Positions 1 through 64,000 of a DNA stretch of 64,000 bases are shown here, one piece after another. Origin of the DNA: Calothrix anomala FACHB-343 (GTDB lineage Bacteria > Cyanobacteriota > Cyanobacteriia > Cyanobacteriales > Nostocaceae); contig NZ_JACJQG010000005.1 of assembly GCF_014696435.1 (NCBI RefSeq), positions 62,001 through 126,000 of the forward strand. The letters are read 5' to 3'. Position 1 is the first letter of the stretch. Every line of letters starts with the position of its first letter. The notes beneath the pieces are model-generated. The model did no database searches. It was given only the letters and a program-made list of their open reading frames with translations, and was not told the DNA's origin. Position numbers and translations under genes: made by a program.

Positions 1-2558
1 GTGCGGCTGCCGAAGGAAAGTGTACCTAAAAGCTGTCCTTGGGTGATTAACGGGTAACTATAATAAGCTGTAATACCAATTGAGCGAATTAAGGCTGTTT
101 TGGGATCGGTAGATTCCTGCACGTTATCTACAGTAATCTGACATTTGGTTTGCGCTGTCGTTCCGCATACCGCCGTACCCACAGCTAGATATTCAATTTC
201 TTTGGCTAGTTCTGCGGAAATACCTGTAGATGAGGCGAGATGCATTACTTGAGAGTTATCTTCTATCAAGTAATTTAGATACATATCTAGCCCAATCTGT
301 TCAGCAAGTTTACGGAATAAGCTATCAACTAAAGCCACAGGATTTTGACTGGATAACAATTCGCTAGCCGTGTCAAATAGTAGTTTTAGCCGCTTATAAC
401 CTAAGGAAATGGCTTTTTCTACTTCTTTGATATTGCTAATATCTTGAAAAACTAATACACAGGTAGCCGGATAGCCATGCATTGCTGGTAAGGTATCGGC
501 GAAGATTAAGAGCGATCGCACGCCTTGATTTGTATGCCAATCTACCTCTAAGCCATCCAAACGTTCGCCACGAGCTACCCTAACTGCGGGGATTTGGTCG
601 TTTGCTAGGCGATCGCCATTGGCATCGGTGAAATAATAAAATTTATTGTAATCTTCTATTGCTATGCCTTTGGGAAATTCCCCTCCCGCCGCTTCATCGG
701 CAGCACGATTAGCAAAAGTTACCTTTGCTGTTCCCGGTTCAATAAATAAGAGTGGCTTGGGCATTAAGTTGAGGACATCTTCTAGCCATTTTTGCTGATT
801 GCGGAGCAATTCCTCAGCTTGCTTGCGTTCTGTAATATTTAAAAATACGCCGATACAACCTCTAGTTTTACCTTCCTCATCAAATAGCGGTGCTACATAT
901 TCCAGCAGTTTGACGATGTTGCCATTATCTTGCACAACATCTACTTCAAAATCCATAACTTCCACACCATGCGCCGCAGCATACTGCATGGGGAGTTCTT
1001 CTCCAGATATTTCTCTACCTTCACGGTAGACTTTAAAATTCGGTTTCTCTTGAATTGGCGCGCTTAGGGAAGCATTGTGATTCGGAGAAATTCCTAAATG
1101 TTTAGCAAAAGCAGGGTTAACACGGATTGTTTGACATTCGGGATCTTCTGCGATTCCAATCCCGACAGGAATAACATCAAGCAAAGTTTGTAACTCAGTA
1201 ACGCGCCGTTGTAAATCCTTGTTGAGTTGGATAATTTGCTGTTTTGCCTGTTGACGTTCGCTTAAGTTGATAATAAATGCTACTGACTCTTGGCGCTGTT
1301 CCCCTAATAATACGTAACCTACTAAAACCGGGATGCGGCTGCCATCTTTGCGGATATATTCTTTTTCATAAGGCGTACAAGCACCGTTAGCACTGGCTTG
1401 GGCTTCAGCGATTCCTTTCTCATCTAAATATAAGTATTCTGGGGGTGTGATTTCACTCCAACTAATTCTTCCTGCTAATAAATCTTCTCGCGTGTAGCCA
1501 ATTAAAGATAAAAATTCGTTATTAGCTTGTTGGATACCGCCATAGATATCACCAAACAAAATGCCGATTAAATTCGCATCTACAAGACTTCTGAGTTTGG
1601 CTTCATAGGCTTTGAGTTCATCTTGCACGCGATCGCGCTGTTTGCTGAGACGTTCGACTACACTGGTACTTTGCCATATAATCGTGGCAAAAATCACCAT
1701 AACGATAATCGCAAATAATGATATAGCAAACGCCGTATCATAACCACCGATTTTTTGACCGAGAACAATTAACCATCCTACAACAAACGGAACTGCGATC
1801 GCTGCTAATAATAATCTGCGAGACAACAAACCGCTATCGGTATTGCTAGTAATTATTCGCATTAATCCCTGGCTTGGATTTGTCCACATAATTCCTATAC
1901 ACAACACTATAAAAGTAATAGCTGTGTGTAACGCCATTGAAGTTGAATAAGGTTGTGCGCCATAGAGAGTACTTACGTGATAGGTATAACCAATTAAGGC
2001 TTGAATAGCAATTAAACCAGCAATTAGGGCGAGTATTTGGGAATACCAATAACTGCGGGAGGTTTTTTGAAACACTGCTAATTCTAAGGCTCTACCAACT
2101 AGCATAAAATCAAGTGCAGTGTTCAACCCCATGCGCCCTGGCTGCGCTGTCAATATAGGATGTGGGGAGTCGGGGAATAATAACTGATCAATGCCAAAAT
2201 TAGTCTGAAATACATATTGAATGACTGTCAATAACCCCAGAATCAATACTGCAATCGCCAAAAAACGAGAACCCCACAGATAACGACTATGATTTTTCCC
2301 AGAAGCACCTTTTTCTTTGTTGAGATTTTGAACTAACAAAAGTGACACCCCAGACAATATAAAACCCAAGGCTGAATTTGCCTTCATGGTTACTAAACCG
2401 CTAGAGCAGACACATTTGAGCCATTCAATCTCGAAAGCCCAGCCTATTAGTACAAATACACCAATGAAAATGGCGATCGCACTAGTGATTTGTACTATTA
2501 ACGCTTGTGTGGAGACGCGATCGAGAGCTGGCAAACGCTTGCGGTTTCTGTTTAACAT
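1..2558 (-). CDS. Membrane PAS/PAS/PAS/GAF sensor protein, C-terminus beyond window
   Basis: The minus strand from ATG 2558 stays open for about 852 codons and runs off the left edge, so the output domain (histidine kinase or cyclase would be usual) is not visible. Residues about 18-300 contain several hydrophobic segments, a MASE-like integral membrane sensor region. Then follow PAS 1 (about 320-440, starting LRSLVDANLIGILFGD), PAS 2 (about 453-580, TLLDVIPVGIGIAEDP, with a PAC-like end NITERKQAEE), PAS 3 (about 588-710, VLNLMPKPLLFIEPG) and a GAF domain (from about 720). It is probably a signal-transduction sensor in the plasma or thylakoid membrane. An in-frame TTG at 2591 is an alternative start; neither start has a strong ribosome binding site. 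No adjacent partner gene is visible on this side. Confidence 0.85.
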   Translation of the reverse strand, partial: MLNRNRKRLPALDRVSTQALIVQITSAIAIFIGVFVLIGWAFEIEWLKCVCSSGLVTMKANSALGFILSGVSLLLVQNLNKEKGASGKNHSRYLWGSRFLAIAVLILGLLTVIQYVFQTNFGIDQLLFPDSPHPILTAQPGRMGLNTALDFMLVGRALELAVFQKTSRSYWYSQILALIAGLIAIQALIGYTYHVSTLYGAQPYSTSMALHTAITFIVLCIGIMWTNPSQGLMRIITSNTDSGLLSRRLLLAAIAVPFVVGWLIVLGQKIGGYDTAFAISLFAIIVMVIFATIIWQSTSVVERLSKQRDRVQDELKAYEAKLRSLVDANLIGILFGDIYGGIQQANNEFLSLIGYTREDLLAGRISWSEITPPEYLYLDEKGIAEAQASANGACTPYEKEYIRKDGSRIPVLVGYVLLGEQRQESVAFIINLSERQQAKQQIIQLNKDLQRRVTELQTLLDVIPVGIGIAEDPECQTIRVNPAFAKHLGISPNHNASLSAPIQEKPNFKVYREGREISGEELPMQYAAAHGVEVMDFEVDVVQDNGNIVKLLEYVAPLFDEEGKTRGCIGVFLNITERKQAEELLRNQQKWLEDVLNLMPKPLLFIEPGTAKVTFANRAADEAAGGEFPKGIAIEDYNKFYYFTDANGDRLANDQIPAVRVARGERLDGLEVDWHTNQGVRSLLIFADTLPAMHGYPATCVLVFQDISNIKEVEKAISLGYKRLKLLFDTASELLSSQNPVALVDSLFRKLAEQIGLDMYLNYLIEDNSQVMHLASSTGISAELAKEIEYLAVGTAVCGTTAQTKCQITVDNVQESTDPKTALIRSIGITAYYSYPLITQGQLLGTLSFGSR

Positions 2559-2691
2559 CCAGGTTTTTGTAACCCCATCTAAACGTGCCAATCGTAATTT
2601 ATTTTGTGTGTGAGTCTAGTGGGTTATATTCTGGTACTTAATGATACCTACATTCAATTTATGATTTCATCTATCTATGTGCAGATTTTAT

Positions 2692-2783
2692 TGGGCATGG
2701 GGCATGGGGCATTGGGCATTGGGCATTGCTCAAAAGTCTAATAGAATTCTTCATTTTGAATTTTGAATTTTGAATTTTGAATT
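2692..2783 (-). repeat. Composite heptamer-repeat element, copy 1
   Basis: Read on the minus strand this spacer has an (ATTCAAA)n block, then a linker close to AGAATTCTATTTGACTTTTG, then a (CCCAATG / CCCCATG)n block. The same order and linker recur at 10135-10272 and 11750-11866, and in reduced form at 33643-33775. It fills most of the spacer between the sensor gene and the GH31 gene. Confidence 0.85.
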
Positions 2784-2823
2784 GATTTTGTCCTCCTTCC
2801 AAAAATCTATCTTGGTGTAGATG

Positions 2824-5187
2824 TTAAAATCTGAAAATATACGCGCTGCCATCATCAGTAAAGCGTTGTTCGCCAATACCAACGACTTCAACAATTACTT
2901 CTCTCTCTGGTGGTATCCAGTCCCCTACTCTAGGCACAATATCAACGACAATTTGATTTTCTTGCGTATATACCCTGATTTCTCTTAAAGAATAGTTTTG
3001 ATTTTGACTAGAATTACTAATACCATCATCTTCAAAAAATAAGTATTGATTGTCACCAGGCCAAATACGCCAACGCAGTAAATTTTGTGGCAATTCATCG
3101 ACATATTGCTGTACTGGTTGCATAGGGATAATCGCACCACCACGGACATAAAGTGGCATTTTTTCTAATGGTGCATGACTCAGAATATGGGTAGGGCCTG
3201 TGTATTGTTCTCCCGTCCACCAGTCATACCAAGTACCTGCGGGTAAATAGACAGCGCGGTACTCAACTCCAGGACGGTAAATTGGTGCAGCCATTAGGGA
3301 AGCTCCCAAAAATACCTGATCGTAAATTGTGTAGGTTTGGCGATCGCGCGGATAATGGTAAAATAAAGGTCTTAAAATCGGAGCGCCCGTTTGTGCCGCT
3401 TCCCAAAACAGATTGTATATATAAGGTAATAGCTGATAACGCAGGTTAATATATTCTCGACAGATATTTTCAGTGCGATCGCCAAATACCCAAGGTTCAT
3501 GACGCGCCGTAGACATCGCCGAATGTCCCCGCATCAAAGGGTAAAGCATTCCCACCTGCATCCACCGGGCAAATAATTCTGCCGTCGCGTTACCAGCAAA
3601 CCCGCCAATATCGCAACCCACAAACGCCACACCCGAAAGCCCCATATTACACAACATGGGTAGGGACATTTCCAAATGTTCCCACAAAGATTGATTATCC
3701 CCCATCCACACCGCAGACCAACGCTGTACCCCCGCATACCCCGAACGAGTCAACACAAAAGAGCGCTCCTGCTGCCGATGACGCTTTAACCCCTCAGCAG
3801 AAGCCTTAGCCATCATCAACCCATACAAATTATGCACCTCTGTATGAGTCACATCAATTTTGAATTTTGAATTTTGAATTTTGAATTGTTCATCCCCCTG
3901 TGGCGCATCCAAAGGAAACCATATCTTCTCCCCCCCATCCCCAAAGGGACGATTATCAATAGCGGGTTCATTCATATCATTCCAAATTCCCGCCACACCC
4001 ATATCGGTGAGACTTTTGTGCAAATCACCCCACCACTGACGCACATCAGAACGTAAAAAATCGGGAAAAACTGCCTTTTCCGGCCATACATAGCCGTGAA
4101 ATAACGCGCCATCAGCTTTACGCACAAAATAATCGTTCGCCAATCCTGTATCAAATACGTGATAATTAGCTTCCGGTTCATATTTCACACCCGGATCGAT
4201 AATTGTCACCGTCTTAAAACCAGCTTGTGCTAAATCGCCGATTAATTTAGCTGGTTCCGGGAAACGTTGCGGACTCCAGGTAAACACGCGATAACCCCGC
4301 ATATAATCAATATCTAAGTGGATGACATCACAGGGAATGCGACGCTGACGAAATTCTTGCGCCAGTTCCCGTACCACATCTTCTGATTCGTAACTCCAGC
4401 GACATTGATGATAACCTAACGCCCATTTTGGCGGTAGCGGCATTCTCCCAGTCAATTGCGTGTATATACGTAAAATATCTGCTGGTTCCGCGCCGTAGAT
4501 AATGTAATAATCTAGCTCTCCGCCTCGTGTTTCCATATTCCACACACCAGGCTGTGCTGCGCCAATATCAAATTGACTCCAAAAAGTTGTGTTAAAAAAG
4601 ATGCCATAACTCAACTCAGGGCGCAAAGCCATAAAAAAGGGAATGGCTTGGTACATTTCATCAGTCAATGCATCATAATCTAAAGCATCAACCGTCCAGT
4701 TAGTTTTAACTTGGCTGAGTTTATCTAAAAAACCTGTGCGTTCGCCAAAACCGTAAAAATGCTCATCAGCGTAGATTTTCTTCCAACCAGCAACCGCACC
4801 CTGACGCCAACCTATCCCCAAATCCACATCTTCCGCAAAGGGATGATTAGCGTTATCAAAGCAAACTAGGCGAGAATTTTGCTTTTGCACACACAAGCGA
4901 ATTTTTCCCGTAGTAATTTCTACCTCTGTTTCCCTATCCTCTACCGCAAAAGCTACCTTTTCCCATTCTGAATCATCCACCGTCACCGCCCAAGAACGCC
5001 GGGTGGTAAATTCCCCTGTCGGTGAAAACCTGACTCTGATTAAATTAGGGGAAAGTATAGTAACTTGTAACCGCGAGTTACCACAATCAAAATTAACAGT
5101 GCTATCGCTCCAATTTACAGCCTGTACGCTACCGATATGATTCCAAGGTTGGTTGGTTGTCGGTAATTTACCAAAATATTGCGGCAT
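2824..5187 (-). CDS. Glycoside hydrolase family 31 alpha-glucosidase
   Basis: This 787-residue protein has the full GH31 layout: an N-terminal beta-sandwich, the (beta/alpha)8 catalytic barrel from about residue 245, and a C-terminal sandwich. The nucleophile Asp lies in GIWNDMNEPA (about residue 401) and the acid/base Asp in WMGDNQSLWEH (about 495). It should hydrolyse alpha-linked glucosides (maltose, oligosaccharides or related glycans) in the cytoplasm, since no signal peptide is present. Residues about 433-444 (QFKIQNSKFKID) are encoded by an ATTCAAA heptamer array inserted in frame between the two catalytic motifs, probably in a surface loop. The ATG at 5187 has no clear Shine-Dalgarno sequence because a 110-bp heptamer array starts about 9 bp upstream. 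It lies downstream of, and on the same strand as, the kinase/regulator pair. Confidence 0.93.
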   Translation of the reverse strand: MPQYFGKLPTTNQPWNHIGSVQAVNWSDSTVNFDCGNSRLQVTILSPNLIRVRFSPTGEFTTRRSWAVTVDDSEWEKVAFAVEDRETEVEITTGKIRLCVQKQNSRLVCFDNANHPFAEDVDLGIGWRQGAVAGWKKIYADEHFYGFGERTGFLDKLSQVKTNWTVDALDYDALTDEMYQAIPFFMALRPELSYGIFFNTTFWSQFDIGAAQPGVWNMETRGGELDYYIIYGAEPADILRIYTQLTGRMPLPPKWALGYHQCRWSYESEDVVRELAQEFRQRRIPCDVIHLDIDYMRGYRVFTWSPQRFPEPAKLIGDLAQAGFKTVTIIDPGVKYEPEANYHVFDTGLANDYFVRKADGALFHGYVWPEKAVFPDFLRSDVRQWWGDLHKSLTDMGVAGIWNDMNEPAIDNRPFGDGGEKIWFPLDAPQGDEQFKIQNSKFKIDVTHTEVHNLYGLMMAKASAEGLKRHRQQERSFVLTRSGYAGVQRWSAVWMGDNQSLWEHLEMSLPMLCNMGLSGVAFVGCDIGGFAGNATAELFARWMQVGMLYPLMRGHSAMSTARHEPWVFGDRTENICREYINLRYQLLPYIYNLFWEAAQTGAPILRPLFYHYPRDRQTYTIYDQVFLGASLMAAPIYRPGVEYRAVYLPAGTWYDWWTGEQYTGPTHILSHAPLEKMPLYVRGGAIIPMQPVQQYVDELPQNLLRWRIWPGDNQYLFFEDDGISNSSQNQNYSLREIRVYTQENQIVVDIVPRVGDWIPPEREVIVEVVGIGEQRFTDDGSAYIFRF
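3855..3887 (-). repeat. ATTCAAA heptamer array inside the GH31 coding sequence
   Basis: Four to five consecutive copies of the heptamer ATTCAAA (minus strand) lie inside the GH31 frame. The reading frame stays open: three heptamers make 21 bp, giving a 7-residue peptide period rich in Phe, Lys, Ile, Gln, Asn and Ser. The same heptamer otherwise appears only between genes in this window. Confidence 0.9.
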
Positions 5188-5195
5188 GATAACTG

Positions 5196-5305
5196 ATGAC
5201 GGTTGACGGTTGACGGTTGACGGTTGACGGTTGACGGTTGACGGTTGACTGTTGACTATTGACTATTGACTATTGACTATTGACTATTGACTATTGACTA
5301 TTGAC
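5196..5305. repeat. 110-bp TTGACGG / TTGACTG / TTGACTA heptamer array
   Basis: The whole spacer between the response regulator stop and the GH31 start is a perfect period-7 array. It begins with a run of TTGACGG units, passes through TTGACTG, and ends in a run of TTGACTA units. The related CAACAGT arrays (same heptamer read on the other strand) recur at 8560, 12734, 16318, 31745 and 63119. Confidence 0.95.
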
Positions 5306-5311
5306 AATCCC

Positions 5312-5701
5312 TTAATTCAAGACTACACCTACAAGTTCCTGTAAATCTTCCTCCTTCCAGGGTTTGCGGATACAAGCATAAAGATTAGCTTGTTGTCTAG
5401 CACGCTCAATTGCGGTTTCGTCGGCTTGTCCTGTTAACATAACAGTAATCACTTCCGGGAAGCGTTGATGAACTTGAGTTAAAAACTCATCTCCTCTAAC
5501 ATTAGGCATCAACCAGTCAGAGACAATGATGAGAATTTTAATTCCTTCCTGTTCTAATTCATCAATCACAATCCAGGCTTCTTCTGCACTTTCGGCAACT
5601 TCATAAATATACTTATTGCCAAATAACCTTTTGAGTTGTTCCTTCAGTGCCTTTAAAATTGCAACTTCGTCATCTACACAGAGAATAGCAGCATCAGACA
5701 T
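5312..5701 (-). CDS. Single-domain response regulator (CheY-like receiver)
   Basis: The protein is 129 residues, just one receiver domain. The acidic pair is D10-D11, the phospho-acceptor is D62 in IVSDWLMP, the switch Thr is T90 in MLTGQ, and the conserved Lys is K113 in IRKPW. There is no DNA-binding or enzymatic output, so it probably acts by protein-protein contact or as a phosphorelay intermediate. It begins about 20 bp after the histidine kinase stop, with a good ribosome site (AAGGAAA) in front of ATG 5701, so the two are very likely co-transcribed and partners. Confidence 0.93.
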   Translation of the reverse strand: MSDAAILCVDDEVAILKALKEQLKRLFGNKYIYEVAESAEEAWIVIDELEQEGIKILIIVSDWLMPNVRGDEFLTQVHQRFPEVITVMLTGQADETAIERARQQANLYACIRKPWKEEDLQELVGVVLN

Positions 5702-5721
5702 AATAAATTTCCTTTACCTAT

Positions 5722-7362
5722 TTAAATAGACTCAATGGGCAAATACACAATAAATTGAGTATGCCCTGGTTTAGTATCTAATGTTATCCGTCCTTGATGT
5801 TTATCAATAATTCTGCGAGAAATATGTAATCCTAAACCACTTCCTTCACCAGCCGGTTTGGTGGTAAAAAAAGCATCAAAGATTTTTTGCTGTATGTCTT
5901 CGGGAATGCCAGATCCTGTATCTGTAATGCTTACCTGAATTTCCTGTGCTTGCTGACGGGTAGCGATAGTCAACGTTCCCCCTGATGGCATTGCTTGTAT
6001 AGCATTAAAAATTAAGTTTGTCCATACTTGAATTAGTTCGTCGGGGTAACCCCAAATGTCTGGTAAATCTTGATAATCACGAATTAATTTAATATTGCGT
6101 TTAAGTTGATTGTGATAAAGAGCGAGCGTAGTTTCTAAGCCTTCAGTTACTTTTAATAACTGTTTTTTCCCACTTTGATCGAAATGCGAATAGCTCTTGA
6201 GTGCAAACACAATTTTGGCGGAGCGATCTACTGCATTGCTAATCATCTGATTATTGATAAAGCAAGAAGTGAGATTATAGGCAAACTGTACAGTCCATTC
6301 TCTTTGCTCACCCTTTAATAGAGGCAACAAAAATTCTATATCTTCATTTATGCCCATATCCATCAAGAGGTCGGCAATATAACGGGCATTTTTAATATCA
6401 TTTTCTTGCAGTTTATTAGTGATTTTGCGTTTGAGTGACCTGTCTTTTTGATAGCCTCCCAATGGCATATTTGCCATTGTATGATTAATCATGTTAAACA
6501 GAATTTCTTGTTCGTTACTATTTAACCTCTGATGTAAAGAAGAAATTTCTGCAATAGCTTCTTGCATTGCTTGATTATTGTTACTTGCCGATGCTTTGAT
6601 AATCCCTAACGGATTATTAATTTCATGAGCTATGCCTGCAATTAGTTGTCCTAATGCTGCCATTTTTTCTTTTTGAATTAACTGATCTTGGGTTTGGTGT
6701 AGTTCTGTTAAAGCTGCCTTTAATTCTTGGTTTTTATTCCACAATCTCTGATTGAAACTATATGATAAAGCCCCAATGATAGCGGCTGATAATATTAAAG
6801 AAACTGTAGTACCAATATCTGCTATTTTTCTCGCCTCTACTTTCTGTTGTACATAATATTTTTCTAAAATAAAAACTTCAGCATATAATTCATCATATAT
6901 TTGATCGATACCATCAGCATCAACTTGGATTGCTTCTTTGACTTTACCTTCGTTGATTAGCTTTAAAACCCCATCAATTTGTGTTCTATAAAAGCGATGT
7001 AGGGCCAACAATTTTTTTAAATCATCTTTTCGATCAATTTGCCGTAGCTCATTTAATATGATGCTGGTAGTTTCTTTATTTTCCGCTAGTTCTTCTGTTA
7101 AATCTTCATCAAGTTTGCCTTTAGAAATACCCTCCCATTCTAAGGCATTGAGCCTGCTGACTTGCTCTTTGACACGAGTTAAAAGTAGTCTGGTGTTATT
7201 GCTCTGCTCTGCCATCTGATTAAGTGTATAAATTGCCCCGGCTGTGGCGATCGCAACTATAATAGACAGCAATAATATGGGCAATGTTGAATATTGAGAC
7301 TTGAGCTTGACTGGAGCCTGAGCTAACTGCGCTTTTAAGACTAGATAGAGGTGATTGAACAT
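5722..7362 (-). CDS. Membrane sensor histidine kinase
   Basis: With ATG 7362 the product is 546 residues. Two transmembrane helices (about 30-50 and 185-205) flank an alpha-helical sensory region of roughly 130 residues with no recognisable ligand domain. After a short coiled coil comes the H-box GQLIAGIAHEINNPLG (His about 244), then an unusually long helical stretch of about 130 residues before the next dimerisation-domain segment, then the N-box NLIFNAIQAM, G1 DTGSGIPE, F-box FDAFFTTKP and G2 GEGSGLGLHI. It should autophosphorylate and pass phosphate to the adjacent receiver protein. A TTG at 7392 would add ten residues; I prefer the ATG. Confidence 0.92.
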   Translation of the reverse strand: MFNHLYLVLKAQLAQAPVKLKSQYSTLPILLLSIIVAIATAGAIYTLNQMAEQSNNTRLLLTRVKEQVSRLNALEWEGISKGKLDEDLTEELAENKETTSIILNELRQIDRKDDLKKLLALHRFYRTQIDGVLKLINEGKVKEAIQVDADGIDQIYDELYAEVFILEKYYVQQKVEARKIADIGTTVSLILSAAIIGALSYSFNQRLWNKNQELKAALTELHQTQDQLIQKEKMAALGQLIAGIAHEINNPLGIIKASASNNNQAMQEAIAEISSLHQRLNSNEQEILFNMINHTMANMPLGGYQKDRSLKRKITNKLQENDIKNARYIADLLMDMGINEDIEFLLPLLKGEQREWTVQFAYNLTSCFINNQMISNAVDRSAKIVFALKSYSHFDQSGKKQLLKVTEGLETTLALYHNQLKRNIKLIRDYQDLPDIWGYPDELIQVWTNLIFNAIQAMPSGGTLTIATRQQAQEIQVSITDTGSGIPEDIQQKIFDAFFTTKPAGEGSGLGLHISRRIIDKHQGRITLDTKPGHTQFIVYLPIESI

Positions 7363-7990
7363 ACATACTAAATAATAGAGAGTACGAAGCAATGATTACG
7401 GCGATAACAATCAACAAATTTGTCAATAGTAGTCGAAATACTGACACTCAGGAAATAATAGCAACCTCTTTAGTAATTGTAATACAGAAAAAACACTAAA
7501 TTTAGGATTATTTTTCCCTATATATCGAAAAAATCACCAGGGTTTATTGGCATATATATTGCTAAAAATACCGATATTGATCGCGATCGCATCCATGAAA
7601 AATGAGACAATTCATGGCAATTTGCAAAAAGAATGCAACAGATGCTAGAGACATACCTGTGTCAACTTAACTCGAAACCCAGTTACCGTAAAGAAATTCA
7701 ATTCCTTGCTCATAGCAAAAGTCATCTACTGGGTTGGTGACATCTCCTACACTTCTGCTTCGCAGTAATCACAACTAATAAGATGAACCACTAAATATGC
7801 TCTAAATTTTTAGTCTACTTTGAGTATATTTGGACTTGGTTCCTAGTCATTAATTCCAAAGCAGGCGAGAAAGCTTACAGTTAAGGAATTTCTAGCTGAA
7901 GTTGACACCAATGCTCAAAACTTGCACCCCTACATAATTGCAATAGGCTTCAGTGGAGACAGCAAAATCTGCTTTTGTTGACTAAATATA

Positions 7991-8276
7991 CCAAACTGAG
8001 TCAGTGAAATAGCTTGTAACTTGCGGAAAACACCAAAATGAGTAAGTAAAATGGCTTATGACTTGCGAAAAACACCAAAATCAGTAGGTAAAATGGCATT
8101 TTTAGTCAGTGAAATAGCATTCGACTTGCGGAAAACACCAAAATGAGTAAGTAAAATGGCATTTTTAGTCAGTGAAATGGCATTCGACTTGCGGAAAACA
8201 CCAAAATGAGTAGGTAAAATGGCATTTTTAGTAAGCAGAATGCCATTTTGAGAAGGTGGAATGGTATTCCAAGAAA
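7991..8276. repeat. Degenerate 21-bp-period tandem array
   Basis: Three related 21-bp units alternate: AGTCAGTGAAATGGCATTCG (+A), CTTGCGGAAAACACCAAAAT (+G) and AGTAAGTAAAATGGCATTTT (+T). Higher-order copies start at 8012 and 8054 (42-bp step) and at 8118 and 8181 (63-bp step), so every step is a multiple of 21 and of 7. One forward frame reads like VSEMAFDLRKTPK and VSKMAFL repeats but is broken by TGA codons, so it is not an intact gene. Confidence 0.85.
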
Positions 8277-8566
8277 GCGATCGCGGATTTTGCTGACTAA
8301 TTTTAGTTTAAAAATCAAATTTAGATGAAGTTGTTGTAAATAACGTAACTCAACAAAATCACAGCCTTAACTCTGTACAAAAGATTGCTTTAAGCTACAC
8401 TTGAGCGTCTAGACACAGTACATGCGTTAAAAATAATACATATTTTTGCTCAAACACAGTCCTGAAAAAACTTGCTGAAGAATCAACCGTCAGTAAGGGC
8501 GGGTTGATTGAGAATTATCGTTGATCCGTGAGGATATTTGTGAACCCGCCCGTACAACAGTCAACA

Positions 8567-8734
8567 GTCAACATAAATTTTAATTCAGCTAATCGCGAGA
8601 AAAACTCACAACCAAACATGAAAATCTCTGTTAACAGTCAACACTCAACAGTCAACATAAATTTTAATTCAGCTAATCGCGAGAAAAACTCACAACCAAA
8701 CATGAAAATCTCTGTTAACAGTCAACACTCAACA
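8567..8734. repeat. 84-bp tandem duplication with heptamer ends
   Basis: Two identical or nearly identical 84-bp units start at 8567 and 8651 (84 = 12 x 7). Each runs from GTCAACATAAATTTTAATTC through ACCAAACATGAAAATCTCTG to a CAACAGT/CAACACT block. A diverged copy of the second half lies 49 kb away at 57340-57400. The open frame across it merely follows the duplication. Confidence 0.88.
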
Positions 8735-9257
8735 GTCAACAGTCAACGCTATAGTAATCTTTTTCTTTACCCAAACCTTGATTAATCACCTTGAAGCAGC
8801 TGTGTTTGCTTAAACCACAGGCAGTGATGCTCGTCTTAGGTTACTATTACTTTTTAGTAGAAAACTGTCAATTTGTCTCTATGGATACAATGAATATGAT
8901 ATTCTATTCAGCTTCATTAATATTTCAGAGAAGTAAATTCTCTGAAATTAGCTGTTCTGTGAGATGACAATGTGCAAATAATTAAGCAAATTTTAGCATA
9001 ATTATTTCTAATTACACTGAAAAATTATGCTAGTAGCGGCATCACATCCTTCAGGCATTTTTGTCACCAAAGGACTATATACTAGACTAGACTTTAGGCG
9101 ATTTGAGCCTTTTGTTAATTGTGATACCTTAGACTATTAATTTTTAGAGGAAATACTAGCTAAAAAACAGTTCTTAATGTTTAGTAAAAATTAGATCAAG
9201 TATCATCAAAAAACCGAAAACTTCATGTGGTGTGACAATCAAGAGAGGAGTGAAAAC

Positions 9258-10088
9258 ATGGATTTACGTAGAGATGCACTGCAAATCCTGAAAGAAACGA
9301 GTCGAACTTTTTACATCCCAATTAGCATTTTACCGTCAGGATTACAAGAGGCAGTTGCATCAGCATACTTGTGTATGCGCGCTATTGATGAAATTGAAGA
9401 TCATCCAGAACTGGATAACCCAACAAAAGCCCAGTTATTACGCACAATTAGCTTGACATTACAAGCTGGGGTTGATGGTTTTGCCGTGGATGCTTTTTCC
9501 TCAGGATTCAATGATTATGAAAATACTTTACCAGAAGTTACCCTTGGCATTAGGGACTGGTCAATTTTAGCACCGGAAGCGATCGCCCCGCGAATTTGGG
9601 ATGCCACCGCCGCAATGGCAGATAGAATGGCATATTGGGCAGAAAATAACTGGAAAATCACCACAGAATCAGATTTAGATCGTTATACATTTGGGGTTGC
9701 AGGCGCGGTGGGGTTGTTGTTATCTGATTTATGGGCTTGGTATGATGGTACTCAAACCAACCGTACCCAAGCCATCGGTTTTGGCAGGGGTTTACAAGCA
9801 GTGAATATTTTACGTAACCATACTGAAGACTTAAAACGGGGTGTAGACTTTTATCCCCAAGGCTGGAATGCTGCCAACATGCACGAATATGCAAGGCGCA
9901 ACCTAGCCCTAGCAGACGCTTACACTCAAAGTCTAGGTGCGGGGCCAGCCTTAGACTTTTGCCAAATTCCCCTCACCTTGGCACATGGAACCCTAGACGC
10001 CCTAGCCAATGGCAAAGAAAAACTCAGCCGTAACGATGTTTTGGCACTGCTCAAGCAATTTATTGATGTGAACATTAAAGCTAGTTAG
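9258..10088 (+). CDS. Squalene/phytoene synthase family prenyltransferase
   Basis: ATG 9258 is preceded by GAGAGGAG, giving 276 residues, the usual size for this family. The first Asp-rich motif is present (RAIDEIEDH, about residues 43-51). The second reads NILRNHTEDLKRGVDFYP, where an Asn replaces the first Asp of the usual Dxx(E)D pattern. The fold should condense two prenyl diphosphates (farnesyl diphosphate to presqualene diphosphate or squalene) at the membrane surface. Placement directly before hpnJ and hpnK suggests a hopanoid or related triterpenoid role, but the exact product cannot be read from sequence. The spacer to hpnJ is filled by a repeat element, so operon status is uncertain. 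Confidence 0.9.
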   Translation: MDLRRDALQILKETSRTFYIPISILPSGLQEAVASAYLCMRAIDEIEDHPELDNPTKAQLLRTISLTLQAGVDGFAVDAFSSGFNDYENTLPEVTLGIRDWSILAPEAIAPRIWDATAAMADRMAYWAENNWKITTESDLDRYTFGVAGAVGLLLSDLWAWYDGTQTNRTQAIGFGRGLQAVNILRNHTEDLKRGVDFYPQGWNAANMHEYARRNLALADAYTQSLGAGPALDFCQIPLTLAHGTLDALANGKEKLSRNDVLALLKQFIDVNIKAS

Positions 10089-10275
10089 GAAAGGCAGAGG
10101 GCAGAAGGGGATGAGGCAGGGGAGCAGGGAGCAGGGGGGACAAACAATTCAAAATTCAAAATTCAAAATTCAAAATTAAGAATTCTATTTGACTTTTGCC
10201 CCATGCCCAATGCCCCATGCCCAATGCCCCATGCCCAATGCCCCATGCCCAATTACTATTGACTATTGACCAAGG
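10089..10275 (+). repeat. Composite heptamer-repeat element, copy 2
   Basis: In order it holds a G-rich GCAGGG-type block, an (ATTCAAA)n block, the linker AGAATTCTATTTGACTTTTG, a (CCCCATG/CCCAATG)n block and a short TTGACTA block, ending at the ribosome site of hpnJ. The 67 bp at 10135-10201 are identical to 11750-11816 on the other side of hpnJ. Confidence 0.92.
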
Positions 10276-10285
10276 AGAGCTATCA

Positions 10286-11731
10286 ATGAAGAAAACTTTG
10301 TTCCTCAGTCCTCCTTCCTTTGATGGATTTGACGGTGGTGCAGGTTCTAGATATCAAGCCAAGCGGGAAATTACTTCTTTTTGGTATCCTACATGGCTAG
10401 CCCAACCTGCGGCGCTGGTACCAGGGAGTAAGCTGGTGGATGCGCCGCCACATGGTCAAACTGTGGAAGATGTGCTGAAAATTGCTAGGGATTACGAATT
10501 GGTAATTATGCACACCAGTACACCATCATTGGCTAATGATGTGAAATGTGCAGAAGCCATCAAAGCCCAAAATCCAGACGTAAAGATAGGCTTTGTCGGT
10601 GCCCATGTGGCAGTATTACCAGAGGAAACACTGCGGGATCACCCAGTCATTGACTTTGTTTGTCGTAACGAATTTGACTACACCTGTAAGGAATTAGCCG
10701 AAGGCGTAGCTTGGGAAGATATTAAAGGTTTGAGCTATCGTGACCAGTTTTCTAACGTGCGTCACAATGAAGAGCGTCCCTTAATTCACGATTGGGATGC
10801 TATGCCCAGCGTGTTGCCTACCTATGCCCGCGATTTAGATATTAATAAATACTTCATCGGCTACCTGCTGCATCCCTACATTTCTTTTTATACTGGACGC
10901 GGTTGTCCGGCGAAATGTACCTTTTGCCTGTGGCCGCAAACAATAGGCGGACATTTATATCGCCATAAAAGCCCGGAAGTTGTCGGGCGGGAGATGGCAG
11001 AAGCCAAAGCTATCTTTGGTGACAAGGTGCGGGAGTATATGTTTGATGATGATACCTTTACCATCGACAAACATCGCGCGATCGCAATTAGCGAACACAT
11101 GAAGCGTCTCAAACTCACTTGGAGTTGTAACGCCCGTGCCAACCTAGACTATGACACCCTTAAAACCCTGCGCGATAATGGCTTACGCTTGCTACTTGTC
11201 GGTTTTGAATCTGGTAACCAAGATATTCTCAACCGGATTAAAAAAGGCATCAAGCTAGAAGTGGCGCGGGAATTTATGAAAAACTGCCACAAACTCGGCA
11301 TCACCGTTCACGGTACTTTTATTATTGGTCTACCAATTGAAACTCAAGAAACCGTAGAAGAGACAATTCGCTTCGCCTGCGAACTCAGTCCCCATACAAT
11401 TCAAGTTTCCATTGCTGCACCATACCCCGGCACAGAACTTTACGAACAAGCCAAAGCCAACGGCTGGTTTACCAACCAATCCCTAGTAGCAAACTCTGGT
11501 ATTCAAACCTCAACCCTGCAATATCCCACCCTTTCCAGCGAGGAAATTGAAGATGCAGTTGAGCGCATGTACCGAAAATTCTACTTCCGTCCCAAAGCCA
11601 TCATCCCCATTGTCAAAGAAATGCTCACAGACAGACAAATGATGGTACGTCGCCTGCGCGAAGGCGGAGAGTTCTTCACCTACCTCAAAGAACGCCGCAA
11701 TCAGCAAACTGCCGCACACGCAGGAAACTAG
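10286..11731 (+). CDS. hpnJ: Hopanoid biosynthesis-type B12-binding radical SAM protein HpnJ
   Basis: I start at ATG 10286 (MKKTLFLSPPSF), which has AAGGAG eight bases upstream; the frame further upstream is only translated repeat. The 481-residue protein has an N-terminal cobalamin-binding-like domain (about 1-170) and a radical SAM domain with the cluster motif GRGCPAKCTFCLWPQ (CxxxCxxC). In the family HpnJ contracts or rearranges the sugar head group of bacteriohopanetetrol glucosamine to the cyclitol ether, downstream of HpnI (glycosyltransferase) and HpnK (deacetylase). HpnK lies immediately downstream; HpnI is not in this window. The gene is bracketed by 67-bp exact direct repeats. Confidence 0.88.
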   Translation: MKKTLFLSPPSFDGFDGGAGSRYQAKREITSFWYPTWLAQPAALVPGSKLVDAPPHGQTVEDVLKIARDYELVIMHTSTPSLANDVKCAEAIKAQNPDVKIGFVGAHVAVLPEETLRDHPVIDFVCRNEFDYTCKELAEGVAWEDIKGLSYRDQFSNVRHNEERPLIHDWDAMPSVLPTYARDLDINKYFIGYLLHPYISFYTGRGCPAKCTFCLWPQTIGGHLYRHKSPEVVGREMAEAKAIFGDKVREYMFDDDTFTIDKHRAIAISEHMKRLKLTWSCNARANLDYDTLKTLRDNGLRLLLVGFESGNQDILNRIKKGIKLEVAREFMKNCHKLGITVHGTFIIGLPIETQETVEETIRFACELSPHTIQVSIAAPYPGTELYEQAKANGWFTNQSLVANSGIQTSTLQYPTLSSEEIEDAVERMYRKFYFRPKAIIPIVKEMLTDRQMMVRRLREGGEFFTYLKERRNQQTAAHAGN

Positions 11732-11866
11732 GCAGAGGGGCAGGGGGCAGGGGGACAAACAATTCAAAATTCAAAATTCAAAATTCAAAATTAAGAATTC
11801 TATTTGACTTTTGCCCAATGCCCAATGCCCAATGCCCAAGGACAAATGACAAATGACCAATGACAA
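11732..11866 (+). repeat. Composite heptamer-repeat element, copy 3
   Basis: The order matches the copy before hpnJ: G-rich block, (ATTCAAA)n, linker AGAATTCTATTTGACTTTTG, (CCCAATG)n, then a GACAAAT/GACCAAT block. The last block runs straight into the hpnK start codon, so the gene start is part of the repeat. Confidence 0.92.
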
Positions 11867-12733
11867 ATGACCAATACCAAATCCCGCTTTGCCATTATTA
11901 ATGCTGATGACTTTGGCTTTTCTGCTGGAGTCAATCAGGCAATTATCCAAGCTCACGAACAGGGTGTATTAACTAGTACCAGTTTAATGGTAACAGGAGA
12001 TGCTGCCGCAGATGCGATCGCCTGGGCACGCGATCGCCCCAGTTTGGCAGTTGGTCTACATTTGGTATTGGTTTGCGGTCGTTCTGTCCTGCCTCCCTCC
12101 CAAATTCCCCATTTAGTAGACTCTCAAGGCAATTTTTCTCATAGTCCTCTGGTAGCTGGCTTACGCTATCAATTTCACCCAGCTGCCCGTGAGGAATTAC
12201 GCCAAGAAATCCGCGCCCAGTTGGAAAAATTTCGCCAATCTGGGCTGCCCCTTTCTCATGTTGATGGGCATTTACATTTACATGTACATCCTGTAATATT
12301 ACGGATATTAGTAGAATTAGCTCCCGAATTTAACATCCAAGTCATCCGTCTGCCATCGGAAGAATTGCAAATGAGCCTCAAACTTGACCGGAGTGCTTTA
12401 TTAACTAAATTAGTTTGGTCAGGAGTATTTGGGAGACTGCGCAGTTATGGCGAAAGCTTACTCACCGCTCATGGTATAAAGTTTGCACAGCGAGTATACG
12501 GCTTGCTGCAAACTGGTAATATGAATGAAGAGTACTTACTTGGTCTCCTACCCCAAATTCAAGCAGACTTAGTAGAAATTTATTCCCATCCCGCCTTAGT
12601 TAAACCTGGAGAACCGCTTAATGGATTACCTGGCGCAGGTGAAGTAGAACTTGCTGCTTTATTAAGCGAACAAGTCCGTCAGGTTTTAAGTGTAAATGGA
12701 TTTGAACTAACTAATTATCACCAGCTTGAATAG
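11867..12733 (+). CDS. hpnK: ChbG/HpnK family deacetylase (hopanoid-associated)
   Basis: This 288-residue protein belongs to the YdjC/ChbG/HpnK carbohydrate deacetylase family. The metal-binding Asp pair is in FAIINADDFGFSAG and the His cluster in SHVDGHLHLHVHP; the C-terminal histidine is in EIYSHPAL. In hopanoid pathways HpnK removes the acetyl group from N-acetylglucosaminyl-bacteriohopanetetrol, the substrate step before HpnJ. ATG 11867 lies inside a GACAAAT/GACCAAT heptamer array and is the only start that keeps the essential INADDFG strand; the nearest SD-like sequence (AAGGA) is about 25 bp upstream and separated by short overlapping frames. Translation may therefore be weak or unusual. 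Confidence 0.88.
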   Translation: MTNTKSRFAIINADDFGFSAGVNQAIIQAHEQGVLTSTSLMVTGDAAADAIAWARDRPSLAVGLHLVLVCGRSVLPPSQIPHLVDSQGNFSHSPLVAGLRYQFHPAAREELRQEIRAQLEKFRQSGLPLSHVDGHLHLHVHPVILRILVELAPEFNIQVIRLPSEELQMSLKLDRSALLTKLVWSGVFGRLRSYGESLLTAHGIKFAQRVYGLLQTGNMNEEYLLGLLPQIQADLVEIYSHPALVKPGEPLNGLPGAGEVELAALLSEQVRQVLSVNGFELTNYHQLE

Positions 12734-12786
12734 TCAACAGTCAACATTCAACAGTCAACCGTCAACAGTCAACAGTCAACCGTCAA
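12734..12786. repeat. CAACAGT heptamer array overlapping the end of the DUF2237 gene
   Basis: A run of CAACAGT, CAACCGT and CAACATT heptamers lies between two convergent genes. The last codons and the stop of the minus-strand gene (LTVDC then TGA) are written by this array. Confidence 0.92.
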
Positions 12787-13143
12787 TGCGTATTTTTTCA
12801 AATCCTCTAAATTACATACTTCCAAAGCTCTTGCATGGGTAGCTTCTAATACAACTGGGGGAGCAAAACCAGCTTCTAGAGCTTCTTGCCAACGAGCTGC
12901 ACATAAACACCAGCGATCGCCTTCTCTCAATCCAGGAAAATTATACTCAGGGACAGGTGTACTTAAATCATTTCCGCGCGATTTGGTAAATTGCAGGAAT
13001 TCTGCTGTCATTTGCGCACATACAACATGCATACCAAAATCTTGACCACCAGTATTGCAGAATCCATCACGATAATAACCAGTCATCGGAGCAGTACAGC
13101 AACTCTCCAAAGTAGTACCAAGTACGTTTTTAGCTTCTGCCAT
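12769..13143 (-). CDS. DUF2237 family protein
   Basis: The 124-residue product from ATG 13143 matches the DUF2237 pattern: NVLGTTLESC, the Cys-rich segment CTAPMTGYYRDGFCNTGGQD, FLQFTKSRGNDLSTP, and GDRWCLCAARWQEAL. The function of the family is unknown; the conserved cysteines suggest metal or redox chemistry. A GTG two codons upstream is also possible, but ATG follows an AAGG ribosome site. The C-terminal five residues and the stop come from the heptamer array. It converges on hpnK and is not part of that cluster by strand. Confidence 0.88.
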   Translation of the reverse strand: MAEAKNVLGTTLESCCTAPMTGYYRDGFCNTGGQDFGMHVVCAQMTAEFLQFTKSRGNDLSTPVPEYNFPGLREGDRWCLCAARWQEALEAGFAPPVVLEATHARALEVCNLEDLKKYALTVDC

Positions 13144-13582
13144 AAACACCTTACCTTCAGTTCACCCGTATTGTTGTACAGCTAATAACTAGATAACTAG
13201 AGTGAACTTTATCATTTTTCTCGAAGTTTCAGAGTAGTTTACACATTACACTTCTAACAAAATTGCTAATTTTCACATTCTTCTATGCAACTTTGTGACA
13301 GCAGTCCCTACAATATGATAAATTCTGCAATAAGATGTCTAGTGTTAGTGCAAGCTTTTCTGACTATTACTCAATAACGCTAAAATATTTCTCTAAAAAT
13401 TATCTTAAAAGTAGAAGCAGCGAACAGATTTCTTAACTATAAATCTAAGTTTTTTATTTGGAAAAATTGTCCGCTAAAAAATTACTAATGTCATACCTAT
13501 GAATTCCGTAATTCCACCGTAGCAGAAAGCTATAATCCCCGTGTAATCTGGAGCGCAACGTCTTTTTATAATCTCAGTAGTT
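13144..13582. other. Intergenic region without a recognisable gene
   Basis: AT-rich spacer between divergent genes. It must hold promoters for both sides. I see no repeat array or convincing small gene in it. Confidence 0.6.
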
Positions 13583-13873
13583 GTGAAATCTATTCTTCAG
13601 ACCTATTTAGAACAAGAAATCTGGATATTAATAAGAGATAAGTGGTATTTCGCCACAGTAATCGGAGTTTGGGATGATTTGTTATGGTTCAAACACAGAA
13701 CTTATAACAAAGAAACAGAAGAAGATACTCTCTGGGAAATGATTGTCAAAATCAGTGAAGTAATTGCCATTGATAAAGTCAAGTCTGTTGTCAGTAGAAA
13801 ACCAGACGTATTTATTTCGCGGCTACAAGAAAGTGAGACAAGTACAGGTCATCACCCAGAGCAAGAAAATTAA
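13583..13873 (+). CDS. Small hypothetical protein
   Basis: GTG 13583 opens a 96-residue frame. The first 75 residues are rich in Trp and hydrophobic residues alternating with charge (EIWILIRDKWYFATVIGVWD), compatible with a small beta-barrel, followed by a polar tail. No catalytic motif or membrane helix is visible. A strong hairpin follows the stop, supporting a real transcription unit. I do not recognise the family. Confidence 0.65.
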   Translation: MKSILQTYLEQEIWILIRDKWYFATVIGVWDDLLWFKHRTYNKETEEDTLWEMIVKISEVIAIDKVKSVVSRKPDVFISRLQESETSTGHHPEQEN

Positions 13874-13884
13874 CTAACTTCATC

Positions 13885-13917
13885 AAAATATTGGCTGTTT
13901 TTATCAGTCAATATTTT
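13885..13917 (+). terminator. Rho-independent-type terminator
   Basis: A 13-bp stem (AAAATATTGGCTG pairing with CAGTCAATATTTT, one G-T pair) with a 7-nt T-rich loop is followed by TATTTT. It lies 12 bp after the small gene stop. Confidence 0.7.
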
Positions 13918-14385
13918 TATTTTCCTAGAGCAAGACTAATAAAAATCCGCCTCAAAATACAGCCAATTTTGAGTCAATTAAAGCTATGAATACAATTTAT
14001 TGCGCCCCTAAACTTAAGTAGTTAGGTATCAATACACCAAACTATATTACGAAACCTAATACCAATTCAAAATTCAAAATTAAGAATCAAGACAGGACAA
14101 GCGTTTGGGTCTTTATTTATGTCGCATTCTTTTTTCAAATTGGTATAAATATACTTATACCCCTGACAAATGACTATTGACTATTGACTATTGACCAATA
14201 GCAAGTAATATTTATTACTTTACAATTCCTTTACTATATAAATTTTCGACAGCACCGCCGAAATTGTTTAGAATTTCTGGGGGTGCTTGGTAAGTTTTCA
14301 CACTTACTACCCTATTTTGTAATATCCTGTTCGTTGACAAATTGGTTGAATAAAAATTAAGACTTTGACAATCAGGAGGATTGAA
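13918..14385. other. Intergenic region with fragments of dispersed repeats
   Basis: Contains a short ATTCAAA block at 14065, a dispersed motif read on the minus strand as ACCAATTTGAAAAAAGAATG (near 14150), and a TTGACTA array at 14173-14196. No gene seen. Confidence 0.65.
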
Positions 14386-14820
14386 ATGGGATTAAGCGAC
14401 GAACTATTGAATTCCGATAAAAAAGACAAGATTGTAGTTGACTGTTGCACGATGCTGGAAAAGCAGATTGAATCTAAGTCAGGCCTCAGTGGTATGGCTT
14501 TAAAAACAGCCTTCGCTGCATTAAAGGGAGTAAAACCAGGATATATCCCTTACGTCGTCGAGCAGCTCCTACCACAATGCTTTACAGCCATCGATCCAAT
14601 CTGGAACGAAGGTGTACAGAAAGGCGATCCAGTAGAATATATGACTACAAGTAGCGATCGCACTGCTGATGCACTACTAAGCGTCACCGATGAACGAGTC
14701 AAAAAAACCAAGCGTCAAATTGTTCGCGGAACATACGAAAGATTTCGGGGTTCAGCTAAACAGCATGTAGAAGAAGCAGTACCAGAATTAGCTAAGGTCA
14801 TCAGTAAATACACTAATTAA
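14386..14820 (+). CDS. Conserved hypothetical protein (resembles DUF6918)
   Basis: ATG 14386 follows a strong AGGAGGA site, giving 144 residues (MGLSDELLNSDKKDKIVVDC). The protein is all-helical in appearance, with KSGLSGMALKTAFAALKGVK, a conserved LLPQCFTAIDPIWNEG segment and TADALLSVTDERVKKTKR. From memory this pattern matches a family seen in actinobacteria and cyanobacteria (DUF6918); function unknown. It is monocistronic: a clear hairpin follows 20 bp after the stop. Confidence 0.78.
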   Translation: MGLSDELLNSDKKDKIVVDCCTMLEKQIESKSGLSGMALKTAFAALKGVKPGYIPYVVEQLLPQCFTAIDPIWNEGVQKGDPVEYMTTSSDRTADALLSVTDERVKKTKRQIVRGTYERFRGSAKQHVEEAVPELAKVISKYTN

Positions 14821-14839
14821 TAAACAAACAGGCAACCTC

Positions 14840-14870
14840 TAGGCAACAGTTTTTCTAACTCTGTTGCCTA
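14840..14870 (+). terminator. Terminator hairpin
   Basis: Perfect 10-bp stem TAGGCAACAG / CTGTTGCCTA with an 11-nt T-rich loop, 20 bp after the preceding stop. The T tract after the stem is weak. Confidence 0.6.
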
Positions 14871-14944
14871 TTGCTTACCCATAGCATTAATCTTAATTTG
14901 CTACTAAACAAGCACGTGCTACTACTGATAAAAAATTAAAAAAA

Positions 14945-14992
14945 TAATGCGACAAATGGTAGGGGCATGGCATTGCCATGCCCTCTAGAATA
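14945..14992. repeat. Dispersed palindrome-bearing repeat, copy A
   Basis: ATGCGACAAATGGTAG is followed by a palindromic core GGGCATGGCATTGCCATGCC and TCTAGAATAT. The same string, inverted and with a few changes, is at 25888-25935. Confidence 0.85.
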
Positions 14993-15321
14993 TATTTACG
15001 TGCCGCCAACATTATTTAAATTTGTATAAGAGAATAGCGCTGAGGACGTTAATCTGCAACCTCATAGAGATTTAGCCTCAATGACAAAATCTACATAGAC
15101 TACATATATCTGCAATTCATCGCCTGTAATTAGGACTTTATACTAACTTTCTATGAAGATGCAAATTAGCCTGCCTTTGCAGGCTTTGTGTGTTTAGCCC
15201 CACCCTTCTAGGGTGAGGGCGTTAATGTGCAGCCTCACTTCAATCCTGAGATAAATCAGCTATTCACAAAAAAATCCCACAACTAATACCGCTTCACTTT
15301 AAAAATGATACACATAGGCAA

Positions 15322-15372
15322 GCAGAGGGGCAGAGGAAGCAGAGGGGCAGAGGAAGCAGAGGGGCAGAGGAA
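15322..15372. repeat. Three 17-bp tandem repeats, G/A-rich
   Basis: Three copies of GCAGAGGGGCAGAGGAA. Each 17-mer itself looks like two partial GCAGAGG heptamers, so this is a variant of the period-7 family. Confidence 0.88.
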
Positions 15373-15425
15373 GTGATTTGTATCAGTAATTTCGTGAATT
15401 GGTATAAGCATAAAAATCTATCTTT

Positions 15426-15500
15426 CCCATGCCCCATGACGCCAGTTGCTACAACGGGGGGAACCCCCGCAACGCACTGGCTCCCCCATGCCCCATGCCC
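15426..15500. repeat. CCCATGC heptamer array split by a 41-bp hairpin element
   Basis: A CCCATGC-type array is interrupted at 15441-15481 by a structured unit: GCCA...TGGC, GTTGC...GCAAC and GGGGG-GAA-CCCCC nested stems. The array resumes on the other side, which suggests the hairpin inserted into an existing array. Confidence 0.85.
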
Positions 15501-15611
15501 ATTTTTAATAAAATTTTCAGTAGCAAATGTAACGATAGAGCTACAACACCTATATCAACCTCGATTCTAGTAGTTAAACTAGTAACCAAAGGATAACAAT
15601 CAAGGAATACT

Positions 15612-16217
15612 ATGATGAGTGACCGTGACTATACTTTAATTATCGATAAAAGCGGCAGCATGTCTACCCCTGACCAAGCAGGAGGGAGAAGTAGATGGGA
15701 CATAGCTCAAGAATCCACACTAGCCTTAGCCAGGAAATGTGAGCAGTTTGACCCAGATGGGATTACAGTCTACGTATTTTCCGGTAGATTTAAACGCTAC
15801 GATGATGTCACATCCGCCAAAGTTGCGCAAATTTTCCAAGAAAACGATCCAGCAGGAACAACCAATTTAGCAGGTGTACTTCAAGACGCACTCAATAATT
15901 ACTTTAAGCGGAAAGCATCAGGTCAAACTAAACCCAATGGCGAGACAATCTTAGTGATCACCGATGGCGAACCAGACGATCGCAAAGCCGTCTTTGAAGT
16001 CATTATTAGTGCTACCCGCCAAATGGATCGAGATGAAGAATTAGCAATTTCCATTGTTCAGGTTGGTTTAGATCCCCAGGCTACTAAGTTTCTTAAAGCC
16101 TTAGATGACCAATTACAAAGTGTAGGTGCTAAATTTGACATCTGTGATACCGTGACTTTAGACGACTTAGAAGAAATGAGTCTTGCAGATGTGTTAATGA
16201 GTGCAATTACAGACTAA
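15612..16217 (+). CDS. vWA-domain protein 1
   Basis: The 201-residue protein is essentially one von Willebrand factor A domain. The MIDAS motif is DKSGSMS (about residues 13-19), the Thr loop is PAGTTNLAGVL, and the second Asp is in ILVITDGEPDD. It should bind a divalent metal and a protein ligand in the cytoplasm; there is no signal peptide or membrane helix. It is the first of three tandem paralogues and is most like the third. Start ATG 15612 follows AAGGA; ATG at 15615 is equally possible. Confidence 0.9.
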   Translation: MMSDRDYTLIIDKSGSMSTPDQAGGRSRWDIAQESTLALARKCEQFDPDGITVYVFSGRFKRYDDVTSAKVAQIFQENDPAGTTNLAGVLQDALNNYFKRKASGQTKPNGETILVITDGEPDDRKAVFEVIISATRQMDRDEELAISIVQVGLDPQATKFLKALDDQLQSVGAKFDICDTVTLDDLEEMSLADVLMSAITD

Positions 16218-16317
16218 GTTTAACTAACCAAGTCTGTAAGCTTTATCTATAGCTGTAGCCAGATAGATTAGGACATCCAGCTAAGATAAAACCCTGACCA
16301 TAAAAGGCTTTTAAGTC

Positions 16318-16383
16318 TGTCAACAGTCAACACTCAACAGTCAACAGTCAACACTCAACAGTCAACACTCAACAGTCAACAGC
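16318..16383. repeat. CAACAGT / CAACACT heptamer array
   Basis: About nine heptamers between the first and second vWA genes, with CAACAGT and CAACACT alternating. Confidence 0.93.
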
Positions 16384-16421
16384 TATAACTAATTATCAAC
16401 AAATTTTGGGGGACATCAGCC

Positions 16422-17024
16422 ATGCTCGAAAACCGTGACTACACCTTAATTATTGACCAGAGTGCCAGCATGGCTACTACAGATCAAAAAAATGGTAAAA
16501 GTCGCTGGACAGCACTACAAGAATCAACATACGCTTTAGCTGTTAGATGCGAAGAATTTGACCTTGATGGTCTCACCATTTATATATTTTCTAAAGAATT
16601 TAAGCGTTACGATTATGTTACCGCCGCCAAAATTAAGCAAATTTTTACAGAAAATATTCCTGGGGATAGCACCAACTTAGTAGGGGTGCTACAAGACGCC
16701 ATTAATAGCTACTTTAAACGCAAAGCCGATGGCAAAACCAAGCCAGCAGGAGAAGTAATTTTAGTTGTGACTGACGGTACACCAGGCGATCGCCAAGCCG
16801 TCTATGAAATAATTATCAATGCAACTCAGCGCTTGGACAATCCCCAAGAGTTAAGAATTGCTGTCATTCAAGTAGGTGCTGATACCAAAGCTACCAAATT
16901 TCTCCATGCCATAGATGATGAATTGCAAAGCGTTGGCGCTAAATTTGATATTTGTGACACCATCACTTTAGACCAATTAGAAGAAATGACTCTCACCGAC
17001 GTATTAAAAGCGATCGCTGGTTAA
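16422..17024 (+). CDS. vWA-domain protein 2
   Basis: A 200-residue vWA domain protein with MIDAS DQSASMA, Thr loop GDSTNLVGVL and Asp loop LVVTDGTPGD. Compared with its neighbours the MIDAS has Asp-Gln-Ser-Ala-Ser instead of Asp-Lys-Ser-Gly-Ser, and several loops differ, so it is the most diverged of the three and may bind a different partner. ATG 16422 follows GGGGGA. The next paralogue starts 45 bp downstream, suggesting an operon with it. Confidence 0.9.
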   Translation: MLENRDYTLIIDQSASMATTDQKNGKSRWTALQESTYALAVRCEEFDLDGLTIYIFSKEFKRYDYVTAAKIKQIFTENIPGDSTNLVGVLQDAINSYFKRKADGKTKPAGEVILVVTDGTPGDRQAVYEIIINATQRLDNPQELRIAVIQVGADTKATKFLHAIDDELQSVGAKFDICDTITLDQLEEMTLTDVLKAIAG

Positions 17025-17068
17025 TCCATCGGTGCAAATGTTTTAAATAATACTTGGAGACATTAGAA

Positions 17069-17674
17069 ATGCTAGATAATCGTGACTATACCTTAATTAT
17101 CGACAAAAGCGGCAGCATGGCTACCCCAGATCAAAAAGGCGGTAGAAACAGATGGGTAACCGCGCAAGAATCAACCTTTGCTTTAGCGAGTAAATGCGAA
17201 CAATTAGATCCCGATGGTATCACTATTTACGTATTTTCCGGCAAATTCAAACGCTATGAAAACGTCACCTCCGCTAAAGTAGCGCAAATCTTTCAAGAAA
17301 ACGATCCCTCAGGAACCACAGATTTAGCAGGAGTCCTCAAACACGCCACAGATGATTACTTTAAACGCAAAGCAGCTAAACAAACTAAGCCTAATGGTGA
17401 GACAATTTTAGTAGTTACCGATGGCGAACCAGACGATCGCAAAGCCGTGATGAAAGTCATTATCGAAGCTTCCCGACAAATGGATCGCGATGAAGAACTA
17501 GCCATTTCCTTTATTCAAGTCGGTACAGATGCGCAAGCTACCCGCTTTCTCAAAGTCCTAGATGACGATCTCCAAGGCGCAGGAGCCAAGTTTGATATCT
17601 GCGACACCATTACAATGGAAGATATGGAGGATATGAGTCTATCAGAAGTGCTACTGAATGCGATTAAGGACTAA
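17069..17674 (+). CDS. vWA-domain protein 3
   Basis: A 201-residue vWA protein from ATG 17069 (GGAG about 10 bp upstream). MIDAS is DKSGSMA, the Thr loop PSGTTDLAGVL and the Asp loop LVVTDGEPDD. It aligns along its whole length with protein 1, including the C-terminal stretch AKFDICDT followed by (M/L)(E/D)(D/E). Three cytoplasmic vWA domains side by side suggest metal-dependent scaffold or co-chaperone partners, as with MoxR-type systems, but no AAA+ ATPase is next door. Confidence 0.9.
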   Translation: MLDNRDYTLIIDKSGSMATPDQKGGRNRWVTAQESTFALASKCEQLDPDGITIYVFSGKFKRYENVTSAKVAQIFQENDPSGTTDLAGVLKHATDDYFKRKAAKQTKPNGETILVVTDGEPDDRKAVMKVIIEASRQMDRDEELAISFIQVGTDAQATRFLKVLDDDLQGAGAKFDICDTITMEDMEDMSLSEVLLNAIKD

Positions 17675-17770
17675 TTGTCATTTGTCATTGGTCATTTGTC
17701 ATTTGTCATTAGTCCTCCTTGTCTCCCTTGTCTTCCTTGTCTTCCTTGTCCCCCTTTTCCCCCTTCCCTG
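17675..17770. repeat. GTCATTT heptamers followed by 9-bp CTTGTCTTC-type repeats
   Basis: The spacer starts with TTGTCATTTGTCATTGGTCA-type heptamers and then changes to CCTTGTCTC/CCTTGTCTT 9-mers. The frame through it has no value as protein. Confidence 0.88.
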
Positions 17771-17779
17771 ATTCCTGCA

Positions 17780-18193
17780 ATGGATAATATTGATAAGCTA
17801 TTAGCTGAACTCCAAACTGAATACAAAGAAGGGAAAACTCCTCCACCCCAACCACAACCTCAGTCAAAACCTCAGCTAAACATTACCCAACCATTTATTC
17901 CCGTATCACCAAAAGCAGCTTCTCTCATCGATAATCTTTTGGAGGAAGTGAAGGCTGATTTTGTCGAACGAGACAAAGCCGAAGATTTGAGACGACAGGA
18001 AGAATTAGAACAAGAAAGAATTCGCCAAGAACAACTTAAAGTAAAACAACGAGAAGCATTAAAAACTCAGGCGAAAGAATGGTTAGCTAAATTAGATCCA
18101 TTTTCGCCTGAAGGACTTTGGTTTGAAAGATTTGCCGAAGGATATCCTTCCAAATTAGAAGCTGCTATTGAATATTTACAAAACAACTATTAA
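17780..18193 (+). CDS. Slr1339-like salt-stress family protein
   Basis: From ATG 17780 the product is 137 residues: MDNIDKLLAELQTEYKEGK, a Pro/Gln-rich linker, a strongly charged coiled coil (about 75-110, DLRRQEELEQERIRQEQ), and a C-terminal module with LAKLDPFSPEGLWFERFAEG. This pattern matches, from memory, the cyanobacterial family annotated after Slr1339. No catalytic residues are visible. Upstream sequence in frame is only repeat. The position after three vWA genes makes functional linkage plausible but unproven. Confidence 0.78.
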   Translation: MDNIDKLLAELQTEYKEGKTPPPQPQPQSKPQLNITQPFIPVSPKAASLIDNLLEEVKADFVERDKAEDLRRQEELEQERIRQEQLKVKQREALKTQAKEWLAKLDPFSPEGLWFERFAEGYPSKLEAAIEYLQNNY

Positions 18194-18230
18194 CCCATTG
18201 TTTACTTGATTAATAATAAAACCCTCTGAT

Positions 18231-18296
18231 AATTGTACAGACGTGATTCATCGCGTCTCTGACAATTGTACAGACGCGATTCATCGCGTCTCTAAT
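18231..18296. repeat. Two 33-bp hairpin repeats between convergent genes
   Basis: Direct repeats at 18231 and 18264, each with a stem AGACGCGAT-TC-ATCGCGTCT (first copy has AGACGTGAT). A diverged hairpin of the same type lies at 34651-34670 after the prohibitin gene. At 18.2 kb it probably also stops transcription from both sides. Confidence 0.85.
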
Positions 18297-21200
18297 TTAA
18301 ATTGCTCCACAATAAGCAGGAGAATTTTTAGCCGATTCAGGAATAATATTCGGAGAATTAGCTAATAATTCAGCTTCACCGCGACTATTAATTATCAAAC
18401 CTTGAGCCTCAATAATTGCAGATGGTTCATTATTTTTCGGCGCTGCTTGAGAAGCAGTTGTGACTCTTGTTTCCACACCCTTTGGCTGTAATCCTACTTG
18501 AGAAGACAAATCACGGACATCATTCCAAATTGTTTGACCCATAATAATATCAGTAGGATTTTGTGGTAATCCACCTCGTCCAGTCACAACAAAATTATTA
18601 GCGCGATCGCCTCGACAACTAGCAGCAATCTGTTGACTAGGATCTATAATATTTGTGGGTAATTCAGTATTAGCAAGATTCTTACTCGTTTCTAGGTTAT
18701 TAATTGTCACAACCCCATCAACTCCGAATTTTGAACTCGCATCAATCTGACTATCTGGAGAGATAAAAATACCTTGAGTTTGGATTTGAATATTACCACC
18801 AGGGCCAAAAACAGCATTAGCTCGAATATCGCTGTTATTGTGAGCCACAACAAAATTGGCATTAATGTTTATATTACCACCGCCACCAGTACTATCTAAA
18901 ACGCTAGTACTAATTAAACTCTGGTTATTGAGGAAGAGTAAATCAGTAGTCAAATTGAGATTACCGCCACCTGTTTGCGTGGATGTAGCTACTATATTAC
19001 CGCGATCGCTTTGGATTTGCTGCGCATTGATAATGATATTACCAGCTTGACCTAATCCCAAACTATTAGTAGAAATACGAGCTTGATTTATTACCTTTAA
19101 TAAATTACTTGTCACTTGAATATTACCGCCATTACCTTGCGATCCAGCTTTAGCTTCGCTGAAAGCGCCTGTAAATAAAGTATTAATATAACCATCAAAC
19201 AAAACAGAATTAGCAGCAATTTTAATTAATCCCGCATTGCCTGTACTTACTGTACTGGTATTCAAAGAAGCCCCAGTAGTAAATGTGAGAGAATCAGCAT
19301 TGATATTAATGCTACCGCCATCACCACTACCTTTAGTATCAGCAGATATTTGGCTACCATTGCGAGCGGTTAATGATGTTTGCACATTCAAAAAGATATT
19401 ACCACCACCACCAGAAACTGTAGAGGCGCTGATGCTGGCTAGATTTTCTGAGGAAGTATTATCAAGTAAAATCGCTCCCGCATCAATCTGAATATTACCT
19501 GCTTTTCCTTGTCCTGGTGGTATATTCGTGTTGCGGCTATGGAAATTACTAGCACTGATAATACCTCCATTTTGAATAGTTAAATTATCAGTAATAATAT
19601 TTAAGTTTCCCCCATCACCATTGCCTTGGATTGCACTAGCAAATAAACCACTGCGTCCTACAGCATTCACACCAATAACTTCTATATCGTTCGCTGTTAC
19701 TATTAAATTACCCGCCTTGCCAGAGCCAGCAGTACTTGTAGCAATTTGACCGCCATCTATCAGCCGCAAGGTATCGGTATCTATTGTCAAATTCCCTCCC
19801 TTACCCGTGGCATTAGAGAGAACTGTGGTAAATAATAAACTCTGACCGCTAGTAGAACCACCAATGAGTTCTATATTATTTGCCTGAATATTTAAATCTC
19901 CAGCATTTCCAGAGCTAAAAGTACCCGTACCAATTTGCGCACCATTAATTAAACGTAAACTTTGAGTATCAATGCTTAAACTACCACCATTACCCGTCGC
20001 ACCTGATTCCACATTCGCAAGTAGCCCGCTAGGGAAACCTCCGGGTGAAGTACCGCTCAGTTCTATTTGATTGGCTTGCAAATTGACAATTCCCGCATTT
20101 CCTGAACCAAAAGTTAATGCTGCTATCTGTGCGCCATCAGCAATGCGCAAATTTTCGGTTTCAATCAACAATTTGCCACCATTACCTGCGGCTTTAGATT
20201 CTACATTTGCATATAAGCCACTGGAACCAACACCAGCTGCACCCCGCAGTAGCTCTATATCTTTTGCCTTGACTGTTAAAATTCCTCCATCTTTGGCATT
20301 AAAGGTACTAACTGCTATCCTGGCACCATTAGCAACCTGTAAATTTTCCGTATTAATAATGATATTCCCGCCTCTACCTTGGGCAATAGATTCGGCATTG
20401 GCAAAAATGCCACTAGAAACGCTGCCTCGTGAAGCACCGGTTAATTGTACATTTGTGGCGTTTAATTCTATGCTGCCAGCATTGCCCATACCAAAAGTAT
20501 TAACAAATACCTGTGCGCCGTTAGTAACTAACAAATTATCTGTTTGAATTACTAACTTACCGCCATTACCTGTGGCTCCAGGCGCTACCGGTGTAAATAA
20601 ACCGCTAGAACCAGAAACACTTGAACCGCCACTCAATTCAATTTGCTGGGCGTTAACTGTGAGACTCCCGGCGTTACCAGCACCAAAGGTACCACTGGAA
20701 ATTTGAGCGCCACTAGCAACAAGCAGGCTTTTTGTATCAATTAATAAATTACCACCATTACCCGTTGCGCCAGGTGCAACATCGCTAGATAAATAAGTTA
20801 CAAAGGGAAGACCCAATACAGAAGTACCACTGACTGCTACCGCTTCTGTTGCCTTAATTATCAGACTTCCTGGTAAACCATTACCTACAGTCTCTGCCAA
20901 CATAGCAGAACCATCTTTTACTTGAATGTTACGCCCCTGTACTTGGATATTACCGCCATTACCACTAACTTCTAAAGAAGCTGCTTGAGATAGGTTAATA
21001 TCGCGAAAACTATTGACATTTTCATAACTCAATTGCCAACCTGAGGTAATGGGGTTAAGGGTGACAAAACTGTCTGTACCTACACTTCCTAACTCAATTC
21101 GTCCGCTATTGGCGGTGAGATTACCTCCTGTAACTTCAATATTCCCACCTACCAAAGCCAAAGTTTTCTGTGGCTGTACCATAACCCCGGTAGGACGAGA

Positions 21201-21830
21201 GTCTTTAATGATGGAAAAGTTATTTTTATTGAAACTGAGATTGTTTCCCGTGCCGTTGACCTTGATAATAGCTGTATTATTTGACCCGTATTGCAACCCT
21301 AAAGGAAGGCTTACTGTTAATAAAGGTGTTGTTTGTGGATTGCTAGCATTGAATTCGCTACCATCAGTAAATCGGATACTATTGGCTGTAGAACCAATAA
21401 AAGAACCACCAATATCGAGGGCAGCATTAGCACCAAAAACAATCCCATTGGGATTGATGAGAAATAAATTAGCTGCGCCTTGGGCACGAATTAAACCATC
21501 AATTTCGGAGATAGAACTACCAGTAACACGGCTGATGATGTTTTGAATATCTGTAGGATTATTAAAAGCGGCTATTTGGTCTTTTAGCAGAGAAAAATCT
21601 TGAAAACTATGGAATAAGTTATTACCAGATCTAGTACCACCATCAATTGTAAAAGTCCCAGAATTAGGAGTAACAGTTGTATTATTTGGCAGCGTATTAT
21701 CGGGAATAATTTGTGCTGAAGCGCTTAGTTTTGTATTTGCCAGCGACCAAAAAATAAGCGGTAAGCCCAGCAATATTTTTATGCCTAAAATTTTGCTCTT
21801 TCTTTTCGTCACTGACATAGTTTTTGCCAT
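18297..21830 (-). CDS. Two-partner-secretion filamentous adhesin (TpsA, FhaB-like)
   Basis: The 1177-residue protein starts with a signal peptide (basic residues, then hydrophobic ILLGLPLIFWSLANTKL and SASAQ) and a TPS domain (about 45-300) with the hallmark NLFLINPNGIVFG. The rest is a long right-handed beta-helix made of about 45-residue repeats of the kind GNGG.L.I.T..L.V..GAQI followed by GNAG.L.V.A..IEL. It should be exported by Sec and then by a TpsB outer-membrane channel, giving a surface or released adhesin. No TpsB gene is in the window. The extreme C-terminus NSPAYCGAI has a lone cysteine. Upstream is a terminator separating it from the leader-peptide genes. Confidence 0.92.
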   Translation of the reverse strand: MAKTMSVTKRKSKILGIKILLGLPLIFWSLANTKLSASAQIIPDNTLPNNTTVTPNSGTFTIDGGTRSGNNLFHSFQDFSLLKDQIAAFNNPTDIQNIISRVTGSSISEIDGLIRAQGAANLFLINPNGIVFGANAALDIGGSFIGSTANSIRFTDGSEFNASNPQTTPLLTVSLPLGLQYGSNNTAIIKVNGTGNNLSFNKNNFSIIKDSRPTGVMVQPQKTLALVGGNIEVTGGNLTANSGRIELGSVGTDSFVTLNPITSGWQLSYENVNSFRDINLSQAASLEVSGNGGNIQVQGRNIQVKDGSAMLAETVGNGLPGSLIIKATEAVAVSGTSVLGLPFVTYLSSDVAPGATGNGGNLLIDTKSLLVASGAQISSGTFGAGNAGSLTVNAQQIELSGGSSVSGSSGLFTPVAPGATGNGGKLVIQTDNLLVTNGAQVFVNTFGMGNAGSIELNATNVQLTGASRGSVSSGIFANAESIAQGRGGNIIINTENLQVANGARIAVSTFNAKDGGILTVKAKDIELLRGAAGVGSSGLYANVESKAAGNGGKLLIETENLRIADGAQIAALTFGSGNAGIVNLQANQIELSGTSPGGFPSGLLANVESGATGNGGSLSIDTQSLRLINGAQIGTGTFSSGNAGDLNIQANNIELIGGSTSGQSLLFTTVLSNATGKGGNLTIDTDTLRLIDGGQIATSTAGSGKAGNLIVTANDIEVIGVNAVGRSGLFASAIQGNGDGGNLNIITDNLTIQNGGIISASNFHSRNTNIPPGQGKAGNIQIDAGAILLDNTSSENLASISASTVSGGGGNIFLNVQTSLTARNGSQISADTKGSGDGGSININADSLTFTTGASLNTSTVSTGNAGLIKIAANSVLFDGYINTLFTGAFSEAKAGSQGNGGNIQVTSNLLKVINQARISTNSLGLGQAGNIIINAQQIQSDRGNIVATSTQTGGGNLNLTTDLLFLNNQSLISTSVLDSTGGGGNININANFVVAHNNSDIRANAVFGPGGNIQIQTQGIFISPDSQIDASSKFGVDGVVTINNLETSKNLANTELPTNIIDPSQQIAASCRGDRANNFVVTGRGGLPQNPTDIIMGQTIWNDVRDLSSQVGLQPKGVETRVTTASQAAPKNNEPSAIIEAQGLIINSRGEAELLANSPNIIPESAKNSPAYCGAI

Positions 21831-21945
21831 TCTCTTGCTAGAAGCTACTATCTTAGCTACGGAGTCACTGAAATGTCTTCCCCTATTGGCAACTCTGATG
21901 GTAACAAACTCAATTGCTACCTTTTTTCAATAAGTTAACTGAAAT

Positions 21946-21977
21946 AAAAACCCCGATTTCATGAAGAAACTGGGGTG
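21946..21977 (-). terminator. Terminator between the leader-peptide genes and the adhesin gene
   Basis: On the minus strand an imperfect stem ACCCCAGTTTC / GAAATCGGGGT with a short loop is followed by TTTTTATTT. It would end transcription coming from the peptide genes before the adhesin start. Confidence 0.65.
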
Positions 21978-22014
21978 TTACACAAGTATGTTCAAATTAT
22001 GTCTAACCAGGCAT

Positions 22015-22143
22015 TTACTCTCTCTTTGTTTGACCACCATTACCAGTAGCACTAGCACTACTGGTAGTATGAATTCGAGTGATTACTACTAATTCAACTT
22101 CCTGATGAGTTAAGTCCATCAAATCTTCATATTTGTTGGGCAA
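22015..22143 (-). CDS. Possible degenerate leader peptide gene
   Basis: Directly after the stop of the glycine-rich peptide gene, in the same frame, a short open frame can start at TTG 22143 and gives 42 residues. It contains YEDLMDLTHQEVELVV, which copies the leader pattern ELSELTDKEAELVVGA of its neighbour, but it lacks the Gly-Gly/Gly-Ala site and has a Ser/Thr-rich tail. It has no ATG at the front and no clear ribosome site. It may be a relic, or be made by stop read-through. Confidence 0.4.
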   Translation of the reverse strand: MPNKYEDLMDLTHQEVELVVITRIHTTSSASATGNGGQTKRE

Positions 22144-22155
22144 AACCTGGGAATA

Positions 22156-22398
22156 TTATAGTTCTATAGAACTTTCTACATGACAATTATTAGGAATACT
22201 ACCACCGACCCAAGTATCACCTCCATAACTATCCCAACCACTACCGCCAGATCCACTACCTCCACTACCTCCGCCACCCCAAGCGCCGACAACTAATTCA
22301 GCTTCTTTGTCAGTTAATTCGCTCAATTCTAGTAGCTCCAGAATTTGACTATTTTGTGGAGACTTTTTGTGATAATTTTCTGAAATTTTAACATTCAT
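22156..22398 (-). CDS. Glycine-rich peptide with bacteriocin-type leader
   Basis: From ATG 22398 the product is 80 residues. The N-terminal 38 or so look like a secretion leader of the double-glycine type, ending ELSELTDKEAELVVGA (Gly-Ala in place of Gly-Gly). The core is extremely glycine/serine-rich (WGGGGSGGSGSGGSGWDSYG) and ends with a single Cys (NNCHVESSIEL). It is presumably cleaved and exported by a peptidase-containing ABC transporter, none of which is present nearby. ATG 22437 would add 13 residues; AGAGG lies about 12 bp before ATG 22398. Similar leader pieces lie on both sides. Confidence 0.7.
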   Translation of the reverse strand: MNVKISENYHKKSPQNSQILELLELSELTDKEAELVVGAWGGGGSGGSGSGGSGWDSYGGDTWVGGSIPNNCHVESSIEL

Positions 22399-22570
22399 AT
22401 ATTCTTGTTTAACCTCTAACAAGTATTTTGTCTGCATTTGTTATCTTTGCAAATCAATAAAAAATTATTGTATGTATCTCAAGTTGATTGGGCATAAATT
22501 ATGGAATAAATTCGCATTATCTATACCCCCAAAACTTGATATTTTCCTTGGCAAGATTAGTTTAGAGAAC

Positions 22571-22757
22571 TCAGAAACTACCACCGCCACTACCACCGCC
22601 ACCGCCACCCCAGGCAGTGGGATCTATAGAATTACCACCTCCACCTGTTACTGTTTCTGCTTCAGAATTAGTAATTTCATTCACTAGTAATAGCTGGCTA
22701 TTATCTCTAGATTGCTGATGATTTTTTTGGAGTTTTATTGGTGAATTTTGTCGGCAT
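22571..22757 (-). pseudogene. Frameshifted second glycine-rich leader peptide
   Basis: ATG 22757 gives MPTKFTNKTPKK and then stops. If one A is removed from the 7-A run (plus strand T7 at 22722-22728) the frame continues through NSQLLLVNEITNSEAETVTG, a Gly-Gly site, and a glycine-rich core ending GGGGGGSGGGSF. The leader aligns with that of the neighbouring intact gene. Either a recent frameshift, a phase-variable homopolymer, or a sequencing error. Confidence 0.6.
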
Positions 22758-23229
22758 GTTTTGTTTTTTAAAGACTAAAAACTTAATAGCTATTTTTCAC
22801 AACATTTTCTATTGTGGCAAGAGTTACTGAGATTATTTGTAGTAATTTTAATATTGCTAGTCATTTTGATAAAAATATATGATTTAACCGTACAATCACT
22901 TATTTTGCTAATTATCGATAAGCATTATATTTTATAATGATCAAAATAGATTGATATTTATTAACAGTATTTTTTCGTAAGTATTAATATGAGCATGAGT
23001 TATCTATGACCAACTGTATTAATTTAAAGTAGGAAATCTAATAAATATTAAGAGGCATAATCAATTAATCTTCAGAGGATGTAGGCGATATATTCTACAT
23101 TTTCCATGAATCAGGCTTTGATTTAAGGCGATGCTATTACCGAATCGATGAGAGAGTGATTATTCTGGAGTCAAAGGCAACACAGGAGCGATCGCACTGT
23201 TGGGGACACAACATGGTAAACTAAGGCTT
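22758..23229. other. AT-rich spacer, no gene seen
   Basis: Between the peptide genes (minus) and the hydrolase (plus). Very AT-rich with no repeat array; it must contain promoters for both directions. Confidence 0.6.
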
Positions 23230-24123
23230 ATGTTTCCAAGTTTCTTACCTACAGCCGTTGGGCAACTCCAAGAACCAGCTGCGATCGCACTAGCTCAGAG
23301 TATCCAATCTCATGCGATCGCTACTCCTCTAGCTAATCAACCAATCAATACTACCTATGTTCATCAAGGTAGCGGTGGTGTACCCATTCTCTTAATTCAC
23401 GGCTTTGATAGTTCTGTTTTAGAATTTCGCCGATTACTACCGCTATTAGCCGCCAAAAATGAAACTTGGGCGGTGGATTTATTAGGCTTTGGTTTTACAG
23501 AAAGATTGGCTGATATTGAATATAGCCCTACTGCCATTAAAACCCATCTTTATTATTTTTGGAAAACTCTAATTAATCAGCCTGTAATTTTGCTTGGCGC
23601 ATCAATGGGGGGTGCGGCGGCGATTGATTTTACTCTAACTTATCCAGAAGTGGTGCAAAAACTCGTGTTAATGGATAGTGCAGGGTTACAGGGAGGTTCG
23701 CCACTGAGTAAATTCATGTTTCCCCCTTTGGATTATTATGCTACAGAGTTTTTACGCAGTCCAAAAGTTCGCGATCGCATTTCTCGCGCTGCTTATAAAG
23801 CCACACATTTAGCATCAAATGATAGTGTCGCTTGTGCCGCATTACATCTACAAATGCCAAGTTGGAGCAAAGCTTTAATTACTTTTACTAAAAGCGGTGG
23901 TTATCGAGCTTTTAAAAGGCAAAAATTAGCGGAAATTAACCAACCTACATTAATTTTATGGGGTGACTCCGATAAAATTTTAGGTACTAAAGGCGCAAAG
24001 AAATTTCAAAGTGCCATACCCAATAGTAAGCTTTCATGGATTAAAGATTGCGGTCATATTCCCCACTTAGAACAGCCAGAACTCACTGCTGAATATATTT
24101 TAGAATTTTGCAGCCATCAATAA
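23230..24123 (+). CDS. Alpha/beta hydrolase
   Basis: From ATG 23230 (TAAGG just upstream) the product is 297 residues. The oxyanion strand is PILLIHGFDSS, the nucleophile elbow GASMGG, the acid is in LILWGDSDKI and the His in KDCGHIPHLEQP, so the catalytic triad is complete. No signal peptide. It is a typical esterase, lipase or C-C hydrolase fold; the substrate cannot be told. The final gene before a hairpin repeat and a convergent gene. Confidence 0.9.
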   Translation: MFPSFLPTAVGQLQEPAAIALAQSIQSHAIATPLANQPINTTYVHQGSGGVPILLIHGFDSSVLEFRRLLPLLAAKNETWAVDLLGFGFTERLADIEYSPTAIKTHLYYFWKTLINQPVILLGASMGGAAAIDFTLTYPEVVQKLVLMDSAGLQGGSPLSKFMFPPLDYYATEFLRSPKVRDRISRAAYKATHLASNDSVACAALHLQMPSWSKALITFTKSGGYRAFKRQKLAEINQPTLILWGDSDKILGTKGAKKFQSAIPNSKLSWIKDCGHIPHLEQPELTAEYILEFCSHQ

Positions 24124-24208
24124 TCAATTATTTAATCAGTTGAGAATGCCAAATTCAAAAACTTAAATGTAGTGCCCTGGCAAGCTGACAATATTGTAAT
24201 ATAACTTT

Positions 24209-24263
24209 CTTGTGGGGTGGACATCTTGTCCGCCCAGGACGGGCGAGACGCCCATCCCACAAG
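24209..24263. repeat. Long hairpin repeat
   Basis: CTTGTGGGGTGG at the left pairs with CCATCCCACAAG at the right, enclosing GTCCGCCC-AG-GACGGGCGAGAC. Non-coding, between convergent genes; it can serve as a transcription stop and has the look of the mobile hairpin repeats common in Nostocales. Confidence 0.8.
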
Positions 24264-24365
24264 AGTTTTACTAATACAGTATTTTAGCCTTAAACCGCCA
24301 GTATAGTGCGCTGTATTGTGCTACAACGCACTATTCTAATACAAATTAGCTCACCTAACAAAAAC

Positions 24366-24394
24366 GTAATTACGAATTACGAATTACGAATTAA
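24366..24394. repeat. TTACGAA heptamer array
   Basis: Four TTACGAA heptamers immediately before, and touching, the stop codon of the coiled-coil gene at 24391. Confidence 0.9.
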
Positions 24395-25008
24395 TCAAGC
24401 AACCACATTTGAGAAGAATTATCTTCTGGTTCGGCTGGTTGTGTAATGGCTAGATGTTCAGAAGTCCGGTAAGATTTTCTGTAATAGTCTTGACTATGGG
24501 TTTGTTTGACTGGTTTATAACTTTCCTTTGGTTGTTTTAAGGCATTAAGTTCTTCTGTAAGCTGAAAATTAGAGGCGCTAAGAGTTTCCTTTTCTTGCTT
24601 TAAAGTATTAATTTCTTCTATGAGCTTAGAGTTAGACTCAGCTAGATGTAACGCGGCTTTTTTCGCTTCATCAAGCTCTTTAGTGAGGCGTTTTGCTGCT
24701 GTTTTTTGTTCTGATACAGATGATTGTAAATCTGCAACTTGTTTTTGCAGGGTAGCTTCCTGCTGCTGAGATTTTTCTAGAGATTCTTTTAACTCTTGAA
24801 TAGTTGTTTCTAAATCTACCTTGGTAGGAGTTGTGCGCCTAGCTGCTGTTCCTGTTTCTGGTGTTGCCGTAGGTGCTTCTTCGGCTGTAACATTTTCTTC
24901 TGTCACAGCTTGTGCAGTCACTTCAATCACTGATTCACCTTCAGGTGGTGTAAATTTTTGTGCTTCTTCTTGTAATAAATCGGAGACAGAGACACGTTTC
25001 TTAACCAT
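24391..25008 (-). CDS. Coiled-coil partner of ParA, McdB-like
   Basis: ATG 25008 overlaps the ParA stop (TAATG), with GGAGGGA inside the end of the ParA gene, so translation is coupled. The 205-residue protein has a basic N-terminus ([20 protein letters not shown]), a Thr/Ala/Glu-rich disordered stretch, a long Gln/Lys/Glu coiled coil (about 75-160), and a C-terminal tail ending SSQMWLLD. McdB proteins described for carboxysome positioning share a charged N-terminus, a central Gln-rich coiled coil, and an invariant C-terminal Trp, as here. Function as a carboxysome adaptor is therefore likely but inferred. A plain plasmid-type ParB is ruled out by the absence of a HTH. Confidence 0.75.
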   Translation of the reverse strand: MVKKRVSVSDLLQEEAQKFTPPEGESVIEVTAQAVTEENVTAEEAPTATPETGTAARRTTPTKVDLETTIQELKESLEKSQQQEATLQKQVADLQSSVSEQKTAAKRLTKELDEAKKAALHLAESNSKLIEEINTLKQEKETLSASNFQLTEELNALKQPKESYKPVKQTHSQDYYRKSYRTSEHLAITQPAEPEDNSSQMWLLD

Positions 25009-25640
25009 TATTCCCTCCAATCGAGCTGTAATTCATTAGCCACACGGCGATAATCAGATTCTGCTTCCCGTGCGTTGTTTCCCCGCCATTGAGTAATTGG
25101 TACACCCTCAAGTGCTGCTCTTTCGTGAGCTTTATAAGTACGGATTAAGTTTTTACATACAGGAATTCCTAATCCCATGAGAGTTTTTTGCGCCTCAATG
25201 GCTTCCCCCAAACTCCGCGTATCAACTTTGGTTAGCAACACCTTATGGGGAACTCCCACAGGGATGACGGCTTTTCTAACAGTCTCAATCAAGACAGCGA
25301 GATCCATTGCTGCTGGGGGTGTAGGTAAAACCAGATAATCTGCGATAGCTACTACCGTCGCCAATGCTTCAGAGCGCAGCGCCGGAGGCGTATCCACTAC
25401 TACTAAATCGTAACCTGTTAGCTTTGTTAAATTACTTAAAAGTTTTGGATTAGTTTCTTGAGCTAGATCAAACCCCATCCCATCCTGATTGCGCCCAAAC
25501 CACCAACTAGCAGATCCTTGAATATCTGCGTCAACCAGAATCACGTTTTGTTTACGGGCAAAGTTGGCAGCTAGATTGACTGCGGTTGTCGTTTTACCGA
25601 CACCTCCCTTGCCGTTGAGTATAACGATAATTTTTGGCAC
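25008..25640 (-). CDS. ParA/MinD-type ATPase, McdA-like
   Basis: A 210-residue compact ParA ATPase from GTG 25640 (GGAA upstream). The deviant Walker A is [14 protein letters not shown] with the signature Lys, Walker A' is [15 protein letters not shown], and Walker [10 protein letters not shown]. There is no N-terminal DNA-binding domain, as in MinD, ParA of orphan cargo systems and type 2 McdA. These ATPases bind the nucleoid and move cargo down a gradient set by the partner. The partner here is the overlapping coiled-coil gene, so carboxysome spacing is the best guess. Neither plasmid genes nor a ParB/parS set are visible. Confidence 0.85.
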
Positions 25641-25887
25641 TTCACATTCCCGACGCTGCTGTCATACCAGAATATAATGCTTTGTGCCTCAAAGACTCAC
25701 TTTGCTCACACTTACTTACAATCGCCTGGGATATGAGAAAGGGAAACCAGGGGAAGAATAGCGATCGCTCCTCACCAATCAACAGACTTACACCGAAAAA
25801 ATCTCATTTGTCAGAATTTTACTTATCTATCCAACCGAAGATTATACCAATTTTAAATAGTGTTTGCGGCACATCAGTACATTAATA

Positions 25888-25935
25888 ATATTCTAGAGGC
25901 CATGACATTGCCATGCCTCTACCATCTGTCGCATT
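25888..25935. repeat. Dispersed palindrome-bearing repeat, copy B
   Basis: Inverted counterpart of 14945-14992: ATATTCTAGAGG, a CATG...CATG palindrome core, CTACCAT and TGTCGCATTC. It sits in the 312-bp spacer between the metalloprotease and ParA genes. Motifs like the GAATGCGACA part recur near 7630, 14150 and 62555. Confidence 0.85.
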
Positions 25936-25952
25936 CTTTGTTCAAATAGGTA

Positions 25953-27314
25953 TTAGATAGACTTGGGGCGATCGCAAGGAAACTTTTTCAATTTCAATCC
26001 AGCAAAACCCAATAAACTCATTAATCCAAAAGTTACAGCAGGTTCAGGAACAGAAGTTACATCTGGCTCAACTGAACTTATATCGGTGGGTATACTATCC
26101 CAGAGCATACCTTGTTGAAAAAATCCTTCCTGGGCTAGATAATTTGCTAAATCTTGTGTTTGGTTTAAGCTAGTAGTTGTGGTAGTACCGCCCCAACGAC
26201 TTTGATTAAACATATTGTTAATGTCAGCATTACGATTGATACTGATTGCTGACTGTGCTTTACTGATAGCTTGATTTAGCATATCACTATGGGATAAAGT
26301 CACATTTCTTGTTTGCCAACCAATCACATCGAAAACGGTTTTATCTCGCACATCAATATCACGATACGTACCCATACGCAAAGCAGGTGTCATCACGCCA
26401 ATAGTGGTATCGTAATTCTTCCAATGGCTACCCTGAAAGCCATCACCTTTTAAGTTATTTTTGTCGGTTCCAGTAGATAAATATCCGATACTACTTGTGC
26501 CACCATCAAGAGAGAAGTATGTATCGTAACCATTACTAAGGTCAGATACTTTGCTATTAGCACTGTAACTAGAATAGCGGAACAAATCAAAGGGTGTAAA
26601 GATTTTTTTGCGGTTATTCATATCCCAGTAGTTATTAGCATTCACACCGTCTAAGCTACTCACAAACCCGAGAATATGACCGATTTCGTGGATCGCAACA
26701 CTAGTCATATCAAATTGTTGATTACCTACAGTGTTAATGACTTCACTAGTTGTCCAAGCATAGTTAGTGTTGTCTAACTTATTCAACATAATTACGCCAT
26801 CTAAAGCATTGTTGTTATTACTCATTAAACCTAATGCTTTGGCATTGGCTGTAGTTAAACTGAGCGTGCTATTAGAAATTGAACTAATATTTGTCGATAA
26901 TGGATCTCTGACAACTGCATTCCAAGAGGTACCAGCAGCTAAGTTACTCACAGCAGTATTATCGAAGGTTGAAGTCTTGTCATTATTCAGTGCATTCCGC
27001 AAGCCACTATAGCTGACATTATTCATAAAAGCTGGAAGAGCGCCACCTAGTACCCCACTAGGTAGTTGCGCAGAATTAGCAAAATCTATATGAATATTGA
27101 TAGCAACATCATCAGCTAAGTTTTGAGACCAGTAAATTCCTGCGAATTCAAAAGCCTTCTTTTGTTCTTGTGTCACATCATCATTATATGTGAAATTAAA
27201 TGTGACTGCTTGTGCAGGTAAAGTCAGAGAAATTAAGGCATTTGCAGCAATTACCAGAGACATCATCTGAGATAAATGTGTATTTGCTGTCATATTTTTG
27301 AGATTATTTTTCAC
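25953..27314 (-). CDS. Secreted zinc metalloprotease with PEP-CTERM tail
   Basis: The 453-residue protein starts with a signal peptide (MMSLVIAANALISLTLPAQA) and ends with a PEP-CTERM sorting signal (VPEPAVTFGLMSLLGFAGL then Lys-rich). The zinc site is MTSVAIHEIGHILGFVSSLD: HExxH with the following Gly, but the third metal ligand His of metzincins is replaced, so the third ligand must come from elsewhere. Probably exported to the envelope or outside and processed by an exosortase. The start is GTG 27314; ATG 27293 would drop the basic n-region. A C-terminal segment of Gln/Asn/Ser repeats links catalytic domain and tail. Confidence 0.9.
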   Translation of the reverse strand: MKNNLKNMTANTHLSQMMSLVIAANALISLTLPAQAVTFNFTYNDDVTQEQKKAFEFAGIYWSQNLADDVAINIHIDFANSAQLPSGVLGGALPAFMNNVSYSGLRNALNNDKTSTFDNTAVSNLAAGTSWNAVVRDPLSTNISSISNSTLSLTTANAKALGLMSNNNNALDGVIMLNKLDNTNYAWTTSEVINTVGNQQFDMTSVAIHEIGHILGFVSSLDGVNANNYWDMNNRKKIFTPFDLFRYSSYSANSKVSDLSNGYDTYFSLDGGTSSIGYLSTGTDKNNLKGDGFQGSHWKNYDTTIGVMTPALRMGTYRDIDVRDKTVFDVIGWQTRNVTLSHSDMLNQAISKAQSAISINRNADINNMFNQSRWGGTTTTTSLNQTQDLANYLAQEGFFQQGMLWDSIPTDISSVEPDVTSVPEPAVTFGLMSLLGFAGLKLKKFPCDRPKSI

Positions 27315-27647
27315 GGAAATGTTTGATTTTTGGCTAAATTACTATGATGAGAAATAATATAGCTTCTACATTTATGGTTTATATTTTCTTTGAATAAGAT
27401 AGTGATAAAATCTTAGTCTTTTTATTGTTAAAATAGCTTCAAATATCACCATAAATAAATGAAATTACTTATAAACAAATAGTTATGCATAATATAGTAT
27501 TTATATGAAAATACGGAGTTATGTTGAAAAAATAAACTAAGTCAATGGAATTATGACAGCAAAGCCTCTTTAAAACACTAAGATTGAGAATAGACTGCAA
27601 ATTCACTGCAAAAATAAATTAGCAGCTAAAATTGACTGTCAATTTAC

Positions 27648-27789
27648 TAGGACTTACGCACCGAACACAAAAACCCTCACAAGGGTGGTCAAAAGTCAAA
27701 AATCAATGGTCAAAATTCAGGTTTTTGGACTATGGACTATTGACCATTGACAAAAAGCATGAAAAATATCTGACACTGCGTAAGTCCTA
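27648..27789. mobile_element. 142-bp MITE with 13-bp terminal inverted repeats and TSD
   Basis: The ends are exact inverted repeats, TAGGACTTACGCA at 27648-27660 and TGCGTAAGTCCTA at 27777-27789. They are flanked on both sides by the same 5 bp, TTTAC (27643-27647 and 27790-27794), a target-site duplication. The inside is non-coding and carries TGGTCAAAA and TTGACTA-like heptamer pieces. It needs a transposase in trans. It lies 51 bp before the P450 start. Confidence 0.92.
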
Positions 27790-27840
27790 TTTACTAAAAA
27801 CTTGTCACAATAAAATCCAACACTTATATTCTGCATTGAT

Positions 27841-29220
27841 ATGACAATCACTAACAGCTTACCTGATGGGCCTAGAGTCTTGCGCTTTCTGCGGCTGGTT
27901 AAATTTATTACTCAGCCAATAAAATATGTAGAAGACTTTGCTAAAGTTTATGGCGATCGCTTTACTATTTGGGGTAGGAAAGATGTGCATATTATCTACT
28001 TCAGCGATCCGGAAGCCTTGGAACAGATTTTTACTGCCGATCCCAAGTATTTTAAGTCTGGGGAAGGCAACGGGCCTTTAAGGTTTTTACTAGGTGAGAA
28101 CTCATTAATTTTACTAGATGGCGATCGCCATCAGCGTCAACGTCAATTATTAACCCCGCCTTTTCATGGCGATCGAATGCGAGCTTATGGGCAAGATATT
28201 CGTACAATTACTGAGCAGGTAAGTAGCCAATGGCTGATTGATCAACCTTTCAATATCCGCAATTCAATGCAAGAAATCACCTTAAACGTGATTTTACGAG
28301 TAGTATTTGGCTTAGAAGAAGGAAAGCAATTTCAAGAACTTCAGCATTTACTCTCTTCTGTGTTAGATTTTCTCGGTTCTCCTTTATTATCTGGCGCTTT
28401 ATTTTTCAGCTTCTTGCGCAAAGATTTAGGTGCTTGGAGTCCTTGGGGTAAAGTATTGCGTTTATTAGCGCAAATCGATGAATTTATTTATGCTCTCATT
28501 ACTGAAAGACGCAATGATACTCAAGAAAATCGCCAAGATATCCTCAGTTTAATGATGGCGGCTCGTGACGCAGATGGGCAACCAATGTCTGATAGAGAAT
28601 TACGTGATGAATTAATGACATTGTTAGTTACTGGACATGAAACTACAGCTTCTGTATTAACATGGGCTTTTTACTGGATTGACCGATTACCAGAAGTTCA
28701 AGAAAAGTTACTACGAGAACTAGATACTATTGATGTTAATGCAGATCCGAGTAGCATTGCTAAGTTACCCTATTTGACAGCCTTTTGTCAGGAAACGTTG
28801 CGGCTTTACCCTATTGTGATCAATGCTTCACCCAGAATTGTGAAATCCCCAATTGAAATTAAAGGTTATACAATTCCTGAAAAACATGTAATTATGCCTA
28901 GTATTTACTTAGCGCATCATCGCCCAGAAGTTTACCCCAATCCCAAACAATTCCAACCAGAACGCTTTTTAGAAAGACAATTTTCTCAATATGAATACTT
29001 ACCTTTTGGTGGTGGTAATCGTCGCTGTATTGGGTTAGCATTTGCCCAATATGAAATGAAAATTGTCTTAGCCACAATTCTGTCAAAATTTCAACTTTCG
29101 CTGGTAAATAAACGCCCTATAGAACCTGTGCGGCGTGGTTTTACTATCGCTCCACCATCAGGAATGCGGATGATTGCCAAACCTCAAGTTAAGCTTGTAA
29201 GTAAGCCAGTAGCGGTTTAA
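27841..29220 (+). CDS. Cytochrome P450 (CYP110-type)
   Basis: A full-length 459-residue P450. The I-helix oxygen motif is LLVTGHETTAS, the K-helix ExxR is in QETLRLYP, and the haem-binding Cys is in FGGGNRRCIG. No N-terminal anchor, so soluble. The pattern fits the cyanobacterial CYP110 group, which oxidises fatty acids or terpenes. No terpene synthase or other pathway gene is next to it. The promoter region has been interrupted by the MITE whose right end is 51 bp from ATG 27841. Confidence 0.92.
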   Translation: MTITNSLPDGPRVLRFLRLVKFITQPIKYVEDFAKVYGDRFTIWGRKDVHIIYFSDPEALEQIFTADPKYFKSGEGNGPLRFLLGENSLILLDGDRHQRQRQLLTPPFHGDRMRAYGQDIRTITEQVSSQWLIDQPFNIRNSMQEITLNVILRVVFGLEEGKQFQELQHLLSSVLDFLGSPLLSGALFFSFLRKDLGAWSPWGKVLRLLAQIDEFIYALITERRNDTQENRQDILSLMMAARDADGQPMSDRELRDELMTLLVTGHETTASVLTWAFYWIDRLPEVQEKLLRELDTIDVNADPSSIAKLPYLTAFCQETLRLYPIVINASPRIVKSPIEIKGYTIPEKHVIMPSIYLAHHRPEVYPNPKQFQPERFLERQFSQYEYLPFGGGNRRCIGLAFAQYEMKIVLATILSKFQLSLVNKRPIEPVRRGFTIAPPSGMRMIAKPQVKLVSKPVAV

Positions 29221-29238
29221 TTTGTAATTAAGAATTAG

Positions 29239-29257
29239 GGTGCGTTAATCACGCACC
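29239..29257 (+). terminator. Hairpin after the P450 gene
   Basis: GGTGCGT-TAATC-ACGCACC, a 7-bp stem 20 bp after the stop. No strong T tract, so termination is only likely. Confidence 0.45.
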
Positions 29258-29478
29258 ATCAAGAGACTTTACAAAAGCCCTAATTTTGGCGTTCTTCTTT
29301 ACGCTGCCTCTTCTGGGTAAGATTTTCAGAGTAATAGTCAATTTTATGTGTCCTAGCAAAAGCGATTTTCTCGCAGTTAAAAGCAGCATATTTGCTGATA
29401 CTTGACAGCAAAGCAACAGATATAGCAAGATTCAATTCAAGTCCCTTTCGTACCACGCTGTAAAGTGGATAGGAGGCT

Positions 29479-31215
29479 ATGCATGATTGGCAATATTTCT
29501 TTAACTGCGAACGCACTTTTCTAAATCAAGATAATTACCGCATCTTTGAGCCAAGCTGGAAAACCAAAATTCTCCAATGGTTTAGGCGAGAGGATGTAGC
29601 TAAGGCGCAAAAAGAAGCATTTATTCAGGCTTTAATCGATTTTGATGATAATTGCAGCGATTTTTATCGTTACCGCGCTTACTTTATAGCGGCTGAGGCT
29701 TTAGCATACTTCCCAGAATGCAGTTTAGGGGATGTAATTGTTGCACAACTGCTGAAATGGAGTTATGGCTATTTTCGTCAGGATAAGCGAGATTGGCAAA
29801 TAGTTCCAAAACCTTTAGTAAAAGCAGCTAGAACAACCCTGGAATTAACCGGTAGAAAACGAGTAATTGCCGCCTTTGTTGATTTGGTTCATACTACTGA
29901 AAGTCGCACAATTCTGCGCCGAGCAGCAGAGAAATTAGCACAATTCGATCCGGGTAATAAAAGTGCATTAGCAGCTTTGGCGCTACTACATTCGCTTCCG
30001 AATCAGGAGAAAATAGCTGTTAGTGGTGAAAGTGCCATCGCAGCTGTAATTCAAATTATGGAGACAACGCCAAATAAGTATAATTGCTGGGAGGCGATCG
30101 CAACTTTAGGAAAAATCGCTGTCGGTAATCAAACTGCGATTGCATCTCTCGTCAAATTCTTGCAAATCAACCAAGGCGATAGAATTTGTTTAGATGCAGC
30201 TAAGGTACTTTGGCAACTCGATCCCGGTAATGCTGCTGTAATCCAGGCTTTAATTTATCTTCTGGAAAATTCTGCAAGTGCATTTCTTAGAGAATGTGCG
30301 GCTGTGTATTTACTCGAAATTGAACCAGCTAATCAAGTAGGTATTGATGCTCTATGCGATTCAATTAAAAATATCGCCAAATTTTCAGAACATGTAGATT
30401 ATGCCAGATATATTGCATGTGTATCAACTGAGAGATTGCTGGAGGTTCATACCAGTCTACATGAAGGAAATCAAGCGGTAATTGCAGCATTAATCGAATT
30501 GATTTATACTACGAAAAATGATTATCTATTATGCGATGTAGCCCGTACTTTAGGTAAAATTAATCCTGGTAATGAAATAGCCATCCCTACTTTATTGCAA
30601 ATAATTGAAACTACTGAGGATGAGTCTATTTGTTGCCAATATGCTGCTTATTTAGGAGAATTAATCCCTGGTAATATCTTCGCAATTAACAAGTTATCTC
30701 AACTAATTTCGAGTACTCAAAGTGAGTGGGTGCGGATATCTGCTAACCAAAATCTCTTGAAAATTGACTTGACTAATCCAACTGCGATCGCTACTTTATC
30801 CCAAATACGAAAAAGCAATCTATGTCAATATGAATCAATCCTATTTGCTACAGTTCTTAATTTAGAACAACTTCATCTAGCAAACCAAATATTACCAGAG
30901 AAATTGAATGAAGTTATCTCTACTCTCATCCAATTTATTCAACCATTGACGCCAGATGATGACAATCAAAACTGCTTCAACAGTCAAACCACAAATCAGC
31001 AATCCTATGAAGATTATTTAATGGATATAGCTGATGTTTTGACAAAAATCCTCCGCACCGAAGATTTACCGCAAGTCATTACAGCCTTAAAAGGATACCT
31101 CAGCCAACCGTTTGCTAAGAACAGTTCTTATCGCTACGATGCTGTATTTCATATTATCTGGCATTGCGCCAATAATCTAAACTATCCAGATTTCTACACA
31201 GCTTGGCACAATTAA
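29479..31215 (+). CDS. HEAT-repeat protein
   Basis: A 578-residue alpha-solenoid. After an N-terminal region of about 130 residues, units of about 45 residues recur with the signature ...LGKI.PGN..AI..L..LIE.T.... (for example LGKINPGNEIAIPTLLQIIE). This repeat type is common in cyanobacteria, both alone and behind NACHT ATPases; it serves as a protein-binding scaffold. No catalytic domain is visible. The ATG at 29479 stands only two bases after AGGAGG and just behind an in-frame stop, which is an unusually short spacing. Confidence 0.85.
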   Translation: MHDWQYFFNCERTFLNQDNYRIFEPSWKTKILQWFRREDVAKAQKEAFIQALIDFDDNCSDFYRYRAYFIAAEALAYFPECSLGDVIVAQLLKWSYGYFRQDKRDWQIVPKPLVKAARTTLELTGRKRVIAAFVDLVHTTESRTILRRAAEKLAQFDPGNKSALAALALLHSLPNQEKIAVSGESAIAAVIQIMETTPNKYNCWEAIATLGKIAVGNQTAIASLVKFLQINQGDRICLDAAKVLWQLDPGNAAVIQALIYLLENSASAFLRECAAVYLLEIEPANQVGIDALCDSIKNIAKFSEHVDYARYIACVSTERLLEVHTSLHEGNQAVIAALIELIYTTKNDYLLCDVARTLGKINPGNEIAIPTLLQIIETTEDESICCQYAAYLGELIPGNIFAINKLSQLISSTQSEWVRISANQNLLKIDLTNPTAIATLSQIRKSNLCQYESILFATVLNLEQLHLANQILPEKLNEVISTLIQFIQPLTPDDDNQNCFNSQTTNQQSYEDYLMDIADVLTKILRTEDLPQVITALKGYLSQPFAKNSSYRYDAVFHIIWHCANNLNYPDFYTAWHN

Positions 31216-31228
31216 TAAACCAAAAAAT

Positions 31229-31270
31229 AAGCGCAGAGTTATTTATCTTCCTCTGCGATACTCTGCGCTT
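31229..31270. terminator. Bidirectional hairpin between convergent genes
   Basis: AAGCGCAGAGT at 31229-31239 and its exact inverse ACTCTGCGCTT at 31260-31270. The sequence belongs to the CTCTGCG repeat family that also surrounds the GxxExxY gene. Confidence 0.6.
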
Positions 31271-31279
31271 ACCTTTGCG

Positions 31280-31708
31280 TTAAATTACAATCGCTTCCCT
31301 CATCCTTTGTTCCAACAATTCCAATAACCCATCAACATCCTTACCAACTTGCTCAAAACAAACAGGTGGTGCGGGTTCTGGCGCAAACTGAATTAACTTA
31401 ATTTCCCCCTTACCAATCCCAATCATCACCACTTCTACTTCTGGTTTATGATTCTCAATAATTCCGATAATTTCTTGCAGTCGATTTTCAACTCGACTAT
31501 TTAATTTTTCTATCTCATCTTGAGGACAATATACAAAATGCGGCGCAGGTTGTAAATCAATCCCGATAGTACCTTGACTATTACCATTTTCTAACCATAA
31601 TCCCCAAAACAGCGCCGCCAATTCTGGTTGATTTGCTTTCACAAATCTATCCAATTCTTTACGCCATTTACTATCGCCTGATTCCGTTTGGTTACTACCA
31701 AAAAACAT
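31280..31708 (-). CDS. Conserved cyanobacterial protein, possible CcmS
   Basis: 142 residues: MFFGSNQTESGDSKWRKELD, a helical segment LAALFWGLWLENGNSQGTIG, then HFVYCPQDEIEKLNSRVENR, a beta segment EVEVVMIGIGKGEIKLIQF and a C-terminal helix. From memory this resembles the small cyanobacterial protein later described as the beta-carboxysome assembly chaperone CcmS; I cannot confirm it without a search. No membrane helix or catalytic motif. Co-oriented with the ABC transporter gene upstream, 66 bp away across a heptamer array. Confidence 0.7.
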   Translation of the reverse strand: MFFGSNQTESGDSKWRKELDRFVKANQPELAALFWGLWLENGNSQGTIGIDLQPAPHFVYCPQDEIEKLNSRVENRLQEIIGIIENHKPEVEVVMIGIGKGEIKLIQFAPEPAPPVCFEQVGKDVDGLLELLEQRMREAIVI

Positions 31709-31773
31709 AAATAATTCGTTATTCGTAATTAATTAGCTTAGAGTCTGTTGACTGTTGACTATTGACTATTGAC

Positions 31774-33582
31774 TTACCGCAACCCACTTTGTACACGCCA
31801 GAGACTAGCGTAAACGCTATCTTGCTGTAGCAATTGATCGTGGGTTCCAGATTCTACTAGTTTTCCATGTTCCATGACATAAATGCAATTAGCATCGCGG
31901 ATAGTAGAAAGACGATGAGCGATCGCAATTGTGGTTCTATTAACTGTAATTCGTTCGAGCGATCGCTGAATAGCAGCTTCTGTTTCATTATCTACTGCCG
32001 AGGTCGCTTCATCTAAAATCAAAATTGGGGGATTTTTTAACACTGCACGCGCGATCGCAATTCTTTGTCTTTGTCCACCAGATAACTTTTGTCCTCTTTC
32101 CCCAACAATTGTCTCATAACCTTGAGGCAGGTGCATAATAAAGTCGTGAGCTTCTGCTACCTTCGCCGCCATAATAATTTCTTCTTCTGACGCTTCAAAG
32201 GTACCGTAAGCAATATTCTCGGCTACCGTGCCATGAAATAAAAATACATCTTGACTAACTAAACCAATACAACGGCGTAAATCTCGCAAGTTTAAATCTT
32301 GTAAGTCAATGCCATCTAAGGTAATATTGCCAGTTTTGATTTCATACAGCCGCAACAAAAGTTTAACTAAAGTACTTTTACCCGAACCTGTAGAACCGAC
32401 AATGGCGATCGTTTGTCCGGCAGGAATCTGCAAAGATAGATGTTTAATCACTGGTAATCTATCTTTGTAAGCAAAAGTCACATTTTTAAATTCCACCTCA
32501 CCGCGCACCGTCTCCACAGGTAAAGCCATATTCCCCGGATGAATGGCGATTGGTGTATCTAGTAAATCCATAACGCGATTAGTAGAAGCCATCGCCCGTT
32601 GATATTGGTCAAAGGTTTCCCCTAATCTAGTTAAAGGCCATAGCAAGCGCTGAATTAAAAACACCAACACGCTGTAAGTACCTACAGACATAGTACCCGC
32701 CGCCGCCGCCATCCCGCCGTACAATAGTAAAGCTGTAAACCCTACCAAAATCAGCATCCGAATTAAAGGTACAAACGCCGCAGATAGTTGAATAGCTTTG
32801 GCGTTACTTTGCCTGTAAGCATTACTGTCTTGTGCTACCCTAGAATTTTCATAATCTTCGGCGGTGAAACTTTTAATCGTCGTAATTCCGCTTAAATTAT
32901 TCACCAATCGCCCATTCAGGTAACCCACCTTTTCCCGTATATTGGCGTAACGTGGTGCTAGCAACTTTTGAAACGCAAAGGAACCCCAGAGAATAAATGG
33001 CATCGGTGACATCGCCATCCAAGCTACACTAGGAGCCAAAACAAAAAAAGCACCACCGATAATTACAACTGTTGTGGCTACTTGGATAATGTCATTAGCT
33101 CCCACATCGAGAAACCGCTCTAATTGGTTGATATCATCACTGAGGATCGACATCAAACCACCAGTACTGCGTTCCTCAAAATAAGCTAATTCCAAATCTT
33201 GTAAATGTTTATATGCATCCAGACGTAGGTTATGCTGAATATTTTGTGCTAAATTGCGCCAAAGTCGAGCGTATGCGTATTCAAAAACCGATTCTAGTAT
33301 CCAAATGATAACCGTCAGCAGGGAGATAATTAAAAATTGTCCAAAGACATCTTTTACTCCCCATTGAGCAATAATAGAATCCTGTTGCTTAACTACCACA
33401 TCCACCGCTACCCCAATTAAAGCCGGTGGTGCTAAATCAAAAAACTTATTGAGGATAGAACAAGCAATAGCTAGCCAAATTTGTTTACGATACTGATGCC
33501 CATAGTCTAATAGACGCTGGAGGGGATGCACAGAATGTCTACGCCTTCTTGATACCTGATGAGATTTAGATGCTGTAGCCAC
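31774..33582 (-). CDS. ABC exporter, fused membrane and ATPase domains
   Basis: A 602-residue half-transporter of the MsbA/lipid-drug exporter class. Six transmembrane helices occupy about residues 30-330, with the ATPase domain after 360: Walker [13 protein letters not shown]-loop SQDVFLF, signature LSGGQRQR, Walker [13 protein letters not shown], switch His AHRLS. It should work as a homodimer exporting lipids or hydrophobic compounds. The basic N-terminus ([15 protein letters not shown]) is positive-inside. A single-gene unit, with a heptamer array at its 3' end. Confidence 0.93.
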
Positions 33583-33642
33583 AATTACTCTCAGTCGCGT
33601 GCAATTGATATTACCACGATTTATACAAGGTGATGAGGGAGA

Positions 33643-33775
33643 TTAGGCAAGGGGGCAGGGGGCAGGGAGCAGGGGGGAAAGAATTCAAAATTCAAAATTC
33701 AAAATTCAAAATTAAGGAATTTCCCAATGCCCAATGCCCAATGCCCCATGCCCAATGCCCCATGCCCAATATCAT
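33643..33775 (+). repeat. Composite heptamer-repeat element, copy 4 (linker reduced)
   Basis: G-rich GCAGGG block, (ATTCAAA)n block and (CCCAATG/CCCCATG)n block in the same order as the other copies. The linker is shortened to about AAGGAATTTCC. It lies immediately upstream of the prohibitin ribosome site. Confidence 0.88.
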
Positions 33776-33789
33776 AAGGAGATAACAAT

Positions 33790-34638
33790 TTGAGAAATCA
33801 GCAATTTGCGAATTGGCAAACTACAATTTTAGGAGTGGTGTTAGCCATACTGGTGAGTATCAGTCTAAATTCCTTTATCATTATTAACCCAGGACAAGCA
33901 GGAGTGATTAGTATCTTGGGTAAAGCTAAAGATGGAGCCTTACTGGAGGGTATCCACCTAAAACCGCCGTTTATTTCGGCAATTGATGTATACGATTTAA
34001 CAGTACAAAAATTTGAAGTCCCCGCCGAGAGTTCTACTAAGGATTTGCAAAATTTATCGGCACGATTTGCTATCAACTTTCGTCTAGATCCTATTCAGGT
34101 AGTAGATGTGAGAAGAAAACAAGGTACCCTAGAAAATATTGTCTCAAAAATTATTGCACCCCAAACCCAAGAAGCATTTAAAATTGCAGCTGCAAAAAGA
34201 ACCGTAGAAGAGGCAATTACCAAGCGTAGCGAATTAAAGGAAGACTTTGACAACGCTTTAGGCGATCGCTTAGATAAATATGGGATAATCGTACTGGATA
34301 CTAGTGTAGTTGACTTGACTTTTTCCCCAGAATTTGCCAGAGCAGTGGAAGAAAAACAAATCGCTGAACAAAGGGCACAACGAGCAGTGTACATAGCGCG
34401 AGAAGCAGAACAAGAAGCACAAGCAGAAATTAATCGCGCTAAAGGTAAAGCAGAGGCGCAAAGGCTGTTGGCAGAAACCCTTAAAGCCCAAGGTGGGCAA
34501 TTAGTGCTACAAAAAGAAGCGATAGAAGCTTGGAAAGCTGGTGGTTCGCAAATGCCAAATGTTTTAGTTATGGGGAACGACGCCAAAAGCAGCGTACCTT
34601 TTATTTTTAACCTGGGTAATAATCAAAATCAGCCTTAA
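33790..34638 (+). CDS. Prohibitin-like SPFH/band 7 membrane protein
   Basis: The start is TTG 33790, fixed by AAGGAG eight bases upstream; no ATG is available nearby. The 282-residue protein has one N-terminal membrane helix (ILGVVLAILVSISLNSFIII) and then the SPFH domain (about 30-200: NPGQAGVISILGKAKDGALL, STKDLQNLSARFAINFRLDP) and a coiled-coil C-terminus (QEAQAEINRAKGKAEAQRLL). It should form ring assemblies in the plasma or thylakoid membrane, a scaffold for membrane-protein quality control. A single-gene unit. Confidence 0.92.
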   Translation: MRNQQFANWQTTILGVVLAILVSISLNSFIIINPGQAGVISILGKAKDGALLEGIHLKPPFISAIDVYDLTVQKFEVPAESSTKDLQNLSARFAINFRLDPIQVVDVRRKQGTLENIVSKIIAPQTQEAFKIAAAKRTVEEAITKRSELKEDFDNALGDRLDKYGIIVLDTSVVDLTFSPEFARAVEEKQIAEQRAQRAVYIAREAEQEAQAEINRAKGKAEAQRLLAETLKAQGGQLVLQKEAIEAWKAGGSQMPNVLVMGNDAKSSVPFIFNLGNNQNQP

Positions 34639-34803
34639 GTTTGTCAGTAGAGACACGATTGATCGCGTCTGTATTCACAAATAGCATAGAGCATGAAACT
34701 AAAACAAAAATGACAAGCCAAAAGCAGTACATCCTCTTAGGATAGTAAACAATCTCAACCGCAAATTCTCAATCGTCATCCAAAACTCCAACCAACTACA
34801 TTC

Positions 34804-35220
34804 ATGTCAACTCCTAATCATCCCAATCTCACAGTTGAAGACGCTAGAAAGGTTCTCAATAAATTTACTTGTCTCGATATTGCTCCCATCCTCAAGCCAT
34901 CAGAAAAAGCTTCCGTGAGGCGAGCTTTAATTTTGATTGCCAAACTTTCCGATTATCAAATTTTAGGTATTTGTGCTGATACCGCCGAAGCAGGTAAACT
35001 AGCAATGAAAACCTATACCCACGCTTTAGGTTATGAAGTTCCCAGCAACTTACCCGACATTGAAGGGCCAGTTTATATTAAATTAAACGGCAAGAACGGT
35101 TTGTGTTATATCGATTCCTATTCCGGACATCATCGCGGAGTTTTAGTTTCTTGCCAATCTCACAATCCCGGAGGAATTAACGAAATGTATGGACATTTAC
35201 CTCTGGATTTGTTTCTCTAA
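34804..35220 (+). CDS. DUF1824 family protein
   Basis: 138 residues with the typical DUF1824 features: VEDARKVLNKFTCLDIAP, ILKPSEKASVRRALILIAKL, LGICADTAEAGKLAMKTY, GPVYIKLNGKNGLCYIDSY and GHHRGVLVSC. The family is essentially cyanobacterial and of unknown function. It lies in tandem with the ABC-F gene 70 bp downstream, with a hairpin between them. Confidence 0.88.
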   Translation: MSTPNHPNLTVEDARKVLNKFTCLDIAPILKPSEKASVRRALILIAKLSDYQILGICADTAEAGKLAMKTYTHALGYEVPSNLPDIEGPVYIKLNGKNGLCYIDSYSGHHRGVLVSCQSHNPGGINEMYGHLPLDLFL

Positions 35221-35229
35221 AATTTGCGC

Positions 35230-35259
35230 TTCTAGGTAGGGTAGATACCTTACCTAGAA
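35230..35259 (+). terminator. Hairpin after the DUF1824 gene
   Basis: TTCTAGGTA at 35230-35238 pairs exactly with TACCTAGAA at 35251-35259, with further partial pairing in the loop. No strong T tract. Confidence 0.5.
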
Positions 35260-35290
35260 CATCAATTTTCAAGACCAATTACTAACTTTT

Positions 35291-37219
35291 ATGAGCGTTA
35301 TTACCCTACAATCAGTTAAAAAAGATTTTGGCATCAAAGAAATTCTCAAAGATGCCAACTTTAGTTTAGATACAACTGATAAAGTTGGTTTAATTGGTAC
35401 TAATGGTTCTGGTAAATCAACTTTATTAAAAATGATTGCGGGACTAGAACCAGTTGATAGCGGACAAATTTTAGTTAACTCTGGTTCTAAAGTTATCTAT
35501 CTCCCCCAGCAGCCAGATTTAGACGAAAATCGCACAGTATTAGAGCAGATTTTTGCTGATAGTGGCGAACACATGGCTTTAGTGCGGGAATATGAAGAAC
35601 TTTCTGATAAATTAGCCCATTATCCCGAAGATAGTCAGTTAATGTCCCGGCTTTCGGCAGTAATGCAAAAAATGGATGCAACTGGCTCATGGGAATTAGA
35701 AACTAATGCCAAAATCATCCTCACCAAATTAGGAATTTCTGATTTTGATACGGTGATTGGTACATTATCAGGAGGCTATAGAAAGCGGATTGCTTTAGCC
35801 ACAGCTTTGCTATCCGAACCTGATGTTTTACTCATGGATGAGCCAACAAACCATCTAGATGCGCTGTCTGTAGAGTGGTTGCAAAGTTATTTAAATCGTT
35901 ATCGTGGTGCTTTATTTTTAATTACTCACGATCGCTATTTTTTAGATCGTGTCACCAATCGAATTATTGAAATTGACCGAGGTGATATTTACACTTACTC
36001 AGGTAACTATTCATATTACCTCGAAAAGAAAGCTTTAGCTGAAGAATCTGCTGTTAGCAGTCAACGCAAACACCAAGGCGTATTACGAAGAGAATTAGAA
36101 TGGCTCAAACGAGGCCCCAAGGCGCGGAGTACCAAACAAAAAGCGAGAATTGAGCGCATTCAAGCTATGCGTCAAACTGAGTTTAAACAAGCTCAGGGTA
36201 AAGTAGATATTTCTACAGCTAGTAGGCGCATTGGTAAAAAAGTTATTGAGATAAATAACATTTCCAAAGCCTATAATGGACGCACCTTAATTAAAGATTT
36301 TACCTACGAATTTAGCCCTGAAGACCGCATTGGCATTATTGGTGGTAACGGTGCCGGAAAATCCACATTAATGGATATGATCACTGGCAGAGTGCAGCCA
36401 GATTCAGGTAATGTAGATATTGGCTCAACAATTCATATCGGTTATTTTGACCAACATTCCGAAGAATTGCTCACAGCTTTAAACGAAAATCAGCGCGTGA
36501 TTGACTACATCAAAGAAGAAGGCGAATTTGTGCAAATAGCCGATGGAACAAAAATTACAGCTTCGCAAATGTTGGAGCGATTTTTATTTCCGGGTAATCA
36601 ACAATATGCGCCAATTCATAAATTATCTGGTGGGGAAAAACGGCGATTATTTTTGTTGCGCGTCCTCATGAGCGTACCTAATGTCTTAATTTTAGACGAA
36701 CCGACTAACGATTTAGATGTGCAAACATTAGCCGTACTCGAAGATTATTTAGAAGACTTTTCCGGTTCTGTAATTGTAGTTTCCCACGATCGCTATTTTT
36801 TAGACAGAACTGTAGATACGATTTTCGCCTTTGAAGAAGGTGGAATTATGCGTCAATATCCTGGTAATTACTCAGTTTACCTTGATTATAAAAAAGCTGA
36901 AGAAGCCGCACAGCAAGAAGCTGCAAATAAGGAAAAGTCTAATAAGGTAGAGGCGGAAAAACCTGCATCTAAACCGCAAGATTCCGAACCGAAAAAGCGA
37001 CGCAGAATGTCAAATTGGGAAAGGAAAGAATTTGAACAGTTAGAAGGTAAAATTGCTCAGTTAGAGGATGAGAAATCCGAAGCTGAGAAAGCTTTATTAA
37101 ATGTTTCACCGGGGAATTATAGCCAAGTACAAAAATTATACGAGCAGGTGGAAGCTTTAAAGCAAGCAATTGATACGGCGACTGAACGGTGGTTAGAATT
37201 AGCTGAAATGGATTCTTAA
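35291..37219 (+). CDS. ABC-F family ribosome-associated ATPase
   Basis: 642 residues with two ABC modules and no membrane helices. Module 1: Walker A GTNGSGKSTLL, signature LSGGYRKR, Walker B DVLLMDEPTNHLD. Module 2: GGNGAGKSTLM, LSGGEKRR, VLILDEPTNDLD. The interdomain linker (about 240-320: LKRGPKARSTKQKARIERI) is the P-site interaction motif, and a C-terminal charged coiled coil (about 545-640) resembles Uup. It should act on stalled ribosomes or in ribosome assembly. Confidence 0.93.
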   Translation: MSVITLQSVKKDFGIKEILKDANFSLDTTDKVGLIGTNGSGKSTLLKMIAGLEPVDSGQILVNSGSKVIYLPQQPDLDENRTVLEQIFADSGEHMALVREYEELSDKLAHYPEDSQLMSRLSAVMQKMDATGSWELETNAKIILTKLGISDFDTVIGTLSGGYRKRIALATALLSEPDVLLMDEPTNHLDALSVEWLQSYLNRYRGALFLITHDRYFLDRVTNRIIEIDRGDIYTYSGNYSYYLEKKALAEESAVSSQRKHQGVLRRELEWLKRGPKARSTKQKARIERIQAMRQTEFKQAQGKVDISTASRRIGKKVIEINNISKAYNGRTLIKDFTYEFSPEDRIGIIGGNGAGKSTLMDMITGRVQPDSGNVDIGSTIHIGYFDQHSEELLTALNENQRVIDYIKEEGEFVQIADGTKITASQMLERFLFPGNQQYAPIHKLSGGEKRRLFLLRVLMSVPNVLILDEPTNDLDVQTLAVLEDYLEDFSGSVIVVSHDRYFLDRTVDTIFAFEEGGIMRQYPGNYSVYLDYKKAEEAAQQEAANKEKSNKVEAEKPASKPQDSEPKKRRRMSNWERKEFEQLEGKIAQLEDEKSEAEKALLNVSPGNYSQVQKLYEQVEALKQAIDTATERWLELAEMDS

Positions 37220-37270
37220 GTTATGAAAATTTTCTGCTAACTTACTTAAACAAGTTTGTTTGCTGCAATC

Positions 37271-37300
37271 ATAAAATATATCAAATTTGATATATTTTAT
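37271..37300 (+). promoter_or_regulatory. Perfect 30-bp palindrome at the toxin start, putative operator
   Basis: ATAAAATATATCAAA (37271-37285) is followed directly by its exact reverse complement (37286-37300). It ends two bases before the toxin ATG at 37303, leaving no room for a ribosome binding site outside it. The AT-rich arms include TATATT-like -10 elements. Typical of an operator bound by the HTH antitoxin or the toxin-antitoxin complex. Confidence 0.8.
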
Positions 37301-37302
37301 AA

Positions 37303-37644
37303 ATGGACGCAAGCGACAAACCTTTAGTCTGGTTACATGGCGAGATTAAAACTCCTCCCTTTAGCCAAGAAGCACGCATAGAAGCAGGAGTATTACTCAG
37401 GCGCTTACAGCAAGGTGAAAATCTGGGATTGCCACATTCAAGACCAATGCCTAGTATTGGAACTCATTGTCACGAACTGCGGATTCGGGATACAGGTAAA
37501 AATTGGCGAATTATTTACCGCGTTGATGACGATGCGATTTTAATTATTGAGGTCTTTAATAAAACAACTAGAACTACACCAAATAGCGTAATCGACAATA
37601 GCAAAAAAAGACTGAGCCACTACGAGCAGGATATACAGGATTAA
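37303..37644 (+). CDS. higB: Type II toxin, HigB/RelE-like (Gp49 family)
   Basis: 113 residues with the RelE-fold signature HELRIRDTGKNWRIIYRVDD followed by AILIIEVFNKTTRTTP. The family cleaves mRNA at the ribosome. It is encoded before its antitoxin (five bases between the genes), the HigBA order. The ATG follows a perfect palindrome by two bases, so translation may be leaderless. Complete in length. Confidence 0.88.
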   Translation: MDASDKPLVWLHGEIKTPPFSQEARIEAGVLLRRLQQGENLGLPHSRPMPSIGTHCHELRIRDTGKNWRIIYRVDDDAILIIEVFNKTTRTTPNSVIDNSKKRLSHYEQDIQD

Positions 37645-37648
37645 TATT

Positions 37649-37963
37649 ATGGATGAAGTTAAAAGAAAACGTTTAGAAGAAAAAGGCTGGAAAGTGGGAA
37701 ATGTTTCCGAATTTTTGGAATTAACACAAGAAGAAGCTGCACTTATTGAGATTAAACTTGCACTTAGCCGTAATTTGAAAGAGCGACGACAAAAATTAAT
37801 GACTCAAACAGAATTAGCCCAGAAATTGCACTCAAGCCAGCCTCGTATTGCTAAAGCTGAAAATTGTGACGCTTCCGTTTCCATTGAACTTTTGATTCGC
37901 GCAATGTTAGCGACAGGTGCAACCCCTCAAGAAATTGGCAAAGTTATTGCACAGGTAGGATAG
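37649..37963 (+). CDS. higA: Antitoxin HigA, XRE-type HTH
   Basis: 104 residues: an N-terminal toxin-binding region (1-40) and a HTH of the Cro/C1 type (about 45-100: LKERRQKLMTQTELAQKLHS, then SQPRIAKAE). Partner and repressor of the toxin gene directly upstream. The palindrome at 37271-37300 is the likely binding site. The gene begins four bases after the toxin stop. Confidence 0.88.
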   Translation: MDEVKRKRLEEKGWKVGNVSEFLELTQEEAALIEIKLALSRNLKERRQKLMTQTELAQKLHSSQPRIAKAENCDASVSIELLIRAMLATGATPQEIGKVIAQVG

Positions 37964-38149
37964 TTTTAATTTTAGATAGATCGGCATGTTTACAGGGATC
38001 TCGATTATCCTGCAGATCTAGAAATTTAAAAACTACTTTCTTTGTTGGCAAATTCTGCGATCGCTTTTTTTATTTCACGAGACTAGCATCCAAACACAAG
38101 CAATCGGCAATATACTCAATGTATAAACATCAGATCTTAATTTTCAACA

Positions 38150-38392
38150 ATGATTACCCAAAAAATTAGCATCTGGAGTAACTCTCTGGGAATCAGGCTC
38201 CCGCAAACCATTATTCAGCAGATGGGATTAAAACAAGGAGACTTAGTGGCTATTTCCACAGAGGGAAATAAAATTATTCTCTCGCCGACAAAACCTAAGT
38301 ATACACTCAATGAATTGCTGAAAGATGCTACCCCAGACAAACAGCATAATGAAGTAGATTGGGGAGAACCTGTGGGAGAAGAAGCCTGGTGA
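38150..38392 (+). CDS. MazE/AbrB-like antitoxin, apparently orphan
   Basis: 80 residues: an AbrB-type swapped-hairpin DNA-binding domain (ITQKISIWSNSLGIRLPQTI) and a toxin-embracing tail ending VDWGEPVGEEAW, the classical MazE end. A MazF/PemK toxin would be expected to overlap its stop, but the next gene is a pentapeptide protein 45 bp on. So either the toxin has been lost or the protein now acts in trans or as a regulator. Confidence 0.85.
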   Translation: MITQKISIWSNSLGIRLPQTIIQQMGLKQGDLVAISTEGNKIILSPTKPKYTLNELLKDATPDKQHNEVDWGEPVGEEAW

Positions 38393-38436
38393 AAATCTAT
38401 CTATAAAAAATTTATATCATTAAATTTTATTTACAA

Positions 38437-38934
38437 ATGCTCAATATCCCAACTCAAGAGTTACGCGATCGCGCTATTTATTTTTTAGAACAAACTCCAC
38501 AACAAAGACTGGAAATTCTCCAGCAATTAGGTATATCTCGGTATAATTTTTTAACTCAAATCAAGCTCAATGCAGCGAATATCACCTGTATTAGCCGATT
38601 TTTAAATAATCCCAGCCTGCTGAAATTTCCTAATTTGAGCGGCGCAGATTTATCTGGTTTAAACTTAGAATCAGTTAATTTTATTCGTGGTAATTTATCA
38701 GGGGCAAATCTCCAAGGTTGCAGTTTAGTCAATGCAGACCTGTTATTTGCCAATTTTACCAGAGCCGATTTACGAAATGCAAATTTAAGCGGCACAACCT
38801 TAAATGAGACGATTTGGTTGAGTGCGCTTGTAGATGAATGTCAGTTTGGTAATGGTACGGGTTTAACCCCTCAGCAACGTAAAGATTTACAAATACGTGG
38901 CGCTAGGTTTATAACTTCGGCAGATGATAATTAA
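38437..38934 (+). CDS. Pentapeptide-repeat protein
   Basis: 165 residues. An N-terminal helical domain (1-60; [20 protein letters not shown]) is followed by about ten A(D/N)LXX pentapeptides ([16 protein letters not shown], then [18 protein letters not shown]), forming a short right-handed quadrilateral beta-helix, and a C-terminal [15 protein letters not shown] cap. Function unknown; the family is greatly expanded in cyanobacteria. Confidence 0.88.
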
Positions 38935-38958
38935 ACGTAAAATAAGAAAAGCAGATTG

Positions 38959-40131
38959 ATGAATAATTCGATTAAATTACCTAAAAAAATAATGCTATTG
39001 GGTGCGGGAGAATTAGGCAAGGAGTTTGTCATTGCTGCTCAACGCTTGGGTAATTATGTAATTGCTGTTGACCGCTATCCCAATGCGCCAGCGATGCAAG
39101 TTGCTGACTGCTCGGAAGTGATTTCTATGCTCAGTGGTGATGATTTAGAAGCGATAGTCACTAAGCATCAACCAGATTTAATTATACCAGAAATTGAAGC
39201 AATTAGAACCGAAAAACTTTTAGAATTTGAGCAGCGAGGAATTACAGTTATTCCTACGGCGGCGGCTACAAATTACACCATGAATCGGGATAGAATACGC
39301 GATTTAGCCAATCAAGAATTAGCCATTAGAACAGCTAGATATGGTTATGCTAACTCCCTAGAAGAATTGATAGTTGCTGCTGATTTAATTGGCTTTCCAA
39401 ATGTATTGAAACCAGTAATGTCCTCTTCAGGAAAAGGTCAATCAGTCATACAGAATAAAGATGAAGTAGAACAGGCTTGGAATTATGCGATCGCTAATTC
39501 TCGTGGCGATACTCAAAAGGTAATTGTCGAAGAATTTATTGACTTTGAAATTGAGATTACCTTATTGACAATTAAACAGTGGAATGCACCGACTATTTTC
39601 TGTTCTCCTATTGGTCATCGTCAAGAAAGAGGCGATTATCAAGAATCTTGGCAACCAGCAGGTATATCTGAAGAGAAAATATTAAAAGCTCAAGAAATAG
39701 CTAAAAAAGTTACCGATGCTTTGGGTGGCGCGGGAATTTTTGGTGTAGAGTTTTTCATCACTAAAGATGAAGTAATTTTCTCAGAACTTTCTCCCAGACC
39801 TCATGATACGGGAATGGTAACTTTAATTTCTCAAAATCTCAATGAATTTGAACTACATTTAAGAGCAGTTTTAGGCTTACCAATTCCCAATATCACACAA
39901 TTTGGACCTTCAGCTAGTGCGGTGATTTTAGCTTCTGAAAAATCAGATTCAATCGCCTATACAGGTGTTGCAGATGCTTTATCAGAAACAGATGTAGATA
40001 TCCGCTTATTTGGTAAACCCACATCCCATCCCTATCGCCGCATGGGAGTAGCTTTAGCTAAAGGTGCGGATGTCCAACAAGCAAGAGAAAAAGCCACCAG
40101 CGCCGCCAGTAAAATTAAATTAGTTAGCTGA
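38959..40131 (+). CDS. purT: Formate-dependent GAR transformylase PurT
   Basis: 390 residues from ATG 38959. ATP-grasp enzyme with IMLLGAGELGKEFVIAAQRL, EIEAIRTE, the nucleotide-binding KPVMSSSGKGQSV, the catalytic ELSPRPHDTGMVT and RRMGVALAKG. It makes formyl-GAR in purine synthesis from formate and ATP. TTG 38956 is out-competed by the ATG. The only purine gene in the window. Confidence 0.94.
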   Translation: MNNSIKLPKKIMLLGAGELGKEFVIAAQRLGNYVIAVDRYPNAPAMQVADCSEVISMLSGDDLEAIVTKHQPDLIIPEIEAIRTEKLLEFEQRGITVIPTAAATNYTMNRDRIRDLANQELAIRTARYGYANSLEELIVAADLIGFPNVLKPVMSSSGKGQSVIQNKDEVEQAWNYAIANSRGDTQKVIVEEFIDFEIEITLLTIKQWNAPTIFCSPIGHRQERGDYQESWQPAGISEEKILKAQEIAKKVTDALGGAGIFGVEFFITKDEVIFSELSPRPHDTGMVTLISQNLNEFELHLRAVLGLPIPNITQFGPSASAVILASEKSDSIAYTGVADALSETDVDIRLFGKPTSHPYRRMGVALAKGADVQQAREKATSAASKIKLVS

Positions 40132-40154
40132 TATCATCTCTAGTTAAAAGTAGA

Positions 40155-40272
40155 GGACAAGGGAGACAAGGGAGACAAGGGAGACAAGGAGGGAAAATAA
40201 CTAATGACAAATGACAAATGACAAATGACAAATGACAAATGACAAATGACAAATGACAAATGACAAATGACT
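40155..40272. repeat. 9-bp GGGAGACAA and 7-bp GACAAAT arrays
   Basis: A run of GGGAGACAA 9-mers (40158-40185) is followed by about ten GACAAAT heptamers (40203-40270), between the convergent purT and zinc-ribbon genes. One of the longest uniform arrays in the window. Confidence 0.93.
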
Positions 40273-40278
40273 AAACCC

Positions 40279-40650
40279 TTAAGATGTAGAAAGCGCAATC
40301 AATAAACAAATAAACAGTAACCCGATTAATAATAGTAACGCCTGATTGCGTTGAATCCAACTTTTCACAGTTACACCGAAACTTTGATTAGGAAGTTGCG
40401 GTTGTGACTGTAATTTACTCTCCGCAATATTTTGGTAAAGAGTGCAATCTTTTGCGTGGGGACGTTGGGGAAAATTGCAAGTATCGTCAGCATGATAAGT
40501 ACAACTATCACAAAGATACTCATTACCAACAGCACGGTGCAAGGGAATACCCGGATGACCATAAGCTTTGAGAGTTACGCGACAATAAGGACAAGTAACC
40601 GCCTGATTATCTACGAGTTGATGACAGCGAGGACAAGATACAGTAGCCAC
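40279..40650 (-). CDS. Zinc-ribbon membrane protein
   Basis: 123 residues. Two zinc-ribbon CxxC knuckles (SCPRCHQ and TCPYCRV, residues 5-24), then a second Cys/His-rich cluster (YLCDSCTYHADDTCNFPQRP) and a C-terminal transmembrane helix (ALLLLIGLLFICLLIALS). It is probably anchored with the zinc domains in the cytoplasm; function unknown. Its stop is a few bases from the end of a heptamer array. Confidence 0.85.
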   Translation of the reverse strand: MATVSCPRCHQLVDNQAVTCPYCRVTLKAYGHPGIPLHRAVGNEYLCDSCTYHADDTCNFPQRPHAKDCTLYQNIAESKLQSQPQLPNQSFGVTVKSWIQRNQALLLLIGLLFICLLIALSTS

Positions 40651-40859
40651 AACTTCAGCGTCAACTAAGTAAACATTCTGATTGTAGCGATTTATGAGAT
40701 AAAGTTTAGTAAGAATTTTTGCGTAAATGTATAGTTTTTCTACTACTCAATAATATAAAAACCTTGGTCTAGTCGCTGATTATTAATAAGATGATTTCTC
40801 CGGATGAGTCAATATAAAAACCGAAGAAGATTTTATAATGAGTTTATCTGTGAAAATTT

Positions 40860-41183
40860 ATGGAAATGCCCCAGCGCGTATCAATTCGCTACAAAGATGC
40901 GTCTTATAATACTAGTGAAATCCGCTTGAAAACTTTGAGGTTAGCTTTTCAATTGTGGGAAGAAGAAACTAAACCTAGAAAAACAGAGTTGTATGAATTT
41001 ATCACATCTTGTTTAAAACAAATCGATCGTCAAGACCGATTTATGATTTCTCTATTATTTGTGGAATTAGCGGATACAATCCGCGATTCGGCTTTAGAAA
41101 GGGGAATGAAAGAAGTATTAATCAAAACCTCTTTTCGAGAATTTGCTTGTGCGTTAGCAGATTTTGAAGAGAAGTCAAAATAA
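40860..41183 (+). CDS. Small hypothetical protein
   Basis: 107 residues, mostly helical (SEIRLKTLRLAFQLWEEETK, FMISLLFVELADTIRDSALE), with conserved-looking charged patches. No membrane helix or known motif. It could be a small regulatory or adaptor protein. Not recognised. Confidence 0.6.
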   Translation: MEMPQRVSIRYKDASYNTSEIRLKTLRLAFQLWEEETKPRKTELYEFITSCLKQIDRQDRFMISLLFVELADTIRDSALERGMKEVLIKTSFREFACALADFEEKSK

Positions 41184-41325
41184 AATACAGCCTGTGTGAT
41201 TTGGTGAATACATCAGCCAAAATAACAAGAAAAAATAAAAGCTGACAATTAGTCAAGCTGGTTTTAATTTTAAATTATCTGGGAACGACTGCAATAATTT
41301 AATAATTTTTTGTCATGTTTAAAAA

Positions 41326-41784
41326 TTAGCTATCACTATCTTTGTAGGGACATTCCACAAAATCGCATGGCTCCCTTTTATCTCGTTTTACACTTTCTTC
41401 TAAAGCTTGAATTTGTTCGCGACGAGCTTCTAATTCTAAAGAACGTCGGGCTAAATCTTGATTTTGTAAAGTCAAGGTTTGTCGCCAATGTTCTGCTCTT
41501 TCTGCTTCTTGTTGTAAAAAATCTGGGCTAACACCTGTAGATAGGTAGGCTTGGACTAAATGTAGTACCCAGTTGGTAGCATCTTCTAATCTTTCGATGT
41601 CTCCGGTAGCGGAAAGTTCTACTAACACCAGTAATCTTTCGCTCATGGTGTTACCTTTACCTAAAAGAATGACCGCCTCTTCTGGGATAATTGACCAAAT
41701 ATGCTCGGCTTCCTCTCGCGCTAATAAGCGCAATTCGTACTGTTTTAAAAATTCGTTTTTGTGTACTTGGGCTAAATATCGCAT
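41326..41784 (-). CDS. Hypothetical coiled-coil protein
   Basis: 152 residues. The first 90 residues form helices (YELRLLAREEAEHIWSIIPE; TMSERLLVLVELSATGDIER), the rest a charged coiled coil (QDLARRSLELEARREQIQAL) with a Cys-containing tail. No recognised family. It lies 114 bp upstream of nothing transcribed with it; the next gene on the strand, valS, is upstream by 115 bp. Confidence 0.65.
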   Translation of the reverse strand: MRYLAQVHKNEFLKQYELRLLAREEAEHIWSIIPEEAVILLGKGNTMSERLLVLVELSATGDIERLEDATNWVLHLVQAYLSTGVSPDFLQQEAERAEHWRQTLTLQNQDLARRSLELEARREQIQALEESVKRDKREPCDFVECPYKDSDS

Positions 41785-41898
41785 GGCTGTCGCTACTTTT
41801 CTTTAACTGCTTTGCAGAAAGCTTCAATGTCTTCCAATCTTCAGGATTTTCAAGAAGTAATGGGTAACTATGTTTAATTTACCCATTACTTCTTGCAG

Positions 41899-44800
41899 TT
41901 ATACTAAACTACGCAGGCGATCGCGTAAAATTTCCGCTTGTTTTTGCGCCTCTGCTAAAGCATCTCGCGCAGTTTGGACTACATCTTTTGGTGCTTTATC
42001 AACAAAGTTAGGGTTGCTTAATCTGCTAGTGAGAGATTGAGCTTCTGCTTCAGCTTTGCTGAGGCTTTTTTCTAGCTTGGCGCGCACTGCTTCAATATCC
42101 ACTACACCCTTGAGGGGAATGACAACTTGGATTGTACCGACAACACCAGCAATAGAATTTTCGGCTGATTCAGGTTGCGGTGTTGCTTGTGGCGCTTGTT
42201 TTGTTGTAGGTGGGAATAACTTTGTCCACAACTGTTTTCTCGCTGACGCTGAAAGTAAATAGCGACTAGCAAACCAAGCTGTGTAACCTAAACCGACAAT
42301 TTCAAAGAAGGTTCCAAAGATAGGAACTTCATCAATTGCATAGCCAACAGTGTAAGCCAACCGAGTAAACACAATCGCCACAATAATTAAGCCTATGGTT
42401 TTTAAACCCCTAACAGATTCTTTAGGAGTAACTGTAGCCTGATTAGACTTATCCGCAATGGTTAAAGTCTCCACCTTCGCCAAATCTTTAATATAGGCTT
42501 GTCCCAAAGTCAAGATTTGACGTTCTGTTGGGTTTTCACTTTGGAAGTTTACCGTGACTTTAGCCCCTGGCTTAATTTCGGCTTCGGCGCGTAAATTGCG
42601 AATAGTGCGGATGGTATCAATCAAAAGCTCAAACTGAGTCTCAATTTCTGGCGCTATCTGCTGCGTATTCAGTTGGGGATAGGTTTGTAAGGATATAGTT
42701 TGAGGGGTAGTTGCTGGTTGTTGGGTGAGAGTTTGCCAAATTTCCTCGGTAATATGAGGCATAAAAGGATGAAGCAGTTTTAAAATTCCTTCTAAAACAT
42801 GAGCGAGGATTTGCTGTGCTACTCGTCGCGATGCTGGATCTGCATCTTTTTGCAGGCGAGATTTCACCAGTTCAATATACCAGTCGCAAAAGTCACCCCA
42901 AATAAATTCATACAATCCTTTTGCTGCTTCACCTAAACCATAATTATCGATGTAATTACTGGTTTGTTTAATTACTTGATGGTAGCGCGAAAGAATCCAG
43001 CGATCGCATAATTCGGTGGCTATGGGTTCACCTAATTGCTGCGGTGTTTGTCCGTCCAGATTCATCATCACAAACCGCGCCGCATTCCACAACTTATTGG
43101 CAAAGTTGCGAGAAGCTTCCACTGATGGCGATTCATCTTTTTTCCGGTCATATTCCAAGCGGATATCTTGACCTGCACCGACGACTTCCTTAACTAAGGT
43201 ATAACGTAGAGCATCAGTGCCATATTTATCTATTAATAATAGGGGGTCAATGCCATTACCTTTGGTCTTCGACATTTTTTGACCTTTTTCATCCAGCACT
43301 AACCCGTGGATGTAAACGTCTTTAAATGGCATTTGTCCGGTAAAATGACCCGCCATCATCGTCATTCTGGCTACCCAGAAAAAGATAATGTCAAAGCCTG
43401 TCACTAAGGTAGTCGTAGGGTAATAAGTTGCTAAATCCTGGGTTTGTTGCGGCCAGCCTAATGTGGAAAACGGCCACAATCCTGAAGAAAACCAAGTATC
43501 TAATACATCTGGGTCTTGCTCAAGCTGGACATTTTCGCCAAATTGTGCTTTGGCTTTCTCCCATGCTGACTCAGCATTTTTGGCGACGACAAAGGGAGTA
43601 TTATCGGCGATTTGTCCGTTTGTTTCGCTGACAGCGTACCAAGCGGGGATTTGATGACCCCACCACAATTGACGAGAAATACACCAATCTTTGAGCTTGA
43701 CTAACCAATCGCGATAAACCTTAGTCCAGCGTTGGGGGACAAAATCGGGAGAATTTTTCTGGTCGAGGAATTCCAGCGCCCGGTCAGCTAAAGGGCGAAT
43801 TTTCACAAACCACTGAGTAGATAGTAAAGGTTCGATGGGGACTTTTCCGCGATCGCTATAAGGAACAGTATGCTTATAATCTTCTACTTTGACTAAAAAG
43901 CCATCTGCCTCTAGGCGGGCAATCACATTTTTTCGCGCTACAAAGCGGTCTTGTCCTTGAAACTCACCCGCATTTGCGTTCAGCGTTCCATCTTTATTCA
44001 GAATATTAATAAACGGCAAATTGTGACGCTTACCCATTTCAAAATCGTTCGGGTCATGGGCGGGAGTCACCTTGACGCAACCAGTACCAAAAGTCGGATC
44101 GACAAATTCATCGCCAATAATCGGGATTTCCCGTTGTGTAATTGGCAGAGTTACCGTCTTACCAATTAAATGCTTGTATCTCTCATCACTAGGATTAACA
44201 GCCACCCCAGTATCGCCCAGCATTGTTTCTGGTCGAGTTGTTGCTACTTCGACATAACCAGACCCATCACTGAGGGGATAGCGGAAGTGCCAGAGATTAC
44301 CATTAACTTCTTGGTTTTCTACTTCCACATCCGACACCGCCGACTGAGAAGCAGGACACCAGTTAACTAAATATTCACCGCGATAAATTAAGCCTTCCTC
44401 ATAGAGACGAGTAAACGCTTCCACCACAGCTTGCGATAAACCCTCATCCAGGGTAAATCTTTCCCGCGACCAATCCACCGACACACCCAAGCGGCGCAGC
44501 TGATTGACAATAAATCCGCCGGATTCCGCCTTCCACTGTTTAGCGCGTTCTAAAAATTGTTCGCGCCCCAACTCATAGCGAGTTTTACCCTCAGTTTTGA
44601 GTTGCTTTTCCAGCATGGTATGTACAGCGATGCTGGCGTGGTCAGTTCCGGGTAGCCATAAAGTGTTGCGTCCCTGCATCCGGTGATAGCGTACCAGCAC
44701 ATCAATTAACGCGCTTTCAAAGGCGTGTCCCATGTGCAAACTACCGGTGACGTTTGGTGGGGGGATAACAACACAGTAAGGTTCGCCGCCGCGATTGGGA

Positions 44801-44901
44801 TCGGCTTTATAAATTTGGTTTTCTTCCCAGAATTTTTGCCATTTGGCTTCTGTGGAGAAGGGTTCGTAGAGACTTGGGAGATTAGGTATAGTTGCGGTCA
44901 T
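41899..44901 (-). CDS. valS: Valine-tRNA ligase with CAAD membrane domain
   Basis: 1000 residues. The class I core has [15 protein letters not shown] (HIGH) and [14 protein letters not shown] (KMSKS), an editing domain about 200-390, and anticodon-binding helices to about 790. Then, inside the C-terminal part (about 830-930), there is a block with two hydrophobic helices, [20 protein letters not shown] and [18 protein letters not shown], before the usual ValRS coiled-coil arm (about 935-1000, [20 protein letters not shown]). The block matches the cyanobacterial CAAD domain, which anchors aminoacyl-tRNA synthetases to thylakoids in Nostoc relatives. The normal C-terminal arm follows the insertion, so the enzyme is complete. 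Confidence 0.95.
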
Positions 44902-44963
44902 GCGGGGAAAAATACGTTTGGAAGGACTCTAATAAATTTTGCCACAGGGTTGGAGAGGGATTT

Positions 44964-45389
44964 ATGGAAATGAACCGCAGAGGCGCAGAGAACACAGAGA
45001 GAAGAGAATTAGAGAGGAGAATGACTTCGCTGACTGGTGAGGTGATTGGGGCGGCGATTGAGGTACATCGGCTATTGGGGCCAGGGTTTTTGGAGGAGGT
45101 GTACAAGGAGGCGTTGATTGTAGAATTTTTAGCCCGTGGGATACCTCATGAATGCGAGAAGTCGGTAACAGTTACTTACAAAGGACATGAAGTAGGTACA
45201 AGTAGATTAGATTTTCTGGTTGCTAATTGTCTCGTCTTAGAATTAAAAGCTGTCCAGAATTTAGCCCCAATCCATGAAGCAAAAGTACTCTCATACCTAA
45301 AAATTACTAATTGTTCCCTCGCCCTCCTCATAAACTTTAACGTCCATCTCCTCAAAGACGGCATTAAACGTATTATTCTATCTTCTTAA
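44964..45389 (+). CDS. GxxExxY protein (PD-(D/E)XK-like fold)
   Basis: ATG 44964 follows GGAGAGGGA, giving 141 residues. The family motif is LGPGFLEEVYKEAL, with the following RLDFLVANCLVLELKAVQNL holding the Asp and Glu-x-Lys of a PD-(D/E)XK nuclease-like active site, and AKVLSYLKITNCSLALLINF. Family function is unproven; a nuclease is likely. The first 14 residues (MEMNRRGAENTERRE) are translated repeat. The stop (45387-45389) touches the right inverted repeat. It diverges from valS by 62 bp and precedes the MFS gene. Confidence 0.88.
   Translation: MEMNRRGAENTERRELERRMTSLTGEVIGAAIEVHRLLGPGFLEEVYKEALIVEFLARGIPHECEKSVTVTYKGHEVGTSRLDFLVANCLVLELKAVQNLAPIHEAKVLSYLKITNCSLALLINFNVHLLKDGIKRIILSS
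44972..45004 (+). repeat. Left inverted repeat of the GxxExxY cassette
   Basis: 33 bp starting GAACCGCAGAGGCGCAGAG. It matches the reverse complement of 45390-45422 at 30 of 33 positions. The N-terminal codons of the GxxExxY gene lie inside it. Confidence 0.92.
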
Positions 45390-45422
45390 CTCCTCTCTGT
45401 GCCCTCTGCGCCTCTGCGGTTC
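45390..45422 (-). repeat. Right inverted repeat of the GxxExxY cassette
   Basis: 33 bp, CTCCTCTCTGTGCCC... reading to CTCTGCGGTTC; reverse complement of the left copy except three positions. It starts at the base after the GxxExxY stop and ends ten bases before the MFS start. Confidence 0.92.
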
Positions 45423-45431
45423 GTTAATTCC

Positions 45432-46694
45432 ATGAAAACCCGTTCCCCCTGGACATACATTCCCACCCTCTACTTCGCTGAAGGTGTCCCCAACGTTCTC
45501 ATCAGCAGCGTTTCCGTCATCTTCTACAAAAAACTCGGCATCGACAACGACCAAATCACCGCTTGGACAAGCTTTCTCTACCTCCCCTGGGTACTAAAAA
45601 TGTTTTGGGGGCCATTTGTCGATATTTACGCCACCAAAAGAACATGGATACTTGTCACCCAATTTGCCATGTTTTGCTGCTTAACGTTAGTCGCCTTATC
45701 CTTACAACTACCCAATTTCTTTTTCATCTCCTTAGCAGCCTTAACAGTCGGCGCATTTATTTCTGCCACCTATGATATAGCTACCGATGGCTATTATATG
45801 TTGGCATTAAGTCCCGAACAACAAGCCTTTTTTGTAGGTATTCGCTCGCTGTTTTATCGCATTGCTGTATTATTTGGTAGCGGCTTGTTAGTCGTTTTAG
45901 CTGGACGCTTAGAAACCACACTCAATAATATTCCTTTAAGTTGGGCGATCGCGATCGGCTTTTCCGCCGTCATTTTTGCGATTCTGTTTATTTTTCACCG
46001 CTTCGTTTTACCTTGGCCGGAATCAGATATTCCCAGACAAAGACAAGCCCAAGCTGAAAAAATACCTTTTTTAGATATTATCCAAACCTATTTTCGCCAA
46101 GAAAAAATATTAGCAATTTTAGCATTTATTTTACTTTACCGATTCGGTGAAGCCATGCTTGTCAAAGTAGCATCGTTATTTCTCTTAGACAAATTAGAGA
46201 AAGGTGGTTTGGCTATTTCTACAGAACAAGTTGGACTAATTTACGGAACATTTGGCGTACTCTCTTTAATTATTGGTGGCATTTTAGGCGGAATGTTAAT
46301 TTCCCGCTATGGCTTAAAAAAATGTCTGTTTCCAATGGCTTTAGCGTTGAATTTACCGGACTTATTTTATGTATATCTCGCCTATGCGAAACCATCACTC
46401 ACATTAGTTTATCCCCTAGTTTCTTTAGAACAATTTGGTTATGGACTAGGTTTTACAGCCTTTAGCGTATATTTAATGTATATCTGCCAAGGCGAATATA
46501 AAACCTCTCATTACGCCATATCTACGGGACTGATGGCTTTAGGTTTGATGTTACCGGGGGCAATTAGCGGTACAATTCAACAAGCAGTGGGATATCCATT
46601 ATTTTTTATTTTGGTCTGTTTGCTGACGATTCCCGGAATGATTACTATCTTTTTCATTCCCTTACAAGAACCAGTCAAACCTCCCACCAGTTAA
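45432..46694 (+). CDS. MFS permease, AmpG-like
   Basis: 420 residues from ATG 45432 with twelve hydrophobic segments. The first part (YFAEGVPNVLISSVSVIFYK, then FLYLPWVLKMFWGPFVDIY) matches the AmpG/PAT branch, which imports muropeptides or other GlcNAc-containing sugars. The downstream neighbour is a GlcNAc-kinase-like protein, which fits a cell-wall or chitin sugar salvage pair. Upstream in-frame codons belong to the repeat. Confidence 0.88.
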   Translation: MKTRSPWTYIPTLYFAEGVPNVLISSVSVIFYKKLGIDNDQITAWTSFLYLPWVLKMFWGPFVDIYATKRTWILVTQFAMFCCLTLVALSLQLPNFFFISLAALTVGAFISATYDIATDGYYMLALSPEQQAFFVGIRSLFYRIAVLFGSGLLVVLAGRLETTLNNIPLSWAIAIGFSAVIFAILFIFHRFVLPWPESDIPRQRQAQAEKIPFLDIIQTYFRQEKILAILAFILLYRFGEAMLVKVASLFLLDKLEKGGLAISTEQVGLIYGTFGVLSLIIGGILGGMLISRYGLKKCLFPMALALNLPDLFYVYLAYAKPSLTLVYPLVSLEQFGYGLGFTAFSVYLMYICQGEYKTSHYAISTGLMALGLMLPGAISGTIQQAVGYPLFFILVCLLTIPGMITIFFIPLQEPVKPPTS

Positions 46695-46736
46695 AAGAAA
46701 AAACGAGGCAGATGTCAAAAAATAGATTTTCATAAC

Positions 46737-46764
46737 TTCTGCCCTCTGCCCTCTGCCCTCTGCC
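46737..46764. repeat. CTCTGCC heptamer array
   Basis: Four CTCTGCC units in the spacer between the permease and the kinase gene. Confidence 0.9.
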
Positions 46765-46803
46765 TTTCTTCAACCAATAAAATAGCGAATTTTGAATTTA
46801 TCC

Positions 46804-47778
46804 ATGAATTACGTTTTAGGAATTGATGGCGGCGGTAGCAAAACCGTTTGTGTTTTGATGGATGAAAATCGCCAAGTTGTGAGTCGGGGTGAAGCTGGCG
46901 CATCTAATTATCAAAGTATCGGTATTGCTACAGCTAAACAATCAATTGAATTTGCTATCATGGCGGCAACAGATAAAGCCGTAAATATTACTAAGCCGAT
47001 AACAATTAATGCAATTTGTTTAGGTTTAGCTGGTGTAGGACGTAAAGAAGATATTGAAGTTATCAAAAGTGTAGTTAAAGACTTACAAAATAGTCAATTA
47101 CTGCCTATAAACTGGGCATTACCTACAAATAATATTTTGATTTGTCACGATGCTTTAATTGCTTTAGTTGGCGGTACTGGTAATAGCGTGGGAATTGTCA
47201 CCGCCGCAGGTACTGGTTCGATAGTTTTTGGACGCAATCATCAAGGAATAACTAAGCGTGTTGGTGGTTGGGGATATATTTTAGGTGATGAAGGTAGCGC
47301 TTATCGAATTGCGATCGCAGGCGTGCAAGCTGCATTAAAAGCTTACGATGGTAGTGGAATGCCTACTAGTTTGATAGATATTTTTAAAGTGTATCTCGAA
47401 TTATCCAATTTAGAAAATTTAGTAGAGTTAATCTATCGTCGGGGTTGGGGTGTAACAGAAATCGCCGCTTTAGCAGAAATTGTTGATTTAGCCGCAGCTT
47501 TAGGCGATCGCGTCGCTAATCAAATTATTGATGATGCCGTACAATATTTAGTTGTCGCTACCTCCACAGTTATTGATACGCTTTTTAGCGATCGCCCTGT
47601 TTTAGAAGTAGTGACTACGGGAAGTGTGTGGACTGGTAAAGCGAAAATGCATCAGAGGTTTACAGCTTCTCTCAATCAGAATTTTCCCGAAGTAAAAGTG
47701 ATATTTCCCAAGCATGAACCTGCTTATGGTGCGGGTTTATTGGCTTTGCAGAAGTTACAGCATATTTCAGGTAAATGA
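46804..47778 (+). CDS. BadF/BadG/BcrA/BcrD-type kinase, N-acetylglucosamine kinase-like
   Basis: 324 residues from ATG 46804. ASKHA ATPase fold: phosphate-1 motif YVLGIDGGGSKTVCVLMD, connect-1 ICLGLAGVGRKED, phosphate-2 GIVTAAGTGSIVFGR, adenosine motif TTGSVWTGK. The sugar-binding stretch GGWGYILGDEGSAYRI is characteristic of GlcNAc kinases. It should phosphorylate GlcNAc or a related sugar imported by the permease upstream. It lies 109 bp after that gene. Confidence 0.88.
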   Translation: MNYVLGIDGGGSKTVCVLMDENRQVVSRGEAGASNYQSIGIATAKQSIEFAIMAATDKAVNITKPITINAICLGLAGVGRKEDIEVIKSVVKDLQNSQLLPINWALPTNNILICHDALIALVGGTGNSVGIVTAAGTGSIVFGRNHQGITKRVGGWGYILGDEGSAYRIAIAGVQAALKAYDGSGMPTSLIDIFKVYLELSNLENLVELIYRRGWGVTEIAALAEIVDLAAALGDRVANQIIDDAVQYLVVATSTVIDTLFSDRPVLEVVTTGSVWTGKAKMHQRFTASLNQNFPEVKVIFPKHEPAYGAGLLALQKLQHISGK

Positions 47779-47946
47779 GTTGTACGCTTTGGGGCGAACG
47801 GTCGTTAGCCCTTACAATAATTTGTCCCTCACCAAGTTGTAATCGGCTGTAAGTAGGTAACAATTTTTAACGAACCACCCCAGGCTCAGAAGCGATCGCT
47901 TCCATTTGCGCTCTCGTTTGGCGATGCTCTGAATGATTGTCCTGAT

Positions 47947-48093
47947 ATGACAACCTACGACGGCGACGAAGACATCTATTGGAAACTGCGAGCAGGCGCA
48001 AATATTTATGTCTTAAATACTACAAAAGTAGACAGACTACTGGCAGTGATGCGGGGGATTCACAAAGGACAACAGTATATCTCCCTACGGTGA
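47947..48093 (+). pseudogene. Relic of a NarL-type response regulator
   Basis: The frame starting at ATG 47947 gives 48 residues, MTTYDGDEDIYWKLRAGANI then YVLNTTKVDRLLAVMRGIHKGQQYIS. This is the alpha4-beta5-alpha5 part of a NarL/FixJ receiver (usual form TTYDGDEDIY...AGAKGYLLKD...LL.AIRAVH.GQTYI). The conserved switch Lys is lost (VLNTT), no receiver N-terminal half and no HTH are present. A decayed gene fragment, ending at the last base before the stop of the convergent gene. Confidence 0.75.
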
Positions 48094-49602
48094 TTACTTA
48101 ACTACAAATGTGGCGCTATCGCTTAGTTGAGAACTACCATTACTGTAATTTGCTGTTACCCACCATTCTGCGCTAGCTCGTGCAAAACGTACCCCAGGAC
48201 TGACTTTACAAGTATTACTGCTAGCACAATTAGCTTGTGTTGGGGTAAAGTCACGGTTAATTTTACCAGGAACATTAGGACTGCTATACTCGTTAACCCA
48301 AAGTTTGTAACTTGTAGCTCCTGGTGTTGCTTGCCAAGAAAAGACAGGTGGATTTGTTGTAATTTGACCTTTTGGCGAGATAAGTACTGGTTTTATTGTA
48401 CTCATAAGTTGCTTAAAAGCCTGACCTGAAGGTTTAATTTTACCGTTGATATCAAAAAGACCAAATCGACCTTCTCGGTCATTACGAGCGTATCTATCAA
48501 CTAGTTGATACCAGCAAGCAACTGGAACATAACTCCAGTTATTAATTAACTCAACAGCTTTTCGCAAATGTTCGGCTTGACCATTCAGACCGGAACCATT
48601 CCATCCAATTTCAAGGTCAGGATTACTCGCTTTCCATCCTTCAGTACTGCTAAAACCAAACTCAGTAAACCAAATAGGTTTATTATCATTTTGATTTAGC
48701 ATGGCTTGTCGTATTCTTTCGACACCAATCTTAAAGCACCAAAGCTTTGCTGACTCTACTCCGGTAGGGCATTCGTCTGGCCCGTAACTTCTACTATATT
48801 TAGAATCTGTCTGACCCACAGGATAAGTGCCAGTGTAAGGATGAATAGAGAGTGCATCAAAATAACCTTTGATACCAGCCTTATACATTTCATTTACATA
48901 ATCAACATCTCCAGCTGCAATTGCACCAGCTAACACTACAGCATTAGGGTCAACACTTTTAATCTTGTTATAGGATGCTTTAACAAGGTTTGTATATTGC
49001 CATGCACCCTGAAGATTAATAAATGAATTTTGGAAGTCGTTAATTGCTAGGGGACGAGAGCCAAGTGGTTTCCAATTTCCTTTAAGATTGGGTTCGTTCC
49101 ATATTTCCCAAGCGTAAACCCGACTGCGGTAACGTTGCACAAGTTTAGCGATCGCATCTGCATAGTCAGTGTATTTAATTGGTGGGTATAACAAGTAATC
49201 ATTGTAATTAGGCTCGGTGCATCGTTGTTTATTCGGTGCAGATGAAGCCCAACAAGGTGTTTGTCCCAATTCAATAATCAGCTTTAGTCCTGCTTTTTCC
49301 GCAGCAGACACTTCTGCATCTAGTTCATCCCAGAACCATTGCGGAGTTATTCCTTTTTGCTGTCCTTCCATTAAATGCCAAGTTACTGGCAAACGAACTA
49401 CCTTTGCTCCTACTTGCTGAATCAAACTAATTCGCTCTGGTAAATTATGTATAGCCTGCTTGGCAATATTAAACTCATGCACTCCATAGAGTTTGCTACT
49501 ACTTTGTTGAGCATTAGTAGGTTGGAACAATGTTATCTGCGACACAAAAAATATCAGTTGTGCAACAATAACTAGGATTAAAGTTGATATGAATTTTCGC
49601 AT
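48094..49602 (-). CDS. Secreted GH-A clan glycoside hydrolase with C-terminal Ig-like domain
   Basis: 502 residues. Signal peptide (MRKFISTLILVIVAQLIFFV...TNAQ). Catalytic barrel from about 40 to 395: acid/base Glu in YAWEIWNEPNLKGNW (about 165), nucleophile Glu in KPIWFTEFGFSSTEG (about 315). The arrangement fits GH-A families such as GH39 or GH5-like xylosidase/endoglycanases; substrate unclear. From about 405 there is an Ig/FN3-like domain (SPKGQITTNPPVFSWQATPG ... SYKLWVNEY), a binding or spacing module. Probably acts on exopolysaccharide or sheath glycans. Confidence 0.88.
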   Translation of the reverse strand: MRKFISTLILVIVAQLIFFVSQITLFQPTNAQQSSSKLYGVHEFNIAKQAIHNLPERISLIQQVGAKVVRLPVTWHLMEGQQKGITPQWFWDELDAEVSAAEKAGLKLIIELGQTPCWASSAPNKQRCTEPNYNDYLLYPPIKYTDYADAIAKLVQRYRSRVYAWEIWNEPNLKGNWKPLGSRPLAINDFQNSFINLQGAWQYTNLVKASYNKIKSVDPNAVVLAGAIAAGDVDYVNEMYKAGIKGYFDALSIHPYTGTYPVGQTDSKYSRSYGPDECPTGVESAKLWCFKIGVERIRQAMLNQNDNKPIWFTEFGFSSTEGWKASNPDLEIGWNGSGLNGQAEHLRKAVELINNWSYVPVACWYQLVDRYARNDREGRFGLFDINGKIKPSGQAFKQLMSTIKPVLISPKGQITTNPPVFSWQATPGATSYKLWVNEYSSPNVPGKINRDFTPTQANCASSNTCKVSPGVRFARASAEWWVTANYSNGSSQLSDSATFVVK

Positions 49603-49920
49603 GAGAATTCCTTTCTATTTTTCTGGAACTAATAGATATTTAAAATTGATTATATCCACCCAAAAATACTGATTTTTTTGGCAAAAAACGATTTTATTCA
49701 GGATTTTTTTCTTCCTCTAATCAAGGAAATACGGATTAGGAATGCGATCGCTGTGGTTTGTAAATTGATTTAGTCATCAGGCTGGGAAAAGAGAATTTGA
49801 AACGCCTCACAGCGCTTGCTTCTATCCAGTGGTTACCACTTTGGATGAAGATTTGTGTTTTCATACTGTCACCAGACTCTGATAAATTTTTAGTCTGGTG
49901 ACACGTTTCATTTGCGCACC
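49603..49920. other. Spacer between the GH-A and RHS/RTX genes
   Basis: No gene seen. It has the GH-A promoter side, and the hairpin at 49868-49902 next to the RHS/RTX stop. Confidence 0.6.
49868..49902 (-). terminator. Strong hairpin after the RHS/RTX gene
   Basis: GTCACCAGACT and its exact inverse AGTCTGGTGAC, 11-bp stem, 13-nt loop, 18 bp after the stop of the giant gene. T tract weak on either strand. Confidence 0.65.
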
Positions 49921-52900
49921 TTAAGCTTGTAACAAGATATCTGTTGTAGACAGAGTTGTAACTCCTGATAAAGTTGCGAAGTATCCACCGGAACCTAAAC
50001 CTGATGTTGCACCATCGGCGTTATAGAATAAATCGCCATTAAATCGGTTAAAGACCATACGGGCAATGCTGGCACCAGCTACCGTTGCGCCGTTAGTAGA
50101 TTCGTTAATTACCGCGAACTCGCTAGCGTTGAGATTAGAACCAGCAGAGGTGGTGAGTGCAGTAAAGGTGGTTTTGTCAAGGACAATTTTGTCTGTACCT
50201 GTAACAAAATCGGTAATGCGATCGCTTCCCATTGCGCTGGTGGTAAAAGCTGTTCCGATATCGAAAACAAATTTGTCAATACCAGTACCTCCGGTTAGAG
50301 TATCGTTTCCTGCACCTCCAGCAAGCCAGTCATTACCAGCATCGCCAAATAGCTGGTCATTACCAGCATCGCCATAAAGACCACCGTATTTCACACCAGC
50401 AACCAGTCGCTCATCATTATCATCACCTGCACCACCGCGCAAAATATCGTTACCATCACCACCCTCAAGGCGATCGCGGTCTACACCACCATCAAGGGTG
50501 TCATTTCCGGCTTCTCCGTACAATGCATCCGTACCAGTGCCACCAATTACCGAATCATTTCCTGCGCCAAGACGTACCTCACTACCGTAATTCCAGCTAC
50601 CGCCACTTCCTACGGTGGCGCTGAGATTAACCACATCGTTAGCGCTACCTGTTTTCAGGAAAAGTTGCTCAATTTCACGGAAAGTTGTGCCGCCAGTCAC
50701 GGTTCCGCTAGCAGTACTTGTGTAGTTGATAGTGACAGCAGTTGTTCGGGTTGATAGGTCAAGGTTAAGGACATCGTTACCCAAACCACCAATTACTGAG
50801 TCAACACCTGTACCAGGGTCTAGGTAGTCATTGCCATCACCACCATCTAAGGTGTCATTACCAGCACCACCATAAAGACCACCGTATTCAACACCAGCAA
50901 CCAGCCGTTCCCGATTATCATCGCCTGCACCACCGCGCAAAATATCATTATCATCACCACCCTCAAGGCGATCGCGGTCTGCACCACCATCAAGGGTGTC
51001 ATTTCCGGCTTCTCCGTACAATGCATCCGTACCAGTGCCACCAATTACCGAATCATTTCCTGCGCCAAGACGTACCTCACTACCGTAATTCCAGCTACCG
51101 CCACTTCCTACGGTGGCGCTGAGATTGACTACATCGTTAGCGCTACCTGTTTTCAGGAAAAGTTGCTCAATTTCACGGAAAGTTGTGCCGCCAGTCACGG
51201 TTCCACTAGCGGTACTTGTGTAGCTGACAGTGACAGCAGTTGTTCGGGTTGATAGGTCAAGGTTAAGGACATCGTTACCCAAACCACCAATTACTGAGTC
51301 AACACCACTACCAGGGTCGAGATAGTCGTTACCAGCACCACCATCTAAGGTGTCATTACCAGCACCACCATAAAGACCACCGTATTTCACACCAGCAACC
51401 AGTCGCTCATCATTATCATCGCCTGCACCACCGCGCAAAATATCGTTACCATCACCACCTTCAAGGCGATCGCGGTCTGCACCACCATCGAGGGTGTCAT
51501 TTCCGGCTTCTCCATAAAATGCATCCGTACCAGTGCCGCCGATTACCGAATCATTGCCAGCGCCAAGTCGGACTTCGCTACCATAATTCCAATAACCTCC
51601 ATCGCCAACAGTGGCGCTGAGATTAACCACATCGTTACCGCTACCTGTTTTCAGGAAAAGTTGCTCAATTTCACGGAAAGTTGTGCCGCCTGTAACGGTT
51701 CCGCTAGCAGTACTTGTATAGCTGACAGTGACAGCAGTTGTTCGGGTTGATAGGTCAAGGTTAAGGACATCGTTACCCAAACCACCAATTACTGAGTCAA
51801 CACCACTACCAGGGTCGAGATAGTCGTTACCAGCACCACCATCTAAGGTGTCATTACCAGCACCACCATAAAGACCACCGTATTTCACACCAGCAACCAG
51901 TCGCTCATCATTATCATCGCCTGCACCACCGCGCAAAATATCGTTACCATCACCACCTTCAAGGCGATCGCGGTCTGCACCACCATCAAGGGTGTCATTT
52001 CCTGCTTCTCCATAAAATGCATCCGTACCAGTGCCGCCGATTACTGAATCATTGCCAGCACCCAGTCGGACTTCGCTACCATAATTCCAATAACCTCCAT
52101 CGCCAACGCTTGCAGCCAGGTTAACTACATCGTTACCGCTACCTGTTTTCAGGAAAAGTTGCTCAATTTCACGGAAAGTTGTGCCGCCTGTAACGGTTCC
52201 ACTAGCGGTACTTGTATAGCTGACAGTGACAGCAGTTGTTCGGGTTGATAAGTCAAGGTTGAGGACATCGTTACCAGTTCCACCGATAATTGTGTCAACA
52301 CCAGTACCTGGATCTAGATAGTCATTGCCAGCACCACCATCTAAGCTGTCATTACCAGCACCACCGTAGAGTCCGCCATAAACAACACCAGCGGCCAGCC
52401 GTTCTCCATTATCATCGCCTGCACCACCACGCAAAATATCATTGCCATCACCACCTTCCAGGCGATCGCGGTCTGCACCACCATCGAGGGTGTCATTTCC
52501 GGCTTCTCCATAAAATGCATCCGTACCAGTGCCGCCGATTACCGAATCATTGCCAGCACCCAGTCGGACTTCGCTACCATAATTCCAATAACCTCCATCG
52601 CCAACAGTGGCGCTGAGATTGACCACATCGTTACCGCTACCTGTATTGGTTAGTGAAATAGACTCGAAATTGGTAATCGAGTTGGTAAAACCAGGAGTGG
52701 TAATTCCAGATGGGGTAACGGTGATATTAACGTCGGTGGTTTGAGCCGAAAGATTTAGCAACAGCTTATCTGTACCTGCACCACCATCAGCTGTAAAACC
52801 TAGACTTCTAAGGGTGACAGTATCATTACCATCGCCAGCATTAATTATGCTGTTAGTACCACCAACATCAATAGTATCGGCGTTGCGAGTTGCTGTAATG

Positions 52901-55900
52901 TTAAAGCGATCAATGCCTGTAAAGCTAATCGAATCCAGCCAACCTCCAGTAGTTGCAGTTCTTCCTGCACTGCCAGAAAAACCGTTACCATTACTACCAG
53001 CAATGGTAAATTGCATTTGATTGCCAACATCATTAACGGAATAATTAAGAATCAGGGTATCAACACCAGAACCCCCATTTACTTGGTCGTTAAGACCCAA
53101 CCCAGCATTAATAATGTCATTTCCTGCACCACCGTTAAATATGTCATTACTGCGGAAGATACTGCCATTGATGGTAGTGGCTTGGGTGATAGTGTCGTTA
53201 CCGCTACCTGCTGTGAGTTTGAGAAATTCAATGTTTGTTGCTGAAGCGATACCTGGTAAAGTGCCACCGTTAAGGGGGTTAGTGATGGTGAGGTTTGCTG
53301 TTTGCCCGGATAAATCCAGTTCTAGGGTATCTTGACCGTTACCACCATCAACGGTATCCGTACCAAATCCCGCTTTGATAGTGTCATTACCATCACCACC
53401 ATCGATACGGTCATTGCCAATACCCCCATCCAAAATATCATTTCCGGCTCCACCAGAAATTGTGTCATTGCCAGCAGCGCCATTAATTTGGTCGTTTCCA
53501 GTGGTGCCATTGATAGTGTCATTACCAGATGTGCCAAAGGTGACATTAGCAAACGCTTGGAGAAAATCCGCTTGGCGAAGAGTGTTGAGGAATCCAGAAA
53601 ATCCCGCATTTGCCAAAACTTGAGCGATGCGAGCGTCAAAATCTTCTTGAGAAAGATTAAATCTACCCTCGAAAGCATCTAAGGCGGTAACTGCGAAGTT
53701 CCAATATAAAATTGCTTGTCCAGAATTCGTGGGTGCATTCGTTCTTAAGCTATTTAAAATTGTGTCAAGGCTAGAACTAGTTTCAAGGGTATCACTTGCT
53801 AAATTAAAGACAGTTTCGGGGAAAAAGTTCTGCATTTGACCTTGTACAAGTAAACGCCCCAACATTTCTCGAAACAAGTTACTCCAAATGCTGTCCAAAA
53901 TATTGGAAGCTTGAGGACCAGGATTAGCTCCCCATCCATTTTGATTAAATGCTTCTCCAAAAAAAACTTCTAAGAAAGTTAGCTTACGACCGTCAATGTA
54001 AATACCACGGCTATTTGGAACAATATTTTCTACACCTGCCCAACGGAAAAGAAGTGCTTCTAGCTGGGTTGTAAACTGAGCGTGAAACTGTTGAAAGTTA
54101 TTTATACTCAAAAATACCAAACTTCGCATCATGTTGAGCAGAGTTGAATCCTTACTCAAACTTATATAGAGGTCTGGTAGCTCTCCATATCCACGCAAGG
54201 TCGGAAGGAATAAAGCTTCTTCCTTTAGTTGATAATCGAGATTATAAAATGTATCTCCCTGGTCAAGAGCAAACCACACATCAACAATTTGCTGACTTAT
54301 ACCGTTAGTACGGGTATAAGTGCTGATGCTGCTAATACGGTTGCCTGCATTTATCAGGTTAACAGCCTGATAATTGAGGCTGATTGATTGAATATTCCAA
54401 TCAGTTACACTTTTGAGTTCGCCAAAATCCGTAAACCCATCTGTATTTACATCTTTCCAAACTCGAAGATTAGCAAATTGGCTATCTCTACTATCAATTA
54501 AGTTGTCATTATTGCTATCAAGTTGTTTCAAAATTATGAAACCATCTGTTGTTGAGTTTCCAAAAACTTCAGTGATATCATCAATTACTCCATTACCATT
54601 TTTGTCCAAAGCTAACAATCCATCATCACTTTGTACCCAACCAGTTCTTTCCGCAAATCCATCTGCATCTAAATCAAAGAAGGCGTTTGATTTCTCTAAA
54701 GATATGAGTTCGATTCCATCACCATCTAAATCAAAAACAAGGGGAGAGATTGTCTGCTTTGCTTGCTCCCAATTATCTCGATCTGGGTTGAGATTGGGAA
54801 ATAAATTTTTTAGAAAATCAGCTATTTCATCCCAATTATCATAAATTTCCCACAAGGAATAAGCAGCAAGACCATATGGTCCTAAAACTCTAAGTACGCC
54901 TTTAGCTGCGTACCTAAGAATAGCTCTATTTCCAGCTGCTTGATAAAATTGTTTATCAAGAATTACATGAACGTCACCCAAATGAATATGTTTAAGTGAT
55001 TTAAATGTTCGATTTTTCAATCCTAAATCTGGAAAAGTTTTAGCTTTATTTCCTATAGGATGTGTCTCTGGTATAATAGACCTTTTAATATTATATCGTA
55101 TCTTATTCAAGGGTTTTCTGATGCTTCTTGGAATGTTTCCATCAATATCAACAAAATTAATTGGATTGTTATAAGAATAATTGTAAGTGACTAAATCACC
55201 TGAAGTGAGCAACAAGGGATCTGCACTTGTAAAACGTCCCATGTTAGTTTTGTAAAATCTTGCTCGCATGAAGTCAAGCCCATTGCTTTCATCCATGACC
55301 CCCCATTGCCCAACATACTCAAAAGAATTAGCAACACCTTCTGTTGTCAGTAAATTTTCTCCAAAGGGGCGATAAGCATAACGATTTATGTAACTACCCG
55401 TAGAATTCGTTAGTCCTGCTGTCGAACCCAACAAATCCGAATCATAATAAGCCGCATTACTTCCAGCAAAACGACCAACTAAACCAATCCCATGAACGTA
55501 GTTAGTTGCTGCACTACCGTTATATTCCCCAACAACATCACCCAACCCAAAGGGGTCAATTAAATATTCTGTCCTCTGACCATTTTGAACTGACGCAACC
55601 CGATTCCCAAAAGCATCATACTCATAACTAAATGTCCCTTCTGGAGTCACCGCACCAATCAACTTATTCTCATCGTTATATGTATAAGTCCAAGTGCGAG
55701 TTCCATCAACAACCTTAGTTAAATTCCCATCTGCATCGTATGTATAAGTCGCACCGCCAACAGTAGTGTATTGATTCTGGTTGTTAGTCGTGTAATTAGT
55801 CGTCACCCCATTCACAATAGTCTGAATGCGATTACCTGCTGCATCGTAGACATACTGTAAATCCTGATTAGCAATACTCGTATTAGTCGAAGTAAATCGT

Positions 55901-56913
55901 GCCCTTGCTAGCTGCCCCGTAGTATCGTAGGTATAAGCCCAAGTACCATCCCGTGTAGTTACACCTGTTTGCCGTCCCAAACTGTCGTAGGTGTAAGCAA
56001 ATGAAGAATTTATCGAATTATTCGATGCATAGTTAATAATGCTCGTTACCTGCCCTGCATTATCGTAGGCATAGGTTGTATAAGTGCCATTACCATTAGT
56101 TTCCCGTGACAAGCGCCCAACAGTATCATAGTTGTAGGAAATAATCGTTGCACCACTGGCATTGGTTAATTTTGAGAGGCGACCATCAGCGTCATAAATA
56201 TAGTTGCTAGTAAATCCGCTTTGGTCTTTCATTTGAGTGCGCCTACCTTGGGTATCGTAGGCAAATTCTAGAAAGCGGCTATTTGGGTAGGTAATTTTAG
56301 TTAACCGGTTGTTAGCATCATATACCAATAAAGTTGTTCTGTTATTAACATCGCTTACTGATGCTAAATTACCTTTTGTATCGTAAGTATATTGTTCAAA
56401 CTTGCCATCATCAAAGGTTTTGCGCGTAATTCGTCCTGCTGCGTCATAGGTGTATTTAAAAACATCACCGCTACGCTCTTTAGCTTCAATCAGATTACCA
56501 TTGCGGTCATAAGTAAAGGTTTCTGAATTCCCATCTGTATAAGTAATTCCCGTTAATTCCCCATAACGGTTGTAAGCATACTGAAGTGCATTACCCTTTT
56601 GGTCTGTGACTTTAGTTGGAGAATCGGAGTTTGCACCATAGGTAAAGCTAACACTTTGATTCAAAGGGTCGGTTTGACTGAGTAAGCGTCCTTGGGAATC
56701 ATAGGAATACTTATAAATTGTGTTACCTGGGGCAGTAATTTGGCTGAGATAGCCGTTGGTATCGTAGGTAAAATTTGTAGCTCTGTTTAAAGGGTCTTGG
56801 ATACTTTGAATTTGTCCGGTGCTGGTAAAATTCATCCTGGTTTTAGCACCAGTTGCATCGATGACATCAATTACACCAGGCGAAATATATTCATAGCGAA
56901 CGGTTGTACTCAT
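49921..56913 (-). CDS. Giant RHS/YD-repeat plus RTX calcium-binding protein
   Basis: 2330 residues without signal peptide. Residues about 20-480: YD repeats (YDTNGYLSQITAPGNTIYKY and so on). About 490-590: RHS core (YDSDLLGSTAGL ... RFYKTNMGRFTSADPLLL ... YNYSYNNPINFVDIDGN). About 600-725: a linker region of unknown kind. About 728-850: Asp-rich, EF-hand-like segment (FDLDGDGIELISLEKS; LLALDKNGNGVIDDI). About 870-1120: helical region. From about 1128 to 2200: RTX repeats (GGAGNDTLDGG), with four complete and one partial 166-residue superunits. The last 120 residues match the C-terminal domain of RTX proteins and end in the short hydrophobic tail of type I secretion substrates. Secretion by T1SS is likely; its genes are not near. 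The combination RHS core then RTX is unusual and it could act as a surface toxin, adhesin or cell-contact factor. Confidence 0.92.
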   Translation of the reverse strand: MSTTVRYEYISPGVIDVIDATGAKTRMNFTSTGQIQSIQDPLNRATNFTYDTNGYLSQITAPGNTIYKYSYDSQGRLLSQTDPLNQSVSFTYGANSDSPTKVTDQKGNALQYAYNRYGELTGITYTDGNSETFTYDRNGNLIEAKERSGDVFKYTYDAAGRITRKTFDDGKFEQYTYDTKGNLASVSDVNNRTTLLVYDANNRLTKITYPNSRFLEFAYDTQGRRTQMKDQSGFTSNYIYDADGRLSKLTNASGATIISYNYDTVGRLSRETNGNGTYTTYAYDNAGQVTSIINYASNNSINSSFAYTYDSLGRQTGVTTRDGTWAYTYDTTGQLARARFTSTNTSIANQDLQYVYDAAGNRIQTIVNGVTTNYTTNNQNQYTTVGGATYTYDADGNLTKVVDGTRTWTYTYNDENKLIGAVTPEGTFSYEYDAFGNRVASVQNGQRTEYLIDPFGLGDVVGEYNGSAATNYVHGIGLVGRFAGSNAAYYDSDLLGSTAGLTNSTGSYINRYAYRPFGENLLTTEGVANSFEYVGQWGVMDESNGLDFMRARFYKTNMGRFTSADPLLLTSGDLVTYNYSYNNPINFVDIDGNIPRSIRKPLNKIRYNIKRSIIPETHPIGNKAKTFPDLGLKNRTFKSLKHIHLGDVHVILDKQFYQAAGNRAILRYAAKGVLRVLGPYGLAAYSLWEIYDNWDEIADFLKNLFPNLNPDRDNWEQAKQTISPLVFDLDGDGIELISLEKSNAFFDLDADGFAERTGWVQSDDGLLALDKNGNGVIDDITEVFGNSTTDGFIILKQLDSNNDNLIDSRDSQFANLRVWKDVNTDGFTDFGELKSVTDWNIQSISLNYQAVNLINAGNRISSISTYTRTNGISQQIVDVWFALDQGDTFYNLDYQLKEEALFLPTLRGYGELPDLYISLSKDSTLLNMMRSLVFLSINNFQQFHAQFTTQLEALLFRWAGVENIVPNSRGIYIDGRKLTFLEVFFGEAFNQNGWGANPGPQASNILDSIWSNLFREMLGRLLVQGQMQNFFPETVFNLASDTLETSSSLDTILNSLRTNAPTNSGQAILYWNFAVTALDAFEGRFNLSQEDFDARIAQVLANAGFSGFLNTLRQADFLQAFANVTFGTSGNDTINGTTGNDQINGAAGNDTISGGAGNDILDGGIGNDRIDGGDGNDTIKAGFGTDTVDGGNGQDTLELDLSGQTANLTITNPLNGGTLPGIASATNIEFLKLTAGSGNDTITQATTINGSIFRSNDIFNGGAGNDIINAGLGLNDQVNGGSGVDTLILNYSVNDVGNQMQFTIAGSNGNGFSGSAGRTATTGGWLDSISFTGIDRFNITATRNADTIDVGGTNSIINAGDGNDTVTLRSLGFTADGGAGTDKLLLNLSAQTTDVNITVTPSGITTPGFTNSITNFESISLTNTGSGNDVVNLSATVGDGGYWNYGSEVRLGAGNDSVIGGTGTDAFYGEAGNDTLDGGADRDRLEGGDGNDILRGGAGDDNGERLAAGVVYGGLYGGAGNDSLDGGAGNDYLDPGTGVDTIIGGTGNDVLNLDLSTRTTAVTVSYTSTASGTVTGGTTFREIEQLFLKTGSGNDVVNLAASVGDGGYWNYGSEVRLGAGNDSVIGGTGTDAFYGEAGNDTLDGGADRDRLEGGDGNDILRGGAGDDNDERLVAGVKYGGLYGGAGNDTLDGGAGNDYLDPGSGVDSVIGGLGNDVLNLDLSTRTTAVTVSYTSTASGTVTGGTTFREIEQLFLKTGSGNDVVNLSATVGDGGYWNYGSEVRLGAGNDSVIGGTGTDAFYGEAGNDTLDGGADRDRLEGGDGNDILRGGAGDDNDERLVAGVKYGGLYGGAGNDTLDGGAGNDYLDPGSGVDSVIGGLGNDVLNLDLSTRTTAVTVSYTSTASGTVTGGTTFREIEQLFLKTGSANDVVNLSATVGSGGSWNYGSEVRLGAGNDSVIGGTGTDALYGEAGNDTLDGGADRDRLEGGDDNDILRGGAGDDNRERLVAGVEYGGLYGGAGNDTLDGGDGNDYLDPGTGVDSVIGGLGNDVLNLDLSTRTTAVTINYTSTASGTVTGGTTFREIEQLFLKTGSANDVVNLSATVGSGGSWNYGSEVRLGAGNDSVIGGTGTDALYGEAGNDTLDGGVDRDRLEGGDGNDILRGGAGDDNDERLVAGVKYGGLYGDAGNDQLFGDAGNDWLAGGAGNDTLTGGTGIDKFVFDIGTAFTTSAMGSDRITDFVTGTDKIVLDKTTFTALTTSAGSNLNASEFAVINESTNGATVAGASIARMVFNRFNGDLFYNADGATSGLGSGGYFATLSGVTTLSTTDILLQA
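50345..52644 (-). repeat. 498-bp tandem repeats in the RTX coding region
   Basis: The GSGNDVVNL segment recurs at 52622, 52124, 51626, 51128 and 50630, exactly 498 bp apart (166 codons). Four complete units and one partial unit. Unit pairs differ by a few codons only (for example GDGGYWNYG versus GSGGSWNYG), so they have been homogenised or duplicated recently. Confidence 0.95.
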
Positions 56914-57161
56914 GTCAATTCCTTATTTAAATCAGTAAATAAACAAATGAGTAGGCAAAATAGCCCCACTTCGTGGAGTCTTCCTTAAATTAATCCGCTC
57001 AAGTATGCAAAATTTATACAGGGAAATTTACAAGAAGCTGACAGACTTCTTGGTTACAATTTTGACTATTTACTTAAGTTACTATACAACGGCTTATGTA
57101 AAATCACTCATTCCAAGTACGGCTTTACACAATCTTTACATTAAAAATAAGTAATTTTCAG

Positions 57162-57293
57162 AAATTCGCCTTTCAATTAATTACTGTTATTATCCAGGGA
57201 ATTCTTCCTGGTGTTTCCTATCGTCTAAGTAGCCGTCACGAACTGCGTACACCAAAAGATATTAAAAAAGGGCTAGGGGCTAAGTACAAATAA
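57162..57293 (+). pseudogene. Relic fragment of the PheS-like ligase gene
   Basis: The frame ending at TAA 57291-57293 contains QLITVIIQGILPGVSYRL, matching QLITVIINAILPNVSYRL of the intact gene downstream. Over 56 aligned bases (57174-57229 against 59800-59855) I count 44 identities. Downstream of the match the frame diverges (SSRHELRTPKDIKKGLGAKYK) and stops. It is 130 bp, lacks catalytic motifs, and is in the same orientation as the intact gene. Confidence 0.7.
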
Positions 57294-57339
57294 CTAGGAT
57301 TTTTTACTCAGTACAATATACTTTTTCAAGTTAGCCATT

Positions 57340-57400
57340 CACGAAAAAATTTCACAGCCAAACATGAAAATTTCTTTTCCCAGTCAACAGTCAACGCTAT
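57340..57400. repeat. Diverged copy of the 84-bp repeat unit
   Basis: CACGAAAAAATTTCACAGCC, AAACATGAAAATTTCTTTTC and CAGTCAACAGTCAACGCTAT correspond in order to parts of 8590-8752. Only one copy here. Non-coding. Confidence 0.75.
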
Positions 57401-57608
57401 TTTCAAGTTAGAGTACACAGAGAGGATTTGTGTTCATCTCAGAGATAGTTGGGGAAGAATTAATCATAAGTATTACAGTAGAATTTCTCACACACTTTAT
57501 ACAAAAAAATAAAACTTTAAACCCTTATTTAGACTAAAAACATACGTGTGTGCAGAATTCTTTTGGATTACTTATAACTAATCTTGATATGCCAGATATT
57601 GAATCCCC

Positions 57609-59273
57609 ATGCCAACGTCAGTAATATTTCTGAAAAAAAAGTTTCCCACTTTTGTACAATGGTTCTCAATAGCTAAGTGGCAATATATTTACTATGCTCT
57701 GGCAGCTTTTGACCTCCTAACTGTATCCAGCAGCCTATACCTTAACCACAAAATTATGGACATCTATACTCAATCCATTGTGGTAAATCATGAGTGGGCT
57801 GTGCGATTGGAAAGATATTCTGAATTAGGTCAACTTTTAGCAGATGTTAATGCACCAGGGAATGATGTTTTTGATTCTCAAGATGTGAATTTAGAATCTA
57901 AGAGATTAGCAACTGCTAAAGATAACTTTGAGCAGAAATTTAACAGCATTAAACAAGAGCTACAAACTCAAGTAGATCCAGCACAGGTAGAAAAGTTGCT
58001 CAAAGACTTGGATTCAGTACAAGCAGCAACCACGGAAATGGTAGCTGAAGCCAAACTCATTTTTTCCTATTTTCGCGAGAATCAGCCGGAAATGGCTGGT
58101 AAACGCATGGCGACAATGGATCGTCAATATCATAAAGTCAATAAAGCACTGGCGATTTTTCGCCGTAATGTCAGCCAGATTCAGCAGCAGCTTTTGCAGC
58201 AAGAAAAGGTAGCTGCTAATGTATTTCGATATTATGAGTTTGCGATCGCAGGTGCAATGCTACTGATGGTTGCTAGCGTGACGTTTTATGGACATCAGCT
58301 AGCGCAAAAAATGAAATCTGATGCGCAAGAGAAAGAAAAGTCTATCGCAGAATTACAGCAAGCAGAAGCTCGTTTGCGCGAACAAACCCAACAATTGCAA
58401 CTGACCTTAGATAATCTCCAAAAAGCTCAGTTACAATTGGTGCAAAGTGAAAAAATGTCCAGTTTGGGAGAACTGGTAGCTGGCGTTGCTCACGAAATTA
58501 ATAACCCAGTAAATTTTATTCACGGAAACTTGACATATTTGGAAGATTATGCAAATAGTCTTTTAGCTTTTATCCGACTTTACCAGAAGTTTTATCCCAA
58601 GGCTCCAGCAGAAATCCAAGCGGAAGCGGAAGAAATGGATTTGGAGTTTTTGCAGAAGGATTTGGTGAAAATCCTGAATTCAATGAAAATAGGAACCGAT
58701 CGCATTCGTGAGATTGTATTATCGCTGCGTAACTTCTCGCGCATGGATGAAGCCGATTTTAAAACGGTTGATATTCATGAAGGTATCGATAGCACGCTGC
58801 TAATTTTACAACATCGCCTCAAAGCGCGATCGCCTTATCCAGCAATTGAAATAATTAAGGACTATGGTAATTTACCCCAAGTTGAGTGCTATGCTGGACA
58901 ACTCAATCAAGTGTTTATGAATATTTTATCCAATGCCATCGATGCAATGGAAGAACAAAATAGTCAGCGAACTGTTGCAGAGATTAAAGCCCAACCCAGC
59001 CAGATTACCATTCGCACATCAGTTATTGATAGTCAGTGGGTAGAAATTGCGATCGCTGATAACGGCGTTGGTATTCCCGAAAATATTCAGCAACGCATTT
59101 TCGATCCCTTCTTTACAACCAAGCCTGTAGGAAAAGGTACAGGTATGGGTATGTCTATCAGTTATCAAATTATTACCGAAAAACATCGTGGTAAGCTCAC
59201 TTGTTTTTCTACCCTGGGAGAAGGAACAGAGTTTGTTATTCAGATTCCCATTCACCAACAAGTGCAAAAATAA
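57609..59273 (+). CDS. Membrane sensor histidine kinase
   Basis: 554 residues. Two transmembrane helices (about 25-45 and 210-230) with a helical periplasmic sensory region, then a long coiled coil (245-285), H-box VAGVAHEINNPVNFIHGNL (His about 298), extended dimerisation region typical of cyanobacterial kinases, N-box FMNILSNAIDAM (about 440), G1 DNGVGIPEN, F-box FDPFFTTKP, G2 GKGTGMGMSI. No receiver or partner gene is adjacent. A very similar architecture to the kinase at 5722-7362. The PheS-like gene follows 130 bp on. Confidence 0.93.
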   Translation: MPTSVIFLKKKFPTFVQWFSIAKWQYIYYALAAFDLLTVSSSLYLNHKIMDIYTQSIVVNHEWAVRLERYSELGQLLADVNAPGNDVFDSQDVNLESKRLATAKDNFEQKFNSIKQELQTQVDPAQVEKLLKDLDSVQAATTEMVAEAKLIFSYFRENQPEMAGKRMATMDRQYHKVNKALAIFRRNVSQIQQQLLQQEKVAANVFRYYEFAIAGAMLLMVASVTFYGHQLAQKMKSDAQEKEKSIAELQQAEARLREQTQQLQLTLDNLQKAQLQLVQSEKMSSLGELVAGVAHEINNPVNFIHGNLTYLEDYANSLLAFIRLYQKFYPKAPAEIQAEAEEMDLEFLQKDLVKILNSMKIGTDRIREIVLSLRNFSRMDEADFKTVDIHEGIDSTLLILQHRLKARSPYPAIEIIKDYGNLPQVECYAGQLNQVFMNILSNAIDAMEEQNSQRTVAEIKAQPSQITIRTSVIDSQWVEIAIADNGVGIPENIQQRIFDPFFTTKPVGKGTGMGMSISYQIITEKHRGKLTCFSTLGEGTEFVIQIPIHQQVQK

Positions 59274-59374
59274 TATCTATTTTATCTGTTCCCTATTATT
59301 TTCTCTGGCAATATTTTCCTAAGTCACATTTTATGTTACATTTGTATTACAAACAATCTCGCGAGAGGCAAAAA

Positions 59375-59407
59375 ATGAACCACCTGGACTTCTCAAGCCG
59401 GATTTGA
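59375..59407 (+). other. Ten-codon ORF with a strong ribosome site overlapping the ligase start
   Basis: AGAGGCAAAAA precedes ATG 59375, which opens MNHLDFSSRI and ends at TGA 59405-59407. The TGA overlaps the TTG start of the ligase gene (TTGA). This is either a leader peptide coupling translation, or the true N-terminus separated by a one-base frameshift. Confidence 0.5.
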
Positions 59408-60417
59408 CGAACCCAGCTAATGGAATTCACGCCATTAATATTATCGTCTACCAAATAGCCGAAGTTCTGCAAGCATCCGGTTATCCCGAACCCACAATTT
59501 GGCGTTCCTCTCCCATCACTACGATCGCCAATAACTACGATAAGCTGTATATTCCGCAAGAAAGTTTATCTCGTTCCCCCAAATACACCCGTTACCTCAG
59601 CGACGGTAGGCTATTGAGAACTCACACCACTGTCATCATGCCAGAGTTACTTCCTCACTTACAAGGGGAACAACTCATTCTCCATCCTGGTATTTGTTAC
59701 CGTCGGGATGTGGTTGATAAACGTCATGTTGGCGAACCTCATCAAATGGATGTATGGTTAATTAGCCAACATCAAAAATTAGCTAGAGAAGCTTTAATTC
59801 AGCTAATTACTGTTATTATCAACGCCATTCTTCCAAATGTTTCCTATCGCTTAAATGAAACATCACACCCATATACCTGCAATGGTTTAGAAATTGAAGT
59901 ATTAGTTAATGGTAACTGGATTGAAATAGGAGAATGCGGAGAAATTCATCCGAATTTACTGAAACCTGGTTATACAGGTTTAGCATCTGGTTGGGGATTA
60001 GATCGTTTAGTGATGTTAGTAAAAGGGATAGATGACATTCGCTTGCTACGAAGCACCCATCCCCCAATAGCTGCCCAGATGACGAACCTGGAAACCTATA
60101 TTCAGGTATCTAATAAACCAAGTATCAGCCGAGATATGTCTATTGTCACCGGGATAGATACTGATTTAGAAGATATTTGTGAACAGATACTACAAGTGTT
60201 AGGAAATGAAGCAGAAATATTAGAATCGGTGGAAATATTAAGCGAAACTTCTTACCAGCAACTTCCACAAACAGCAAGAAAACGTTTAGGTATCCAATCT
60301 CATCAAAAAAATTTGCTGGTGCGAATGACACTGAGGAGTCTTTACGCATCTATTACTAACCAAACTGCAAATAATCTTCGAGATTTGGTTTATCAACGAA
60401 TTCATCAAGGCGATTAA
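59404..60417 (+). CDS. PheS-like ligase fused to FDX-ACB domain (stand-alone)
   Basis: 337 residues from TTG 59404. Class II aminoacyl-tRNA synthetase core: motif 1 region LRTHTTVIMPELL, motif 2 GICYRRDVVDKRHVGEPHQM, then IGECGEIHPNLLKPGYTGLA, motif 3 SGWGLDRLVML and GIDDIRLL. From about residue 235 an FDX-ACB domain as at the PheT end (KPSISRDMSIVTG ... LEDICEQILQVLG ... KNLLVRMTLRS). This makes a short PheRS resembling the mitochondrial monomeric form. The canonical PheS N-terminal coiled coil is missing, and no PheT is near. It is probably a paralogue with another substrate or a ligase used on another acceptor. TTG has no ribosome site of its own. Confidence 0.85.
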   Translation: MTNPANGIHAINIIVYQIAEVLQASGYPEPTIWRSSPITTIANNYDKLYIPQESLSRSPKYTRYLSDGRLLRTHTTVIMPELLPHLQGEQLILHPGICYRRDVVDKRHVGEPHQMDVWLISQHQKLAREALIQLITVIINAILPNVSYRLNETSHPYTCNGLEIEVLVNGNWIEIGECGEIHPNLLKPGYTGLASGWGLDRLVMLVKGIDDIRLLRSTHPPIAAQMTNLETYIQVSNKPSISRDMSIVTGIDTDLEDICEQILQVLGNEAEILESVEILSETSYQQLPQTARKRLGIQSHQKNLLVRMTLRSLYASITNQTANNLRDLVYQRIHQGD

Positions 60418-60439
60418 TTTATTCGTCGTCTCTGTTTTT

Positions 60440-60520
60440 TCTTCTGCGCTCTCTGTGTCCTCTGCGGTTCAATAATAAATTGATCTAACCACAGAGGCGC
60501 AGAGAACACAGAGAGAAGAG
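60440..60520. repeat. Head-to-head pair of the CTCTGCG repeat
   Basis: Left half CTCTCTGTGTCCTCTGCGG and right half AACCACAGAGGCGCAGAGAA are imperfect inverted copies with 16 bp between. They are the same repeat as the inverted repeats of the GxxExxY cassette, in the opposite orientation and without a gene between them. Confidence 0.8.
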
Positions 60521-60776
60521 AATACGCACAAATTACCACAAAGCTTAATTAATTAGACTTATTGCATAAATATTGTCTCTGTGTTGATTAGGAGTTTGAA
60601 AAGCTCACGCAGAGCCGCACCAGACGCAGAGAAGAATGAGAAAATTAGAACTTTTGCAAGAGGTCTATTGAACCGCCTTCGCGCAGCGTCTCGCAGAGAA
60701 GACGCCAAAAACGCCAACGCGCAGCGTCTCCCCTTGGGAGAAGATTTTTTTATAATGTGCGTCAAGTTACAAACAC
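60521..60776. other. Repeat-derived spacer after the ligase gene
   Basis: Fragments such as GCGCAGCGTCTC occur twice (60680 and 60718). At the right side 9-bp CTTGTCCCC/CTTGTCCTC repeats run into the kinase gene end. No gene seen. Confidence 0.6.
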
Positions 60777-62042
60777 CTATCTTCCTTGTCCCCCTTGTCC
60801 TCCTTGTCCCATCGCCAAAAGCGCTGTCCCATAGGCTGCTTCTGTCTGTGCTGATGAAAGTACAGGAACTTGCAAATACCTTCCGCGAATCGCTGTCCAA
60901 GTATTATTTGCTGCACCACCACCAGCCGTATAAACGCGCTGTAACTTATCTGCGCCCATTTGCTGTAACAATTCATACCCTCTTGTTTCGATGCGAGCAA
61001 TACTTTCTAATAACCCATGTAAAAATTCTCTGGGATTATCTGGGCGTGGTTCTAAGCGTGGGGGTAAATAGGGATCGTTGATCGGAAAGCGATCGCCTGG
61101 TTTTAACAAGGGATAATAATCTAACTCGCTGGCTGTATTTGCATCAATTTCCCGACTCAAGCTTTCTAACTCAGCATTTGTAAAAAATTCCCGTAATACC
61201 GCACCGCCAGTATTAGAAGCACCGCCAGTTAGCCACAAATCGCCTAGACGATGGCTGTAAATTCCATATCGCGCATTTTCAACGCGAGTGCGACTCAAGA
61301 GTTTTAATACCAATGTCGAACCCAAGGAAGTTACCGCTTCCCCTGGCGATTTTGCGCCACTGGCGAGAAAAGCCGCAATACTATCTGTCGTTCCCGCACA
61401 AACTAAACAATCTTGGCGTAAACCAAATTGAGCGGCAATTTCTGGCTGTAATTCAGCAATAGGTGTACCTGGGGGTAAAACTTCTGGTAACTGAATCGGA
61501 ATTTGCAAATTTTCTAGCCATTTTGGGTATTTTAACTCTTCTACGTCGTAACCCAGTTTTAAGGCGTTATGGTAATCGCTAATACCTAAGCGTCCATGCA
61601 GCAGAAATGCGAGCCAATCCGCTTGATGTAGGAAATATCTAGCTTGGCTAAATGTTGGCAATTGTGACATCCACAGAAGTTTGGCGAGGCTAGAAGTAGC
61701 GCTGACTACCGTATGATTTTCCGGCGCGAAGCTTTTCAACTGTTCTAACATCACCGATCCCCGTGGATCGTTATACAGCAAGGGCGCGTCTACAGGCTTA
61801 CCAGTCGCGTCTGTTAACAAAACAGTGGAGGAAGTTCCATTAATCGCGATCGCTTTAATTTCTCGCCGCAGTGGTTCGGGAATCGCCTCTAAAAGCCCCC
61901 ATAGAGCTTTTTGCCATACATCTAGCCAATCAGGGGAATTTTCCCAAGGAAACCGCATTTCTGCCTGGATACTAGCCGCAGCGTCAATGACAATCGCCCT
62001 AGCGCCAGATGTCCCAAAATCGATCCCCAGAAAAAAATCCAT
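60777..62042 (-). CDS. FGGY-family carbohydrate kinase (D-ribulose/xylulose kinase-like)
   Basis: 421 residues from ATG 62042. ASKHA fold with MDFFLGIDFGTSGARAIVID at the front, KAIAINGTSSTVLL, LHQADWLAFLLHGRLGISDY, GTTDSIAAFLASG, TSLGSTLVLKLLSRT, the family signature region TGGASNTGGAVLREFF and AGGGAANNTW. The cyanobacterial group with this size is related to D-ribulose kinases. The C-terminal tail MGQGGQGGQGR comes from a 9-bp CTTGTCC-type repeat. Upstream frame (22 residues) has no support. Divergent from psaM. Confidence 0.9.
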   Translation of the reverse strand: MDFFLGIDFGTSGARAIVIDAAASIQAEMRFPWENSPDWLDVWQKALWGLLEAIPEPLRREIKAIAINGTSSTVLLTDATGKPVDAPLLYNDPRGSVMLEQLKSFAPENHTVVSATSSLAKLLWMSQLPTFSQARYFLHQADWLAFLLHGRLGISDYHNALKLGYDVEELKYPKWLENLQIPIQLPEVLPPGTPIAELQPEIAAQFGLRQDCLVCAGTTDSIAAFLASGAKSPGEAVTSLGSTLVLKLLSRTRVENARYGIYSHRLGDLWLTGGASNTGGAVLREFFTNAELESLSREIDANTASELDYYPLLKPGDRFPINDPYLPPRLEPRPDNPREFLHGLLESIARIETRGYELLQQMGADKLQRVYTAGGGAANNTWTAIRGRYLQVPVLSSAQTEAAYGTALLAMGQGGQGGQGR

Positions 62043-62105
62043 AGATTGATATATTTTCTTTAAAAAGAATAACGAATCACTACTGAGCGATCGCGGCTTT
62101 TGTTG

Positions 62106-62122
62106 CATCTTGTAACAAGATG
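62106..62122. promoter_or_regulatory. 17-bp palindrome between divergent kinase and psaM genes
   Basis: CATCTTGT-A-ACAAGATG, exact. 64 bp upstream of the kinase ATG and 79 bp upstream of psaM ATG. A candidate operator; no specific regulator can be named. Confidence 0.5.
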
Positions 62123-62200
62123 TTCCCCTAACCTCGCAAAACAGTGAAAAGTAGTAAACGAACTAATTTAAAATGCATTGAGTTTAGGAGGTTTCCAACC

Positions 62201-62329
62201 ATGCCTATATCCAACAGTCTCTTGTTTGCTGTGACATCTCTCTCAGATACTCAAGTGTACATCGCTTTGGTCGTAGCCTTGATTCCAGGCGTTTTGGCTT
62301 GGCGTTTAGCTACAGAACTTTACAAATAA
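62201..62329 (+). CDS. psaM: Photosystem I subunit XII PsaM
   Basis: 42 residues from ATG 62201, with AGGAGG nine bases upstream. The C-terminal 27 residues (DTQVYIALVVALIPGVLAWR then LATELYK) are the standard PsaM, a single transmembrane helix of the PSI core that stabilises trimers and binds chlorophyll near PsaB. Most PsaM proteins are about 30 residues; here an N-terminal piece of about 11 residues (NSLLFAVTSLS) precedes the conserved part, as I recall in some Nostocales. Monocistronic, with a structured terminator behind it. Confidence 0.93.
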   Translation: MPISNSLLFAVTSLSDTQVYIALVVALIPGVLAWRLATELYK

Positions 62330-62356
62330 GCCAGAGTGTGACACAGTTGTTGGGCT

Positions 62357-62456
62357 AAGAAGCCTGGCATGAGTGAGTAACCAAAATCGACACTTTTTGC
62401 TTGAGGCGAGTAAGTGTTGAACTCCGGATACTTACGTATGCCAGGTTTCTTTTTTT
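62357..62456 (+). terminator. Long-range stem with T8 end after psaM, possible structured 3' UTR or small RNA
   Basis: AAGAAGCCTGGCAT (62357-62370) pairs with ATGCCAGGTTTCTT (62438-62451) with one G-T pair, followed by a T run. The 67 bp between contain further complementary pieces (CGACACTT/AAGTGTTG, GTAAGT/ACTTAC). So a multi-branched structure ends in a typical rho-independent terminator. Confidence 0.65.
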
Positions 62457-62698
62457 GCAAAGATACACCTGTAGCAATTTGCAAAAAATGAAGTAATATG
62501 GCAGCTAAATCAAGCCGTAATTATAATAAGTAGGCTTTTATTACCAATTTGCACCAAGAATGCAACAGATACGCAGTGGTAAACCCTTGCGTTCTCTAGC
62601 TTTCATAATTCTAAATTTTGAATTTTGAATTTTGAATTTTGAATTTTGAATTGGTATCACGCTGTTCTGCTTGAATTTATGAGGTCTTTTTTACCATC
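62457..62698. other. Spacer with dispersed repeats
   Basis: It has the dispersed motif ACCAATTTGCACCAAGAATG (62544-62563) and a TTTTGAA heptamer array (62611-62652). No gene seen. Confidence 0.7.
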
Positions 62699-63112
62699 AT
62701 GAACGCTATTCAACCATCAAGTCTGCCGGTACAACCGATCCAGAAACGCCGGGTTACACCTCGCCCCAAGCGTCATTTGCGTCAGCGATCGCATCAAGTC
62801 ATGGCTATAGAAGCGACAGCCAAGATAGCAGTGAATTTGGCAATATCCGCAGCAGCAGTTTCCGCACTGATGCAACTTTTGCCCTATCACTGGTTACAGC
62901 AAGATAAATTGCGAGAAATGCGGACTGAAATCAAGCAGATGGAAGGGCGTGTCAATGCTTTACAAGCAAAATTTAATCGCAACTTCGATCCCTCCCAGAC
63001 GAAATCTATTATGCAACAACAAAGCTACCGAGTTGACCCGTCTCAGCGTCAAATCGTCATTATGAATCCAGATGAAACAGAAACTACTAGTCAATCTGAG
63101 TCATCACCTTAA
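62699..63112 (+). CDS. Small membrane protein with coiled coil, hypothetical
   Basis: 137 residues. A basic N-terminus (KRRVTPRPKRHLRQRSHQ), one transmembrane helix (AKIAVNLAISAAAVSALMQL), a short coiled coil (QQDKLREMRTEIKQMEGRVN), then a Ser/Thr/Glu-rich tail. The layout suggests a single-pass membrane scaffold with the basic end in the cytoplasm. A cyanobacterial hypothetical family, function unknown. Confidence 0.75.
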   Translation: MNAIQPSSLPVQPIQKRRVTPRPKRHLRQRSHQVMAIEATAKIAVNLAISAAAVSALMQLLPYHWLQQDKLREMRTEIKQMEGRVNALQAKFNRNFDPSQTKSIMQQQSYRVDPSQRQIVIMNPDETETTSQSESSP

Positions 63113-63118
63113 AGTACA

Positions 63119-63148
63119 AGTCAACAGTCAACAGTCAACAGTCAACAG
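63119..63148. repeat. CAACAGT heptamer array
   Basis: Four CAACAGT units just after the previous gene stop. Confidence 0.92.
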
Positions 63149-63267
63149 GATGATATTTCAGTTATAGTTATTGTCGCCAAGCTACACTAATTAACATTTA
63201 TTCGCAATTAGTTATACAGGGTCGCTATACTCTACTCATAATTTAGATTTACCAGTCCTAAGCCGGA

Positions 63268-63969
63268 CTAAATTAGAGAATCAGGATGTTCAGGAGATAG
63301 CAGTTCGTTTAACCAATTTTCTAATTGTCTGCGTAAGCGCCAACCAGGAGCATCTTTTCGTTGGGGGAGTTGAGTTAAAGCACGACGATAATCAGCGATC
63401 GCACAATTCCAATCGCCCCAAAGATGATAAGTTCTGCCTCTCTCAGCCCAGATATGACCTTCTAGCTGCCCAAAAAGCAGGGCGACATCAAAATTCTCAA
63501 TTGCTTCCTCATATTGCCCTAATTCGCGCCAGGTGATGCCTCTATTGATGCGTGCCCGGACATGGCTAGGATTTAAATCAATCGCCCGATCGTAATCAGC
63601 GATCGCTGCGGCTAATTTGCCACAAGCAGCGTAGTAGTTGGCGCGGTTATTATAAGCACTAGCCAAAGCCGGATTAATTTGTAGTGCTGTGTTGTAGTCA
63701 CAAAAAGCCTTTTGGGTTTCGCCGCTTTGAAAGTAAATCAGCCCGCGATTGTTGTAATCAATCGCGTTTTGCGGGTGACGGCGGATCAGTTGGCTTAAAA
63801 GCGCGATCGCTTGACTATAATCACCTTTCTGCGCCAATCTCAAAGCACATGAGCGTAAATCGCTATCTTCTAGATCTAAATCATCTCTAAAATTTTTAGT
63901 TGTATTTGATACTAAATCGCATAAGTTGTTTTGCTTATCTCCAAAAGCTAGATAGGAGTTATTACTCAT
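63268..63969 (-). CDS. TPR-repeat protein
   Basis: 233 residues. At least four tetratricopeptide repeats between residues 40 and 200 with the usual pattern (GDYSQAIALLSQLIRRHPQN; DYNNRGLIYFQSGETQKAFC; SAYNNRANYYAACGKLAAAI; RARINRGITWRELGQYEEAI). No catalytic domain, signal peptide or membrane helix. A protein-interaction scaffold. Its promoter lies at the right edge of the window. Confidence 0.9.
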   Translation of the reverse strand: MSNNSYLAFGDKQNNLCDLVSNTTKNFRDDLDLEDSDLRSCALRLAQKGDYSQAIALLSQLIRRHPQNAIDYNNRGLIYFQSGETQKAFCDYNTALQINPALASAYNNRANYYAACGKLAAAIADYDRAIDLNPSHVRARINRGITWRELGQYEEAIENFDVALLFGQLEGHIWAERGRTYHLWGDWNCAIADYRRALTQLPQRKDAPGWRLRRQLENWLNELLSPEHPDSLI

Positions 63970-64000
63970 ACTGTCCTGCCGTATATACTTGGTTTTTGAA

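Follow-up and report, generated by a model that had tools for sequence, protein, structure and literature searches.

Short tandem repeats of cyanobacteria have long been known. Among the described systems closest to the locus reported here, REPIN/RAYT has a gene beside a repeat with further copies genome-wide, and the repeat comes in several flavours, each with its own gene (PMC3116915). In the 23S rRNA intervening sequences an S23-family ORF occupies the loop closed by a long terminal stem, which is 28 bp long and is cut by RNase III (PMC4990558). MITEs and insertion sequences have inverted ends and dispersed short copies. Sex-chromosome palindromes have inverted arms which are homogenised by arm-to-arm gene conversion, and these are large arms in eukaryotes with no framed nuclease (PMC8981503, PMC3723533). 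For the GxxExxY family itself, one paper places a gene beside a CRISPR-like reverse transcriptase according to one pipeline, and another tool called cas4 there (PMC8934634). No description of these repeats or of the framing of GxxExxY genes was found in the open-access literature, so this absence is weak.

The locus lies in a window of 64,000 nucleotides (the whole stretch of DNA that was analysed), in which a GxxExxY gene stands between two inverted arms (Table 1). It shares with REPIN/RAYT a gene whose neighbouring repeat has further copies dispersed over the genome, but the protein is of PD-(D/E)XK type instead of a Y1 transposase, the repeat is built from short tandem units instead of palindromic REPs, and the scattered copies examined are mostly single, not doublets. 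It is like the 23S rRNA intervening sequences in having an ORF in the loop of a long stem, but it lies between two protein ORFs and not within a 23S rRNA helix, the protein belongs to another family, and the tandem-unit arms recur elsewhere in the genome. Inverted ends and dispersed short copies are shared with MITEs and insertion sequences; unlike these, the unit has no transposase, no target-site duplication was seen by eye at the flanks of the window cassette, and the arms change type in concert. The last point recalls the sex-chromosome palindromes.

Table 1. Coordinates of the GxxExxY cassette and its neighbours in the window.
Feature	Coordinates	Strand	Remarks
Left neighbour, valine-tRNA synthetase-like ORF	41899..44901	-	name read from translation, without family call
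Left arm, 33 nt	44972..45004	+	three repeat units of CRCNNAG form, AGAG type; alignable arm reaches 44969-45022
GxxExxY gene (TIGR04256; PF13366 PDDEXK_3)	45021..45389	+	122 aa from the ATG after the left arm; longer open frame from ATG 44964
Right arm, inverted copy of left arm	45390..45422	-	first base 3' of the stop; alignable arm reaches 45372-45425
Right neighbour, membrane-transporter-like ORF, ATG 45432	45432..46694	+	name read from translation, without family call

Alignment confirmed the 33-nt inverted repeats described in the initial annotation. The left arm and the reverse complement of the right arm share 30 of 33 positions, and the stop codon TAA (45387-45389) is followed immediately by the first base of the right arm. 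A repeat search lengthened the arm pair to 54 nt at 80% identity, and the three CRCNNAG units of the window arms are separated by spacers of one or two bases. The inverted-match score of the cassette was 28.5, against a maximum of 14.5 among 2,405 windows of the same geometry in the 64 kb. With up to two mismatches, the 15-mer of the arm core occurred seven times in the window against 0.02 expected from shuffling. In the predicted RNA the arms are paired over nearly their whole length (MFE -169.1 kcal/mol, z -6.1), and an Rfam search of 44800-45600 matched no family. Elsewhere in the window, at 15321-15369, three copies of AGCAGAGGGGCAGAG with 17-nt spacing resemble the arm unit.

The left repeat had also been read as coding for the N-terminus of the protein, which is now doubtful. 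ATG 45021 adjoins the arm end and is preceded directly by GAGGAG in the tail of the left arm, the TIGR04256 match begins three residues past this ATG, and in the relative L206 the ATG upstream of the arm is in another frame than the gene and meets a stop (by eye). Therefore the start codon is more likely ATG 45021 than ATG 44964 before the arm, and the left repeat is more likely a leader, sometimes also open in frame, than required N-terminal coding. In other subfamilies the likely start codon also lies 3' of the arm (by eye); on this and on L206, the idea that the protein needs an N-terminus coded by the repeat was rejected.

The gene product matched TIGR04256 with 139.2 bits (cut-off 35) and PF13366 with 133.2 bits (cut-off 22). 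Among the Pfam and NCBIfam profiles, only PDDEXK_3 and GxxExxY matched it, and no Y1 (HUH) tyrosine transposase was found. The D...(E)xK active-site residues and the alpha-beta core of the PD-(D/E)XK superfamily are both present; the gene core is under purifying selection and the PD-(D/E)XK residues are retained. The AlphaFold model had a pLDDT of 96, and its best structural match was SSO0001, which we take to be a Cas4-type nuclease; a sequence search found no relative with a solved structure. The conserved residues and the matching model bear out the nuclease-like product first proposed, and support a PD-(D/E)XK nuclease-like protein. Unlike SSO0001, Cas4, RecB-type proteins and Hjc, all of PD-(D/E)XK type, it is a stand-alone protein of about 120 aa, and by eye no CRISPR or recombination partner was seen among the ORFs beside the gene.

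For each GxxExxY domain the frame score was defined as the strongest inverted match of the 150 nt upstream with the 150 nt downstream, with a threshold of 14; a score above this value indicates matched inverted arms, which are not in every case the repeat of the window (L081 is an exception, by eye). In the genus, 19 of 21 GxxExxY genes from nine genomes scored at least 14, counts which are not independent because the 21 genes lie at only six sites. The frame was present at five of these six sites; locus L047 scored 13.0, with an insert in one arm, and L044 had no arms. In cyanobacteria, 28 of 29 loci listed from a search of 244 genomes were framed (26 of 26 uncut loci, together with L297 and L314), and L293 scored 12.0. 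Among the best 80 of 577 relatives in genome_contigs, 50 of 77 usable loci were framed, compared with 19 of 5,726 control windows taken from these loci, and 27 of the 77 scored below 14. According to the record titles these relatives were mostly Bacteroidota, with many MAGs and a few cyanobacteria; the other groups were Planctomycetota, Acidobacteria, Verrucomicrobiota, Spirochaetota, Ignavibacteria, Anaerolineae, Gemmatimonadetes, Proteobacteria and one Methanosarcinales archaeon. As a control, none of 30 ParE-family genes of the same genus was framed (L174 scored 7.0). One arm start recurs across phyla, TTAACC(G/A)C with CRCNNAG units, and its strict TTAACC(G/A)C motif was found in both arms of 15 of 80 loci and in one arm of many more. 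GxxExxY genes are thus generally framed by inverted arms. The initial annotation had suggested that GxxExxY proteins with a translated N-terminal repeat may be general in Nostocales; on these counts the gene and the repeats belong together far beyond that order.

In all nine genomes of the genus the cassette of the window is at the same site, and 18 of the 21 cassettes of the genus are at shared sites. The site is anchored by the start region of the valine-tRNA synthetase-like ORF, which was matched in 118 of 118 family genomes searched, and the start of the transporter-like ORF adjoins the cassette in 34 of 51 cassette loci. The window genome has two GxxExxY genes, both framed. The second cassette lies between two urease-like genes (by eye), has a different repeat on both its sides and is antisense to the neighbouring genes. 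The gap between the two urease-like genes (L194-L200) holds differing sequences in different species of the genus, therefore it may be a favoured insertion place.

These fixed positions do not support the minimal mobile cassette which had been proposed at first. For the valine-tRNA-synthetase site, 118 genomes were matched and 90 loci were read (one cut at a contig end), with four genus loci in addition; for the urease site nine genomes were covered, with L198 unplaceable by the motif used. In the loci read at the two sites there was no clean empty site, no target duplication and no recent move. Cassette-free sites showed other neighbours or decay instead, and decayed cassettes were found in L209, L257 and L267. 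In the loci read, the shared sites, the other neighbours, the decay and the lack of a clean empty site gave no support to a mobile cassette with recent jumps. A phage or plasmid passenger was also rejected, as the protein of L001 had no match among 50,697 phage records and eight matches among 72,556 plasmid records.

At the valine-tRNA-synthetase site the sample was 94 family loci (90 of the 118 matched genomes and the four genus loci), of which 51 had a cassette with a good domain match. The arm types were AGAG, CAAG, AAAG and GAAG, and the same type was present on both sides in 41 of 44 cassettes with both arms typed (42 counting the re-read L288). Left-right arm identity per locus was 0.830 (43 loci), against 0.626 ± 0.020 with the right arms shuffled (maximum 0.710 of 5,000). 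Within types the left-right excess was smaller, and it was clear for CAAG only (p = 0.0098; AGAG 0.068, AAAG 0.070). On the gene-core tree the left type changed at least 13 times and the right type at least 14 times. Among independent pairs drawn from well-supported branches, the type of the right arm followed that of the left in 7 of 7 for CAAG and 8 of 8 for AGAG; the same test for AAAG had two pairs only and was uninformative. In the relative G001, whose flank is 98% identical, CAAG arms are present on both sides and most of the gene is in common with the window. By eye, a similar type switch was seen at a second genus site (L035, L036, L042 and L043 versus L039 and L041).

Foreign inserts were read by eye, and at this site L207, L252 and L246 follow the same pattern, where the same insert is at the same position in both arms; in L246 it is about 50 nt and identical in the two arms. 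L041, at another site, is a fourth cassette with a double insert. An insert in one arm only was seen by eye in seven loci (L212, L217, L239, L278, L280, L047, L050), and the arms of L265 and L278 are unlike each other; such loci could be states preceding copying. One insert family was found at the same spot in solitary repeats too and may prefer the motif, so independent double insertion is a possibility. From the joint switching of types, with the gene core retained, and from the doubled foreign inserts it follows that either copying or repeated replacement in pairs maintains the likeness of the arms.

We give about an even chance to a self-framed nuclease cassette, in which one arm is rewritten from the other, the nuclease is the likely driver and the whole is resident and possibly selfish. 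One arm would be replaced by recombination with another cassette, often along with the first ~18 codons, and the second arm would soon be rewritten from the replaced one through a hairpin or cruciform of the arms, presumably paired as DNA. The nuclease would most likely be the driver, cutting or trimming mismatched hairpin or arm ends, whereupon repair would copy arm to arm; this repair copying may now and then seed repeat copies elsewhere in the genome. The element would be a resident, possibly selfish one that maintains the match between its two borders. Action of the nuclease on its own arms, which the initial annotation had thought possible, is the inference we favour, and its role as driver is suggested by the conservation of the protein and by the place of the gene between the arms. 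Ordinary host template switching could copy the arms instead of the nuclease.

The same architecture was found with S23-family four-helix genes (TIGR02436). Matched inverted tandem arms with a score of at least 14 flanked 23 of 30 such genes in the genus (L132-L161), and 20 of 30 from other phyla (L340-L369; 22 genomes searched) were framed against 4 of 850 control windows. The arm units differ from those of GxxExxY genes and are often heptamers, for example TTGTCAT or GGGCATT. This survey was rougher, covering the best 30 hits per search (67 hits in one), with many low-complexity arms and with near-copies (L141/L150, L135/L143). To our knowledge S23-family genes are not nucleases. Since they are framed alike, the frame need not depend on a nuclease.

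Above all because of these S23-family genes, an RNA-level frame like that of the 23S rRNA intervening sequences is a real rival, though an unlikely one. In it the arms would pair in the transcript with the ORF in the loop, RNase III would cut the stem, the host operon would be spared and the pairing would be selected. The pairing in the predicted RNA argues for it, as do the second cassette between two urease-like genes and the framing, outside rRNA, of a gene family known from rRNA intervening sequences (PMC4990558). However, the urease-site cassette is antisense to its neighbours, and pairing selection alone cannot give the double inserts of L207, L246, L252 and L041. An identical insert in both arms therefore needs copying beyond pairing selection.

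The repeat itself is scattered through the genomes. In the 9.24-Mb genome of the window the 15-mer CGCAGAGGCGCAGAG was found at 178 places (up to two mismatches, overlaps counted apart), against 14 for the reversed pattern. Thirty repeat loci listed of the 178 places make 26 distinct ones; one of them lies near a GxxExxY match, 0.7 kb from the second cassette, and 25 of 26 had no gene match. The initial annotation had named as its refutation that other GxxExxY genes lack these repeats and that the repeats usually flank unrelated genes, and the outcome is divided: other GxxExxY genes do carry such repeats, but the repeat has about 178 places against two genes and, at the places examined, is mostly without the gene. 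Solitary repeats as remnants of lost cassettes found no support in the repeat loci examined, with one such case, L257. Of 76 genomes of the same family and order, 42 have the gene, and 32 of these contain at least ten copies of the general repeat pattern, as do 8 of the 34 without it (p = 7e-6); with size matching the association was weaker (30 of 40 versus 6 of 15, p = 0.025, kinship uncorrected). Ten gene-bearing genomes were poor in the general pattern, and in the loci covered from seven of these the arms have other leaders. In 42 genomes the type of the scattered repeats predicted the cassette type weakly (CAAG p = 0.02, AGAG p = 0.69), which makes the dispersed pool a weak candidate for the donor of arm type.

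Some arrangements of the scattered copies were also noted. By eye, head-to-head pairs within 60 nt were present at 3 of 26 distinct places (L010, L015, L019), and one tail-to-tail pair was present (L003). The head-to-head pairs have the form GGTT-loop-AACC with a short loop (L010, L015, L019 near 1501; window ~60490), while the heads of the cassette point outward, which is opposite. The solitary repeats of L005, L024, L025, L027, L029 and L030 have common longer surroundings near TTAATAAACCGC and TTTATTGCAA (by eye), as though they were part of some larger dispersed element. In G001 a ~90-nt element bounded by the 9-bp terminal inverted repeats ACTTACGCA/TGCGTAAGT contains a CAAG-type solitary repeat (L324, ~18640-18860), and the syntenic place in the window (~46712-46745) is without this solitary repeat.

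A passive frame, with the repeats spread by another agent, the gene caught between two copies and host slippage or template switching keeping the arms alike, is improbable. The repeat places far exceed the genes, mostly with no gene match as counted above, and the element of G001 encloses the repeat, so another agent is able to carry it. Against this, the same gene family is framed in many phyla and at five of six genus sites. An unbiased scan of the 197-kb window contig gave five inverted pairs, of which the sole pair of this repeat encloses the GxxExxY gene, and 200 kb of G001 gave four, likewise with one of this repeat and with the gene. Least probable, and very much so, are regulatory arms for self-control of a harmful nuclease, the right arm ending and protecting the transcript and the left giving a ribosome-binding site that the stem could hide: GAGGAG before the inner ATG and the ability of the arms to pair would suit it, but scattered copies and double inserts are left unexplained and S23 genes have arms too, of quite different repeat units.

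With the self-framed nuclease cassette as our preferred reading, the analysis links GxxExxY, a large unexplained family of small proteins, in many phyla with scattered repeats that are just as unexplained, and copying from arm to arm at one fixed site offers a concrete readout for the function of the protein. With 0.35 kb between the two inverted arms, their concerted change would parallel, in bacteria, the gene conversion of palindromes. The S23 parallel suggests a common unrecognised lifestyle of small genes between matched tandem-repeat arms, and also a source from which some of the repeats in these genomes arose. A wider proposal, which we regard as tentative and on balance unlikely, is that GxxExxY nucleases are engines of cross-phylum elements that read and rewrite inverted borders: the first helix would be the specificity part, arm hairpins would be cut, arm-to-arm copying would be forced and the repeat spread, with S23-family genes and their heptamer arms as a second independent branch. 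If true, such border-rewriting elements together with the S23 branch would account for some of the short tandem repeats in cyanobacteria.
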